From Leucosporidium creatinivorum (taxonomy: Eukaryota; Basidiomycota; Microbotryomycetes; Leucosporidiales; Leucosporidiaceae), in contig BCKL01000016.1 of assembly GCA_001600635.1 (NCBI GenBank), positions 424,449 through 488,448 on the forward strand: 64,000 nucleotides of DNA, given 5' to 3'. Both the position numbers and the translations under genes were made by a program. Position 1 is the first letter of the stretch; every line of letters starts with the position of its first letter. A model generated the notes under the pieces. The model saw only the letters and a program-made list of their open reading frames with translations, searched no databases and was not told the origin of the DNA. Positions 1 through 64,000 of this stretch are shown here, one piece after another.

Positions 1-696
1 CGACAGCTCTCCTCGTCGTCTGCCAACCCTGTGCTGAGCCAGGGACCGAGTGAGGCGCTTCTGATTGCTGCTAATTCCCAGCACATCCGGCGGTGAGGCC
101 TCCCTGCTCTGTATCATTGTCGCTCGCTGACCTTGCCTTATCCTGGCGGCAGATGGGAGAAGTAAGCTCGCTCGAAGAACCGTCGACCTACAGAGCTGAT
201 CAGGACACCTCGCAGACCTCGCAGCGAGTATCCGATGGGACTAGTCGGCTACAAGACGTGGCGACACAAGCTTAATAGCTTCCACGCCGACGTCTCCCTC
301 GCCGACATGACCGAAGCCGGCTACTCGCAGACGGAGGATGCAGAGCTATACTCTCGCGTGCGGGATCTGCTACTTAAGAAGACCCTCGCCCGTCCTCCTC
401 TGCCCGATCCTCTCAAGGGTGAGCCGACCTCTGCCCTTTCTTCGGTCCCCTCGCTGACGCTCTCCTCCATAGATCCGGAGATGCACCTCTTTGAGGACGC
501 CATCTGCATCGTCTTCCTCGCTCTGCAATTTGTCGACTTCTCGGAGAAGATTGCCGACGCCGACAAGATGGTCAACATCGTTCGGAAGACTTGGGTGAAG
601 ATGAGCGCCGAGGGGCAGGCGGTCGTCGCGAGGGATCTGGTCGGTGGACTACCAGATGACCTCAAGGAGGTCGTGGGAAGGGCGTTGGCGGCCTGA
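1..696 (+). CDS. DUF4202-family protein, 3' part (5' end outside window)
   Basis: Four exons can be joined in frame: 1-92, 153-161, 216-418 and 473-696. The spliced protein reads through HIRRWEKPRSEYPMG and then VGYKTWRHKLNSFHAD, the pattern of fungal and bacterial DUF4202 proteins. The C-terminal part (HLFEDAICIVFLALQF followed by VRKTWVKMS) is also typical. The family's biochemical role is unknown. The second exon is only 9 nt and is required to restore the conserved WEKPRS stretch. The gene is cut by the left window edge, so the N-terminus is missing. Introns have GTGAGG, GTAAGC and GTGAGC donors, with CGCTGAC branch-like sites in the first and third. Confidence 0.8.
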
Positions 697-850
697 GCAT
701 CAGTCTGAGATGTAGACAGACAAAATGTTGTACTGCTATATTGCCTTAAGCGGGGACCGGCCGAGCAAGAAGCGGCGATGAGAGGCGTACAGCGAAGAGG
801 TGGACGCGGGTAGAGTGTCGGCGGAAGGAACAAAGTATTCCAGATGATGC

Positions 851-1312
851 TGCGTCGATATGTGCTTATCCATTGCCTTCGTTAGTAAGCTGCAGCGTTG
901 CCGAAGCATCGCATCGCCGAGCTTTGACTGATCCCTGCTCCCCTCCCACAGTCTTCCTCCTCCCCGAGACCAAGAACATTCCCCTCGAGGAGATGGATCG
1001 CCTCTGGAACGAGTCCAACACCTGGAACGCCAACAAGATTGTCATGCGCGAGCTCCAGCGCGAGCACGAGGCCGTCGGCGGCGCTCCCAAGATGATCCAC
1101 CAGGACAAGCCCAACGGCGACGAGGAGCGCTTCGAGCGGTCGTCTTCCGAGATCAAGGCTTAGGTTGGGGTTGGAGGCGGTCTCTTAGGGTGTATTTCGC
1201 ATAGTTGGGTCTCGGGCTTGACGAGGACGGCCGACGAGTTTGCTGAGTTGACTTGAGCTAACATTGTAACCTGTATCTCACATTTCGCATCACATTTGTT
1301 CGATGATCTGCG
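851..1312 (+). pseudogene. Partial copy of the quinate-type permease 3' end (left arm of an inverted repeat)
   Basis: This segment repeats, in inverted orientation, the end of the permease gene at 4071-6716. It covers the end of the penultimate exon, the last intron, the complete last exon (PETKNIPLEEMDRLW onward to the stop at 1161-1163) and about 150 bases of 3' flank. The intron copy looks identical by eye from AGTAAGCTGCAGCG to the CCCACAG acceptor. The coding copy differs at only a few bases. The upstream part of the transporter is absent, so this cannot encode a transporter. It is a recent duplication, or one kept alike by gene conversion. Confidence 0.85.
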
Positions 1313-1901
1313 AGCTATGCGTCCAGCGAGAACCCGAGCCCACTCAAAGTGAGCCTGCAGCGAAGGAAAAGCCGACCGAGCCCAGCGCCGAGCTGCCTCT
1401 CCCACTTCCAGCCACAATCACCCGCACTTCGTGACGATGGAAAACCTTTCGGGGCAATCTCCTGACCATCGAAGTTCGTGCACCACGTCTCCTCGGCTCG
1501 ACAGAAGCGCAAGCTGGTCGCCGAGACTCTCCTTCTCGGCGGAGGTGCGAAAAGCTCAGGCTGCCTTCCGAGTCTTCAGTAATACACAACAGACTGTATG
1601 TACTACCCTGCATCCCTCGATTAGGCAAGGCGACCCACCTGCCACATAGATGTAGGTGCTAATCGGGAGTAAGTCCCGCTCCTTACTCGCCTTTTCAAGC
1701 CTAACTCCCTTCTCGCGAGCGCGGTTCGCGTCCCTTCTTAGCTCTCACCTCTTCTTCGCTCTCCGTCTACCCGCCTACCAAACGCATCAAGAAGCCTATA
1801 GAGGTCAACTTCTCACACATCATAGCCTCGCCAAGCTTTGCCCTTCTGCACCACTCTCGATTCCCATCCTCCCTCGTTCGCCGCTGGTTTCGCTTCGCGC
1901 T
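1313..1901. other. Intergenic, ERG1 upstream region
   Basis: No convincing gene is seen between the transporter copy and ERG1. The sequence just before the ERG1 start is pyrimidine-rich, as in many fungal 5' leaders. Short open frames on both strands lack codon or family signal. Confidence 0.5.
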
Positions 1902-3712
1902 ATGGCTCCTCACCCGACCTCGACGGACGGGATTCTTTCAGCAGACGCCCAGGTATGTACTCTGCTGCTCCAGCGCACCGAAGAGCCTAGCTGACGTGAT
2001 TCTGCGCGTGTTTTGTCGAACAGGTCGCTTCGTCGGCCTCGTACGAGATTGCCATCATCGGCGCAGGAATTCTCGGCTCTGTACTAGCCTACTCGCTCGC
2101 AGAGTCTGGTCGCTCCGTCCTCCTGGTCGAGCGAGACCTCTCAGAGCCGGATCGCATCGTCGGCGAGCTCCTCCAGCCGGGAGGGTGCATTGCGCTCAAG
2201 AAGCTCGGGATCGACGACACGCTACAGGGCATCGACGCGGTACCATGTGAGGGGTACAAGGTGTTCTGGGGGGAGCAAGAGGTGGCCATTCCTTACCCTC
2301 AGGAAGACATCGGGATGGGCTGGAGCGAGGGAGGAGTCGGCGCCGACGATCGCAAGCAGGAGGGACGAAGCTTCCACCATGGCAGGTTCATTCAGAATCT
2401 CAGGAAGAAGGCGGCGAGCGCTGAGGGCGTCACCCTGATCGAGGCTACGGTCAATGACCTGATCCGCGACGACCTCTCGGGCGCCGTGCTCGGACTCACC
2501 GCCACTCCCAAGTCTTCGCCCACCAACTCGGACCCGTCTCCTATCGCCTACCGCGCCAACCTCACCATCATCGTCGACGGCTGCATGTCCAAATTCCGTC
2601 GCCAGCTCCTCCCCACCCACGTCACCCCTCTCGTTCGCTCTCACTTTGTCGGCCTCGTCCTCGAAGATGCCGATCTCCCCGCTCCTCGCCACGGCCATGT
2701 CATCCTCGGCAAGACCGACCCCTCCGCACCAACACCAGCAACGCCCAACACCATCGGTCCAGTGCTCGTCTATCAGCTGGCGACGCACGAGACTCGCATG
2801 CTCATCGACGTGCGCGGATCCAAGGCGCCCTCGACCGCGCAACTCGCCCCCTACCTCCGAGAAAACGTCACCAAGGTCCTCCCCCCCTCCATCGTCCCCT
2901 CCTTCCACCAAGCCCTCGACAAGTCCACCTCGGGCGACAAGAGCTATCGCCTCCGAAGCATGCCCAACTCGTTCCTTCCTCCCTACCCGCAAGGCCGCGA
3001 CGTGCAGGGCGCCTTCCTCGCCGGCGACTCGCTCAACATGCGCCATCCTCTCACCGGTGGAGGCATGACCGTCGCCTTCAACGATGCCGTTCTCCTCACC
3101 GGCATGCTCGGCGGAGACAAGCAAGTCGGCGAGCTCAAGGCCGATTCGCGGGGACCGGTAGACCTGGAGAGCTGGCTGGATGTTAGTGAGAGGCTCGAGG
3201 AGTGGCATTGGGAGCGCAAGGCCGTCGCTAGTTGCATCAATGTCCTCGCCATGGCCCTCTACTCGCTCTTCGGCGCCGACGGTGAGTTTCGCGCCGCTCT
3301 CGATCGCCAAATCTTGTCGCTGACTATTTAAACTACAGATGAGAACCTCGAGGTGCTTAAGACCGGCTGCTTCAAGTATTTTGAGCTCGGCGGCGAATGC
3401 ATCGCTGGTCCCGTTTCCCTCCTCTCCGCGTCAGTGGTGCTCGACTTCTACGAACTCGTCGACGATGCTGACTTCCGTCTTCCTAATCGCAGTCTCCGCC
3501 CATCGCCCTTCTACCTCTTTTACCACTTCTTCCGCGTCGCCTTCTACTCGATCTGGATCCTCTTCACCGAGCCCGTCCGCACCGCCGAGCACCCGAAAGG
3601 CCGCAAGCCGCAGGTGTGGGAGTACCCTGCGCTGTCGGTGAAGAGCGTGCAGGTGTTCTGGACGGCATGCGTTGTGCTGCTACCAGTGCTGTGGAGCGAG
3701 GGGCAGATGTGA
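1902..3712 (+). CDS. ERG1: Squalene monooxygenase (squalene epoxidase)
   Basis: This FAD enzyme converts squalene to 2,3-oxidosqualene in the endoplasmic reticulum, the first oxygen-dependent step of ergosterol synthesis. Exons 1902-1952, 2024-3281, 3339-3429 and 3493-3712 join in frame to about 539 aa. Visible landmarks are the Rossmann motif IIGAGILGSVLAYSLAESGR, then LLVERD, GELLQPGG and the FAD-binding GAFLAGDSLNMRHPLTGGG. The C-terminal membrane region is hydrophobic. The third intron (3430-3492, donor GTCAGT, branch ATGCTGAC) is 63 nt and would read through in frame. It is called because splicing gives LLSALRPSPFYLFYHFF, which fits the family better. The gene lies between inverted copies of the permease 3' end. 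The start is the first ATG followed by a short N-terminal exon. Confidence 0.95.
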
Positions 3713-3914
3713 GGCCGGCGCCGCGTGTCGTAGAGAGAGCAGTAGCAGTAAATCGTTTGAGATACCCATGATCGCAATTCGTTTCGTATTCGCATTTCTT
3801 TGCGGTTTGGCTCGAGAGCAGCAAACAGCAAGCTCGGCTCTCGCGATGAATTCGGCGGCAAGCTTCTGCTCTTTCTTTAGGCTGAACTCGTCGCCGACTG
3901 CGACCAGGTTCTTG

Positions 3915-4388
3915 CTCGTCGCGCATATCATCGAGCAAATGTGATGCGAAATGCGAGATACAGGTTACAATGCTAGCTCAAGTCAACTAAGCAAACTCGT
4001 CGGCCGTCCTCGTTGAGCCCTAGACCTTCCTATGCGAAATACACCCTAAGAGACCGCCTCCAACCCCGACCTAAGCCTTGATCTCGGAAGATGAACGCTC
4101 GAAGCGCTCCTCGTCGCCGTTGGGCTTGTCCTGGTGGAGCATCTTGGGAGCGCCGCCAACGGCCTCGTGCTCGCGCTGGAGCTCGCGCATGACAATCTTG
4201 TTGGCGTTCCAGGTGTTGGACTCGTTCCAGAGGCGATCCATCTCCTCGAGGGGAATGTTCTTGGTCTCGGGGAGGAGGAAGACTGTGGGAGGGGAGCAGG
4301 GATCAGTCAAAGCTCGGCGATGCGATGCTTCGGCAACGCTGCAGCTTACTGACGAAGGGTATGGATAAGCACATCATCGACGCGAAGA
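3915..4388 (-). repeat. Right arm of inverted repeat (native permease 3' end)
   Basis: This arm overlaps the true 3' end of the permease and pairs, inverted, with 851-1312. Homology extends past the stop codon into the 3' flank, down to about 3915. It continues up into the penultimate exon to about 4388. The approximately 2.6-kb spacer between the arms holds only ERG1. Confidence 0.8.
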
Positions 4389-6716
4389 AGAGGTACACTC
4401 CATAGCCCATCGAGGAGAACATGTACGGCGTCGCCCTGGAGATCACAAAGTTCTGGAAGAGAGCGCCGAGGTCAGTGGTCGCTCTCTAGAGCGGTGAAGG
4501 AGAGTGGTACTCACCCAAAGCCAGTTGGAGGCAGCAGCAAGCATCTGGGTGACGGTACGGACTCCTCCGGGGAAGACCTCAGAGCAGACGACCCAGGGAG
4601 TTCTGATCAGAGAGGCGAAGGGTCAGCGCCGAGAAAGCGACTGGAGCTGTATGAGAGCACTCACCCGTTCCACGAGACGGCGTAGAAGATGGTCCAGATG
4701 TAGAAGAAGGCCATGGCCATGATGCCGCCGGAAGGAAGGGTGGTGGTGGGGTGGTTGGCAGGATCGGCGATCTTGATGTAGCCTGTGTGGAAAGGGCGGG
4801 TCAGTCTCGACTCGAGAAGAGGTGCAAAAAACCTATCACACTCACCGGCGATAACGAACATGCCGATAGCGCCACCGACGGAGCCGACGAGAAGGATACC
4901 GCGACGTCCGAAGTGGTCGATGACGAGGAAGCACCAGACGAGGGCACCGAGGGTCTTGATGACACCGAAGATACCGGTAGTGAAGAGCGAAGTGTTGGTG
5001 CCGAGGATACCGATGGACTTGAAGATGGTAGGCGAGTAGTCTGCGCGGCGAGAAGCGACAAAGTCAGCGCCGAGCAGCGCCGAGCGGCTGGCAGCGCCAG
5101 AGGTCGCCTGGAAAGTCACGTACAGTTGATGGCATTGATACCAGTTCCGTTTTGCCACATGAAGAGGCCTGCAGAACGACACGTACAAGTCAGAAAGGAA
5201 AGGGGAGAGAGAAGAAGAGAGAGAAGGCTCACTGGTGACGATCAGGAGACGCTTAAAGAGGTGCCATTGGGTGAAGACTTGGCGGAAGGGAGCCCAGAAG
5301 CCCTCTCCGACGGCAGTGCGGTCGTGCTCAACCTGGATGTCGATGGCGTTGATCTCCTCGATGAGGTAGGCGTCGTCGGCGGGGAGGCCACGGATGATGC
5401 AGAGGTTCTTGATGGCTTCCTCGCGACGACCACGGGTGATGAGCCAGCGAGGAGATTCCTTGATGAAGAAGGGGATGCCGAGAGCGAAGATACCTCCAGG
5501 GATGAGCTGGACCGCGAAGGGGATGAGCCATTGGACGTGACCCTTGGCGACGTGCTTGGTAACGCCTGTAGGAGAGAGCGGAGGGTCAGCCGTGCAGCTC
5601 GAGAGACTGTATGTACTCTGTACCTACCGTAGTTGATCCAGAAGCCAACGAGTCCTCCGATCTGCCATCCAATCTCGTACATGCCGACAAGCTGGCCTCG
5701 GATAGCGGGAGGGCTGTTGAAGTAGGGAGGTCAGCAAGCGCTCGATGGATCACAAACACAGACACGGGTGTGCGATGTGATAGAGATGGAGAGGAAGGGA
5801 GAGGAGAAGGGGAGTTTGGAGGAGGAGGCGAGACTCGGCCTTCTCGACCAGCTCGGCGCGGTCTCGAATGAAGGCGGCGAGGATGTTACGAGGGTTGTAA
5901 GGTAGTACTCACGCAATCTCCGCGATGTAAAGCGGTGTAAGGTTGGAAGCAGCACCGATACCGAGTCCTGCAAGGATACGGCCGCCGTAGATGGGTCCGA
6001 GTCCGCGAGCGCCGTTGGCGGCGAGCATGATTCCAGCGCCGAGGCAGAAGATGAGGGCCGAGAAGAGGAGTCCATTCTTGCGACCAAGGAGCTGGCCGAT
6101 AGGGTAACCGATGAGGGCGCCGAAGAAGCAACCAGCTTGGTAGGTCGAGACGATGTTGGTCGAAATGAAAGAGAATTGGGCGTTGGTGATGGTAGCGTTG
6201 GTGAGCTTGAACTCCTCCTTGAACGAGGGAAGGGAGATGGAAGTTCCGATGAAGGCAGAGTCGTATCCAATCATCTACAACACCAAGCCGAAAGGTCAGC
6301 CCACTGCAGTCGGAAGTCGAATCGACAAGGCACTCGAGGTGCCGAAGGGGTGGGGGCCGGCAGGGAAAGAAAACTCACGATGGCGGCGGTAGCGGCTACG
6401 ATGGCGCATGAGTCTGTAGAGCAGTAGAGAAGGATGTGTGAGAAGACTGTTGCTCGGCCGTCGAAGCGGTGCAGGAGCCTAGCGCCGAGAGGAGGCCGGG
6501 GGCCCTCGGTGGCGCTTTCTCCCCCCTCGTTTGACTCTTTTGTGCGGTTGATGGGGCTCAACACTTACAGACACGCCAGTTGTAGACCGCTGCAGGGGTA
6601 GGGCGGTCTGTAGACGAGGCGAAAGTCAGTCAAAGGTGCACCGAGATGCGAGCAACGAGGCGCGGCGGAGTAGGGAAGAGGTCAAACTCACCCTCGACGC
6701 GCTTGAGTCCAACCAT
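4071..6716 (-). CDS. MFS sugar-porter family permease, quinate-permease type
   Basis: This is a 12-helix transporter of the sugar porter family, of the kind that imports quinate in fungi (qa-y/QutD). Twelve exons can be followed on the minus strand. The first four are 6716-6692, 6607-6569, 6413-6379 and 6274-5913. Family marks in order are MIGYDSAFIGTSISLPSF, GYPIGQLLGRKNG, GGRILAGLGIGAASN, PESPRWLI-like KESPRWLITRGRREEA, YSPTIFKSIGI, DHFGRRG and PETKNIPLEEMDRLW. The PTIFKS and PETKN signatures are common in quinate permeases, though other sugar porters cannot be excluded. It is divergent from the 3-dehydroshikimate dehydratase gene and lies beside two shikimate/quinate dehydrogenase genes, which supports the substrate guess. 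Parts of this gene are duplicated at 851-1312 and 25.7-26.35 kb. Confidence 0.85.
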
Positions 6717-7495
6717 GCTGGGCTGAGGCTTCTTGAGGCTGAGGAAGAGAAGTCGAGAGGAAGGTGTGAGGCCGAGTCGAGGTGAGAAGCCGAGTGTGTT
6801 GGTGGAGTTGTGAACGAAAGGAAGGAGAGAGGAGAAGGGGGGCTTTTCAGTGGACAGCCAAGGAGCGAGGGGAAGAACTTGTGGAGCAGGAGTCTGGCCA
6901 GCTATACGTTTAGGGCCCCATGTGCGGGCTCAGGTGCCCCGGTCCCGCATTCAGAGCCGTCTGAGGGGAGCCACTCTCGCGAAAAGGAAGAACTCGGCGG
7001 CGGTGGTCTCGGCCTTGGCTGGTCACCTTCTGCCAGCCTGCAGAACTGCTTCCAGGATGCTCCAGCCCCGTAAGATCGATTTAAACGGTGGTAGAGCGAC
7101 TGGGAGAACTCGCCAGAGCAACAAGAAGCCGTCTGGAAGCCTCGCCGAACGAGCAGCTGAACAGCGCCGAAGGGGTCGCTTGCAGAGTCCAAGCATTCGC
7201 TAGAGCAGTGCATGTGAATTGGCCTGGGTAAGAGGGATGTTATGTAGGCTATCAGCTAGCTCCGTGCTTCTGTACAAGCTCAGCACCCGCTTCAGTTCGG
7301 CCAAGAAAGGCTCCCTCGACGGCTCAATTCGTTCTTCCCGCCTAGCGACTCGCCCTCTTGGGCAGCGAAGCAAAGCGTCGGTATCTGCCTTTGACCTTTA
7401 CCGGAATCGCTGAGCACAGCCTCTTACTACTCGACCACTCGCTGCACCTCTTCACGTCCACACCTCCCACTCCCCTTTCGCCCAGTTCGCCCCTC
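6717..7495. promoter_or_regulatory. Shared intergenic region between permease and dehydratase
   Basis: This 779-base gap separates the divergent starts of the permease (minus) and the dehydroshikimate dehydratase (plus), so it probably holds both promoters. No coding signal is seen. I could not identify a convincing binding site for a QutA/Qa-1F type activator by eye. Confidence 0.5.
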
Positions 7496-8628
7496 ATGCC
7501 TTCCTGTGGGATCGCGTCCCTCTCACTCGGTTCGTTCGAGCACCACTCGCTGCCGGCCAAGCTCGAGGCTGCCTCCAAGGCTGGTTTCCAGAACATCGAG
7601 CTCTTCGACCTGGATTGGTGGGCCTTCCGCGACTCCTACGCCGAAGTGCATGGCCTCCCTCCTTCAAAGCAAGATGGCGACTCGACTTCGCGGTTTGCCG
7701 CCGCGGCGCTCGCAACGCTCGTACAGTCATTTGGCATGGAGATCAGCTGCTGGCAGCCGCTACGGAACTTTGAGGGGTTCGTCGACGAGGAGGATACTCG
7801 GCAGTCGCGCGCCTTCGCAAAGGGAATCCTCGACATCCTCCCCATCCTCGGCACCACCCTCATCCTCTGCTGCACCACTTCCACTCCCGCACCAAAGACC
7901 TCGGGCGACCTCGACCGATGTGCAAGAGACCTCGCATGGCTCGCCGACCAAGCAGCAACCTACGACCCGCCCATTCGGGTCATGTACGAAGGCCTCTCGT
8001 TCGGCGCTCATCGTCAGCGTTGGCAGGACGCCTGGGAGGTGGTCGAGAGGGTCAACCGACCCAATCTCGGGATCTGCCTCGACTCGTTCAACACCCTGGC
8101 GCTCGAATGGGCCGACCCCTACTCCCCCTCCGGCACCCTCTCGGCGGACGTCGACGACAAGCTCGAGGCCAACATGAAGGAGCTGGTCGAGCGCGTACCG
8201 GGCAACAAGATCTTCTTCTACCAAGTCGCCGACGGTCGCTTCATGTCGCCTCCCATGACCCTCCCCGAGGATCCAACCATCCCCCGAATCCGCCCCTGGT
8301 CGCGCGGCAACCGCCTCTTCCCCCTCGAGAAGGAGCTCGGCGCCTACCTGCCCGTCGACAAGTTCTCGGATGCGGTCGTCCGTACCGGCTACGCAGGCCC
8401 CTGGTCGCTCGAGGTCTTCAACGATAGCCTCTCGGACAAGGATGAGAAGGTGCCGGAGCAGCATGCTTCGAGGGCGATGAAGGGACTCAAGGCTGCCATG
8501 GCGGATGCCTTCGCTCGCGTAGCATCAGAACGTAAGTCTTGGTTGTCGTCCCTAGTCCTCTCGAGCTCCGCTGACCCTTCTCTTCCTTCCCTTCGCCTTC
8601 CTCAGCGGTCACCCAACACAAGCTTTAG
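7496..8628 (+). CDS. 3-dehydroshikimate dehydratase
   Basis: This enzyme converts 3-dehydroshikimate to protocatechuate and is the committed step that drains quinate or shikimate into aromatic catabolism (Qa-4/QutC). Exons 7496-8531 and 8606-8628 join to give about 352 aa, ending ASEPVTQHKL. It is a TIM-barrel protein of the xylose-isomerase-like metal-binding superfamily. The N-terminus SCGIASLSLGSFEHHSLPAK, the GFQNIELFDLDWW strand, and likely metal ligands in VMYEGLSFG, GICLDSFN, FFYQVADG and SLEVFNDS are visible. It is transcribed away from the permease. The ATG chosen is the first in frame next to the conserved N-terminus; the open frame continues upstream without family signal. Confidence 0.9.
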
Positions 8629-8832
8629 TTCGATTGAGGGCCATGTAGACACTCGCACTTTGTAGATCACTCGCAGTACGCATTTTCGTAACCTAGCATA
8701 AGCGGTACACCTATCATACCACCTCAGCTTGAAGCGAGAGAGAGAAGCAAGACCGAGAGTAGCGAACGCCGAGACCTCGCGAGGTCGTCGAACGATCGCG
8801 CTAAGACGCTCTAATGCAAAGCTCTATACCAT

Positions 8833-10059
8833 CTAATCTTCTGTATCTCTCTCCTCTGCCCATCCCTCGCCACTCCACAGCCTACATCTCCACAGCGCAA
8901 CGAGCAACGGCACGACGTCCTCGGCCGCTGTCGGCTCGATCGACGTATTCGGGCTGTAGACAGCGTACATGGGTGGCGCAGGGGGGTGTTGATCGCCCGT
9001 GTCGGCGTTGGTTGATGCAGGCGAGTCTCGAGCTGCCCGTTTGGCGAAGAGTGCGATGAGGTCGTCGAGCGGGGCGCGAAGGGAGGTGATGAGGTCGGAG
9101 GCTGGGAGAGAGGGTTCGTTGGAGGGTGCCGGAGAGGTGGGCTGTGGGGGAAGAGCGCTTCCGGAGAATTTGGCGAGGTGGTAGACTGGGATGGCGGGCG
9201 CCGAGGAAGATGAGGGGAGGAACGTCGAGAAGGGCGTGTCATGGGCGTCGGCGGCCGACTCGGTGAGATCCAAGATGGCGACCAAGGTCCGTCTTTCTGC
9301 GCCTCGTTGCTCTGCTCCATGCATCGTAAGCTCGGCGAGGCTCCCCAGTGGCCTGACGGGGCACTCCCTCGGCTTCCCTCCTTCCAACAGCACCGGCCGA
9401 CTCCGTACGCGCTCGCCGAGCATAATAGCCTCTTGTACGACCCTGCGAGCGAGCTGCGACTCAATCTTGCGAGCCGTAATGGGCGGCAGGGTAGCGCTCG
9501 AGGAGATGCGCTTGTAGGAGCCTGTGGAGAGCGAGGTGAGCCATAGCCTCGTATTGTAGAGCAGCAGCGCTCACCTTTAAGTGCTACAGTATCCAACGCC
9601 TCTTTCGAGCACATGACATACGCTCCCTTGCCTGCCATGGGAGCAGCGAAGCGAGGGTGAAGGAGCGACGAGGGCGTGAGGATTTGGCGAGGTGGCTCGG
9701 CGGACTGAGAGGGAAGGCGTGCGAGCTTGAGCTGTACCATTAGATCTGCTCGGACCTCGACAGTCAGCTTCTGCGAGGCTCAAGAGCGACGAGCAAGCAC
9801 GCACCCTTGGGCAAGACTTTCTGCGTGAGTATACAGCGCCTGAGCGGTGAAGAGAGCACCTTGACTGTAGAGTGATATCAATCAGCTTGGGCTCACCCAC
9901 TGCAAGTCGCTCGAACTTACGGTACACATCGCTGGCTGCTGGATCTGGCTCAGCGGGACGCTGTCGAGCAGCGGGCTTAGCTGCAGGTAGGTCGAAGATG
10001 AACGAACGTATAGGAGCAGAGCGCAGAGCTAGTGTAGGGCGAAGTAGCTGGCGGCTCAT
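8833..10059 (-). CDS. Unrecognised protein, probably mitochondrial
   Basis: Exons join in frame from the ATG at 10059. The N-terminus MSRQLLRPTLALRSAPIRSF is basic and lacks acidic residues, like a mitochondrial presequence. Splicing then gives YLKVLSSPLRRCILTQKVLP, a short exon leading to DLMVQLKLARLPSQ. A conserved-looking block follows: LLHPRFAAPMAGKGAYVMCS, then SYKRISSSATLPPITARKIE. The last exon is rich in Ala, Ser and Pro and ends RDTED. The RRCILTQK-LPKDLMVQLK pattern suggests a mitochondrial ribosome-associated or assembly factor, but I cannot name the family. It lies inside the catabolic cluster on the dehydrogenase strand and may simply be a bystander. Confidence 0.65.
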
Positions 10060-10198
10060 GCCATCCTCGATGCGGTCGGAGCAGACGACGAGTGAAGCGC
10101 AGGAGAGCAAGCCGTGAGCTGGCTTCGTCGGTCGTTGTGGAGGGCCTGGTGTAGATCAGCTTCGCTCGAGAAAGACTCTCAGATGAGCCGTGATAGGA

Positions 10199-11666
10199 TT
10201 ACTTGGCTGCCGCCTTGATATCGCCCATACCCCTCACTCTTGCCCTCGCCGCCTCCTCAATCTCAACGCCGAGCTCGGCTCGCTTGCCACCCCAAGGCGA
10301 GGCAGCAGAGCGTAGCAGCCATGCTCGTGACTGAGCGAAGCCCTGTTCCAACATGGCTTCCACACCTGCGTAGAGGGGGAGGTCAGGGTCAGCTTCATTC
10401 GCTGCAGAAGAAGCTTCGGCGATTGAGCTCACCTCCGATTGGTGTCCAGCCAAGCGACTCGGCGATGTTGTATAGCAGGGTCTTGCGAGGCTGAACGATC
10501 AAAAATAGCGGAGGAAGTGATGGGAGGGGAATGAGACGTAAGGACGAGCGAGTCGTGATGGGTAGACGAGGGCAAGGTCGTAGTCAAAGAAAGTCAGCTC
10601 GCTCGCTCGATACAGAAAGTGGTCCCATCCGAACGCACCTTATAGCACATCTCCAGAAACAGTCTCTTCTCTCCATTCTCATTCCGACTCCCAAACACCT
10701 TCCGTGCCAGTGCATAGACGTTCCGCTCGGCGTCGGTGGCTGGCTCAAAGCTCGGGATGGCTCCTACACCGCATGCTACCTTCTCCTCGCATTCAGGTGT
10801 CCATTGCTCGAGCGTGTTGAGTGCTTGGAGGTCGTATCTGAGTGGAGGAGGGAGTCAGCGAGGGGAAGATGAGGCTCCGAACAGCAACGCCGAGCCCCGA
10901 GCTGCTCGTCGGCCTCGCCGAAGCGAAGGGGAGGCCGCGCTCGACCCCGCTGAGGGAGGAGGACTGATGCTCACTGTGGGAACTGCTTGATGATCTCCTC
11001 CGTCTCCTTCGGCTCCCGATTGATCAACCAAATCCTCACAATCCCGAGATTCCCCAGCGCATAAACCGCCGCCCTCGTAGTCCCACCACCCCCAATGATG
11101 AACGCCCACCTCCCCTTCAAAGGTAGCTCCTCCCGCTGCTTCTCCTCCGATAGCGCAAGCAGCAGGGGGTTGCGAATCCCCTCCCAGTCGGTGTTTCGGC
11201 CGAGCAGGACGGGCTGGCCTGTGGTCTGGGAGATGGAGTCGACGATGATGGTGTTGATGGAGCCGATTTCTTGAGCGTCGGGGGAGAGTATATCGACGTG
11301 AGGCATGGTGGCCACTTTGAGAGGCCTGCGAGGCGAGAGGGAGCCGGGTCAGCTGCGCGCCTGCGAAGAGCGAAAGATGCTGATGGAGAGACGTACATGG
11401 TCACAGCAGCACCACCAAAATTAGGCGAGCGAATGAGCTTCAACATCTGCGAGTCGGGGTCGTCGATGGTCTTGGTGTCGTGCAGCTCGTAGCGGTGGGG
11501 CAGTTCGAGGTCGGCGAAGATGCCGTTGTGCATGGCAGGTGAGGCGCTGTGCAGCAGGGGGTCAACACGAGTGTTTTCCTGCTGCTTCTGCTCCTGTAGC
11601 AACTCACGAGTGAGAGATTGGGTAGCCGAACAGAAAGAAGCTGCGCCTCGTGAGATCAAGCGTCAT
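10199..11666 (-). CDS. Shikimate/quinate dehydrogenase family protein (copy 1)
   Basis: This is an AroE-fold NAD(P)-dependent dehydrogenase predicted to oxidise quinate or shikimate. Six exons start at ATG 11666. The substrate half shows FLFGYPISHSASPAMHNGIF and SPNFGGAAVTMPLKVA. The cofactor half has GRNTDWEGIRNP and the nucleotide-binding loop FIIGGGGTTRAAVYAL. The last exon runs GVEAMLEQGFAQSRAW to a stop at 10199. The catalytic Lys of the PLK motif and the Asp of NTDW are present. Copy 1 is clearly diverged from copy 2 at 12209-13589, so the two may differ in substrate or cofactor. Intervening introns are short, with GCTGAC branch sites. Confidence 0.85.
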
Positions 11667-12208
11667 GCTGGGCTGGGACAGGAAGGCAGATGCTGTAGAT
11701 GCGGGAGAGCTGTAGCCTGGTAGAGTCTGGTGGTGCTGGCCGAGTGGGAAGCGATGAGGTCGAAGGCGAACAGCCTCCCAAGCCTCGAGCTGGCAGCGAA
11801 GGCAAGCCGTTGCGCTGCCGAAGCTGCTCTAAACCTCTCTTCCGGCTGCATCGACAGAAATCAAGGAGGAAAGGACAACGTAGTGGAAGCACCATCTCCC
11901 GGCGGCTTGGTAGCTAGCAAACGAATGCCGAGCACCGAGAACCGAGGTTTGCTGTCGCCCTACAGACCGCCGGCCCCTTCTGATGAGCGCGAGCTGCTTC
12001 GGCGTAACATACACCTATCATGCTTCATTCCTCTAAGTCTTAGCTCATCTCGAGCTGCTTCCTTCGCTCAAAGTCAGCAGCGAGCTATCGCCGAACCTCA
12101 CTGCTCGCCGTCCTGCACCCCTGCAGCGCCCCTCGCGCGCGTCCGAAGCCGATAATGCGATATAATACAATGCACTTCAATCCTCCAAGACCCTCCAAAC
12201 CCCACACT
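11667..12208. other. Intergenic between the two dehydrogenase genes
   Basis: About 540 bases separate two same-strand genes, so this should hold the promoter of copy 1 and the 3' end of copy 2. Several overlapping short open frames are present but none shows conservation or splice logic. Confidence 0.45.
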
Positions 12209-13589
12209 CTACTGCTCTGGCGGCTCGTTGCCCGTCTTGGAATCGTCCTCGAGCTGCTTGCGCACCGACTCAAAGATTTCGGGCAGCGGCAGGTCCTTCT
12301 CCTCGATGTTGAGCCATAGCTTCTGCTGCTCGATTCCTTGCCCTGTGGAAGTGAGGGGGCGGGTCAGAGGGAGGCTCAGAAGCAGCGCTGAGGGGCTGAG
12401 AAGGGCGAGGCCGGCGAGCAGGATGGAGGCAAACGTACAGATCATGGCCTGTTCTCCGGTGACGACGTTCCATCCACCATCCTGAGCAATCTGAGCGAGC
12501 TCTGTCCATGGGTGAGGGAAGTAGCACACTGTAGAGAAGAGCCAAGTCAGTAACGGAGCTCCGAGATGAAGAAGCGACGTTGAAACTCACTCTCAAGGAT
12601 GACACCCTTCTCGGGCTTGTTGAAGATGGCCTCAATGATAGCACGAGCGTTCTTCTCGCCAGGTGATACTGGGGGGAAGGCGGGCACGGCGCTGACGATG
12701 TAGGCTGTAAAAGGGCAGGCGAGCCGAGTCAGCTCGTCGCTCAAATACAAGTAGCGGAAAGACTACGCACCAGGTGCTTCAAGCTCAGCAACTTGTTCAG
12801 GAGTCTTGATATGGATCATGGTAGGGTTGAAGTCCGGCGAGGCGTTCTTCTTGTAGTCGGCGATGAGAGCCTCCACCTCTCCGTCGTCACGGTTGGCGAC
12901 GTAGATGGGGTTGCAGTTCATCCAGCGGTTCATAGCGTAGACAGCAGCCCTGCATGGAGGTACAAAGCATCAGTGATGGCACTACAACCTCAACCTCGGC
13001 TTTCAAGCCGCCGTGCTCGCGCCGAAGCTCACCTGCTAGCTCCTCCAGCTCCAAAGATCATCCCGGGGCGAGTCTTGCCCGACTTGATGTGCGAATCATC
13101 AGCCTTGCGAAGCGACTCTAGGACTCCAACCGAGTCGGTGTTGTGTCCAACGAGGATCCTCTCGCCATTGGGTCCCTTCTTGATGATGACGGTATTGCAG
13201 GCGCCGATGAGTCCTCCATCCTCGGTGAGCTCGTCGACGTGCTTGCAGATCTCAACCTTGTTGGGCACTGCGAAGAGCTCGAGATTAGCGAGGCCGAGGG
13301 AAAGAAGGAGAGCTGAGCTACGCACTGGTGACGGCTGAGCCTCCGCACTCTGGGTCGTTGACGAGCTTCAGGAAAGCCTCGATATCATTCGACTCGAACT
13401 TGCTGTAGTTGCGAGGGACGCCCGCGAGCCTGGTGATGGTGTTATGGAGGAAGGGAGCGTAGGTTCGCTTGAGGGGAGCTGTGGGGGGCGAAATGTGAGC
13501 TGTAGCTCGCTGGGATCCGGTGGGAGGTACTCACTTCCGAAGAGGTAAGTCTTGGCGGGCTTGTCGAAGAACTCTTGTGCGATAGGCAT
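12209..13589 (-). CDS. Shikimate/quinate dehydrogenase family protein (copy 2)
   Basis: This is a second AroE-fold dehydrogenase. It starts MPIAQEFFDKPAKTYLFG and continues APLKRTYAPFLHNTITRLAG, then DPECGGSAVT before MPNKVEICKHVDEL. The conserved IGACNTVIIK, GHNTDSVGVLESLRK and dinucleotide loop GMIFGAGGASRAAVYA are present, with catalytic residues in MPNK and HNTD. The C-terminus WLNIEEKDLPLPEIF ends at 12209. The -TYLFG and LHNTI pattern is that of the longer fungal quinate/shikimate dehydrogenases (Qa-3/QutB group). A probable 5'UTR intron (about 13596-13684, donor GTGAGTGACC, branch GCTGACC) lies directly before the ATG. Confidence 0.85.
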
Positions 13590-14008
13590 GGCTGTAGAGC
13601 GACGAGGAGGTCAGCCGCGGCCAGGAGAAGCGAGAGCTGGTCGTCGCTTGGGAAGGGCATCCCAGGGGGAAGGTCACTCACCGGTAGTGGTGGCTGAACG
13701 GGAGTGCTGAGAAGTAGGTGCTCCGTGGGGTCAAGCGAAACGAACGGGGAAGAGCGAGAGAGAGAAGGAATCCCCGCTCACGAGTCGAGAGGTCGCGACC
13801 GGCGCTAAATGTCTTTCCGTGCCAATTCACTGCTCGAGTAAGCTTCGGAGTAAGTAAAGGTGTCTAATGCTTCAATTTGGCGTGGGGGCGGTCAAAGCGG
13901 CTGAGAGAGAAGGAGCAGCCCCTCTCCTTTCTTCGTCACTCTCGCCGCTGCTCTCTGCTCGTCTACAGCTTCTCTACCTTCCATCTTCAATCGACTACGC
14001 TGCTCGTT
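13590..14008. other. Divergent intergenic region with 5'UTR intron
   Basis: This lies between the divergent dehydrogenase copy 2 (minus) and the ABM gene (plus). It contains a well-formed leader intron for the minus-strand gene just upstream of 13589. The plus-strand side is pyrimidine-rich up to the ATG at 14009. Confidence 0.5.
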
Positions 14009-14590
14009 ATGGCCCCCATCACTCTGATGCCGCAGTGAGCGGCCCGTTGCCTCGTTCTCCAGCCTTCCCAGCGCTCACCTTACCTTCTACACCACAGCGA
14101 AGACATCGAGGGCAGGTTCATGATAGTTGCCAAAGTTATAGCTCTCGCTGGAAGAGCAGAAGAGCTGGCAACGCTGCTCAAAGCCGTGGTGAAGGAGTCG
14201 AACGATGAACCGAGCTGTCTGACGTGAGTGGGGCACATCTTCTGTCTACTCTATCGCTAGAGCTGATCTTCAAATCTACAGATACCGAGCCCGCTCGAGG
14301 TGCAGGTGACCAGAGCAACGTCTTCACCGTCATCGAAGAGTTCGGCGCTCCCTGGGTCGTCTCTCGACAGCTCTACTGACCTTTTCGTCCGTCCATAGAT
14401 ACGTATCAAGAGAAGGCCTCGCTATCCACCGGGCGGGAGAGGTGAGCGCAGCTTTCCTGGCTCTTTTGACCCTTCGCCGGCTTCGCCGAACCTCCTCGCT
14501 GACCGTCCCCCTCCCTCCTAGGCATACCTCGCTCTTCGCAGCTCGGGCACAGTGGAGAAGACCGAAGTCAACTTCTTCGAAGAGCTGTAA
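14009..14590 (+). CDS. Small ABM-domain (dimeric alpha/beta barrel) protein
   Basis: This is a short protein of the antibiotic biosynthesis monooxygenase-like fold, often a small oxygenase or a protein of unknown role. Exons 14009-14034, 14098-14223, 14282-14339, 14399-about 14442 and a last exon to 14590 encode recognisable pieces: GRFMIVAKVIALAGRAEELA, SNDEPSCLTY, NVFTVIEEYVSREGLAIHRA and AYLALRSSGTVEKTEV. The order and spacing match an ABM domain of about 100 aa. One join is a problem. Continuing from exon 2 reads CLTYRARSR and then a stop, while exon 3 needs the other frame to give NVFTVIEEY. Either an exon boundary is unusual or the gene carries a one-base frame break. Confidence 0.55.
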
Positions 14591-14829
14591 CGAAGACTCC
14601 CATGTGTCACCTACATCAGCAAAACGGAGCTCGGCGACGTTCGGTACTCGGCGCAGGCGCTCGCGTGAGTCTGAGAGCGTGCGCGGTGCTGCTGCTGCAT
14701 TACATGACAGTCGTAAAGAGATACCAGCGAAGCGGTAAGTCTCGACGAGGGTTCAGCGCTACGAAGCCAACCTTCGAAGCTCTCGCCTCTCGGCTCCCTC
14801 CTCCTCGCTCATCTTGCTCTCTACTCGAC

Positions 14830-15828
14830 ATGGCTCTCACAGCAGCAGCAACATCCTCGACTCCTCAAGCACGCTCTGTCGACCTGCAGTCCCATCATAG
14901 CTCTTCCTCGCCTCAGAAACGACCGAGCAGCTCGAGCGCCCCACTTGTCGCCACGGGCGAGCACGACGGCGAGCAGGATCTGGGCGATGAGGATACAGAT
15001 GAGGGGGAGGAGGATACAGAGGAAGCACTAGGAGGCGTTGCCGATCACGGAGATGATGGTGAGCCGCTGTTCTACGAGCTGAGGCAGGCGAGCGAGCGGG
15101 AGGCGATAACAAAAGCGAGCCGTACGGCAGCTGTGTTGCAGCAGGGAAGCCTAGCAGGACTTCAGCGGTGTTTCGCTCTACTCTACGCTGCTCTCCTGGC
15201 CTGCCCGATGCTCAGTAGCCCTTCCTCGCCCGAACGCGGCTGCTAATCTCTCGCCTACCTCCACAGAAGACGACGAGGATCCTACACCGAGTCGTGGAGG
15301 AGGAGGGAAAGGCGGCGGGAAAGGTGGGAAAGGCGGCGGTGGCGGAAGAGGTGGAGAGTCGGAGGACGAGCTCGACGACGACGAGGCGGGTCCGAACGCC
15401 GAAGGTGAGCAAGGAGTGAAGCTCTCGGTCTTCGAAGAGCATCACTGACTCGACCATCTACTCCAGAGCGAATTGATGGCCCGTCAGACGGCGAAGCGGA
15501 GGAAGAAGACCATGAGGATGAGGTGCGCCGAGCTCGCGAATCCCGTCGCAGCTTGCTGATCCTCCACTCCCCGCAGGATCAGCCAGCAAGAAAGAGGGCT
15601 CGAGTTGAAGCACCAGCCGCTCGACCCGCCGAAGCCGCCGACGAAGAGGAGGAGGAGGAATCCGACTTCGAAGAGCGGTCCCCGCCGACGTTCTACGGTC
15701 CGCTCTTTCTGCTATTCAAGGCTTTCGACCTTGGCTGACTCAGATCTGTCTCTTCGCGCATAGCTCCCCCTCAGCAAGGCTACGGCGACTCGGAAGAGTC
15801 GGAGGACCTCGATTCGGACGACTCTTGA
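14830..15828 (+). CDS. Acidic low-complexity protein, unknown function
   Basis: The gene starts MALTAAATSSTPQARS and is dominated by Ser/Pro and acidic runs: DLGDEDTDEGEEDTEEA, GGGKGGGKGGKGGGG, and EEEEEESDFEERSPP, ending ESEDLDSDDS. A short basic patch, DQPARKRARVEA, could act as a nuclear localisation signal. Exons are interrupted by GTGAGC-type introns. The boundary between exon 1 and exon 2 (near 15058 or 15122, to about 15266) is uncertain. No domain was recognised. The composition suits a disordered nuclear or chromatin-associated protein, which is only inference. Confidence 0.5.
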
Positions 15829-16212
15829 CTGAGCGCTGACCTCGGCGGTTGGAATCTTAAAGGAGGGCTGGACATAGCTGCACATAGCATGACTCGCTGC
15901 ACCACCTATTGTTAACTTATCGACATTCGCTAGCTCTCTGGCGAGAGTTGCAACACAGAGAAAGTGAGCGCCGAGCTTCCCCTGACCAGTCAGCTCGAAC
16001 CCGCTCTCCGCTCTCGCACGCTGCGCCGCCCGAGTTGAAACGTCTAAGGAGATATATGCATTGTCAAGCGTCGCGGAAAGGTCGGGTGGGGAGAGGTAGG
16101 GAAAGCATGGACGAAGAGAGAGGAAGGGGCTAAAGTCCAAGGGTAATGAGTGTCTATTGATCGTGAGGGTGGGGTCGTAAGGGGATGAGAGGGGAATGAT
16201 AATGATGGTTCA
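15829..16212. other. Convergent 3' intergenic region
   Basis: This lies between two convergent genes and should contain both 3'UTRs. No gene or repeat was seen. Confidence 0.5.
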
Positions 16213-19200
16213 CTACCTGCGACGAGGCGAGGCAGTGATGGTAGCGTAGACGCTTGAGGGGGTAGTGGGCGAAGGCGAAGGCGAGCGCTTCATCTTCATG
16301 CGAGCGTCGGCCGAGCCGGTGCAGACGCTGGTAGGGACTGTAGACGAGCGAAAGGATCAGCTATCGACGCACAACAGAAGAGAACGCAGCCGGAAACTGA
16401 CCAGGCGCTCCGGCTCCACTCCAGGCGTTCGGGTAGGTGCAGCCCGCTACCGGGGTCATCTGTCCCGCCGTGTCGGAGGGGTTGAACCATCCATCGCCGA
16501 CATTGGCGCTCGACGAGTAGCCGCTGGGGTAGCTCGTGACGGTCGGCTTGGGCATGGTGATGGCGGCGCCCGTAGGAGTGTAAGTCGGCAAGAACTCGGT
16601 GGTCGTTCCCTGGAGCGCGGTAGGAGGCCACGCGGAGAAGGAGGTGACCTGCGCCTGGTCGAGGAGGCTACCGGCGCCGGCTCCTCCCGTCATCCACGCC
16701 GAGAGAGTGGGAGCGGGGTTCTGCGACATGGCGACGGTGAAGCCGTTCTCCGAGATGAGCGAGTTGCAGATGCCGACGATGGTGCGAGGGTTCTCGGGGA
16801 TCCAGCCCTTCTCGAGTCCGAGCCTGTGCAGCGAAATGAACGTCAGCGAGAGGAGGGAGGATGGCAGCGAGAAAGCGGGCGCACTGGTAGTTCCACACGG
16901 GGTTGGCGATCATACCGAGCTGCTCGGAGTAGCCAGTTTTCCAGGTCCAAAAGAACCAGGACTATACAGAAGCGAGAGTAAGGATCAGCGACGCATCTTT
17001 GGCCTCGCTCTCGCTCAAGTCGTCGAACTCACGCGGAAAGCATCCATGTGACCACTAGCGACAAGCTTGAGTCCATCGATGGTCGACTGGTTGTAAGCGT
17101 TGTAGTTCTGTAAAGTGAGTCGACGTGGATCAGCTCCCATCCTCCTCGAAACGATGCTGAGAAAAAACTCACGGTCCAAGGCTCGCAATCGCCGAGCTTC
17201 GAGAAGGCGGGGGTAGTGGTGTTGCCGGGGATGTAGTAAGTTCCCTCGTAGCGCTGACCGTTGCCAACGTTGTTGAGCCAGCGACCGCAATCGTTGACTG
17301 TTCGAGCGCGAGGGAGCGAAGTCAGCTTTGGCGCGTCGACAAGAGACGAGAGTGGAGGGGCAACTCACAGGCAAGAGACCACTCTCCAGCCATGTAGTAG
17401 CCAAAGTCCTGAGCTGTGGTGTTCATGCTCTCAGCCCAGTACGAGCAGGGCTGTTCAAGTTTGGTCAAATCGTCAGCTCGTCGCCTCGCTCCCTCAGCAT
17501 CACCGAGCAACTCACCTTAGCAGCCTGGTACGTAATGCCATCGTTGTTGGGCGCATCGAAGCAAAGGTAAGGATGCGTATCGAGGGCGACGCGATCCATC
17601 CCGGGCATCCAGCCGAGCCATCCTCCCGAGGTGACGTTGCGAACGGGCGTGCCGGTGAAGCCATCGTGGAAGGTGATGAAAGGTCCCTTGCCCTCGCCAA
17701 TGCCAGTGATGTCGCGAATCATGTTGTAGGTCTCGTAGTAGCTGTTCAAGGCCGGCGAGGAGAGGGTCAGCGAGCGCCGAGAAGCGCGAGGAGGGAGATC
17801 AAGACGTACAAGTGCCTCAGCGTGTCGACCTCGATAGTAGCGGCGTAGGGCTCGTTCAAGATGGAGAACATGGGGATGACATTCTTGTACTCATCTTGCG
17901 AGATGAACTCGGCGAGGGTGCGAATGTAAGAGAGGGTGCGCTGGGCGTTGGCGATGCCCATGACGCCGTTGAGGAAGTTGATGGACCCGAGCTTGCCGCT
18001 GTGGTTGTAGCCGTTTTGCGAGCCGGGGATGGCGTGCAGGTCGAGGTTGATGCGGAGGCCGTACTTGCGCGCCCAGGTGACGGCCTTGAGGAAGTCTGTG
18101 TAGTGGAGAGGGGGAGTCAGCGACGAAGTGAGGGGGAAAGGGAGAATAGGAAGCAGAGAGAAGTGACGTACAGGTCCATCCGACGTTGGCGAGGAAAGGC
18201 TCTCCCTCCCAGGTCTCGATCAGCCACCATCCGATAGGGATACGAACCCAGTTGAGTCCAGCCGCAGCGATCTCGGCGAAGTCCTTCTCGGTCTGTAGGT
18301 CGACATTCAAGCGTTAGCGAGCGATCTCATCCCACGGCCCTCACTCCTTCTCCCTCCGCCTCTCTCTGCTCCTCCCGCCTCTCCTCTGTCGCCGCCGTCC
18401 CAAGCTGCCACGACAAAGGAAGCCCAACTCACGATAAAAGTCTCATAGTGCTCAGTAAGCACGTTGGTCATGTTGTCGCCCAGCGCCTCGCAAAGGGTCC
18501 ACTCGTCGACAACGGTAGCGTCAAAGTTGACCTCTCCGCCGTTGGGGTTGAAGGGCTCGTAGAGGCCGGGGACGATGAAGGGTTCAGTGACGAGCCATCT
18601 GTGAGCGAGCGAGCGAGTGGGTGGAGGAGGCGAGGAGGGAGCGAGGGGAAGGAGAGGTCAGCGCATGGTCCGACGCGAACGCCGAGAAGCGCGGCAAACA
18701 GGAAAACGCGAGAGCTCACCCTCCCAGATTGACACCAGAGATGAGGTTCTTGCTGTAGTCCCATGCCTCGTTGAGAGCGGGCATGTCGCCTTGGCATTTG
18801 GCCGTGTCGTTGAAGGGGATGGCGTTCCAGAAGCCGCCTGTTGGTTGTAGGGAGCCGTACAGAGCGAGAGAGAGGAGAGAGGGGGGGAGAAGGGAGACAA
18901 GAGGTGCAAGAGACGGAAGGAGAGCGAGAGCGGCGAAGAGGTCAGTTCAGCGCCGAGAAACGAGGAGACGAGAAGCGAAGACCCACCGAACGTGTTGTTG
19001 TAGGTGAAGGACGTGCCATCCTCCATAAACACCGTACTTCCATCACCACCCGTCGCCTCCGTCCTCCAATCCACATTCGATCCTCCCGTCGGCACTCCAC
19101 TCGGCGCCGACTGAACAATCGTCCTCGAGCTCGACTTGCCACCCGCTCCTCCGGCATTCGAATCCGCCGCGTTGTTCTTGTTGTTGTTCTTGGTGACGAT

Positions 19201-19716
19201 AGCGGCGGGAACGGCTACCGCGATGGCAATGATGAGGACCGCGAGGATTGCTCCGATGATAACGAACTTCTTGGCCCGACTACTCAGTCGGGACCAGAAC
19301 CCTCCTCCACCAGCCGCCGCTCCTCCTCTCCTCAACCTCGTACTAGCAGGCGGAGAGTGCTCCCCATCCCCATCCTTATCCTCGTACCCTCCCAATCCAC
19401 TCGCCGACCTCCCGACCCTCGGGTGCAACCCCATCTGACTCTGCCCATCCACCTCACTCAAGTTGGCCATACTGCCCATCCCACTGGCCCCTCCCTCCTC
19501 TCCATATCTCGCATACGGATCGTTGTCCAGGCCGAACGACCCCATCGAACGAGAAGCGGCGACGCGCTCGGGGTACGAGTTGTCGGGGTTGGGGGAGTAG
19601 TCGTCGTATTGCGATTCGTGCGCTGGGACCGAGGAGTACATGTCGGCCGAGGATTGAGCGCCATGTGAAGGAGGGGAGATGGGGCGGCCATCTCGCGAAG
19701 TGGGCGGATAGGACAT
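16213..19716 (-). CDS. Membrane-anchored glucan 1,3-beta-glucosidase (GH5)
   Basis: This is an exo-beta-1,3-glucanase-type cell wall enzyme. The N-terminal part (MSYPPTSRDGRPISPPSHGA) is a long Ser/Pro/Gly-rich cytosolic tail. It is followed by one transmembrane helix, KKFVIIGAILAVLIIAIAVA, so the enzyme should be a type II membrane protein. The GH5 domain shows SGVNLGGWLVTEPF, GLNWVRIPIGWWLIE, the acid/base site PMFSILNEPY, HDGFTG, DTHPYLCFD and the nucleophile site YMAGEWSLAVNDCGRW, ending FRSWFFWTWKTG. A Ser/Thr-rich tail leads to the stop at 16213. There are about ten exons. Two leader introns upstream (20215-19988 and 19915-19778) look genuine by their donors, branch sites and acceptors. 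Confidence 0.9.
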
Positions 19717-20814
19717 GGCGGTAACGGTTGAAGGGTGAGAAGCGAGAGCGGGAGTGTCGATGCAGTCGATTTGTGACCTAATACACGGCCAGGAGCAAGT
19801 CAGTCTCTGCCGCACCTCCTTCCCACAGTTTTGGAGGCTCGCCGGACGCTCCGAGCGCGGCGCGAGGGTCGCTCGTTCGGTTCGTCGTCGTCTCAAAGGG
19901 CAGAGATAAGCTCACCTAGTCCTGTGTTATCCTTGCGATCCCTGGTACTAGCCTACTGGTGCTCCCGCGAAAATGAAGAGCCAAGAGCTGCGAAAGAGCG
20001 AGCGAAAACAAGACGGTGCGAATAGGGTCAGCTCTGAGATCGTCTGAGAGCTGTTGGGGTACAGCGATAGCCTGGGAGTCGTAGCTCAACAGCCCTGCTG
20101 CTTGCTCGGCTGCCCACGAGCTCCGCTGCTGAGCTCTGGGCTGGAATGTGACCCTTCCAAGCGTCGGGCACTCCGCCTCGTCGCGCTCCAAGTCCGCTGC
20201 AGAAATGTAGCTCACCTTATTCGTTACCTGCTAGTTGTGTTACAGATACCGTACTCCGTCCTGCTGAGTCGTGAAAAAGTCGTCGCAAAGGCCGAGCTGA
20301 GTGTGGGTCGAGTGGAAGAGGAAGAGCTGGGGAAGGGTGCTCGATGAAGGGATCGGGGGCGGTGACGGAGAAGGGTGCAGGGAAGGTCGGCCTTTGAGAG
20401 CTGTTGCAGGGCTGTAGGGTTGGCTAGCTGTACTGGAGCCGAGAACACGACGAGCACGAAGCAAGGAGTGAGAGAGAGCCGACGTCGGCTCCCGAGCGCT
20501 TTAGCTCGGCGCGGGCAATTGCAAGGCGATCCTTTCCAACCTTGCGGAAAAGGGTGGGGTGCGTGCTGGAGCTGGGTTTGCGAAGTATGTAGCTCAGCAC
20601 AGCTGCCTGGCCATCGTTTCGAAGAACATGCAGCTTCCTCTCCTCTCGAACCTCGGCGCTTGCTCTCGGCATCTCTCAGCTCGCTCCGAATGTTCAGATC
20701 GAGGGGCACACTAATAGCACACTGTTACTACAAACGACCAGACCATCCAAGACCCTTCCGCTCCACTCCTCCACCTCCGTACGTTCTCCGTTCCCCAGCT
20801 CCTTCGGCTCAAGC
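19717..20814. other. 5' leader region of the GH5 gene, with two probable UTR introns
   Basis: On the minus strand, 20215-19988 runs from GTGAGC through GCTGACC to CGCAG. The stretch 19915-19778 runs from GTGAGC through ACTGAC to TTAG. Both sit upstream of the GH5 start with no open frame continuing into it, so they read as 5'UTR introns of 228 and 138 nt. The rest contains short antisense open frames without support. Confidence 0.5.
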
Positions 20815-22129
20815 TCAAGCCTGCCCTCGCTTCTCACTTAAGACGGGGTCTTGGAACGTCTTGTGACATCTGTTGTTCATCATCGGGGTCAGCAAGATCA
20901 TTGGTGTTAAGATGGAGACAGGCAGAGGAGGAGAACAAGACGAACGAAGTGCAGACGAAGAAGAGGACCATTTTCGTGTCGATGCGCTTGGCTTGACCTT
21001 GGAAGAAGACGGCTCTGCGGGGTGGTAGAGACGGCGTCAGTGAATGATCTGCGAAAGCGGAGAGGAGAGGCAGCTCACTCCTTGTGTTGGCTGTTGAGCG
21101 AAGAGAGAGGGAGGGGATATGTTAGCTCGGCGATGGCTCCTTCGTCCTTTTGCGATACGCTACATCTCGGTCATTCACGCAGCGGCTCCTAGACGTGTAG
21201 GCTAGAACTTACCATCGCGGGCACTCGATATTTGACCGTGGCTGTTGGCGAGCACAGGGGTAGGGTGAAGGAGGAGGTGTGAGGAGTCGGAGGTCAGCAA
21301 GCTTGCGACGGCCGAGGCTCGCTAGCCGATGAGCTGGAAGGGCAAACATACCAGTGTTGGATCGGTCTCAAGGTCCTGCGTTACTCCAGCTGTCTCTCTG
21401 TGATGAGAAAGGGGCGACGAGGGGGAAGGAGGTCAGCGAGCGGTCGCAGGTGCACGCAGGTCAGATGAGCGGCTGCATGCGTGCAGAGGGCGGAAAGCAC
21501 TACAACCCGGCAGCTCTCCGCTGCCAGACAGCCAGTGCAGCTCGTCCTGTGCAGCAACAGCAGCGCGATCCATCCTCCAACGCGTCTCCCTCGCCATCTC
21601 TCCGCCGTACCCGCTCGGCGTACAGGGCAGCTGCGAACGCTTCAGAATGGATGCAGCGCCGCTCCTCGTCAGCTCCCAGCTGCTAGAGAGCCAGCGCAAG
21701 CCCTCTGCGAGCAGCTGCTGCCAGCTCGTCTCCTCCGCTTGCCCGTCTGCTCTGTATCCGAACAGCTCCCTCTGATCCACCGGTACCTCTTCACCCTCCT
21801 CCGGCCTCCCTCCAAACCAGCCAAGCGCCTCAAGACCCACTTTGAAACGACGAGCAAGTCATGCTTGAAGACACAAGGGTTGGTCGTCTCCTCGACAAAG
21901 TTGCAATTCCGGCAAGCGTAGAGCAGGACGTGGTTGGCCTTGTCCTCCTGTAGTTGGCCACGCTGTGTTAGCTGCCGTACGAGAGCGCCAGGCAGAGAGA
22001 GACGAGAGAGAGTAAGCACCTTGGGGTAGAGGAGGTTGTTGCTGGGGTGCAAGAGGCGTGAGCGAGCTGTAGCGTGGTAGGACGGAGTACTTTCGCTCAC
22101 CACTCGCCGCAGAAGCGGATAGAGGCCAT
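20815..22129 (-). CDS. RPB9: RNA polymerase II subunit RPB9
   Basis: RPB9 is a small two-zinc-ribbon subunit that affects start-site choice, elongation and proofreading. Eight exons on the minus strand join without frame conflict: 22129-22101, 22041-22020, 21947-21841, 21397-21352, 21241-21213, 21090-21079, 21014-20946 and 20869-20815. The product is 122 aa, the usual length of the family. It begins MASIRFCGECNNLLYPKED, with zinc ligands in CGEC and ACRNC. The second ribbon has CPRC and CTSCHKTF, with KMVLFFVCTSC matching the TFIIS-like ribbon. Oddities are exons of only 22 and 12 nt and one 443-nt intron (21840-21398) in a gene otherwise cut by short introns. Confidence 0.93.
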
Positions 22130-22698
22130 CCTTAGTCGAGATGAGCTGGGTGAAGCGAGCGGAGGAGGAGCGGGCGGAGAGAGAGAGTGCTCGCGACGGG
22201 TTGCTCTCTTGCCTCTCGCTGCTCGATTCGGATGCATCTCATTACAACACCTTCTTCGTATCTCTCAGCTCGGCTGATCGGCTCGGCTGCAGTCCAGCAG
22301 CCTCCTCGCCGCTCTCCTGCAAGCAGCTCGCTCTTTCTTCAAGCTGTCTCTTCGCCGAGCTCCGAGCCTTGCCTTCTTCCCTCAGAAGCGATCTCCTCAA
22401 GCTCCTCTTCTCCTCGCTCTCCTACGAGCCGACTCCTGGGTCCTGCCCACCCCTTCACCACCCTTCTTCGACCCTCCGAACCTCCGTTTGTCGAACCAGA
22501 GCTCTTCGCGAGGGCTCTCGGGGCACATCGGCGATGCGGAGGAGGTCCGCGTACTAAGATAGCTTTTGATGAGGAGCTGAGAGGGCGACGAAAGTTGGCG
22601 AGCAGGCAGAAACTTTCTCGGCGAGCGAGCTGGTCTCTTTCCTTTCTTGTCCAGTGTCGCTCTCTTCTCCCTATCTCGCTCAAAAGAGGAATCGCGGA
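22130..22698. promoter_or_regulatory. Divergent promoter region between RPB9 and the FAD monooxygenase gene
   Basis: The two flanking genes start outward from this 569-base gap. It is pyrimidine-rich toward the plus-strand gene. Long overlapping frames on both strands here appear to be composition artefacts. Confidence 0.45.
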
Positions 22699-25110
22699 AT
22701 GGGCTTCCTCTCCAGCTCCAACGCCAAAGCTCACAGCAACGTCACCTCCCGAGCAGTCCATGCTCGGCGAACTTCCGACCGCGACACCTCGGTCGAGGTG
22801 AGAGGAGGGCTGTTGACCCCTGCGCTCACGCCCAGTAATTCTACTACAGCTTCGCCGACCAGCGCTACGTTCGGAACAGGACCGAGTCCTCGTCTGGTGA
22901 GCCCAGTCGAGCAGTTCCGAAGCCCCGAGCGGTTCGAGTGCCGAAGCTGACTTCTTTGTTGCTGTTTGGGCTACAGGCTGCTCTTCCTTCCAATCCTCTC
23001 ACACCTCCTCCCGACCGCTCCTTCTTCCGCGGTCCTCTGACCGAGCGCCCCTCCTACTTCTCAGCCTCGGCGACGGATCCTACTACCCTCGCCTTCTCCC
23101 ACCTCCACAGTTCCTCCTCCCTCCAAGCTATCGTAGTAGGCTCCGGATTCGGTTTGTCTTCTCCTCTTCTATCCCCTCCCGTCTTTCCTCCCGCTGATCA
23201 CTTCCCCCTCGCCTGCAGCCGGCCTCTCAGCAGCCATCGCCCTCGCCCGCCAATCCTACTCCGTCACCCTCCTCGAGCGTTCCTCCGGTCTGTCCCCCCA
23301 TGGAGACTCCATTATGATTGGATCAAATGCAGCTAGGATACTGGGGAGGTGGGGAGTGGGGAAAGAGATGTGGGACCGGAGCTCGAAGAGTGAGAGTTGG
23401 GTGATTTTGGATCAGATGGGCGAGAAGATCTGGACGGAGGACCTGAGGGAGATGTGAGTTGCTCTCTTCTAGCTTTTTTCGTCTCCCTGTGTTGTGAGAG
23501 GGCAGAGCTGACCCCTCCCTCCCTCTACAGTCCAGCAACTTTCGGCGCTCCTCTCCTGCAAGGCTCGAGACCTCAGTTTCTCGGCTCCCTCGGCATAGAG
23601 GCTCGTATGTTGGGCGTCGCTATCCGATACAATTCCGAAGTAGTGGGATACTGGGACTCGGAGGAGCCAGCGGTGGTGCTGAGGGGAGGAGAAGTTGTGA
23701 GAGGTGATGTGAGCTCGGTCGAGCTTTCTTGCGTCTCGCTTGGTCGCTGATGCTTTGCTCTCGCTTCCGCGCTATCCCTTGCACGTTCACCCGCTCCCTC
23801 GCATACTCAACAAGTCATCGTCGTTGCCGATGGCGTGCACTCCACCGCTCGAGACTTGCTCGCTCAGCACCGTTCTCCACCTACGCCAAAGCAGGGCAGC
23901 GGCTACTCCATCTACCGCTCAGTGATGAGAAGTAGCAGCATCCAGGCGGATCCATTGTGTGCTCGTGGGTCCCTTGCTTTCCTGCTTTCTTGCCGCCGTC
24001 GCTAAGTCCACCGAGCTGGGGCAGAAGCTGACTTGTCGGCTTGCTTGCTTTACCTTGTTGAACAGATCTACTTGACAGAAACATCAGAACCTGGCTCGGT
24101 GATGATGTGCATGCTGCTATCTATCCGTTGGACGGTGGGAGACAGGTGGCCTTCGTGAGTTGCTCGGCTTCGCTTCGACTCCTTGAGCCCTCGCTGACCA
24201 CCTGTTCTCCCTCTCGCACGCAGACCATCACCCACCGCGACCCTCTCTACACGTCCTCCCTCAACTGGCGCGACCGCAAGCCCGTTCGTAACGTCCTCCG
24301 TGTCATAGAAGGCTGGGATCCGGCACTCGTTTCGGCAGTAGGGAAGTTCGGCTCGGCGCTGCATTGGGATGTGACAAATGAGTGAGTGCTATTGACCACA
24401 AGGGATAGTGTTGAAGCTGATTCTGGTCGTCTACAGGACTCCGGCGGAGGACTGGATTAGCGAGGGTGGGAAGGTGCGCCGGTCGGTTCGGCTGCTCGGC
24501 GCTCGGTGGCTGACCCGCCTTCTTGAGCAGATCGTCTGCATTGGTGACACCGTCCATACTCTCCAGGTACACTGTCCCTTGTTCCCCTCGGGTCTCCTTG
24601 CGCTGACCCCCCTCTGTCATAGCCCACCTCCTTCCAAGGCGGCTCGCAAGCCATTGAAGACGGCGCAACTCTTGCGATCTGTCTCGCTCTCGCCGGTGGA
24701 GTACCTTCTTCCGTCAGGCTTGCGCTGGAGGTGTTTGAGATGCTGCGCCGTCCGAGGGTGATTGAGGCACGGAAGATGGGACATCAGGTGCGTTTCGCTT
24801 GCTCGGCGCATCTCCCCCCCGTCCCTCCTCTACCTCTACTCTGGACGCTGATCCCTCTCTTCTTCCCCTCGAATAGCAGCAGATCCTCTGGCACTCCCAT
24901 ACTACGGCCTCCCTCTCTGCCTCCTCCCTCCGACCTCTCACCTTTACCCTCTACTCTCACGACGCTGAAGCCCACGCTCTCCTCCAGTTTGAGCAGACTG
25001 CAATGGAGGTGGAGTGGGGGTTCAGGTCGGGAGAAGATTCGATTGAGGAGGTGATGAGGAAGATGGGGCTGGACAGGGAGTCAGTGGAGACGCTGGGGAG
25101 GGAGACGTAG
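22699..25110 (+). CDS. FAD-dependent monooxygenase (salicylate hydroxylase-like)
   Basis: This is a flavoprotein hydroxylase of the FAD_binding_3 type, in a group that hydroxylates aromatic or other small substrates; the actual substrate is unknown. The dinucleotide site spans an intron as IVVGSGFG followed by GLSAAIALARQSYSVTLLER. The DG motif VADGVHSTARDLL and the second FAD site VCIGDTVHTLQPTSFQGGSQ, then AIEDGATLAICLALA, are present. About 100 residues of Ser/Thr-rich sequence (MGFLSSSNAKAHSNVTSRAV onward) precede the Rossmann fold, longer than usual. There are roughly ten short exons, with the stop at 25108-25110. It is some 9 kb from the quinate/shikimate cluster, so shared pathway membership is not implied. 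Confidence 0.8.
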
Positions 25111-25309
25111 AACCGAGGGGAGGGAGAGAAGGAGGCGAGGGAGCGTGAGAAGGCTAGAAGGGTGGAAGGGGAGTTGACAGCGTAGATGGAAAGCATGTGA
25201 GTGCAGCTGTGTAGATCTTAGAGGTCGGCGAAGACACGGACATTAGCGTATCGCGTATCGCGACTGCTCGGCGATGGCATCCGCGCCGAAAGCGAGGGCA
25301 ACGGCCCGA

Positions 25310-25660
25310 GAGTGTAGATGACAAGCACGAGAAGAGTGGGGCGAGCCCACGCCCATTTCTGGACCACGACCTGAACGTGGCTCCTTAGATACTCGCCATC
25401 TTCCCGCATTTTGCTGTTCTTGTTGAAGATCGGCGACGGCTATACACCCCAGACCTTGAGGGCTGAGGTGCTGTCCTACAGCCTCGTGGTATCCAGCATT
25501 TCACTCGGCGTGTATGGTTCCATGCGTGTGTAAAGATGTGTCTGTATCTCCCCACAGCACACCCGTCCACAGTCGCCGCAGTGTTTCGGCGAATGTTCCC
25601 GCTCTAGATAGCTCCGATCTCAAGCTCTGCACAGCTCAATGATGCGCTCTGAGCATGTTA
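25310..25660 (-). repeat. Inverted duplicate of the tRNA-Leu locus (older, damaged copy)
   Basis: Read on the minus strand, this segment matches 27240-27600 over roughly 330 bases. The match includes long shared stretches such as CGGCGACTGTGGACGGG and GTGAAATGCTGGATACCACG. It ends in a damaged tRNA-Leu. Differences are scattered substitutions and small indels. Confidence 0.75.
25328..25405 (-). pseudogene. tRNA-Leu(CAG) pseudogene
   Basis: The acceptor stem (GGGAAGA / TCTTCTC) and anticodon arm (CCACG TTCAGGT CGTGG) are intact. The D arm reads GGCGAGTATCTAAGGAGC, without the conserved GG, and the T loop has lost bases (GTGGGCTCGCCCCAC). Compared with the intact gene at 27514-27595, internal promoter boxes A and B are damaged, so transcription is unlikely. 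Confidence 0.75.
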
Positions 25661-25699
25661 GGGATCAATCCTACGCTGAGGCTTGCCCTCTTGCAAGGT

Positions 25700-26350
25700 C
25701 GAAGATGTCGGCAAGGGGACTGAGGGCCAGACGGGCCAGAGGTTGGCGCCGAGGAGCCGCTCGATGAGGAGGAAGCACCAGACGAGGGCGCCGAGGGTCG
25801 TGATGACACTGAAGACACCGGCAGTGAAGGTTGAAGCATTGTTGCCGAGGATATCGATAGATTTGAAGATGGTAGGCGAGTAGTCTGCACAGCGAGAACC
25901 GACAAAGTCAGCACCGAGCAGCGCCGAGCGGCTGGAAGCGCCGACGATTGCTCGAAGAGTCACGTACAGTCGATGGCGTGGATACCAGGGCCGTTCTTAA
26001 ATACGAACAACGCGGTACAGATCAACACACGCTCGAGAAGGTGCCACTGGGTAAAGACTTGGCGGAAGGGAGCACAGAAGCCCTCCCCGACAGCAGCGCG
26101 GTCGTGCTCGAGCTGGATGTCGATGGCGTCCATGTCCTCAACAATGTAGGCGTGGCGGGGAAGTCACGGACGCTGCAGGACTTCTTGACGGCTTCCTCGC
26201 GACCACCACGGGTGATGAGCCAGCGTCGAGGAGACTCCTTGATGAGGAAGGGGATGCCGAGAGCGAAGACACCTCCAGGGATGAGCTGGACCGCGAGGGG
26301 GATGAGCCATTGGACGTGACCCTTGAAAACATGCTGCGTGACGCTTGTGG
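25700..26350 (-). pseudogene. Degenerate fragment of the quinate-type permease (middle exons)
   Basis: On the minus strand this carries a diverged copy of three middle exons of the permease. It includes HVFKGHVQWLIPLAVQLIPG, IKESPRRWLITRGGREEAVK and, after an intron-like gap, DYSPTIFKSIDILGNNAS. It lacks the first five exons and everything after the middle of the eighth exon. An extra residue in PRRW and a frame change after EEAVK show it is not translated as a transporter. It is more diverged than the copy at 851-1312, so it is older. Confidence 0.8.
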
Positions 26351-27239
26351 GAGAGAGCGGTGAATCCGCTCGGCGCTCGTTTCGCGAATTCGGCGAAGTC
26401 AGCGGGCACAGAACACCGGATCCCAGAGATGCAAGGCAGTGAATTCGGTCGCAGCACAGCAGCAAGTATGTATCGAGACAGTGAGCTCCACAAATGGCAA
26501 AGCGCTATGAGTCCTGCCCTCTACTCTCTTGGTGCTCAGCGTTGAGCTGACTTAGCGCACTCGCGCTGTGTGACAGCCTCCTCATCGCTTTTCACGTGAC
26601 AAGGTAGAGGACGAACCGAGAGCCATATTAGTCCGTTCCAGAGTCCATAAAGGCTGCACGGCGGGAAGAGAAGATGAGGACTCTCCAGAGTTCGGCGGTA
26701 GCAGGCTCGGCGACCCTCACTAGCAACGCCTCGCGTGACCGGCCAAGTTTGCTGCACACCTCAAGGCCAGAGATATACAACAGCGTGTTCCGGCAGGGAG
26801 ACGACGCCTCGAGCTGCTCCTCAGCCAATAGGCAAGGTCGCGGCGAGCCCTCGCAAGCTCGGGCAGATCTGCGAGAGCGGTCTAAGAGCATTGAACCGCA
26901 CATGTCTTGCCCGAGAGGGAGTCACACACAGAGCTGAGAGACACAGGGCGATTACTCTGCAATGTCACTCGGGTCGGAACCTGACTTTAGAAGCTGGGCG
27001 GAGCGTCGCCGAAGGCCAGGCGCCGAGCGGGAGGTACGTACAGCAGCGAAGTTACCTGGCTCGTCGGAGAGACCCAGAAGTATCTTGAACTCCCTCGAAC
27101 GGCGCCTCGGCTCTCGAACTTGCAATATACACCTGTTCTGGGGGCGAAGTGCCTGCTCGGCGAACGCTCGCGAGACAAAGTCGAGCGTCTGAAGGTGATT
27201 ACCAAATCAGGCGTGCCGCGAGGCTTGATTTCACCTGGA
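26351..27239. other. Intergenic, nothing recognisable
   Basis: This lies between the permease fragment and the tRNA-Leu locus. Several 60-120 aa frames occur on both strands but have no family likeness, and no splice-linked partner exons were found. Confidence 0.4.
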
Positions 27240-27600
27240 TCAAAGCATGCTCAGTCCCTCAAAAATAGTACACAGTGCAGGAGGGGACTATCAATTGAGC
27301 ACTGTGGTCGCCGAGCTCCGGAGCATTCGCCGAACCACTGCGGCGACTGTGGACGGGGATGCTGTGGGGAGATACAGACGCATCTTTACACAAACATGGA
27401 ACCATACACGCCGAGTGAAATGCTGGATACCACGAGGCTGTAGGACAGCACCTCAGCCATCAAGGTCTGGGGTATATATCCGTCGCCGAGCTTCAACAAG
27501 AACATCAAAATGCGGGAAGATGGCCGAGTGGTCTAAGGCGCCACGTTCAGGTCGTGGTCCAGAAATGGGCGTGGGTTCGAACCCCACTCTTCTCAGACTC
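27240..27600 (+). repeat. tRNA-Leu locus arm of the inverted duplication (intact copy)
   Basis: This is homologous in inverted orientation to 25310-25660. It includes about 270 bases upstream of the tRNA gene and the tRNA itself. Confidence 0.75.
27514..27595 (+). tRNA. tRNA-Leu (anticodon CAG)
   Basis: The cloverleaf can be folded by eye. The acceptor stem pairs GGGAAGA with TCTTCTC (one G-U). The D arm is GCCGAGTGGTCTAAGGC and the anticodon stem-loop is CCACG-TTCAGGT-CGTGG, giving anticodon CAG. A long class II variable arm and a T arm GTGGG-TTCGAAC-CCCAC follow. No intron is present. The internal A and B boxes are intact. Confidence 0.95.
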
Positions 27601-27605
27601 TTTTT
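27601..27605 (+). terminator. RNA polymerase III terminator
   Basis: A run of five T lies 5 bases past the tRNA 3' end, the normal Pol III stop. Confidence 0.8.
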
Positions 27606-28901
27606 GCCGTCTAGAACTGCCGTAGAGGCTCGCCGAAAGCCAGGAGCTCGGCGAAGGCTTACAGGCGGTCTAGCCTCTTGTTTTGCGATTCTTGCCTATC
27701 CAGAACTGTAGTACACTACACCAGAACGCTCTGTAACTCGTCACTTGGCAAGAAACCGGCCGACCAACTCAGCCAGCCTTGACTCAGGCCGCGGTAGGTC
27801 GATCTCGGACCTCGGTCGAGCTGGTTGCCTGTCTTCCTGGATGTAGAACAACGCCCCCGCAGACAGCATCACCAACAGCAATCAATGACCCCACTGGAGC
27901 TTAGTACACCCTCGGATCCTTCTTCGCTGCCAGCGCAGAGGCGCAAAAGCGCCGAGAGGCTCGGCCCCTAGGCCGAGGCAACGCCTGATGCTCCTCTCCT
28001 TAACTAACCAGCAAGGGAGCCCTCAAAAGCTACAAGGCCCTACATCACCTCATCAGCCCCCACGTCGGTCTGTTTCCATCTCGTCACCATCGCGTCACCC
28101 CTCCCGACCTACTCCATCTCGGCGGATCTTTGCCCGTCGCCCTCACCTCAAGGCTCACTTTGAAGTAGGCCCTCACCTCACCTCCACGGTCTTCCACGCT
28201 CAATACGCTCAACTGAAATAATGACATCTCCAATCTGAGCTACTGAGAGAGGTGGAGGGCAGCGTATTCGACATTGCGTAGGGAGGAGGCGCGAGGAGAG
28301 GGCTCGGCGGGGAGGGTGCTCAGTCGAGTGGTGGCGTTCGCAATGCGACCGCAGAGAGTGAGCGGGGAGAGTCGGAGGATGCGGTCTCCTCAAAAATGCG
28401 AAGGATTCGGGTGGAGAGGAGGGAGTCGAACAGCGCCAAGGTCCCTCCGCTCTCGTCTTGCTCTCGCCTTCGCAGTCCACCTCAGATAGCACTGATGACA
28501 CCCTAGATTGCCACATTACTCATCTATCATTATTATACCACCGTCCGACCGCACGATGTTGCACCGAAAAGATGCCTAGCCGTCTTCCCTCCGTGAGCTC
28601 GGCGCTCCGACGTGTAAGGCGGGGGGCGGTCGAGGCCGGGTCGGTGGGCGTGAGCTGATGGTTCTTTGTTCCCTCTCCCTTTGTTCGCTCTCGCATCACC
28701 TTCCCACTTTACCTCCCAGCCTCTTTCTTTCTCCTCGTTCTCATTTCTCTCAGTCGACTCGGACCCGACTCTTCTCCTGTAGTACGTGATAGCCCCCCTG
28801 CATTACAGTACACCCGAGTTCCGTTTCCTTCTCGCTATCTGCGAAGCTCAAAGACCGACAGTTCGTCGCGAGCTCACCAGGAGCTCACACGACGACTCCG
28901 T
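27606..28901. other. Intergenic, nothing recognisable
   Basis: These 1.3 kb follow the tRNA and precede the stop of the MFS gene. A possible short exon near 28571 (ATGCCTAGCCGTC, then a GTGAGC donor) has no convincing downstream partner. No repeat or RNA gene was seen. Confidence 0.4.
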
Positions 28902-31309
28902 TCACGAGTGATGAATGGAGAAACGATGCCTGAGGGAGGCGCCCTTGAGCTGGAGGAAGGGGATGATGAAAAGGAAGAGTCCAGCGGCGATTCCTGCCTC
29001 CATGCCAAAGCTGTGAGGGCAAGGGAAGGTCAGCCCAAGCTCGGCGCTCGACTCGGCGCTCGACTCGGCGCTCAAATGGCGAGGACAGCTTACACAGCGA
29101 GTGGGCCGACCTTCTCGGCGTACGGAACTTGGTAGTATGGTACAGCGAAACCTCCCATTGTTCGACTGTAGATGGAGAAGGCGGTCAGCTTCGGCCTCGG
29201 CGATCTCAGCCTTCGACGCCGAGACTCACGCAAAGTTGACGAGAGCAGACACCTCTCCCTGTCGAGTCGGGAACGCATTGTTGAGGTAGTTGTACACGGC
29301 GACAGTGTTGATGAGGATAGCGAACTGCGCCATGCCCCAGCCGAAGACGAGGGCGGCGACGGACAGCTTGTACTGAAAGCCGGCTCTGTTCACCGGGGTC
29401 GACTCGGTCAGCCAAGCGAGCGAGCAGAGTAAAGATCAAAAGCTCACCCGATGAGCACAAACCCAGCGACGAAGAACGGGATAGCAATGTAGCAACTCCA
29501 AAGCCTAAACTCGGCGAGGAAGACTCCCGAATTGCGCTTGATGAGCCTATCGGCGATGGCGTCGTTCAAGTAGCGGCCGACCAGCTCTCCGAGGATGACG
29601 GCGACTATGGGAATGCCGTAGCAGGCGGCGGTACCTTCGGGAGGAGGCGAGGGTGAGCGCCGAGCAGCTGCCGTGGAAAGAGGGAACGAACCATAGGGCG
29701 AAAAACCGTAGCCGACAGGAGGAGGAGAGCCGGTGAAGACGGCGGTGGTGACGTTGATTCCCTATGGTCGTCGAGGCGGTTAGCTCAGAGAAGTTGGCGA
29801 GCGCCAGCGCCGAGCGAGCGAGCTGCAAGACTTACGATACCGAATCCGAAGGTCACTCCGACGTCTGCAAGTCGGGCAAAGCGTCAGTGAGTGATATGTG
29901 CAGTCCTCGGCGTGGTCTGAGCTTACAGATAAGCATGAGGAGCATGTGAGGGCGCCAAACGAGATCAAACACCGAGGAGACACACTCTCCCCAAGAGCAC
30001 CTATTCCGAGACGTCTCAGCACTGGTCACAGCTAGCAGTCTCTCCACACGATCAAACACACCTGTACTTGGCCATCTTCACACCCGTAACGCCCAGCAAT
30101 GTCTCGACACGATACCTCAATCCCTGCGTCGGCCGCTCGGGGAAGGGTTCAACATCGCGATCGTACATGGTCTCCTCCATCAATAGCGTGATGAGGATGA
30201 CGACGAGCACAACGTAGGCCACGCCGACCCAGTAGACGTTGCGCCAGGTGGAGGAAGCGACCATAAAACCGAGGAGGAAGGGGGAGATGAAAGGACTGAT
30301 GATGAAGCCCATAGTCCAGAGATTGAGCTTGCGAGCTTGTAGATGGAAGGGGAAGAGATCGCAGACCTGTCAGGCGAGGAAAGGTCAGCTCGGCGATCGT
30401 CTCGGGGCCATCTCAGCGACCTACGGTGAACAGACCAGCGCATTGAGGCGCGGTGGAGAACAGGGCGTTGAGGATACGCATGGCAGCGAACGTGTGAAAG
30501 TTGGGCGCGACGGCACAGCCAATGAGGAAGCCGAGGCCGATAAGTTGGGACCAGAAGAGGATGGGAAGACGGCCGTAGCGCTTGATGAGCATGACGGCGA
30601 TAATTCCTCCAGGACCGAGGCAGAAGATGGACCAATTCGAGCTGAGATTGTTAATCGCGTTCGGAGTCTAGTGCGAGAGAGAAGGAGGTCAGCTCGAACG
30701 GCGAAGAGGATCGAGTGCGAGAGCTCACGGTGTGGAAGGTCTCTGCGAGACCAAAGAGGCCGGCGATACCAAGTCCAGAGGAAAAGTCGGGAACGAAGGA
30801 AGCCATGGCTGTAGGGTATCAGTAAGATCAGTGTCTTCGAAGCGAACCTCCGCCGAAGGAGCCAGCCGAACTCACTCAAGATGAGCAGCTGCAAGTTCTT
30901 CTTTCTCGGGCTCCAATTCTGAGGATCATCAGGCGAGTCGGAAGGCTGAGGCCAGAGCACCTTGGTGCCACTCTTATTGAGCTTGAGCTTGCTGGCAATC
31001 TGCGACCGAGAGACCGAGAATCGATCGGTCAGCTCTTGACCTCGAGGGGTGGACCTCAACAACAGCACGCACCTCTTCACCGTACTCAATCCTCGCCTCT
31101 GCCGGATCGACGACTAGACGACCATCCTCTGGCTTGAAGCCCTGAGCCTGAGCCACGGCAGCGAGATTGTGCGAAAAGCCACTCCTGCCCGCGTAGTTCT
31201 CGATGTAATCAGCAGAAGGGACGACCTTCTCTTGCTGCTGTTGTTGTTGAGGTGGAGAGTGCGATCGCGACTCGTCCTGCTCCTCGTGTAGATCTCGTTT
31301 CTCGTTCAT
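28902..31309 (-). CDS. MFS transporter (DHA1-like drug/metabolite exporter type)
   Basis: This is a major facilitator protein with about ten exons on the minus strand. The N-terminal cytosolic part, MNEKRDLHEEQDESRSHSPP, includes a run of Gln and the linker PSDSPDDPQNWSPRKKN, the DPxNW element usual before helix 1 in fungal DHA1 proteins. Next come TPNAINNLSSNWSIFCLGPG, FAAMRILNALFSTAPQ, YWVGVAYVVLVVILITLLME and, in the second half, RLIKRNSGVFLAEFRLWS and LVNFARTMGGFAVPYYQVPY. The C-terminus ends with a short helix, then SIHHS. The substrate is unknown. An intron near 29040 contains a tandem repeat of the CTCGGCG motif. Confidence 0.8.
29040..29073. repeat. Tandem 12-mer in an intron (CTCGGCGCTCGA x ~3)
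   Basis: Three head-to-tail units of CTCGGCGCTCGA lie in an intron of the MFS gene, within about 15 bases of the branch-site complement GGTCAGC. Each unit contains the heptamer that recurs in other introns of the window. Confidence 0.8.
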
Positions 31310-31974
31310 GACTGCTCGGCGGGCTTCGGTCGAGGTGTTGCTGGGGTGCAGGAGGAGGGGCAAGCGAATGAGGAGAAGCAAAGAGACGTCTTCAATGGCT
31401 GGGGCCACCTGGGGCCAGCGAAACCCTTTACCCGACCCCAAGATGAGGTGAGCTGCTGCGAGATGGACCGAATTGGCTCAAGCCGAAGCGTGGTCCACCG
31501 GTAGCAGGGTAAAGTGTTCAGAGCGAGCTCGGGTGGCGCTCAACATGGTGGTTGAAGCGACTTGGAAGCTATAAAGTCGAGCCGGCAGCTTTGTGAGGAG
31601 AGCAAAAGCCGAGAGGAGGAGGTGAGATCGTAATCGACTGCCGGAGAGCCTGTCGAGGTGCAGGAAGCGTAGCTCGGCTGAGCAAGAGCAGAGCAAGTAC
31701 AAGTAGGAAGCAAAGAGACGTTTCGGCTGCAAAACACGAGCTAAGCGAGACGATTTGCGGAGCAGCGCGAAGCTCAAAGGAGTCTCAAAGGGGGGCGAAA
31801 GGCAAGCATGTAGCCAGCTCATCTCTTGACTTCCGCCCGCAACACCTCGACTGTATCGTATCGACCTACAGCCTCCCCTAGGGCTCAGACATAGCTCCTA
31901 CAAGCCTACAGCCCCCTCACAGCCCTCCCGCAGCCCTCAACTCGCCTCCCAGCTCTCGCCCTCTAGCAACAACC
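31310..31974. promoter_or_regulatory. Divergent promoter region, MFS gene and Mis14-like gene
   Basis: The flanking genes start outward from this 665-base gap. It becomes strongly C/T-rich just before the plus-strand start. No coding signal is seen. Confidence 0.45.
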
Positions 31975-33182
31975 ATGCCACCTCGCGCCGTCGCCCGCTC
32001 ACCATCGCCCGACACCTCAGCAGACGACATTCCACCACTCGCATTCGATACAGAAGAGGAGCTACTCGCCGTGTTTGCTCGGTTGAGGGAGGGCTTGCTC
32101 GGACGCGTCGGGGCCAAGTGGGAGGCGGAGGGGATGGGAGGCGCGAAGGGCAAGGGCAAGGGGGTGGATAGGAAGAAGGTGGAGGATATTGTACTCAAGG
32201 TAAGTTCGAGCTCATTGGCAGCGCACTGTAGCTGAGAAGGAGGGGCGACAAGGAGCAGCGTTGAGTGAAGCGCGCTCGGCGACGGAGGGGTGCAGCGAGG
32301 ATTTGAGGGTCACGCAGAGCAGCCTGAGCGTATCACCGTTTTTCGGGCTGCTCTCGCCTGGCTGGAAGCCCCATGCTGCTGCTGAACTCGGCGCCTTACA
32401 TCGCCCTCCTCAAACAACAGCCTGCTAACTCCTGCCTTCCACAGCAATTCTTCGACAAGATGGGTCCCATCGTACTGTCCAACTGCACCATCGCCGGCGT
32501 ACCCTACTCAAAGTACAAGGACCTCAAGAAGAGCGGTAGTCCGTCTCGCTCCTCCTTCCCTTCCCTCACGCTTCGCTGACCCTCTGTACCTCGCAGGCAA
32601 TGTTCAGACCCAGCCCTTCTCGGAAGATCTCCATCAGCGCGTCCTGACGTACCAAAACGAGCTCTTCGACGCTCGCGAGGAGAATATTCGCAAGCGAGTC
32701 GAGGAGCCCGAGATGGCTGCTGGGGCGAGTTTGAGCCTCATAGCACAAGTGAAGACCTCGCTGACATACTCTTTGATTCGATAGGCCGTCGCCGAGATTA
32801 TCAACGCCGACCGAGAACGACTGGTGCAGCTCGAGGCGGCCAAGGTTGTTTTCCCTGAGGAGCACGAGCGTGAGCCGGCACCAAGAGGCAGGAAGAGCGT
32901 CGGTGGTACGAAGCGTGAGTAATGAGCTGTATAATATCCGCTCTTGAGCTTGGCTGACCCTGGACCCTCAATAGTCGACGATGGACCGACACCCGAGGAG
33001 GCGCAGGAGGACTTTGCCAAGGGCAAGAGGGCCATTGACACGCTGCTGAAGGTGTGTAGTCGTCTAACACAGGTCTTGAATCACTCGCTGACCCTCTTCC
33101 GCGCTCGCAGGAGGTGCCGAAGCTTAGCACAGCCGCCGAGGGAGCGACGCAGGTGGCTTTGGATGCCGCCAAGGTGCAGTAG
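31975..33182 (+). CDS. Probable kinetochore Mis12-complex subunit Mis14/Nsl1
   Basis: Six exons (31975-32199, 32445-32535, 32597-32724, 32785-32914, 32975-33051, 33111-33182) give about 240 aa. The protein is mostly charged helix. It has RKKVEDIVLKQFFDKMGPI, then QPFSEDLHQRVLTYQNELFD and an Arg/Glu-rich stretch ENIRKRVEEPEM. The EPF-[x]-L-xxRV-xxxY pattern, size and helical character resemble Mis14/Nsl1, which links inner kinetochore to Ndc80. This is resemblance, not proof. Intron 3 (32725-32784, 60 nt) appears to use a GC-AG boundary with donor GCGAGT and branch GCTGAC. A 36-nt GT-AG alternative starting at GTGAAG is also frame-compatible. Intron 1 is unusually long at 245 nt. Confidence 0.55.
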
Positions 33183-33481
33183 GGCAAGGGATGTACTTCG
33201 GCCGAGTTGTATCTATTTCGTTATGTTGCTCTTGTGTTGAGGGCTCGAGCGAGCGACCGCCGTTGACTCTGCTTGCTCACATCGACCCTCCCTGCCGCTC
33301 GGCGGGCTTAACGAGGTTCGGAAGGGGAGAGATCGGCCGGCCTTGACGGCGGTTGACTTCGACCACTCGGCTCGCTGCATTTCACTTCGTCGAAAGAACT
33401 ATACGGAGGACCTCGCTCGCCCCTCTGCTTCCTACACATCACTCCTCTGCTCCTCCCCCACCTCTCGAATTGCCAACCGCG

Positions 33482-34520
33482 ATGGCCTCCTCGACGCCCG
33501 CCAACGACCAGTGGAGTGCTGGCAAGTACAACAACAATGCCTCCTTCGTCTACTCGAAAGCCTTCACCAACGCTGTAGTCGAACTGCTGGACCCTCAGCC
33601 CACTGTGCGTCTCGTGCCCTGCAATCTCGCCGCTCTCGCTGATCTTCTACATCTTCGCTGTACCACAGGATCACATCCTTGATCTAGGCTGTGGCTCAGG
33701 CGAGCTCACCCTCGAACTAGCACCCCAAGTCTCTTCCATCCTCGGCGTCGACCTCTCCGCCAACCTCCTCGCCAAAGCTCGCGCCAACGCCTCCTCCTCC
33801 CCAACAGCAAGCTCCGACAAGCTCACCTGGCTCGAACTAGATGGTCATGCTCTCTCGGCCCTCCCCGCCGAGCAGCAAGGCTCGTTCGACGCCGTCTTCT
33901 CCTCGGCCGCGATGCACTGGATGAAGCGAGAGCCGGAGGAAGTAGCTCGGGGCGCGTATGGTGTACTGAAGAAGGGTGGAAGGTTCGTTAGTGAGATGGG
34001 AGGGGCGTTGAATATGGTCGGAGTTAGGTCGACGCTGAGGGAGGTGCTCAAGAGGAGGGGGCACGACGCCGAGAAGCTGGATCCGTGGTACTTTCCGACG
34101 CCGACGGAGCAGAGGAGGGTGTTGGAGAAGGCTGGGTTTAGGGTTGAGAGCTGTGGTGAGTATTGAGGCCTGTTGGCGACGTCTTGGCCGAGCTTTCGCT
34201 GACCTTTGCCTTCGCCGAACTCCCCCCTTCCACCTCCTCCTACTACTCTACCGCATTCGCATCGTCTCCCGATTTCCCTCGCTATTCCAACAACCTCTCA
34301 CCTCATCACAGAGCTCGTCCCGCGCATCACACCCCTCCCCACCGGCCTCTCAGGCTGGCTCGAAACCTTCGCCTTTGCCTTCCTCGACCATCTCTCGCCT
34401 ACCGAGAAGCAAGAAGTCATCGACGAGGTCTGCGAGGCGCTCAAGGTGGATATGTGGAGCCAGGATGAGGGCTGGGTGGTCATGTATGTCAGGCTGAGGT
34501 TCAAGGCTTGGAAGGATTAG
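33482..34520 (+). CDS. SAM-dependent methyltransferase (class I)
   Basis: Exons 33482-33604, 33669-34155 and 34312-34520 join to 272 aa. The N-terminus WSAGKYNNNASFVYSKAF is followed by motif I, ILDLGCGSGELTLELAP, split only by an upstream intron. It continues with the acidic strand end ILGVDLSANLL and motif VFSSAAMHWMKREPEEVARG. The arrangement with AMHW and GRFVSEMGG is that of small-molecule methyltransferases such as trans-aconitate 2-methyltransferase-like proteins. The substrate is not known. The C-terminal exon, ELVPRITPLPTGLSGWLETF, fits the lid region of such enzymes. Confidence 0.8.
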
Positions 34521-34723
34521 AGCTCGGCCCGGCGGAGGGCGGGAATGGTAGGGGCTAGTCGTAGTGTAACGCAGTAAGCAGTATCCCTGTTCTCGAGTGA
34601 TCAGTCTCGCGAGCTTCCTACTCCACTACATACACCTCCTCTTCCGCACCCAAACCCCTCGGACTTGCCCCTCCCTTTGTCTCCAACTCCTCTCCTTCCT
34701 TCCTTCCCTTTCCCTCCCTTCGC

Positions 34724-36030
34724 ATGACCCTTTCAAGCGATGTACGGCAAGTGTGGGACTGGGCCAAAGCGAACGACTGGAGTGCGGCCATCAAGCGATG
34801 TTTCCAGCCCAAGTATCTCGGTGAGTGCTCTCCTTCAGCTCGGGCCCAAGCGGACGAGCTGACTTGGACGCGTCCTAGGTGCATGGATTGTCATCGCCAT
34901 CGCTGGGATGGCAGCTGTAGCAGTATCGCTGTACCACGACCATATTGTACACTTCGTTGAGGGCTACAAAGCTCAGATACTCGAGTGGTGGATTTCTCCG
35001 TTCGTCGCCGTGCTCGCGCTGGTGAGTTGCTCGGCTTCAGAGGCAGGCAAGGGTCCACAGCTAATCTATCGACATACAGATGATCTGGGCAATCCCTCCA
35101 ATGATGGGGCATCCGCTGCTCGTGCTCGTCATCGGCTTGCTGTGGGGTCTGCTGGTGAGTCTCGGCGATTCTTGCTCTCGCTACCTTTGGCTGACTTTGA
35201 CCCCCGACACAACAGGAAGGATCCATCATAACTATTGTCGGTACCGTACTTGGCGAGCTCATGGTGTTTCTAGCCATCCGAGCGGCGTTCATGGCGCGAG
35301 CGAAAGAGTGAGTCCGGCGCCGAACCCGGGCTTGCCGCCGTTTGCAGAGCTATGAAGGAGGATCGCGCATCTGAGAAGCTGACCAACTTCTTCGATCAAC
35401 AGAGAAGAAGCCTCCTCGCCGCTATACGCTTCCATCGCCATCGTCCTCCGAAGCGGTGGCCTCTGGCCCAACACCTTCGTCCGAGTTTCTTTCCTCTCGG
35501 GCCACATCACCACCATACTGCAAGCCGTAACGGGCACGCCATGGTGGATCTTCATCTCGGCGCAGTGAGTGGGGCTGTGGCGTCTGGGATGGAGGTAAGA
35601 CGAACGCTGACCTTTTGGTCGGCGCAGAGTTCCCGAATGGCCGTCACAGGTCGCCTTGGTGTACATGGGAGTGTGAGTGGAGCTCTCAAACAGAACGAAT
35701 ATGCTTCCAAGTCGATGCTGACTCTCTTCACCTCCCCCAAACAGCGTGTTCGGCCGCTCCGACTCCTCCTCACACACCTTCCTCATCTCGGCGCTCCTCT
35801 ACGGCGCGACCATGACGTTCTCAGTCATCGCTGCCATCATACTATTTCGAAAAGTGGGAGATGTATATCCCGATGTGGCGGAGGAGATGCGGGAGAAGCA
35901 GCAGGGGATCAAGCGCAATGAGGAGAGTCGGAGCGAAAGCGAGGGGGAGGGTTTTGAGCTGCCAAGGAGAGGTAAGGGAGGCAGGGAGAGCTCAGACGAA
36001 GAGATGGAAAGTAATAGAACGTATCGATAA
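34724..36030 (+). CDS. TVP38: TVP38/TMEM64-family membrane protein (VTT domain)
   Basis: This is a multipass Golgi/late-secretory membrane protein of the SNARE-associated (VTT, DedA-like) family. It begins MTLSSDVRQVWDWAKANDW. Helices include AWIVIAIAGMAAVAVSLYHD, MIWAIPPMMGHPLLVLVIGL and EGSIITIVGTVLGELMVFLA. The conserved re-entrant region is represented by GLWPNTFVRVSFLSGHITTI. The C-terminal tail (EEMREKQQGIKRNEE onward) is charged and probably cytosolic. About six exons are separated by short introns, one of which contains GCTCGGC. Family assignment rests on the helix order and the GLLEGSIIT / VRVSFLSGH pattern. Confidence 0.75.
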
Positions 36031-36302
36031 TGCTAGTGAAGTCGGACGAGAGCTGACGAGGTCGCCGCGAGCATTCTCGGCGAAGACCTCAACGCCGAGC
36101 TTTGAATCGTGCGGCTGTCTAAGCGACACCCTTGACGCCCTGCCCTCGCGTTCAATTGTTTGCACTGCCATACTCGGATATCAGCTTCGCTATTCCACTA
36201 CACTGCATACATCTGCTCAGGCCCTCCGCACCGCCGACCCCACGGACGCTCCGCACTCGCGTCGAACGCTCGTTTTCCTTCTTCGATTCGTCGACTCCCG
36301 AG

Positions 36303-37998
36303 ATGATATCTCGCCTGCTGGTGCTCGTGACCCTCGCCAGCGTTGTGTCTGCTTTATGGGAACAAGACTTTGCTTCGCCGAACTCTTGGCTCGCTTCAGT
36401 GGTCAACACCTATCCACCGGGGCTGGGGGAGCCGCTGAACGTGGTGGTGAATATTGAGGTAGTAGGAAAAGACTCGTCGAATGCTGAGCTGCTCCGTCAC
36501 ACTTGCAGGTCTCTTCCCGATCGAGCGCCGAGGCCTTGACAAGAGACGGCTTCAAGGACTGGTTGAAGTGAGCTCAGCAGTCTCTGCAGTACCTTCGTAA
36601 AGGGCTGATTTCCATGCAAGCTCCGTTGGCTATGCAGATGAATGTCTCGGCCTCCATGCAGGGAACAAGCAGTCGGCGGACTTGAGTAAGTGAGGGGTGG
36701 CCTGCGCTGAGCGCCTAGAGAGAGCTGACTGAATCGACTGCAGATGATTGGCAGGGGCTGAGTAAGGAAAGCTAATACGATTCTTGAGCAGACGAGCTGA
36801 CCCTGCGTTTACCCTGCAGAAGAGCAAGACGGCCGTTCGTCCGTTCGCTCTCGCCGAATAACTAGCCGTTGCGCTGACTACGAGCCCTCGTGTACAGTCT
36901 ACCGATGGGCATACGGGCTAGTAGATCATGGAGGATCGTGCTACGAGTCGCTGAATGGAGGCAGCCATGTTCGGTGAGCTTAGAGCCCGACTTCGGCAAC
37001 GGCTCGGCGCTGAACAAGAGCTGACCGCGCCCTCTCTTGTAGCTACTGGTTCCAAGAGACAACGGGATCAATCTTTATGGCAGTATCGAATGAGATGAAC
37101 GCCGCAATGAACCACGATATTGTCCCGAATGGGTGAGTGAGTTGAGTTCGGCGATTGTGCACAGGAAGCTGACGCTCTCCCTCATCAACAGATACGATCT
37201 CGGAAGGTGAACGGCTCGAGTAGGTGTCTCGGACTGGTTCTCAGTCACTCACGCATCCTCTCGTCAACAGAGACATGCTCGTCGGGCTCGCCAACGCCTC
37301 GCTCGGCACCACCTCTCCATCCAGCGGCGTAGTGTACTCCGCTACCTCGACCTTCGCTTCTGGTCTCATCAATTCAGGATTCGATGGGGTCAACCATGGT
37401 ATTGCGTGAGTCTCGGCGAGACCCCAGCCTTCGCGTTGCGCTCAACGAACCAACGCCGAAATGGACTATACTCTATGGCTCGCAGAACAGACGGCCTCGT
37501 CGCCATCATCAACATCTCGGTCGTGAAGGAGGGTCTTAACAAACTGTGAGAACGCTTTGACAAGACGAGTTGTACCCTCGACTGACTCTGACGGAACAGA
37601 ACCGGTTCGGCGATCCCCATCCTCATTTCCTTCCTTCTTGCAACCCTCATCGCTGCTGGACTCGCCTTCTTTGCCTTTCGCCCATCGAGCATCTACTCTA
37701 CCACGCTCTACGACGTGCCAGCCTCTGACATCCACGCCAGGCGGCATCATCAGCTCCTTCTCGCGCTCGGAGAGCTGCGCCGAGCAGAAAGGTGAGCCGT
37801 TCTTACTTCCCCAGAAGCACCGTCAAGCGTGGAGCTGATTGTTCTCCAACCAGCATTAGCTTTAATCCCCTCCTGGACTTGCGAGGAGGTGCCGGAGACA
37901 CTCTTCAGCTCACACGGCGAGATTCGAGCGACTGGTCCTCGCCGAGCAGACCCAGTGAAGCAACATTCTGGAGGCCTTGGAAGCGGAGGGAGCCGTAG
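36303..37998 (+). CDS. Unrecognised signal-peptide protein with C-terminal membrane helix
   Basis: The product begins with a clear signal peptide, MISRLLVLVTLASVVSALWE, and continues through about ten small exons. Visible pieces are DFASPNSWLASVVNTYPPG, SVGYADECLGLHAGNKQS, YWFQETTGSIFMAVSNEMNA, DMLVGLANASLGTTSPSSGV and NSGFDGVNHGIATDGLVAII. A single helix, ISFLLATLIAAGLAFFAF, precedes a polar tail ending WRPWKRREP. The topology should be lumenal or extracellular with a short cytosolic tail. I do not recognise the family. The even, well-phased splicing suggests a real conserved fungal gene rather than chance. Confidence 0.65.
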
Positions 37999-38175
37999 CG
38001 ATTACTAGGGAAGTTTTATCTATTCAAGCTGAGCCTCGCAGGCCGCCCGTCTTTCAGCGTCTTTCAGAGAAGTTTCTGGACGTTCTCGGCGATCGCACTT
38101 CACCGTCGGCAGTCGCTCGGCGCCTTCTGCTGCTCTCTCCGCTCGAGCTGAAGAGCATAATGAAAACAATAACAA

Positions 38176-39180
38176 TCAAAGTGCATCCTCACTCCCTCTC
38201 AGCCTCGCAAAACAACCTATACGCCCCTCACCACTCCTTCCCCTCCCCTCCAACTTCCTCTCCGCCTTCTCGACCCTCTTCTCCAACTCCTCGATCCTCC
38301 TCTCCCTCTCCTCCAACCTCCCCTCAATATCCCTCCACCCCACCTGACGCACCGACACGTCCATCCCCATTGCCTTCACAGTAGAACTCGGTTGGAACGA
38401 GCTCGGCGTTAAGTCGAAAGCGGCGATGAGGAGGTAGACGATGAGGAGGAGATAGGGGTAGGGGTAGTAAGGTGCGAATAAGGGGACAAGGGGTGTGTGG
38501 CGGTTGATGTACCAGAGCGGGAGGCCGAGGAGGAAGGAGTGGTCGAGGAGATAGAAGAAGGGGAGGGGGAGCTCGCCGGCGAGGGAGGGAAGAGGTCGGC
38601 GGTGGTGAGAGTGTGGAGGCTGATGGCCCAGTATAGAGCGAGGAGGTGCTGGAACCAAGCTACAACGAGGACGAGCGTGAAGGCGGTGATGCCAGCGAGG
38701 AGGCTATAGTAGAGCGCCGAGCCGAGACAGCGGCCGATCCAGAGAAAGCAGGCGGCTGCAGCTGCGGGGATCCCGCCGTACACTCCGTTGACAATCAGAG
38801 GACCCCAGGCGAAGAAGCGAGGGATCGCGTAGAACAGGAAGCCGACCATCGAGCGCTTTCCTTCGTCGGCGCCGGCGGCCGTCGAGCTCCAGTACTCCTC
38901 GATGAGGAGGGCCAAGCATACAAAGCCCAGACATAAGGACATGACCGTAAGAATAAATAGACCCTCGGGCTTTCCGTTCTCGATGTCGATTGTCCATCCC
39001 AGCGCGTTGTAGCGCGCCTTCACCGTTCGGTGCTCATCGAAGAAGGCGGCCAGTCGGCCATATAGGCTCTTGTTGGGAGCGTTGGAGGTGAGAGAGGATG
39101 AAGAAGAGTCGTTTAGGCCGGCGCGAGGAGGAGCGCTTGAAGCTTTTCTTCTTCCTCGCCTCGAGAGAGGGGGAGGAACT
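38176..39180 (-). CDS. Multipass membrane protein, paralogue of 59098-60079 (possible frame break)
   Basis: On the minus strand a membrane protein reads SNAPNKSLYGRLAAFFDEHR, then LFILTVMSLCLGFVCLALLI, FFAWGPLIVNGVYGGIPAAA and HLLALYWAISLHTLTTADLF. The frame then fails near 38570-38590. It resumes in another frame as PSLAGELPLPFFYLLDHSFL, with YLLLIVYLLIAAFDL and a coiled coil, EERERRIEELEKRVEKAERK, before the stop at 38176. Both sides of the break match the intact paralogue at 59098-60079, so a one-base frame break or assembly error is more likely than an intron. A 44-nt intron starting GTAGCT would restore frame but remove matched residues. The N-terminal start is not resolved. Function unknown. 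Confidence 0.55.
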
Positions 39181-39593
39181 GCTCGGCGATGCCATTGCTG
39201 AAGGAGAATCCGCGGACGAGCGCGTCATAATCTTCTGTCGAGGTGAGGTGCAAAGGAAGAGAGGAAGAGCTGTTGATGAGCTGGCGAGTGCAGTCGGAAC
39301 CATCACAGGCTCCCAGAGCGTGATGAGTTGAGCTCGGGCCAACCTTCCTCGCTGAGATGCTGAGGCAGTGGAACTGTGGCCCACTGCGCGGCAAGCTGAT
39401 GCGAAACGCAGTAGCAAGCAGACACCTTCAGTATTTCAAGCAGATAACAGCTCCTCAAGCCTCATTACCCATCCTCCTCGCCTCCGGACCACCGCTGATT
39501 CGCCAAGCACTGCTCTTCGCCAATCCCCCATCTCGGTTCGGCCGGACCTCTCACTTACAAGACACCCCATACACTACCTCTGCTCAACCCTCA

Positions 39594-41100
39594 ACCACAT
39601 TCACCCCCTCCCCCAGCCTTCCCACCTCAACTCGCAGCGCCCTCTCAATGTCCTCCAGCGGCCAAATCATCCCCATACACCTTTCCTCATCGTCGTTCAT
39701 CATCCGCGGGGGACGGCGGAAGGATAGGGAGGAGAGGCAGCATTCTAGGATTTGGCCTGTTTGAGCGGTTCGGCGTTAGCTGTCATTCCAAGGCGCTGGG
39801 CTCGTGCTCGGTGAGCGGCGTGGGCGTCTGGAGGAGGCGGCGAGAAGGGTGACGAGTAAAGAGAAAAGACGCTTACCGGAGAGTGAGGAAGAGGGAGAGG
39901 TGAGGATCCCCACAGCGCGTACGATAGTCGACATTGGCGTCAAGCAGTTTGCCGCTCGGATCGCAGCAAAGGCTTCGGGGTTGCCTATGCCTGTCTCTGT
40001 GTAGCATTAGGTCGTCAGTCGTCTTCAAACGACTAGGGATAGACGAGAAGAAGGGAGAGGTGGAGCAGGCAAGGGAGAGGGAGAGCGGAGGCGGAGAGCT
40101 GGACTAACCGACGAGAGAAGGAGCAATAGCGTTGAGGTAGATCTGCTCGGGGTGGAGGGTGACAGCGAGGGATCTCACAAGACCGAGGACACCTGTTCTC
40201 CATCGCGCAACGGTCAGCACCAGCAGCAAGAGCGCGCCGAGACGAGCGCCGAGAGGACGGACCATGCTTTGCTGCTCCGTACAACGATTCCTATACCGCT
40301 CTCTACTGTCAGCGAGATGCAGAGAATAAGAGGGAAGAAGCGTACATTGGGGAACGGATAAATCGAAGCACTCGACCCAGCCACTACAATCCTCATCCTC
40401 GCGCCTCCCTCCACTGCTTGCTCTCTCGCGAACGCTGGTCCACCCCACTCAGTCAGCTCGCAAAGAGAGAAAAAGAGAGTGGAGCAAGCGCACCGACAGC
40501 CACATGCACCGTATTGAGTACGCCCTCCAGATTCACGCGCACGACTTTCAAGTTGGGCGCCGAGAGCTCGCCCGAAGGGGAGAGGGCGGCGGAACGGAGG
40601 AATGGGTCTTTGCTTTCGGGGTCGGTGAAGACCTGTTTGCTCAAACACAAACACCTCATCAGCTCAACCTCAGCGCAGCAGGGAGTCGAGCTCGGCGCGG
40701 AGCCTGAGGAGAGAGAGGTCTGACGAACCTGTGAGATGCCCGCGATCCCTCCCACTACATCAATCCTCCCCCACTTCTCCCTCGCCTTCTGAAAAGCAGC
40801 TACCAGCTGCGCATGGTTCGTCACATCCGTTCTGACGAAAACGACCTCGGCGCTGGTGCTGACAGGTGGTGGGGTGAGGTCCGCAATCAAGACATTGTAG
40901 GAGAGGGAAAGGAAGTGAGTGACGAGGGATGCGCCGATACCGGAGGAACCACCTGTGTGTAGCCCATCCAGCGCAGCGCCCAAGGTCAGCGAGAGCGCAA
41001 GTGGGGGCCCGCGAGCTGCTGGGGTCGGGAGCAGAGGGCAGGGGATGAGAGGGCGGGGGGGCGTACCGGTGATCAAAGCTACGAGGGGTGGAGGAGACAT
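39594..41100 (-). CDS. Short-chain dehydrogenase/reductase
   Basis: This is an NAD(P)-dependent SDR. It starts MSPPPLVALITG, and the cofactor motif TGGSSGIGASLVTHF is completed across the first intron. It continues with NVLIADLTPPPV, VFVRTDVTNHAQLV, DVVGGIAGIS and VNLEGVLNTVHVAV. The catalytic site follows: Ser in IVVAGSSASIYPFPN, and the YxxxK in ESLYGAAKHGVLGLVRSLAV. After YLNAIAPSLVG, a further exon reads TGIGNPEAFAAIRAANCL, and the last exon ends RLGEGVNVVEG. About eight exons. The overall form resembles 15-hydroxyprostaglandin-dehydrogenase-like fungal SDRs; the substrate is unknown. Confidence 0.8.
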
Positions 41101-41564
41101 CCGTGCTTTGCGGTACGAGAAGAGGAGAGGAGGGAGAGGAGCGACAAGAAGGAAACGGAGGGGGAGGGCCCAGGGGAGCGCTTCTTGAGCTTCCGAGAGT
41201 GGTGGGGGTTGGAGAGGCGAGAGCTGTTGTCAAGCAGGTGTGTAGAAGAATCGGAATGGCTGTCGAGACAGCAGAAGGGACGACGAAAATCGCGGAGAAG
41301 ACAGAGAGCAAAGGGTGAGCCTCCTCTTCGAGTCTGGTCGGCGCCGATTTAGAAGCCTGCTCGCTCGCTCCCTCGAGGATCCAGACTCGACCTCGGAGTT
41401 GCAAAGTCGTATATCATTCTCCACTCTGTACTGCCCACCTCTCTTCAAATCCCTCATCGCCCTTCCTCCTCGTCTCGCCAGTGGCAGCTCCGAGCGACAA
41501 GCTCGGCGCGCCGCTCCACTTGTCTCCCCTTGCCCTCGGCCCTCTCCAGCCAAACCCAGCAGCA
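41101..41564. other. Intergenic between SDR and AlkB-type genes
   Basis: This is the promoter region of the SDR gene (minus) and the 3' flank of the AlkB-type gene. No gene recognised. Confidence 0.45.
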
Positions 41565-42963
41565 TCACCCACTCAACTGCCTAAACGTCAAACTAATCCT
41601 CCCACTCTCAACCCTCCTCTTCCCCGCTCCCACATTCTTCCGGGCCACAAACTCTTTGGGTATCTCGTGCTTCCACTTCTGCTGGGTCTTTCCCTGCATG
41701 ACGAGGAGCGATCCACTCCTCAGGAGGAAGGACATCCTTGTTTGGTCCTCTGCGCTCCCTGCGTCGTCGGGGCTGGTGGAGGAGGGCGACGGCGGGAGGA
41801 AGGAAGCTGGAAGAGAGGCGGTAGGCGAGCTCTTCGGATGAGCATCGTGCGTGAGGATGAAGGTCCTTTCGGCGCCGAGGGAGAGGGAGGCGATGACGCT
41901 GTTTCGTATGTGTCGGGTAGGGTAGAGCGAGGGGGGGAGGAAGGGGAGGGAGGGGAGAGGAGGGGGTCAGCTCTGCTCGGCTCGGCGCTCGGTTCGGAGA
42001 GTTGACAGAGAAGGGGAGGGGGGGGAACGAGGAACGGGGACGAAGGAATGGGAATGAAAGGAAAGCAAGGACAGCGCACCGGTTCTCCTTATTATCCCTA
42101 TGATTGCCAATGTAGACGTTCCCTATTGCGCTCTCCCTGTATCAGCCTCGAGCGGCGCTCCTCGAGCCCTGCCCCATCCCTGACTCACCATCCTCATACA
42201 GATTCATCATACAATGATTGAACCTCGTCCCCAGCGCTTTCTCGACCATCCCCTGGATCTCGGCCAAAAGGGGAGGGTAGGGGGAGTGCATCTGAACTTG
42301 GGCGCCCGAGTAGCGCACGGAGAGAGTGGGGTCGGTGGAGTAGGCTGCGTGAGGAGGAAACGAGGAGCAGGGGGGGAGGGAGTGGGTGAGGAGCGAGAGG
42401 GAGGGGTCAGCGCGCGCCGAGCCCCAAGCGCCGACTTCGAGAGAGAAGGAGGAGGAGGCACAGCGCGACTCACCGGCGATCTTGCGCGATTGAGTAATCT
42501 CTTTGCCATACATCTTCAACCGCGGTTGATACCCTGTTTGCCCCGCCCAATCGCTCGCCATCAGCCTCTTGCTCGTCTTCCTTCGGCGCCGAGCTCGGCG
42601 AGACTCACACTCTTTAACCCCGACCAACTGATCATACCACCCGGCGGCTTTCTCCTCCGTAACAAATTCGGGAAGGTAGTACACCTCTGCATCCTGCAAA
42701 GGCAGGCGGGAGGAAGAAGGGAGGTGCGCCTGCCCTTGCCCTTGGAGATCGGCTGCTGGCTGGCTAGGACGGGGACGTTTGGGCTGGGGAGCGCTGGAGG
42801 TAGTAGCAGTAGTGGAAGAGGGACGCTTGCTGCTGCTTGGAGCTGCGTCGGCGAAAGGAGGAGGAGGAGGAGGAGGAGCTGGTGGCGGAGCGCTAACGGC
42901 GAGCGGTTCGGCAGAGACGGAGGGGGAGGCAGTAGAGGCGGAGGAAGAGCGGGTAGAAGGCAT
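41565..42963 (-). CDS. AlkB-type 2OG-Fe(II) dioxygenase (ALKBH2/3-like)
   Basis: This is predicted to be an oxidative demethylase of alkylated nucleic acid bases. The N-terminal ~90 residues are Ser/Pro-rich with a basic patch (PKRPRPSQPAAD). The catalytic region starts VYYLPEFVTEEKAAGWYDQL, then YQPRLKMYGKEITQSRKIAG (R-x-x-x-x-G-type substrate lid). It continues with LGTRFNHCMMNLYEDG, the iron site VYIGNHRDNKE (HxD), IASLSLGAERTFILTH, the distal histidine in QQKWKHEIPK and the 2-oxoglutarate arginines in RRVESGRISLTFR. Stop at 41565. This is one of two AlkB-family members in the window. Confidence 0.88.
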
Positions 42964-43151
42964 TCTGTAGCCTTGTAGCAACCAACTGATCAGTCGAAGA
43001 GATGCAGAGTCAAGTGAGTTGTAGGACTCCAACCGCCCTCTCCCTCTCTCTCGCGCGTCGCCGTCGACTTGGTCGCGCCCCTGCTCGCTTAGCGCTTCCC
43101 TCCCTCTCTTGCTTTCCACCTACTTTACCACCTCGTCGTCGTCGCTTCGTC
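42964..43151. promoter_or_regulatory. Compact divergent promoter, AlkB-type gene and QCR10
   Basis: Only 188 bases separate the two outward-facing starts, so the promoters must overlap or be shared. Confidence 0.5.
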
Positions 43152-43843
43152 ATGTCCGCCGCGTGGGCTCTTTCCTCCTTGCTTTCTACCCTGCTACAGA
43201 CCCCCCCGCTAACAGCTCTCTCACTCTACGCCCGCCACAGCCCCCGGTTCTCCCCCTCAATCAAGTCGCAGCCCTCCCTGGCAGGCTTCACCGTCCCCCG
43301 TTCGTCTCTCCCTCTTCTGCTTCTCATCTCACTCCCCTGCTGACCAGTGTACGGGGATACACAACAGGCGCCGCCCGCTGGGTGCCTACTCTCGCTCTCT
43401 GGGGCGTCGCTGGTGTTGGAGCTTTGACCCTCTTCGCTAGCCCCATTCCCTTGTTCCAAAAGGATGGTCAGTCCTCATCTCCTTGTCTTCTTCCTGCTCG
43501 AGAGGCTGGCGCTTGTAGGATAGCAGCAAGCGGGGGGGGCGACGGCAGGGCGGAGCATCGCGGGCGGGCAAAGCTGATTCCGTTACCTTGTCTCTCTTCT
43601 TCTCCCTCTTGCGCTCGCTCTGTACCACGATATTACGGCACTCTAGTCCTCCACCTTATTCCCGGTGTACGCTTTCTCCTCCTCTCTTTGCTGTAGCCTG
43701 AGCTGACTTTGCGTTCTCTCCCCCCTTCTCCCTCGCTCTCCTCTCCTCTCGCTCGCTCGCTCGTGATCCTCCGATACACGATGCCCAAACAGGTCCGCGA
43801 GTACTACACCGACAACACGCCCGATTCGGACAAGCCTTTCTAA
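43152..43843 (+). CDS. QCR10: Ubiquinol-cytochrome c reductase subunit 10 (complex III)
   Basis: This is a small single-helix subunit of mitochondrial complex III. Five exons join cleanly: 43152-43162, 43241-43299, 43368-43466, 43647-43666 and 43793-43843. The 79-aa product begins MSAAPRFSPSIKSQPSLAGF. It has the membrane helix following RAARWVPTLALWGVAGVGAL and ends in the family signature DNTPDSDKPF. The first exon is 11 nt and the fourth is 20 nt. Each join was set by frame and resemblance to fungal QCR10. No open frame longer than about 30 codons represents it, so simple ORF finding misses it. Confidence 0.88.
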
Positions 43844-45088
43844 GCGGCTCGGCTCGCTCGCTGCTAGACGAATGGAGCGCTCGGTTGACTGGCGGTCGGT
43901 CGCGATTGGTGGAAGGGAATGGTCTAGAAGGATAGAGGCAGGGAGGATTTTGAAAGAGGGTTTCGTACTATCTCTCGGGGCTTACGGGAGAGAAGGTCTG
44001 GAAAAGAAAGAGACGGCCAGAGGGGCTCGGCGAGGAGTGCTACTAGAGGGCTGGGAGAGGCGCTGGTGAGGAGCGAGGAGTATAGGGGGACAGAGGGGGG
44101 ACAGAGCTGCCTGTTCACATGGCCGCAAGCAGCAGCAGCAGCGGCGGTGGTTCGTGAGTCGAGCTCGGCGCTCAACTCGGAGCGTCACCTCTCTCCTCGG
44201 CTCAAACCCCTCTACAAGCGACCACCTCTCCATGACGATCTGGCTCGAGGATAATAAGTCGGCAGGAAAGCGGTTCGGCGCGCGCAGCGCTGGCCTGAAG
44301 CAAGCTCTCCGTCCGAGAAGTTGGCGCTGCGCTGAGCTCGACCGAGGGCCGCGTCGCGCGCGTGAAGAAGGAGTGGGAAAGGGAGAGAGAGGAATATTGC
44401 ACTGCCCTGTGTATGAGAATAGGAAGGCGAAGCCGCTGTCGTAGAGAGCTGTACAGCAGCTCGGCGGGCTTGAGCTTCGCTCGCTCGCTCGCGAGAAAGC
44501 GCTTCGGTCGATCTCCCTGCAGGCTTCTAGCTCAAAAGTGAATGATTCCGAGCACTCGGGGTACCATATTCTGCACCCTCTTCACCACCTCACCTCACCT
44601 CGATCTCCGAACCCCCTTACCCTCCTCACCCCCCGCCTCGAGCCTCTGCGCGCCTGCTCGCCTTCGCTCTTGACTTTGGCCATCACCTCGTCTTGTCTCT
44701 CGTCGCCCCTTCGTCGACGCAAAAGCAGCATCTTAGTCTGTACCTCTGTACCCTCTTGCCTCTCTCTCGGTTCCAACAGGTGAGACCCCCGCTCGCGTGG
44801 AGCTTACGCGCTCTCTCTCTCTCTCGCGGGCTGCAGGGCGTCAAGCGGGTTCGGAGGAGCACAGCGGCTCTTTCATACACCTATAGATCCTCAGCCTGCT
44901 GCCGTACAGCGCTAATCCGCCCTCTCTTTCACTCCCATTGCTCCCCTTTCTCTCTCCCTTTCTCTCTCCCTCTCCCTCTCCCTCTCCCTCTCCCTCTCCC
45001 TCTCCCTCTCCCTCCGCTCAGCAGCTCCCCTCCTCCTCGCCTCCTCGCCTCTCCCCTCCTCGCAACAGCAACAACCAACAACAGCAAA
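43844..45088. other. Intergenic and EDC4 5' leader
   Basis: These 1.2 kb contain no supported gene. The last 150 bases before the EDC4 ATG are almost pure C/T and include the hexamer repeat at 44946-45014. A leader intron is possible near 44780-44840 (GTGAGACCCC to CTGCAG) but is not demonstrated. Confidence 0.4.
44946..45014. repeat. CT-rich microsatellite (CTCCCT)n
   Basis: Roughly eleven near-perfect CTCCCT/CTCTCC units lie 80-140 bases upstream of the EDC4 start, probably in the 5'UTR. Confidence 0.85.
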
Positions 45089-48000
45089 ATGAGCACCTCC
45101 ACCTCACCCCTCTCCCTCCTCGACATCCTCCGCGGTAACATACCCGCTCCTGCTCCTGCTCCTGCCCCTCATCCAGCTCCCACCTCCGCTCCCCCCCAGC
45201 AGCAGCAGCAGCAGCAGCCCAACGAGCTGGACAGGCTGTTTCAATCCGCTTTCTCTACTCCGCACCCTTCCACCTCCATCTCCACCTCCTCCGCCAATAC
45301 AGCGACCAACGGCACCCTAGCGCAGTTGGAGGGGTTGAGGGAGCAGCCCTCGCATGCGCACTCGCCGGTCAACGGAGGTGGTGGAGCAGGGGATAAGGCC
45401 GAGGCGAGCAATAGTCTCTTGAGCCTGTTGCAGGGGATGGGAGCTGGGTCGTCCCCTGCTCGCCCGGCGCCCGCTGGGCCGGGAGGGGAGAAGCAGCAGC
45501 AGGTCAAGCAGAATGGTGCAGCAGGAGCAGGAGCAGGAGGAGACAAGAAGAAGGAGAATGAAGCTGCGAGGGACTTGCTCGCCACTTTGATGGGTGGGGC
45601 GAAACTGGTCGCCGAGCAGCAGCAGCAGAACGGCCACTCCTCCCCTCCTCCTCCTCCTCCTCTCGCCTCTCCCCAGCCTCAGCCGGAGACCCAGCAACCC
45701 CCTCAGCCCGAGACGACACAGCAGCCCAAATTCGCCCCCTTCATCTCGCCCTTCGACCTGCTCGCTCGGGCGCACGCCGCCGAACTCGCCGCCGCCGCCG
45801 CCGCCGCTTCGCCTCCTCCTCCTTCTCAGCAACCCACCACAACGAGCAAAGCCGCCTCGGCTCTTCCTCCCCATTTGCTGCCAATGCCCATGTCGAGACC
45901 TAGCTCGGCGGCGAGTAGCGACGCCGAGGCTTATACCTCTGAGGAGGGTGGAGCGGGCTCGGCGCAGGCGGCTCCTCCTCCTCCTGCTCCTAGCTCGACC
46001 ACGACTCCGGAGAAGAAGAAGACCCACCCGACCTCCCTCCTCGCTTCGCAATACCTCTCCTGCACGCCTCCCTCCTCACCCTCTCCTTCCTCCCCCGCCG
46101 GCCTCACGCTCCCCCCCTCGTCCTCGTCCGAAGAAGTCCAACACCTCCAAGTGGACCTCCTTCTCCCCCATCTCGACTCGCTCGCCCCCCTCCCCCCTCA
46201 CACGCCAATCACCCTCTTCCCCTCGTCGCCTCTCTACCCTTCCTCTCCGCACGGGGCGCACGGGGCGCAGAAAGTCGGCATCTGGAAGAGGGGGATCGTC
46301 TACTCTACGGCTAAGGGACGGGTGAGGGTCATTGGCAGGGAGAGGGGGGGGAGGGGACTGATTAAGCTTGGGGGAGGGGGAGGCGGGGTGGGGGATTTGC
46401 AGGTTGCGGGAGGAGAGGAGGGGGAAATGGCGATGGAGAGGATTGTTGCGTGCACGGGGGGAGGAGCGGAGGGGAGGTTCGGGGTGTGGAGGGTTGTTGA
46501 AGATGAGAAGAGCGGGGAGATCTCGTGAGTCCCTTGCTCTTCTCCTTCTCGAGCGAGCGAGACGAGCGAGTGAGCTGAAGCTGACTAGCGTTCGGTCGGT
46601 CGGTCGGTCGAGCAGGCACACTCCCCTGCTGCGTCTCACCTCCCCTCCTTCCCCTTCCTCACCCTCTTCGACCTCAAACCAAGCTCGTTTCCCCCTCCTC
46701 CGTTTCCACCCTCATTTCCCTACTACTTCCCCTCTCCTCGCGCTAGCAGTGAACGATGGGAGGGTCTTCTTGCTCGACCTTTCGAGCGTTCTCTCCGCCG
46801 GCGAGGGAGGAAAGGGATTCAAGGAGGGTGGAGAAGAGCTGCTGTATGGACTGGGCAAGGGGGTGCAGTGCGGTGGGGTACGTTGGCTTCTTCTCTCCTT
46901 CTCTCTCTCTTTCCTCGCTCGCAGCGCAGCGCTGACCTCCGAAACAACACCCCGAAACAGCCCATCATCGACCTCTCCTTCTCCCCCGACGGCTCGGCGC
47001 TCGTAGTCCTCCTTGCGGATGGAAGTTGGAGCGTCAGGAGGACCGAGAAACCCAGTCAGGTGGTCCGAGCTGGCCAGCTCGGCTCGGAGGAGGAGGAGGA
47101 GGAGGAGGAGGGAGGGTGGAGCGGAATCTCGTTCCTCTCTCCTTCTGAAGGCCGGCCTAGCGCGTTGGTCGTCACGAGCAAGAGGGGGACTGTCGCTCGT
47201 CTCATCCCTCTCACCTCCTCGCCGTCGCCCTCTCCTTCCTCCGACGAAGGCGCCTTCATCTCCCTCCTCCTCCCCTCTTCCTCCGACATCGAGCCCCTCA
47301 CCCACTTCTCTCACCACGCCTACCACGCCCCCTCCCAAACTCTCTACCTCTCCTCCTCCCTCCGCGGGTCGCTCTTCGCCTTCCGCCTCGCCTTTTCGCC
47401 CCGAGCGGCTTTGAGGGCGCAAGAAGCCGATTCGGACGCTGATTACCTCGCTCTCTCACTCGGCGCCGGAGGAGGAGGAGAGGGTGGCGTCTGGGTGAGG
47501 GTCGAGCATGTTGTCGAAATCCCGACCGAGGCCAGAGTACTCGGGTTCGTTCTCGACGACTCGGCCGAAGAAGAGGGCTCGATGGGCGCGCTCCTCCTCC
47601 ACGAAGGAGGGGTGCATCACATCGTCTTTCCCCTCCCCTCTTCTTCTTCCCTTGCTTCGGCCTCTTCGCCCACCACCTCGAAGCGGGAGAAGGCCGAGGG
47701 AGAGGGAGAGGGAGAGGGAGGAGGCATGTTAGGACCCGAAGCACCGAGGAGGATGAGTTTGGAAAGCTCGATCCATGTGAGTGAGGTGGTGCAGGTCGTG
47801 GTGAGCGAGGCGGATCCGCTTGCTGGGCATGGAGTGGTGGGAGGGAGGAGAGGGAGCGTGATGAGCGAGGGCTTTACGGCGATTCAGGAGGAGGTGACCG
47901 CTGTCGCTGCCGACGCTGTCGCCGAGGAGGAAGACGCCGACAGCAAGCCGCTCGACTCGCCTTCCGCCGTACTCGCCTCTCCTTCTTCACCCTCGGCCTC

Positions 48001-49903
48001 GCTACCCACCGCCGCCGAACCTCTCCCACTCGCCGTCTCTCAACCCCAAGCAGAGGAGGACACCAAACCCGCGATCAAGCTCTCCGGCACGGCCGTCAAC
48101 GCCGCGATCCGCTCCATGAAGGCCAAGAACAAGGGCTCCAGCTCTCCCTCTCGCTCTCCCACTTCACCCTCAACCTCGACGGCGGGAACGAGGGACCCGA
48201 TCGCCAATGCGTGGGCTACGGGCGTACCGCCTGCCAAGAAGGAGAAGAGCAGCAAGGGAGGAGCGGCGGGGAATGAGGAGGTTTTGAGAGAGTTGAGGAA
48301 GGTGGAGGAGGGGTTGGAGGGGAGGATCGCCAAGGCCGTGAGGGGGGAGATGGAGAGGCATGGTGCGTTGGCTTTTTCGTTCATCTCTCTTCTTCCGAAT
48401 CCCCGAGTCGAGTCGAGGAGGCGTGCGAGCAAGACCGAGTGAGGACCAAGCTGAACCTCCCCCCTCACCTCGAACAGCCCAACGCGCTGAAGAGGACCAA
48501 CTACACTCCCTCGCGGCCGACACTGCTCGACAAGAGACGATGCTCAAGCTCGTTAGCACTACTCTTTCGAAGAACACGGGTCGATTGGTTGAGGCGGCGA
48601 TCAAAGAGCAGGTCAAGCATCAGGTGATTCCGAGCCTTGGGAAGCTCGTAAGCGCGGCGGTGCAGGAGCAGGTGGGGAGGGGGATTGAAGAGGGGATGAA
48701 GGAGGTGAGTCGTCCTGAAGTTTCTCGCGCGCGCGCGATTCTCGAGCAAAGCTGATCGCGATTCGATCCGAGCAGGCCCTCCCTCACGAGCTCTCCAACC
48801 TCCTCCACCGCCCCGACCTCCTCGCGCACCTCTCCCACACCCTCTCCACCACGCTCGGTCCCTCCCTCGCCCAATCCCTCCTTCCCGCCTTCCATTCCTC
48901 TCTCAACACCGCCATCGAGACCACCATGAAGGAGGTTCGCCGCGAGATGGTCGATGTGAGGAAAGAGATTGTGCAAGAGCAGAGTGGGGTGGTTGTGAGA
49001 TTGGAGGAGGAGGTGATGGGATTGAGAGGGGATGTCGGGGAGTTGAAGGCTGCGCTGGGGAGGATGGAGAAGGTGGTCGCGAGTTTGGCTTCGGCGGGGA
49101 TAAGGCAGCCGGCGATGGTTAGGTCGCCGGCGACGAGTCAGCAGGCTCAGCACACGCCTCAGTACCAGCAGCCGACTCGTCCTGCTCAACAGCAGCGACA
49201 GGTCTCGGGACCGGGACCGGCTCAAGCTCTCTCGCCTCAGCATCGTCAGCAGTCTCAGCAGCAGTCGCCCTACTCGCTCCCTCCCATCCCTCGAGTCCCC
49301 ACCCCTCCTCAAGCCTACGAAGAGATCGTGAGTCCCTGGCCATGCCCCCTCGGCGCTTTTCTCGCTGACCTCCTCGCCCAAACAGTTCACCAACGCCCTC
49401 CTCCCGCAACACGAGCCGACGTTCGCCTCCCTCGTCCACTTGATCAACAGCTCCCCTCCCTCCCGCCTCGAGTCTATCTTCCCTCCCGCTCCTCAGCCCC
49501 CCAAGATTTCTCCCGCCGTCATCCTTTCCCTCGCGTTTAGGCTGTCGGAGGTCATCGCTTCTGCTGATGGACCGTTGGAGGAGGAGGGAAGGAAGCAGCT
49601 GCATTGGGTTAGGAAGTGTTTGACTGCGATGGACGGGAAGGTGCGTCCAGGCTTCTCTCTTCCTCCCGTTCTCCTCGTCGCCAAACCGAAGCTGACCCTT
49701 CACTTCTCGCACAGTCGCCCGAACTAGCCGACTTCACCCCCCGGATTCTCGACTCGGTCATCACCTCCCTCCACAACCGCTGCAAGCGTCTCCACGCCCT
49801 TGGCGACAAGCGAGGGATGGAGGAGGCCAGGACGGTGGAGCAGTATGCGAGGGCTGAGCAGAGGTTGTTCTCGGAGAGGGCGAGGGAGACGTTTAGGCGT
49901 TAG
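45089..49903 (+). CDS. EDC4: EDC4/Varicose-type enhancer of mRNA decapping
   Basis: This is a scaffold of the decapping complex in P-bodies. The start MSTSTSPLSLLDILRGNIP is followed by a long Pro/Gln/Ala-rich region with a Gln run and Ala run. Next comes a WD40-like part (FPLLRFHPHFPTTSPLLALA, ALVVLLADGSWSVRRTEKPS and TLYLSSSLRGSLFAFRLAF), then a Ser/Thr/Glu-rich linker. Toward the C-terminus are coiled coils such as VQEQSGVVVRLEEEVMGLRG and the alpha-helical EDC4 C-terminal region (FTNALLPQHEPTFASLVHLI to ARETFRR). There are seven or more exons. The order (WD40, linker, coiled coil, helical tail) is that of EDC4. The repetitive regions are GC-rich and expansion-prone. An intron acceptor near 46615 is preceded by four or five GGTC units. 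Confidence 0.8.
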
Positions 49904-50181
49904 TGGGAGGTCGTTATAGCATAGTACTTTCTTAGTCGTCTAGTCTCGTAGTCGTTCGCAACAACAGCACTTTCTCGGACTCGGGAGCTCGGCGCAGGGA
50001 GAGTCGGCTCTCATCAGTCCCATCCGTTCTCTCAGGCGGGCCTCCTCACCTCTCATCTTCTCCCTTCCACCGTTTAATTCTGACGGCTCCTCCTTTTCCT
50101 TCGTTTTCGGCACTTCGCCTCCTCGGACGCCCCTCTGCAACGTCGCCGCCGAACTTCGTCGTTTCGCCTTGGATCACGACC

Positions 50182-52271
50182 ATGATGCCTCGAACTTCGA
50201 CAAACGACTCGCAGGACGAGTACTCGCCTCCACCATGGCTCAACAGCAGGAGTAAGAGGAGATACGGCCGTCGAGGGAGCAGCGGGCGAGGGAGGGATCC
50301 GTCGAGCGAAGATGAGGAGGATCTGTTGTCGACGAGTTTTGAGACGACGAGCGAGGTGAGTGCAACCAGCTTGACTCTTTCAATCGCTGTACTGACACTT
50401 TCACTTCTGCAGGACGACGACCTGCCATCTTCCGGCTCTCGTCGGCGGAAAAGACGTCCCCTTCTTCCGCTCACCGAGCCTCTGGACGATCAAGAAGGCT
50501 CCCAGCACCAGCTCGTGTTCATCCTCGCTGCTGTTTGCGGTCTCTGTCTGCTGGTACTCGGTGGATTCGCCCTCTACGAGTACTACAAGTTGAAGACGGG
50601 AAACTCGGCCATGTTCAGTTCGGCCGATCCCACAGCGACCACCGCCACCACTCGAGCGCCTCCAACACCAACAAGAACCCCGACAGAGGACTCAGGATCC
50701 GATGAAGAGGCGCCGCCACCCACTGGAGCGAGCAAGACGAGCTCGAGCGCTTCGACGTCAACCTCGGCGCCGGCCGGAACCTCGCCTCCAGCTTCGGACT
50801 CGCCAGGCTTGAGCTCATCAGATCCTTTGCTGTCGGAGGAGATCATCAAGCTGATCAAGTCTAATCTCGCGGCGAACGACGGCGATACGTGAGTCTCGCA
50901 GTTTTCCTTTCACCGAGGGGCTGAAGCAAGCTTTTGCACAGGCGAGGCTGATCTCGCCCTTACTCTTTCGTGCGCGTGTACAGCTGGGTATCTGGTACTG
51001 AGACCCAAGCACTACTCGAGCTTGACTTCCCCGAGCTCTCCGTCTTCTCGCCAACCTGGCTCAAATCGACCCTCGTCCCCTCATCTACCAACGCCATCAT
51101 CGACGAATGGAACTCGAAGCGACCCGAAGGTGCTCAGCAGTTCGCAGAGATATCGGGTGGAGCTGCTGGGGACCCTGCCTCGCTCGGTGTAGCCTGGATC
51201 CTGGCGGCCAAGTCCAAGTCAGGCCTCGAGCAGGCCATCAAGCAGGAGCTGGACTACCTGCTGAAGACTGTTCTCCGCACCTCGGATGGTGCTATCAGTA
51301 TGCGACCTCCTGGGGAGTCAGTGCAGCTTTGGTGAGTGCTCATGGGAAGGGAAGAGCTGCGAGCTGCGCTAACGCCGAGCTTGCTTTTGCAGGAATGACT
51401 ACGTCTGTGAGCTCGACTCGTCTCTCACTGGCATCCGAAAGAAATGCTGATTCATCTTCCGCGCTCAACAGACATGGTGCCGCCCTTCCTTGCTGCTTAC
51501 GGCGCCTTCAACTCGGACACCTCGGCGCTCAAGGAAGCCTACACTCAGTGCAAGCTGTACCGCAACTACCTTCAAGATCCAACGACGAAGCTATGGAAGC
51601 ACATCGTTCAGGGTGATTGGGGAGATGCAGGCCTCTGGGGAACTGGTGAGCTGGTCCACTTTCCTCGTCACCAAATGAGCGCCGAGCTAACGCCCCACGC
51701 CTACAGGAAACGCATGGGCAGCCGCCGGCATGACTCGAGTCACAGCGACTATGATCAACTCGCCCTACGCCAGCTCATTTGCCCCGGAGATCAATGACCT
51801 TCGCTCGTGGATCGACGAGATCTTCGTCGCCGCCTTTTCGAAGGTGGTGAGCCGTGTTCGGCTCTCCTTGCTGTCTACCAGCTCTGACAGCTCTACGTGA
51901 TTATAGCAATCCGGTAACCTCCTTCCCAACTACTACGACAAGTCCTCGACCTTCTCAGACTCGGCTTCCTCGGCCCTCCTCGCTGCCACTTCCTTCCGCC
52001 TCGCCACTCTGGGCCTCACTCAGACCTCGACCAACCTCGCTGTCGCTTCCGCCATTCGCCTTGCTGTCAATGCGAAGGTCGATACCAAGTCTGGATGGCT
52101 GCAGGACGTCGTGGTGAATTGGAGCCGCCGAGCTGTCAGCGCCGAGTTTTGAGCTGACCTTCCTTCGCCTCACAGGATCCTCTCAGCTGGGAGGTGGAAG
52201 TCAACAAGTCGCCCGAGGGACAAGCTTTCGTGCTCCTCCTTCAAGCCGCTTGGATCGACTACGCTCTATAG
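50182..52271 (+). CDS. Type II membrane protein with six-hairpin (GH88/GH105-like) domain
   Basis: The N-terminal module is an acidic/Ser/Arg cytosolic tail (MMPRTSTNDSQDEYSPPPW) and one helix, HQLVFILAAVCGLCLLVLGG, followed by FALYEYYKLKTGNSA and a Thr/Ser/Pro linker. The second part resembles (alpha/alpha)6 unsaturated-uronyl hydrolases, with WVSGTETQALLELDFPELSV, GGAAGDPASLGVAWILAAKS, MVPPFLAAYGAFNSDTSALK, GDWGDAGLWGTGNAWAAAGM and NLLPNYYDKSSTFSDSAS. The enzyme should face the cell exterior. Catalytic residues cannot be assigned with certainty. Its catalytic part is nearly identical to the secreted protein at 60350-61914, while its anchor resembles the neighbour at 52650-54894. Confidence 0.75.
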
Positions 52272-52649
52272 ATTTCCTTCTTCTCCTGAGAGCCGAGCGA
52301 GCCTGTAGATACGGAAGGACGTCCCCTAAGGGGGTTTTCAAGACTGTAGGATGTAATGCTGAAGTGAAGCTGATGCTGTAGTCCAGCTGTAGTCCTGACG
52401 CGAGCTGCTGGCTCTCTCTTTGCCACCTTCGGCAACGCCGAGCTCAGGTCTCCTTGCTCTTCGCTTGTCACCTTGCTCCCCTTCAGCTTTCCAAGCTCTC
52501 TCTTCATCTTCCCGACCTACAAGTCTGCACCTCTTGAACTTCTACTCACCTACAGGATGCCTCCTGTCTCGCTCGCTACCCCAGTCCTCGGAGGCTCCTG
52601 CGAACGTTTCCACCGAAGTCGAGACGGTTCGACTCCCACCACGACAACA
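52272..52649. other. Intergenic between the two anchored glycosidase genes
   Basis: This holds the 3' end of one gene and the leader of the next. An upstream in-frame ATG at 52558 would lengthen the second protein by 31 residues, but the homologous start is at 52650. Confidence 0.45.
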
Positions 52650-54894
52650 ATGCCTCGAAGCTTCAGTACAGACGACTCAGAGGACGACTACTCGCCTCCA
52701 CCACGGTCTAGAAGCAGGAGGAGAGACCCCTCGCCACCGTCGGAGAGCGACGACGACCCGAGCGATGAAACAACGGAGGAGAGCGACTTGGAGAGAGGAC
52801 GCGGTAGAGGACGGCGAGGAAGCGGCAGGGGCTCAAAGGAGAAGGATAGATATTACGGGAGGAAGTATGGAGGTGGAGGAAGAGGTGGCCGAGGGAGAGG
52901 TCCGCCGAGCGATTCGGATGAGCAGGACTTTTTGTCGACTGATCCCGAAACAAGCGATGTGAGTGCAGCTATGTTCAGCGCAAGATAATTGCTATAACTG
53001 ACTAGCTGTCTGACCACAGGACGATAGCCGACCACTTCCACGCCCTCGTCCTCGCAAGCGCCGTTCGGCTCTCCCTCCCGCCGCCGCTCCTCCTGCCCAG
53101 CAAGACAACTCGCAACGCCAGCTCGTCCTCATCCTCGGCGGAGTGTTCTGTCTCTGTCTCCTTGTCCTCGGAGGATTCGGACTCTACAAGTACTACAAGA
53201 GCAAGACGGGCGACTCGGCGGATTTGGCTTCGACAGGCTCGACAACGACTATAACCGTCACCGCTGCTGGTCAGGCGCCGATCACGACAGTGATCAATGC
53301 TTCAGCAGGATCGTCAGGGAAGTCCTCCTCCCCCGGTGGAGGAAGCAAGACGACCTCGGGCGCATCGCCGGCGAGTTCGGGCTCGACGTCCTCGAGTGCT
53401 ATGGGCGACGGGTTGTCTGGAACCTTCACCGGTCTCTCTCGGAATCAGATTGGCATCGGATTCCTTCCCGAGTGAGCTGTCGATGGCCTTGAGCAGCGGA
53501 AGAGTACCTGGCGCTGATATTCGCCGTACTTCCTCAGCGGCGACAAAGGCCAGAGCATGGCCGACATCACCGGCGGACTAAACATAAAAAGCACCTATTA
53601 TGGCTGGTGAGCTACCGACTCTCGCCCTGTTGCGGGAGCTCCCCGCTCCTGAACTGACATCCAGTCCACCTCGGCGCTTCACAGGTACGCTCAGCTGCCC
53701 GACAATGGCGCTGAATGGGACGGCAAGCAGCTGCTCAACGCAATGGAGGACATCAAGGCGTGCAACTGCATCTTTCAGCCCGCCGTAATGCCCACGAAAG
53801 GCTGGAAAGGACTTTCGGCCGGCGACAACGCTCAAGCGCTCTCCATTGCCAAGATCATGAAGAAGTTCACCGACGAGGGTATCGAGGTGTGGCTTCGATT
53901 CGCGCACGAGGTCAATTGGTATCAGTGTACGTCGTCTCGCCTCTGTCTCAGTCGCTCGAGCTGACCTCTGCCGCCTTGCTCACAGCCGATGGGACGTACA
54001 AAGGAACGGCCGACGACTTCAAGGCAGGTTGGGCAGCGGTAGCAGCAGCAGTCGCCGACAATCCAATGGTCAAGATGTTCGCAAGTCCTGTCCTCTCCTC
54101 GCCATTTTCCCATTCGCCGAGCTGACCTCTCCTCGCAGTTTACGCCCAACATCGCCGACTTGACCACCTATCAGAGGTTTTTCCCAGAAGATCCGAAGAC
54201 GGTGCACATTATCGGCATCGGTGAGTCGCCTGAGCGACGGTCCTCAGCTCGGCGCCTCAAGCTCATTCGCTTCCGCCGATACAGATTACTACCCAAAATC
54301 GACCTCGGAGAACTTTGTGGACAGGATGAAGGACTTTTACGACGCCTATTGTAAAGACGGCACCATCAAGTTCGCCATCGGAGAGACTGGGTGAGTGCTT
54401 CGAGTTGGTTTCGGGGTCGCCGAGAAGCCTCGTTGCTGCCCTCCACTCGTTAACCCAAAGCTGACATTTCACTTCTCTACTTACTCATACTTTCTCTCTC
54501 AGAACTGGCTGGCACGCTACCATCGACGAGCGACTGGCGTGGCTGGCGCAAACGAGCTCCGAAGAAGCGGCGAAGGCGATGCCCAATTACGTCGGAGGTG
54601 AGCTCTGAGCGGTTCGAGTTCGACTTCATGGCCGTTCAATGACCTCTACTCTTCGTCGGATTGCGCCTCACAGTTGCCTGGTTTAACGTTCGTCTTACTT
54701 CGGCGCTCGCTTTGTCCTTCGTCGCCGAGGCTGCGAGTTGACTTCGAGTTCGCTGACCCTTCATGGCACTGCAGTACGCCAAGGAAGAAGAGTTCCGCCT
54801 CTTCATCACGGGCGACGACAAGACCAACAGCGCAACCAAGGCTTGGATCGCCGACGGGTGCTCGGAGTCGGGCGCGAAGATTGGCAATGCTTGA
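52650..54894 (+). CDS. Type II membrane protein with GH26-like catalytic domain
   Basis: The N-terminus MPRSFSTDDSEDDYSPPPRS and the helix RQLVLILGGVFCLCLLVLGG, then FGLYKYYKSKTGDSA, are homologous to the preceding gene. The external part is unrelated. It reads GLSRNQIGIGFLPD, YGWYAQLPDNGAEWDGKQLL, VWLRFAHEVNWYQ (likely acid/base Glu), FFTPNIADLTTYQRFF, IIGIDYYPKS and FAIGETGTGWHATIDER (likely nucleophile Glu). That is a (beta/alpha)8 clan-A glycosidase pattern, closest to GH26 mannanase-like proteins. About ten exons. The cytosolic Arg/Gly-rich tail has many RGR repeats. The start is set by homology with the neighbour's MMPRTSTND. Confidence 0.65.
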
Positions 54895-55209
54895 GGGCAG
54901 TGGGATGTTATCGTATAGAAGTAGGAGGGGTATATACATATTTCTGCTTATCAGCCAGCTTCGAAGGCAGCGAACGGCGGCGAGCTCGAGAAAGACCTCG
55001 GCGAAGACACACCCCCTCTCTCGGCTTTAGGAAGCTTGAAGCTCTTTTGGATGATCTGTACAGCATCTGGGTGTAAACGGGTCTGCTCTCTGCTCTCTGC
55101 TCTCTGCTCTCTGACACTTTTGCGGGTCACCTGCTTCGGTAGACCGCCGCGCGTGGAGATTCGAAGTTCGCTTCGCATCTCTCTTCCTTCGCTCTCCTCC
55201 TGCTGGACC
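54895..55209. other. Intergenic with a 7-mer tandem repeat
   Basis: This is the leader of the MCT-type gene. It contains about four tandem CTCTGCT units at 55084-55112. Nothing else was recognised. Confidence 0.5.
55084..55112. repeat. Tandem heptamer CTCTGCT x ~4
   Basis: These are perfect head-to-tail units in the 5' leader of the MCT-type transporter gene, about 100 bases before its ATG. Confidence 0.85.
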
Positions 55210-57347
55210 ATGGCGACCACCTCAGCACGCACGGAATCACTGGAACTAGGATCGATTGGTACTCGGTCGTCCTCACTACGTACAGGCCAGGAAAGCGCGG
55301 CGGAAGACATCCTTCAGGCGAGCAAAGCGCAGGATGCGGAGGTCCCCGAGGGCGGATACGGCTGGGGTGAGCACCAAATTGTGGTGCAGAAGTCTAGAAA
55401 TGCTGCTGATTATACTGCACCTCTCTAGTGGTCGTGGCTGGCTGCGGGGTGCTCTGTTTTTGGTTCGTAGGGACCTCGTACTCGTGGGGGATTCTCCAGG
55501 CGAGTTTGCCATGCTTCTCCAACCAGAAACCTCTCAACTAGACCTTTTTCTCCTCCTCTACGTCTCTCTTGCTTGCTCTACCTCTCACACCGAGTCCTCA
55601 GCACTCATTCCCTCGGCCTTCTCGCCCTCCGGGCTCCTTCGCTGATGCTGCTCTCCACAGGCCGCCCTTGTCGAAGAGAAGCTAGCACCAGCTACATCTC
55701 TGAGCTTCGTTGGATCACTCGCCGTCTTCTTCATCGCCGGCCTCGCCCTCGTCAACGCCCGTCTCATTCGCTTGATCGGCGCTCGCAACACTGGGCTGCT
55801 CGGCATTACCTTCCTCGGCGGTAGTGAGATTCTCAGTGGATTCACTACCAAGTCTTTACCGGGTCTGTTCATCACTAGTGGAGTCGGAATGGGCATCGGA
55901 ACGAGGTGAGTGCTTGAAGCGGCTGACTTCGGCGATGGCTCGCTGACGATTGCTTCCTTCTGCAACAGTCTGTGCTTCATGGCAGGTCGAGAGGAAACCG
56001 AATACGATCGAAAGCAGCACCATCTGACAGACCTCTCACTGTACAGACTGTGTCGGTTACGCCAGCTCAGTGGTTCGCGAAGAAGCGAGGGCTCGCGACG
56101 GGCATCGTCTACGCTGCTGGAGGGCTTGGAGGTACCGTCATCGCCTTCATGTTCGATGGTTTGATCCAGCGCTTGGGGTAAGACTCGTTTGACTGTGGCG
56201 ACGAGATGAACATTCTCAGCTGAGCCTCTTTGCCGAGCAGAGTCGCTTGGACCTTCCGGCTGTGCGGCCTTCTCACGCTGGCCACCGGTCTACCGGCAGC
56301 TTGGCTCATCAAAGAACGTTCAGCGATCCGCGCAGCCACTTTCGTGGAGTGGTACGTGGAGCGAAGTCTTCGGCGCAGGCTCGAGTTAGCTGACTTCTTT
56401 CCCCCTTCGCAGGCGGCTCTTCCGCGATCCCATCTTCCTGCTCCTCTTCCTCGCCGCCGCCATTGCAACCTTCCCCCTCTTCGTACCGCCCTTCTTCCTT
56501 CCACTCTACGCCGGATCTCTCGGACTCTCGCCTTCGTGAGTCAGGATCATGTCCAAACGCCGAGGCAACTATTGAGCTGACTCTCGCCTTGCCAGAGCGG
56601 GCGCTGGCCTGGTCGCTGGATTCAACTTCTCAAGCGCCGTCGGACGTCTCTCCTGCGGATTCATGTGCGATAAGCTCGGCGCCGTCAACACTTTGCTCTT
56701 CTCGCTCGTCATCTCGGCTGGCTCAATGCTCGTCCTGTGGCCTCTGTCGGACTCTATCGCGCCACTCGTCGCTTTTGCTATCATCAATGTAAGCTCCTCT
56801 TCGCTCACCGCTCATCGCCCCCTGGCTGCCTTCGCCGTCTTCGGCCTGTGGCTCGGCGGACGGGACGGGCCTCCTCGTGGCCTCGGTGTACAGTGATACC
56901 TCGGACTGAAGCTGACCAGCCTCTTCATCATCTTGCAACAGGGTATCGGCAACGGTGGCTTCTTCGCTGTTGTAAGCGCCTCCCATCTCACTCAAACTCG
57001 AGCCCCGGACTCACTTTTAGTTCTACAGATCCCGAGCGTGGTCGGCAGCGTCTTTGGCTCCGCTCGAATGGGAGTGGCTATGGGTATGATTGTCAGCGGA
57101 TGGGCTGGGGGCTACTTGCTGGTAAGCTGAGTACAGCGAAACGACGTCGGCGCTGAATTAATTCGCTTCTGTTTGACAGGGCGCACCCATCGCTGGGTAT
57201 CTCCTTGCGGCGTTCGGCGGTCAAGATGGGGGACTACGAGCCTACCTACCGGCCATCATGTACGCAGGAGGACTGTCGCTCCTGGCAGGAGCTCTTGTCG
57301 CCACAGCTCGATTCAAGATGGATCGCAAGGTGCTCAAGAAGCTATAG
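55210..57347 (+). CDS. MFS transporter of the monocarboxylate (MCT) type
   Basis: The protein begins MATTSARTESLELGSIGTRS and the MCT signature VPEGGYGWVVVAGCGVLCFW spans the first intron. It continues with FVGTSYSWGILQAALVEEKL, FVGSLAVFFIAGLALVNARL, TPAQWFAKKRGLATGIVYAA and GLGGTVIAFMFDGLIQRLG. After a central loop come VAGFNFSSAVGRLSCGFMCD and VVGSVFGSARMGVAMGMIVS, ending FKMDRKVLKKL. About ten exons. The second intron, 55500-55660 (161 nt), has a GC donor (CAG|GCGAGT) and a CACAG acceptor; phase and homology require it. The substrate is unknown. Its exon 2 end and this intron are duplicated downstream at 57463-57640. Confidence 0.82.
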
Positions 57348-57934
57348 AGTGGGATAGAGAGTAGAGGGATGCTTAGATGTAACATAGCTATTCCACCACT
57401 TCTTTCTCCGTCTACAGGGGAGGACAAGAGCTTCGGCCTGCGATCAGCCTCCGAGCCGCCATAGGGACCTCGTACTCGTGGGGGATTCTCCAGGCGAGTT
57501 TGCCATGCTTCTCCAACCAGAAACCTCTCAACTAGACCTCCTTGTCCTCCTCTACGTCTCTCTTGTTTGCTTTACCTCTCACACCGAGTCCTCAGCACTC
57601 ATTCCCTCGGCTTTCCCTCCGCTCCGAACCCTTTCGCCGACCCTCATCTGCGAGATGTGCCATTCGGAAGATAACATAATCGCGTACTACCGAGCTGTCA
57701 AGCTGTGAGCCGTAAGTCGCAGGACACATCGGCGCCCGAGCAAGAGTGCCCCAGCATCGCCGAGAAGCGCTTTAGACCGCACGAACCGATCCAGAGGAGC
57801 CGAGCAGCAGCAGAATCGCTATAAAGCCTGCTATGCTGCGCAACTCTAGTAACCTGCACCTTTCTGCACCCCTCTCGCTGGCGTCTCCTCACGAGACGCG
57901 TCCTCGCCTCTTGCTCTCCGCTCACTCGCTCGCT
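57348..57934. other. Intergenic holding the MCT fragment
   Basis: Apart from the duplicated fragment, no gene is seen. It contains the upstream region of the ALKBH7-like gene, including an in-frame ATG at 57833. Confidence 0.5.
57463..57640 (+). repeat. Direct duplicate of an exon/intron piece of the MCT-type gene
   Basis: This roughly 170-base stretch repeats 55467-55640, from AGGGACCTCGTACTCGTGGG through the GC-donor and most of the intron, with a handful of substitutions. It lies about 115 bases past the MCT-type stop and is outside any supported gene. It is a partial-gene duplication rather than an exon of the transporter. Confidence 0.85.
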
Positions 57935-58915
57935 ATGCTCAGATCACGGCTGCCAACACTCGCGAGAAACTACACGACACTCAGCACAGCTCCGCATCCC
58001 GCTCTGCACATCCTACCAGCTTTCCTCGCCCCCTCAGCTCAGCAGCTCCTCCTCTCCGCCTCTCTCGCTCTTCTCGCCGCCCCCGCCCGTTCAACATCGC
58101 ACGCTCGCAAGCTGGCACGTCAATGGAGGAAAGTAAATCCGAGCTGGTCGCCTGAGCAGGGTTTCATGAGCGCCGAGGCCTACGAATGGCAGGAGGGACA
58201 TTTCGACGGCGTGATTGAGGGCTACAGAGAGATGCTCGTCCGAGCAGGGATGTACGACGGCGCTAATCAGGAGCTATCGGACGTCCTACGAGAGCTCTAC
58301 AGCCTACTACCGCCCCCACAAGATGCGCCTTCGCCGATTCCCTCTCCTCCAGCGACAGCCGCCGACCCTCCCGAGCACCTTCTCATGCACCTCCTTCACC
58401 TTGCACCACACGGAGAAATCCGACCTCACGTCGACAATCAAGAGGCATTCGGCCGGACCATTGTGGGTCTGTCTCTCGGCGGAGAGAGGGTCATGAGGTT
58501 TCGCCGAGCTCAGGTCGAGGGAGAGGCAACGGAAGCGCTGCAAGAGGAACCAGAAGAGTTCGAGGTACTGCTGAGGCCGGGCGATGTCTATGTGCAGAGG
58601 TGAGTCTGACCTTTGCGCGGGAAAGCCTTCGCCGAAGAGGAGAAGCTGACTTGCTCTCTTGTTCGCTTTGCAGCGAGCCGTTACGAACGCATTACACACA
58701 CGAGGTGCTGAAGACATCGCCGTGGGAAGGGCGACAGGTGGGCGGAACCCAGCGCTTGAGCATCATGCTGAGGGTGAGTCGCCTTCACTTTCGGCGCCGA
58801 GAAAAGTCCTGAGGAGGTCGCTGACCTTCTTGTGCTGCAGGACAAGCTGCCATTAGCAGAGAGTACTACCAACGTCGGCTTCGGTATGGGCACTGGTGGA
58901 ATGGGAGCGAGATGA
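57935..58915 (+). CDS. ALKBH7-like mitochondrial 2OG-Fe(II) dioxygenase
   Basis: This is an AlkB-fold protein of the ALKBH7 group, mitochondrial in known members. The ATG at 57935 gives MLRSRLPTLARNYTTLSTAP, a good presequence; an upstream in-frame ATG at 57833 would add 34 residues. The fold shows LHILPAFLAPSAQQLLLSAS, then LHLAPHGEIRPHVDNQEAFG (iron HxD). It continues with RTIVGLSLGGERVMRFRRAQ, the family's IxGLSL-VMR pattern, the distal His in LRTHYTHEVLKTSPWEG and Arg in RLSIMLR. Three exons, ending GTGGMGAR. An Ala/Pro-rich insertion (PPPQDAPSPIPSPPA) lies between the N-terminal helices and the core. Confidence 0.85.
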
Positions 58916-59097
58916 AGCTTATTTCACACAAGCTTGGCGTTCTGCCTTTCGCTCCAGTCGAGCTGCTCGCTGATCTCAAGCGAGCTCTGCTGGAGCTCTC
59001 GACCCCGGAAAGCGTCATAGTATGATCGACTAGTGCACTGCAGCGAATCCCTCGACTTCCTCCCCTGTCCTCGTCACACTCTCCTCCCTTCGGCCTC

Positions 59098-60079
59098 CTA
59101 CTCCCTCCCTAAATCACCACACACGCCCTGCTTCTCATCGCTCGCCCTCGCCTTCGACTCGGCCTGCGCGAGCTTCCTGTGCGCCTCCTCCACCTGCTCC
59201 CTCAACAAGTGTACCTCGGTCCTTCGAATCTTGAGTTCGTCCTGAGCATTTAGCGCCGCTGATCCTCCTCGGCAAAGCTACCACCCAGTCTATTGTGGCG
59301 GGGACGGCCTGCAGGCTGATATCGAAGGCGGCACAGGCGAAGTAGACGAGGAGGATGGGTGTAGCGTACGAAGGCTGAGAGAGAGGGCCGAGCCATCCGG
59401 GTGCGAAGTGTTCGAGGGCGAGAAGCGGCGAGATGAGGAGGAGGTGGTCAATGAAGTAGGGGATGAAGGTCGGGATGGAGGGCAATATATGGACAGTGGA
59501 CGCCTCGTGCATTGTGACGCTCCAAACGAGGGGGGTGAGGACTCCGACAGGGAAGAGGAGGACGCCGAGAATGGCCAGAATGGGAAGGAGGCAAATGGCG
59601 GCGACAGCAAGATACAAAGGAGCGCGGAGAGCCCAGGAAGCGATGAAGACGAAGGCAGATATGATGAACTCGGCGCACTGGACGAAGAAGCGAGGATAGA
59701 GTTCCACAGCAGCTCTCGACACGGCGCTGGGGGGCATGTCGCGCGCCGGGCGCTCGTCGCAGTATATGAAGAATGGCAAATGGGCGAACAAGAGTATAAA
59801 TAACGACATGCCGAGGAGGGGGCCGAAGAAGGTGCTCAGGATGGCCACTTTCGGACCATCCTCGTACTTGGATCGTGTCTCCTTCGGTGGCTCCGGGGCA
59901 AATAAAGCGTCGCAACGCTGGTTGACAGTCTTTGCTTCGGCGAAGGATCCTCGGTAGATGTGCCGTGGTGCGTTCGTGCTGGCAGACGAGGCCCTCGCTC
60001 GGTTCGGCGGGCGCTCGGCGGAGGAAAGGGTGGGGCTATCGCCTGTTGCGAGGGTTGGCCGGCGTTTGATGCGAGCCAT
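59098..60079 (-). CDS. Multipass membrane protein with C-terminal coiled coil, unknown function
   Basis: The start MARIKRRPTLATGDSPTLSS leads into a polar N-terminus, then helices such as FFGPLLGMSLFILLFAHLPF, RFFVQCAEFIISAFVFIASW and LAVAAICLLPILAILGVLLF. It continues through VHILPSIPTFIPYFIDHLLL and ILLVYFACAAFDISL. A 40-nt intron (59242-59281, GTAGCT to CTCAG) is needed to reach a coiled coil, DELKIRRTEVHLLREQVEEA, that matches the coiled coil of the paralogue at 38176-39180. Without it the open frame ends in non-conserved sequence at 59135. No family name could be assigned. The spliced C-terminus ends GVCGDLGRE. Confidence 0.65.
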
Positions 60080-60349
60080 GAGATACGACTAAGACGCGGG
60101 AGCGAGAGCGAAGGAGAAGAATACGCAATGAAGCTTTTCAAGCCCCTCAATCGGCTCCGAGAGCCTCGCCGAAAGATCGCCGAGTGACAGCTCAGGCGCA
60201 TCGACGGTTGATGACGAGGGTAGCTGATACATGGCAACAATGGCACGTAATTATGAGACGATACACTCGAGCGAGTCCTCGGGCGCCTCTTCGGTGGACG
60301 TCTTCCGACTCTAATGACTCGCTCGGTTTCTAAAGGGGAAGGCAGCAAT

Positions 60350-61914
60350 CTAGAGAGCAACGTAGTCGGTCCAAGCGGCCTGGAGGAGCAGCACGAAAGC
60401 TTCTCCCTCAGGCGACTTGTTAACTTCTACCTCCCAGTTGAGAGGATCCTGTGAGGCGAGAGAGAGGTGAGCTCAAGACTCGGCGCGAACAGCTCGGCGG
60501 CTCAAACTCACCACGACGTCCTGCAGCCATCCAGACTTGGTATCGACCTTCGCATTGACAGCAAGGCGAATGGCGGAAGCGACGGCGAGGTTGGTCGAGG
60601 TCTGCGTGAGGCCCAGAGTGGCGAGGCGGAAGGGGGTGGCGGCGAGGAGGGCCGAGGAAGCCGAGTCTGAGAAGGTCGAGGACTTGTCGTAGTAGTTGGG
60701 AAGAAGGTTACCGGATTCCTATAATCACGTAGAGTTGTCAGAGCTGGTAGACAGCAAGGAGAGCCGAACACGGCTCACCAGCCTCGAGAAGGCGGCGACG
60801 AGGATCTCGTTGGTCCAAGAGCGAAGGTCATTGATCTCCGAGGCGAACCCGCTGGCGTAGGGCGAGTTGATCATAGTGGCTGCGACGCGGGTCATCCCAG
60901 CTGCAGCCCAGGCGTTTCCTATGAAAGATAGCTGGTTAGCTCGGCGATCGCTCGGCGCACGAAGAAATGTGCGAGCTCACCAGTTCCCCAGAGACCCGCA
61001 TCTCCCCAGTCGCCCTGGACGATGTGCTTCCAAAGCTTAGTCGATGGATCCTGAAGGTAGTTGCGGTACAGCTTGCATTGAGTGTAGGCTTCCCTGAGGA
61101 CAGTGGTGTCCGAGTTGAAAGCCCCGTACGCAGCGAGGAAAGGCGGGACCATGTCTATTCGAGGGCGAAAGACGGGTCAGCATGCTTCTCAAACGATTCA
61201 CGTCTTCCGAGTCGAGCTCACACATGTAGTCAGCCCTGCAAAAGCAAGCTCGGCGTTAGCGCAGCTCATCGCTCTCCCTTCTTTTTCAGAACTCACCAGA
61301 GTTGAACCGACTCGTCGGCGGGCCTTATGCTAATAGCCCCATCGGATGTGCGAGGAACGGTTTTCAACAGGTAGTCCAGCTCCTGCTTGATGACCTGCTC
61401 GTAGCTTGACTTGGGCTCGGACTTGGCCGCCAGGATCCAGGCTACGCCGAGCGAGGCAGGGTCTCCAGCAGCTCCACCCGAGACCACAGCCATCTGCTGA
61501 GCATTCGAAGGTCGCTTGGCGGCCCATTTGTCGATGATGGCGTTGGTGGATGAGGGGACGAGGGTTGAGGTGAGCCAAGTCGGCGAGAAGACGGAGAGCT
61601 CGGGGTAATCGAGCTCGAGCAAGGCTTGGGTCTCGGTACCGGATACCCAGCTGTACAATTGCGTATAGGAGGAAGACGAGGGAGGTCAGCTTCGCGTCGC
61701 GCCGTGTCCAGAGAGCTTCCTGAAGCTCTTCGGCAGGCCTGCGAGCAGGAGAATGATAAACTCACCTATCGGCGTCATTTGCTGCAAGATTGGCCTTGAC
61801 TAAGGAAAGAGTAGCGGTGGAAAGAGATCCTCGAGGTGTAGAGGTGGGAGCCGCGAGCACAGAGGCCCCAGCAGCGAGGGCGCCGAGAATGAACGAGGGT
61901 GAGGGAGCGAGCAT
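60350..61914 (-). CDS. Secreted six-hairpin (GH88/GH105-like) glycosidase
   Basis: This is the twin of the catalytic part of the gene at 50182-52271, in opposite orientation. It begins with a signal peptide, MLAPSPSFILGALAAGASVL, cleaved probably near VLAAPTS, and then enters the shared region at LVKANLAANDADRSWVSGTE. The remainder, including GGAAGDPASLGVAWILAAKS, MVPPFLAAYGAFNSDTTVLR, GDWGDAGLWGTGNAWAAAGM and NLLPNYYDKSSTFSDSAS, is nearly identical, ending AAWTDYVAL. Intron positions match the twin. Each intron contains one or two CTCGGCG motifs. The product should be soluble and extracellular, probably acting on uronic-acid-containing oligosaccharides (inference from the fold only). Confidence 0.78.
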
Positions 61915-62739
61915 CGTCGCGGGCGAAGCTGGCCGAGAGAAAGCAGCAAGGTGTGGTGGGAGAGAGAAAGAGAGAAGAAAGCAAGACGTCAACAAAGCCT
62001 AAGCTGGCGAGCGGCATCCAAGCGAATGGGGTTAGCGTGCCTCCGTCCCGAGAGGCTGAGAGAGGAAGGAGCCTGTAACCCGTTTGGAGACTGCCACGCC
62101 CTATCGCTTCCGCTGGGTTTAGCTGCCTCGGCGCTCTGGATACCTTGCTACAGCACCCCAAAACCTCGCCCCAAACTGCAGCCGCTGGCGTCGAGCAGCT
62201 CTCGAGAGAACAGGCGAGGAGGCTTGCAGGCGAGAGTAACGTTGAGCGGGGGGCGAAGGCTTGGAAGCAACTAGCTCGAGGCATGGATGTAGGCGAAGCG
62301 GTGGGGCAGCTTCTGGCGTTGAACTGTGAAGCCTGGCTGGAGTGAACGTTGGCGGTCAGTCGGCCGAGGTGAGGGAAGAGCTCCAAGTCCCCTTCCGAGC
62401 CGACTGCTCGATTCGACCGAGGCTGAGACGGGCAAGCGGGAGGGAAGCTGCGACCCAGAGGTCAAACTGCGCGTTCTGTAGACGGCGAAGGTCGCGCTCA
62501 TTCGACAAAGTGCGCTCAGTCAAGCGGAGGCCTGCGAGATCCGAGATCGGCGAAGTCTCTTTCCCTCGCATCTCTTCGCCGAACGTGCTCTGCAGACTGC
62601 TGTCGTGTATATGTACTTGCAAATCAGTCGTTCACAGACGCAAACGCTAATCATAAGGGGAAGGAATCACAACACACAGGTATGCGAGAGCTATGCTAAG
62701 TAATACAACGTCCGAGGCGAAACCGGCCCCGAGTCTTCC
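61915..62739. other. Intergenic, upstream of the secreted glycosidase and 3' of the White-collar-2 gene
   Basis: These 825 bases contain no supported gene. The longest minus-strand frame here (about 200 aa, low complexity) overlaps the glycosidase start and has no family likeness. Confidence 0.45.
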
Positions 62740-64000
62740 TCACTGCATCCACGACGCTGGACCCTCGCTCGTGTCCATAGGTCCTCCTCCAGGGTACGGC
62801 GAGAAGGCGGGAGACCTCGAGTTGTGCCCACTCGAGCCCGAGTTGGACCTGCTGCCCGCGTCGAATCCTCCGGGACCGCCTGCTGCTGCTCCCTCGCTCG
62901 CCTGGCGCTGAGTCTTGGCCCAGCGAAGTCCGCAGGCGTTGCAGAGCGTCTTGACTCCCGTTGGTCCAGCTCGCCATCTGTGGAAGAGAGGAAGAGGAGA
63001 GATTAGCTCGCCGCTGAAAGGAAGGCGAAGCGGGGAGAACTCACTCGGGCGAATCCATCCTTCCGCAGTTCGCGCAACCACGTCCTCGGTTCGACTTGTT
63101 GGAAGCACGAGAACTCGTCTCCGAGGAGGTGCGCTTGGTGAGTCGAGGCTGCGAGCCGGTGAAGCCACGCTTGCGACCCATGGCGAGGACGTGCTCCTTC
63201 TCCTCGCGCAGCTTGCGGTTGGTGTTTTGCACTGCGAGTGATCAGGTGTCAGTTGACAACTTCGGATCCAGCAGAGTCGACAAAGACTCACGCTGATGCA
63301 GCTCAAATTGCCAACTCGTCGGCCTCCTCGACTCGAGCTCGTCAAAGACGTTGTCGTTGACGGTGCTGGGGTGGGGGAGCTGCTTGAAGGTGCTCTGGAA
63401 CGATGCGCTGGACGATGAGTGGCCAGTCGAGGTCGAGTCGGCCGAGGGAGAGCGTCCAGGGTTGTTGAGGGCAGGGTAAGCGGGAGCGAGCGTGGCGAAG
63501 GGGCCGACGTTCTTGCGCTGCTCCGAGTTGACCTCGTTGGTTTGAGCGCTGTAGAAGAGGCGAGTCAGCTCATGCCACCGTTCAGAGAATGGGAAGGCGT
63601 ACATGATGTTGACGTGCTGAGGTCCGCTCGTCGGCTGCATAAGGTCGTCGGGCTCGTCGATGTTGCGAGGGTAGAAGCCTGGTGGGAGAGGCGAGTCAAA
63701 CTCCGCATCTTCGGAGCTTTGTAGGCGGCTCGACTCACGAGTGACGACGTCCGAGTAGCCTCGCTTGCTCCTGATGCGGTAGCGAACCGTCGAGGCCGTG
63801 CCCTGAGCGCACTGAGCGAGAGCTTGCTGGATGGCAGAGACGTGCTCGGGTTGCGCGAGCGTGAGAATCGAGGATCCCACTGCGGAAGGAGCGCCGAGGC
63901 AACGTCAGCGGAGCTCTCGTAGCCTTCAGAGCCGAGGTGCCACTCACTCAGATCCTGCGACGAGAAGCCGAGAACGGTCTGCACGGCAGCGGTCGTCGCA
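62740..64000 (-). CDS. wc-2: White-collar-2-type PAS/GATA transcription factor, C-terminal part (5' end outside window)
   Basis: This is the partner of White-collar-1 in fungal blue-light sensing. On the minus strand a PAS-like part reads VQTVLGFSSQDL, then ILTLAQPEHVSAIQQALAQC and VRYRIRSKRGYSDVVT. It continues PRNIDEPDDLMQPTSGPQHV and PFSERWHELTRLFYS. A linker (ENTNRKL-like NTNRKLREEKEHVLAMGRKR) precedes the single zinc finger CANCGRMDSPEWRAGPTGVK, then TLCNACGLRWAK. The four cysteines and the DSPEWR/TLCNACGLRWAK wording are those of WC-2 GATA fingers. Translation ends at 62740 after a Gly/Ser-rich tail. The 5' exons lie beyond the right edge. Confidence 0.9.

Follow-up and report, generated by a model that had tools for sequence, protein, structure and literature searches.

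A predicted quinate/shikimate catabolic gene cluster adjoined by a putative activator gene and an AROM-derived repressor-like gene in a probable basidiomycete

The AROM-derived repressor is a textbook example of a regulator that evolved from an enzyme. The qa/qut-type clusters to which such repressors belong are said to have been surveyed by Gluck-Thaler and Slot in 2018 (ISME J). In one published account (PMC12610400) the same gene set that we consider here is described with its activator and repressor genes linked, and the permease QutD is assigned to PF00083. The quinate dehydrogenase of Aspergillus niger is placed off-cluster there, which gives a precedent for incomplete linkage. AROM-derived repressors are considered catalytically inactive in published papers, and modules built around them are described there from Pezizomycotina (PMC5488244, PMC6528562). 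A literature search of limited depth, covering titles, the starts of abstracts and passages, turned up no account of a qa/qut cluster in a basidiomycete. In Cryptococcus, the descriptions of six species record that quinic acid does not support growth (PMC12262581), and quinate use is therefore not a general trait of basidiomycetes. Finding such modules in a basidiomycete would imply that the module arose earlier, nearer to the divergence of the two phyla, or would indicate transfer.

The window, meaning the whole 64,000-nucleotide stretch of contig C16 that was analysed, had been proposed in a sequence-only reading to carry four genes at 4071-13589, encoding a permease, a dehydratase and two AroE-fold dehydrogenases, with the permease and dehydratase genes divergently transcribed. 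The key genes were hand-spliced along reading frames with GT..AG introns, alongside a constrained home-made Viterbi gene prediction, and the spliced models and their Pfam matches confirmed all four genes as well as the divergent arrangement (Table 1). A fifth gene, absent from the earlier four and with no Pfam match, sits between the dehydratase and AroE-2. To the right of 13.6 kb no relation to the cluster was seen among the scanned models, which included GH5, MFS, methyltransferase and GH88 matches. The four-gene group with its neighbours is a real cluster, its functions being predicted from sequence. The suggestion that the host is a likely basidiomycete is consistent with a 134-aa piece of phenylalanine ammonia-lyase, a single marker and not proof, which matched 1t6j and 1y2m at E 1.6e-56 (next chains at 3.3e-27, the first of them a plant enzyme). 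This piece is identical to 1t6j, which we take to be the red-yeast enzyme, at 89 of 132 aligned residues.

Table 1. Features of the cluster, the adjoining regulator pair and the permease relics. Positions are those of the window unless prefixed with C16.
Feature	Position	Strand	Model or location	Match
AROM-derived repressor-like gene	C16:417190-420033	-	just left of window	
Putative Zn2Cys6 activator gene	C16:420397-424046	+	just left of window	
Permease 3' end, inverted duplicate (relic)	852-1312	+		95.7% identity over 462 bp with 3922-4383
Permease, Sugar_tr family	4071-6716	-	12 exons, 546 aa	Sugar_tr (Pfam), E 2.9e-129
Predicted 3-dehydroshikimate dehydratase (QutC/Qa-4/QuiC role)	7496-8628	+	2 exons, 352 aa	AP_endonuc_2, E 1.7e-25
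Gene without known domain	about 8811-10059	-	approximate model from ORFs/frames	
AroE-2, AroE-fold dehydrogenase	10199-11666	-	6 exons, 327 aa	Shikimate_dh_N, E 2.6e-22
AroE-1, AroE-fold dehydrogenase	12209-13589	-	7 exons, 319 aa	Shikimate_dh_N, E 2.2e-16
Permease middle exons, degenerate relic	25761-26360	-		86.5% identity in two blocks (326 + 237 bp)

We consider that the C16 locus probably serves the catabolism of two plant acids, quinate and shikimate (probability roughly 0.78). Gene families and their linkage can be read from the sequence, as can the alignment of metal-ligand positions and of AroE catalytic positions and the presence of a second locus of similar make-up; which substrates are used, how the genes are induced, which way the flux runs and what the repressor does are predicted from these. 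The permease would import quinate and shikimate. The AroE-fold enzymes would oxidise one or both, giving 3-dehydroquinate from quinate and 3-dehydroshikimate from shikimate. Dehydroquinate would be dehydrated to dehydroshikimate outside the four-gene group, by a type II dehydroquinase on C12, by AROM or possibly by the repressor-like protein through its dehydroquinase domain. From dehydroshikimate the dehydratase would then form protocatechuate for ring cleavage. The Zn2Cys6 protein would switch the genes on, and the AROM-derived protein would restrain it as long as no pathway intermediate is bound. The earlier assignment to a qa/qut-like catabolic cluster is partly supported. It is stronger than first claimed because a putative activator/repressor pair of the qa/qut type adjoins the cluster; the dehydroquinase step lies outside the four-gene group.

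The dehydroshikimate dehydratase expected of a qa/qut cluster is present, since 5hmq was the sole solved relative at E <= 0.001 (E 6.7e-25) and all four positions that we take to be metal ligands are aligned with it. This structure was deposited as a 4-hydroxyphenylpyruvate dioxygenase and presumably contains a dehydratase half. Dehydratase paralogues were also seen on C3 and C22. As candidates for the quinate dehydrogenase there are two AroE-fold genes, each of which may act on quinate or on shikimate. Against a reference set of seven substrate and catalytic positions, the alignment shows that AroE-2 has all seven residues (7/7), including the canonical S-x-S-P motif; AroE-1 retains the Lys and Asp but carries T-Y-A-P in place of S-x-S-P. 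In a tree of six AroE-type proteins, AroE-1 forms a long branch and starred support is confined to the AroE-a/AroE-c and AroE-b/AROM pairs.

The linked Sugar_tr (PF00083) permease is likewise present, with putative quinate specificity. Its best solved relatives in the PDB comparison are sugar transporters. Sequence comparison shows just the Sugar_tr family, and the label 'quinate-type' is a tentative one, given by resemblance. Two relics of this gene lie within the window; the blocks of the degenerate one correspond to 5259-5581 and 4917-5151, and its reading frames are broken.

A similar combination occurs on C3. There, a repressor-like gene and a transcription factor of its own accompany three AroE genes and a dehydratase, with an intradiol dioxygenase gene and an Fe-ADH gene beside them, which ties this module to ring breakdown; the locus sets the upper quinate/shikimate route next to ring-cleavage genes. 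Apart from the AROM gene itself, the C16 and C3 loci account for every AroE-type match returned by genome searches that ignore introns and give lower bounds (the family search alone missed AroE-1, AroE-a and AroE-c, which a further search recovered). The genome looks to hold two separate clusters seemingly built for quinate/shikimate breakdown, each with a putative activator and an enzyme-derived repressor. This recurrence bears on a chance-neighbour account, in which a general sugar transporter, a sugar-isomerase-like barrel and some AroE paralogues would serve unconnected functions. The unrelated gene within the group fits such an account, as do the housekeeping-type squalene epoxidase and DUF4202 genes between the group and the regulators. 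However, two repressor-like loci have AroE and dehydratase genes within 25 kb, against about 1e-4 expected under uniform placement, a post hoc estimate in which the numbers of repressor-like genes, AroE genes and dehydratase loci were set at 2, 5 and 3. Together with the match of the dehydratase to 5hmq, this makes chance assembly very improbable.

The dehydroquinase step falls outside the four-gene group. A genome profile search found no type II dehydroquinase (Qa-2/QutE) linked to the C16 cluster, and both DHquinase_II matches in the genome fall on one gene, C12:139766-140907, whose neighbours, named by eye, are unrelated. Among the gene models scanned, a subset of all models, there were no QutG/Qa-x or QutH-like genes. 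The four clustered genes cover every step starting from shikimate but not from quinate. They could therefore be a salvage cluster for shikimate only, in which permease, AroE and dehydratase lead through dehydroshikimate to protocatechuate and any quinate use falls to other genes; starting directly towards dehydroshikimate, such a route needs no dehydroquinase. The canonical motif of AroE-2 also suits it. Nevertheless, known quinate-use clusters may miss an enzyme gene, as in A. niger, and the repressor-like protein has a nearly complete dehydroquinate-binding site, so that we regard a shikimate-only cluster as improbable.

The adjacent Zn2Cys6 and AROM-derived repressor pair expected of a qa/qut cluster is present, with a putative regulatory role. 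The two genes are divergent and 363 bp apart (C16:417190-424046). The 16-bp palindrome that we take to be the QA-1F site of Neurospora had its best match, with 3 mismatches, in one of 11 promoter stretches, and 7 of 300 random 500-bp stretches match it with 3 mismatches or fewer; a different site may serve the activator of this cluster. CGG dyads in the 11 promoter stretches gave nothing clearly above chance by informal comparison. The 8-mers AGACGAGC and CAGCTCTC occur in 5/11 and 6/11 stretches respectively, a mild enrichment uncorrected for multiple testing. Against the quinate/shikimate reading we count the unlinked type II dehydroquinase, the lack of a QA-1F-like site above chance, the broad permease family with sugar transporters as the closest solved relatives, the unrelated genes that set the regulators apart, the inner gene without a known domain and the lack of growth on quinic acid in the six Cryptococcus species. 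Moreover, such modules also control galacturonate and gallate/tannate use, according to published accounts, PMC12610400 among them.

The loss of dehydroquinase catalytic residues expected of an inactive QutR/Qa-1S-type repressor is not seen in the C16 protein. Of eight positions that we take to form the type I dehydroquinase active site, seven are retained (E, R, R, H, K, R, Q), as are the shikimate-kinase positions. The eighth, directly before APGQ, is Ala in the C16 protein and Ser in the genome's own AROM. In the C3 paralogue the catalytic His, Lys and Gln are gone. This comparison took in the C16 protein, the C3 paralogue, the own AROM and the solved AROM 6hqv. The C16 protein appears to retain an enzyme site that such repressors have supposedly lost.

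At about even odds, a number that overlaps with the odds of the pathway and does not compete with them, this is a plain qa/qut cluster with a catalytically dead repressor whose site residues are kept just to bind dehydroquinate as inducer. According to PMC6528562, Hawkins et al. (1993) proposed that the dehydroquinase-like domain binds dehydroquinate and does not convert it. The SDH-like third part of the C16 protein is degenerate, without NTD and VTxPxK motifs, which together with the Ala before APGQ points the same way, but that Ala is shared with 6hqv. On the other side, the C16 protein retains the Schiff-base Lys, the His and the kinase positions, and the C3 paralogue differs in having lost His, Lys and Gln. 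These points speak for a tentative and rather unlikely alternative, that the C16 protein is sensor and enzyme at once. Its dehydroquinase domain would turn dehydroquinate into dehydroshikimate, covering the missing linked type II enzyme and consuming its own inducer, and the C3 paralogue would represent a later, purely regulatory state. With two modules in the same probable basidiomycete, of which only one has a near-complete dehydroquinase site, the states before and after the passage from enzyme to sensor could be compared side by side.

Compared with the qa cluster of Neurospora crassa and the qut cluster of Aspergillus nidulans (gene lists from PMC12610400), the locus shares a permease, an AroE-fold dehydrogenase, a dehydratase, a Zn2Cys6 activator and an AROM-derived repressor together. 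It differs from both in several respects: there are two AroE genes where those clusters have one, the type II dehydroquinase is unlinked, the models scanned include neither a QutG- nor a QutH-like gene, unrelated genes lie between regulators and enzymes, there is a second locus on C3, and the repressor-like protein retains most dehydroquinase residues. The split layout is shared with the A. niger qut genes; the off-cluster step there is quinate dehydrogenase, whereas here it is type II dehydroquinase. The A. niger gaaR/gaaX and tanR/tanX modules place the same two protein types side by side, but both loci here put the pair near AroE and dehydroshikimate-dehydratase genes. Lastly, the C16 protein shares the order of shikimate kinase, type I dehydroquinase and SDH-like parts with AROM (the genome's own gene on C6; 6hqv, 7u5s, 5swv), and 231 of 658 aligned positions are identical to the own AROM piece. 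Unlike AROM, it gave no Pfam match to the first two domains, and its SDH-like part is without the NTD and VTxPxK motifs.

The sequence-only reading had placed a four-gene quinate/shikimate catabolic cluster at 4071-13589. Spliced models were obtained for all four genes, every one with a Pfam match exceeding the curated cut-off, and the observation is therefore right, with one inner gene to be added. The start of this inner gene looks mitochondrial by eye, and it gave no match in the Pfam scan. The window corresponds to C16:424449-488448 (genome 27.7 Mb, 63 contigs), and the 30 kb to its left were also examined. Here, an AROM-derived repressor-like gene and a putative Zn2Cys6 activator gene diverge from a 363-bp promoter. 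According to PMC12610400 and PMC10512348, proteins of these two types together regulate quinate utilisation in Neurospora and Aspergillus; in A. niger such pairs also govern growth on galacturonate and on tannate. The regulator pair is separated from the permease by a DUF4202 gene, a squalene epoxidase and an inverted copy of the 3' end of the permease gene. Judged from its sequence, this locus on contig C16 is a genuine quinate/shikimate catabolic cluster that looks regulated; it extends further than first described, and the genome has a second locus.

Features of the C16 cluster, the second locus and the permease copies (unprefixed positions count within the window)
Feature	Position	Strand	Basis or match
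Permease, 546 aa	4071-6716	-	spliced model; Pfam Sugar_tr
Dehydratase, 352 aa	7496-8628	+	spliced model; Pfam AP_endonuc_2
Inner gene	about 8811-10059	-	reading frames
AroE-2, AroE-fold protein, 327 aa	10199-11666	-	spliced model; Pfam Shikimate_dh_N
AroE-1, AroE-fold protein, 319 aa	12209-13589	-	spliced model; Pfam Shikimate_dh_N
Repressor-like gene, 821 aa	C16:417190-420033	-	SKI E 1.7e-27; type I dehydroquinase E 8.1e-38
Zn2Cys6/Fungal_trans protein, 954 aa	C16:420397-424046	+	E 1.3e-5 and 7.4e-14
Second quinate/shikimate-type locus, own regulator pair	C3:689104-707313
Inverted duplicate of permease 3' end	852-1312		95.7% over 462 bp
Degenerate permease relic, partial copy	25761-26360		86.5% identity

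At E <= 0.001 the dehydratase has a single solved relative, 5hmq (E 6.7e-25). The deposited name of this entry is 4-hydroxyphenylpyruvate dioxygenase; in the Pseudomonas protein a dehydroshikimate dehydratase is joined to such a dioxygenase. Its four metal ligands are Glu, Asp, Gln and Glu; alignment places the same residues at these positions in the window dehydratase, and all four distinct dehydratase-like proteins in the alignment (one each from C16 and C3, two from C22) retain them. The window dehydratase model ends in -HKL (8617-8628), which resembles a peroxisomal targeting signal. Contig C22 carries an 8-kb inverted repeat with arms 98.7% identical (C22:452393-460409 and C22:476707-484720), each with reading frames that resemble a dehydroshikimate dehydratase; by eye, each also has a gene like that of a transcription factor and part of a transporter. 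The second arm runs up to the very end of the contig, and the repeat may therefore be an assembly artefact.

In alignments, AroE-2 has the S-x-S-P, VTMPxK, NT, NTD and C-terminal Gln positions, and AroE-1 retains Lys, Asp, Asn and Gln, with T-Y-A-P where S-x-S-P is expected. The top-scoring solved chains for both are AROM polypeptides, in the SDH part. Both are AroE-fold dehydrogenases, with quinate and/or shikimate as putative substrate. Adjoining AroE-1, a small frame (~14009-14400, +; junctions unsure) resembles an ABM (antibiotic-biosynthesis-monooxygenase) domain (E 7e-4, below the Pfam cut-off). The permease belongs to the Sugar_tr family, its nearest solved relatives being sugar transporters; we presume it 'quinate-type' by resemblance to QutD. 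Other repeats in the window include a 275-bp inverted repeat (25329-25599 and 27320-27594, 93% identical), one copy of which contains most of a tRNA-Leu(CAG) called at 27514-27595; ARAGORN called no tRNA in the other. A further inverted pair (50977-52333 / 60286-61657) is 84.7% identical, and its right-hand gene model matches Glyco_hydro_88.

The second locus was reached by genome searches for type I dehydroquinase and the AroE N-terminal domain. It comprises an Fe-ADH gene (maleylacetate-reductase-like by eye), an intradiol dioxygenase, AroE-a, AroE-b, a transcription factor, a repressor-like gene, a gene with no Pfam match, AroE-c and a dehydratase, the activator and repressor genes being convergent. 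Only an incomplete model of the transcription factor was obtained; over the first 400 aa it scores 19.1 bits against the Fungal_trans cut-off of 23, and Zn_clus was not reported by Pfam, the Cys pattern being visible by eye. The C16 and C3 dehydratases are 34% identical, and AroE-type proteins, AROM domain included, share 25-43% pairwise, except AroE-a and AroE-c (73%). None of the 45 permease matches in the genome lies on C3; the closest paralogue is on C8 (47% in the best stretch). Because of these low identities and the missing C3 permease, the loci are no recent copies of each other. The AroE-type matches found outside AROM (at least five genes) all fall within these two loci. Under uniform placement, calculated post hoc, ~1e-4 repressor-like loci with AroE and dehydratase within 25 kb are expected.

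The dehydroquinase step has three candidates. Both DHquinase_II matches genome-wide come from one gene (C12:139766-140907), encoding a complete 178-aa protein whose neighbours look unrelated. Alternatively, AROM could supply the step: according to PMC12610400, quinate still supports growth of A. niger after deletion of dqdA, AROM being the proposed explanation, and AROM substitution in A. nidulans needed fivefold overexpression, as cited there. The C16 repressor-like protein is the third candidate. Its most similar solved chains are AROM, and it ends in a degenerate SDH-like part. Aligned with the genome's own AROM, it retains 7/8 of the type I dehydroquinase positions considered: Glu and Arg (ELRVD), Arg (TVRT), His (AAHD), Lys (IIKF), Arg (ISR) and Gln (PGQ). 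The eighth is Ser in own AROM and Ala here, as in solved AROM 6hqv. The examined shikimate-kinase positions (P-loop, DxD, Arg, GGG, two lid/substrate Arg) are also retained. In the C3 repressor-like protein His and Gln are gone, Lys is replaced by Arg, and one shikimate-kinase Arg is gone; NTD and VTxPxK are absent from the SDH-like part of both. In AROM chain 7tbv, Gln and Arg stand in for the His and Lys, and therefore these can be lost even in AROM. Retained residues would be no proof of activity, and AROM-derived repressors are regarded as probably catalytically inactive in passages of PMC10512348 and PMC6528562. The residues may have been kept to bind the inducer, to catalyse the reaction, or for both purposes. 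With most of its dehydroquinase site intact, the C16 protein is the part deserving experiment.

A 134-aa phenylalanine ammonia-lyase piece matches 1t6j and 1y2m at E 1.6e-56 (89/132 aligned residues identical), remaining chains scoring 3.3e-27 or weaker. Introns are short and dense and GC is 59%; a red-yeast-like Pucciniomycotina, which fits all three, is likely. The 2018 survey by Gluck-Thaler and Slot may cover basidiomycete clusters. Passages from the literature deal with clusters of ascomycetes: N. crassa, A. nidulans and A. niger (PMC12610400), Ophiostoma (PMC3680317) and Ceratocystidaceae (PMC8896014); those of PMC5693591 and PMC10406623 add nothing on such clusters. The C16 cluster would work like the qa/qut clusters of Neurospora and Aspergillus, but lacks one defining linkage, that to the type II dehydroquinase, whose gene lies on C12.
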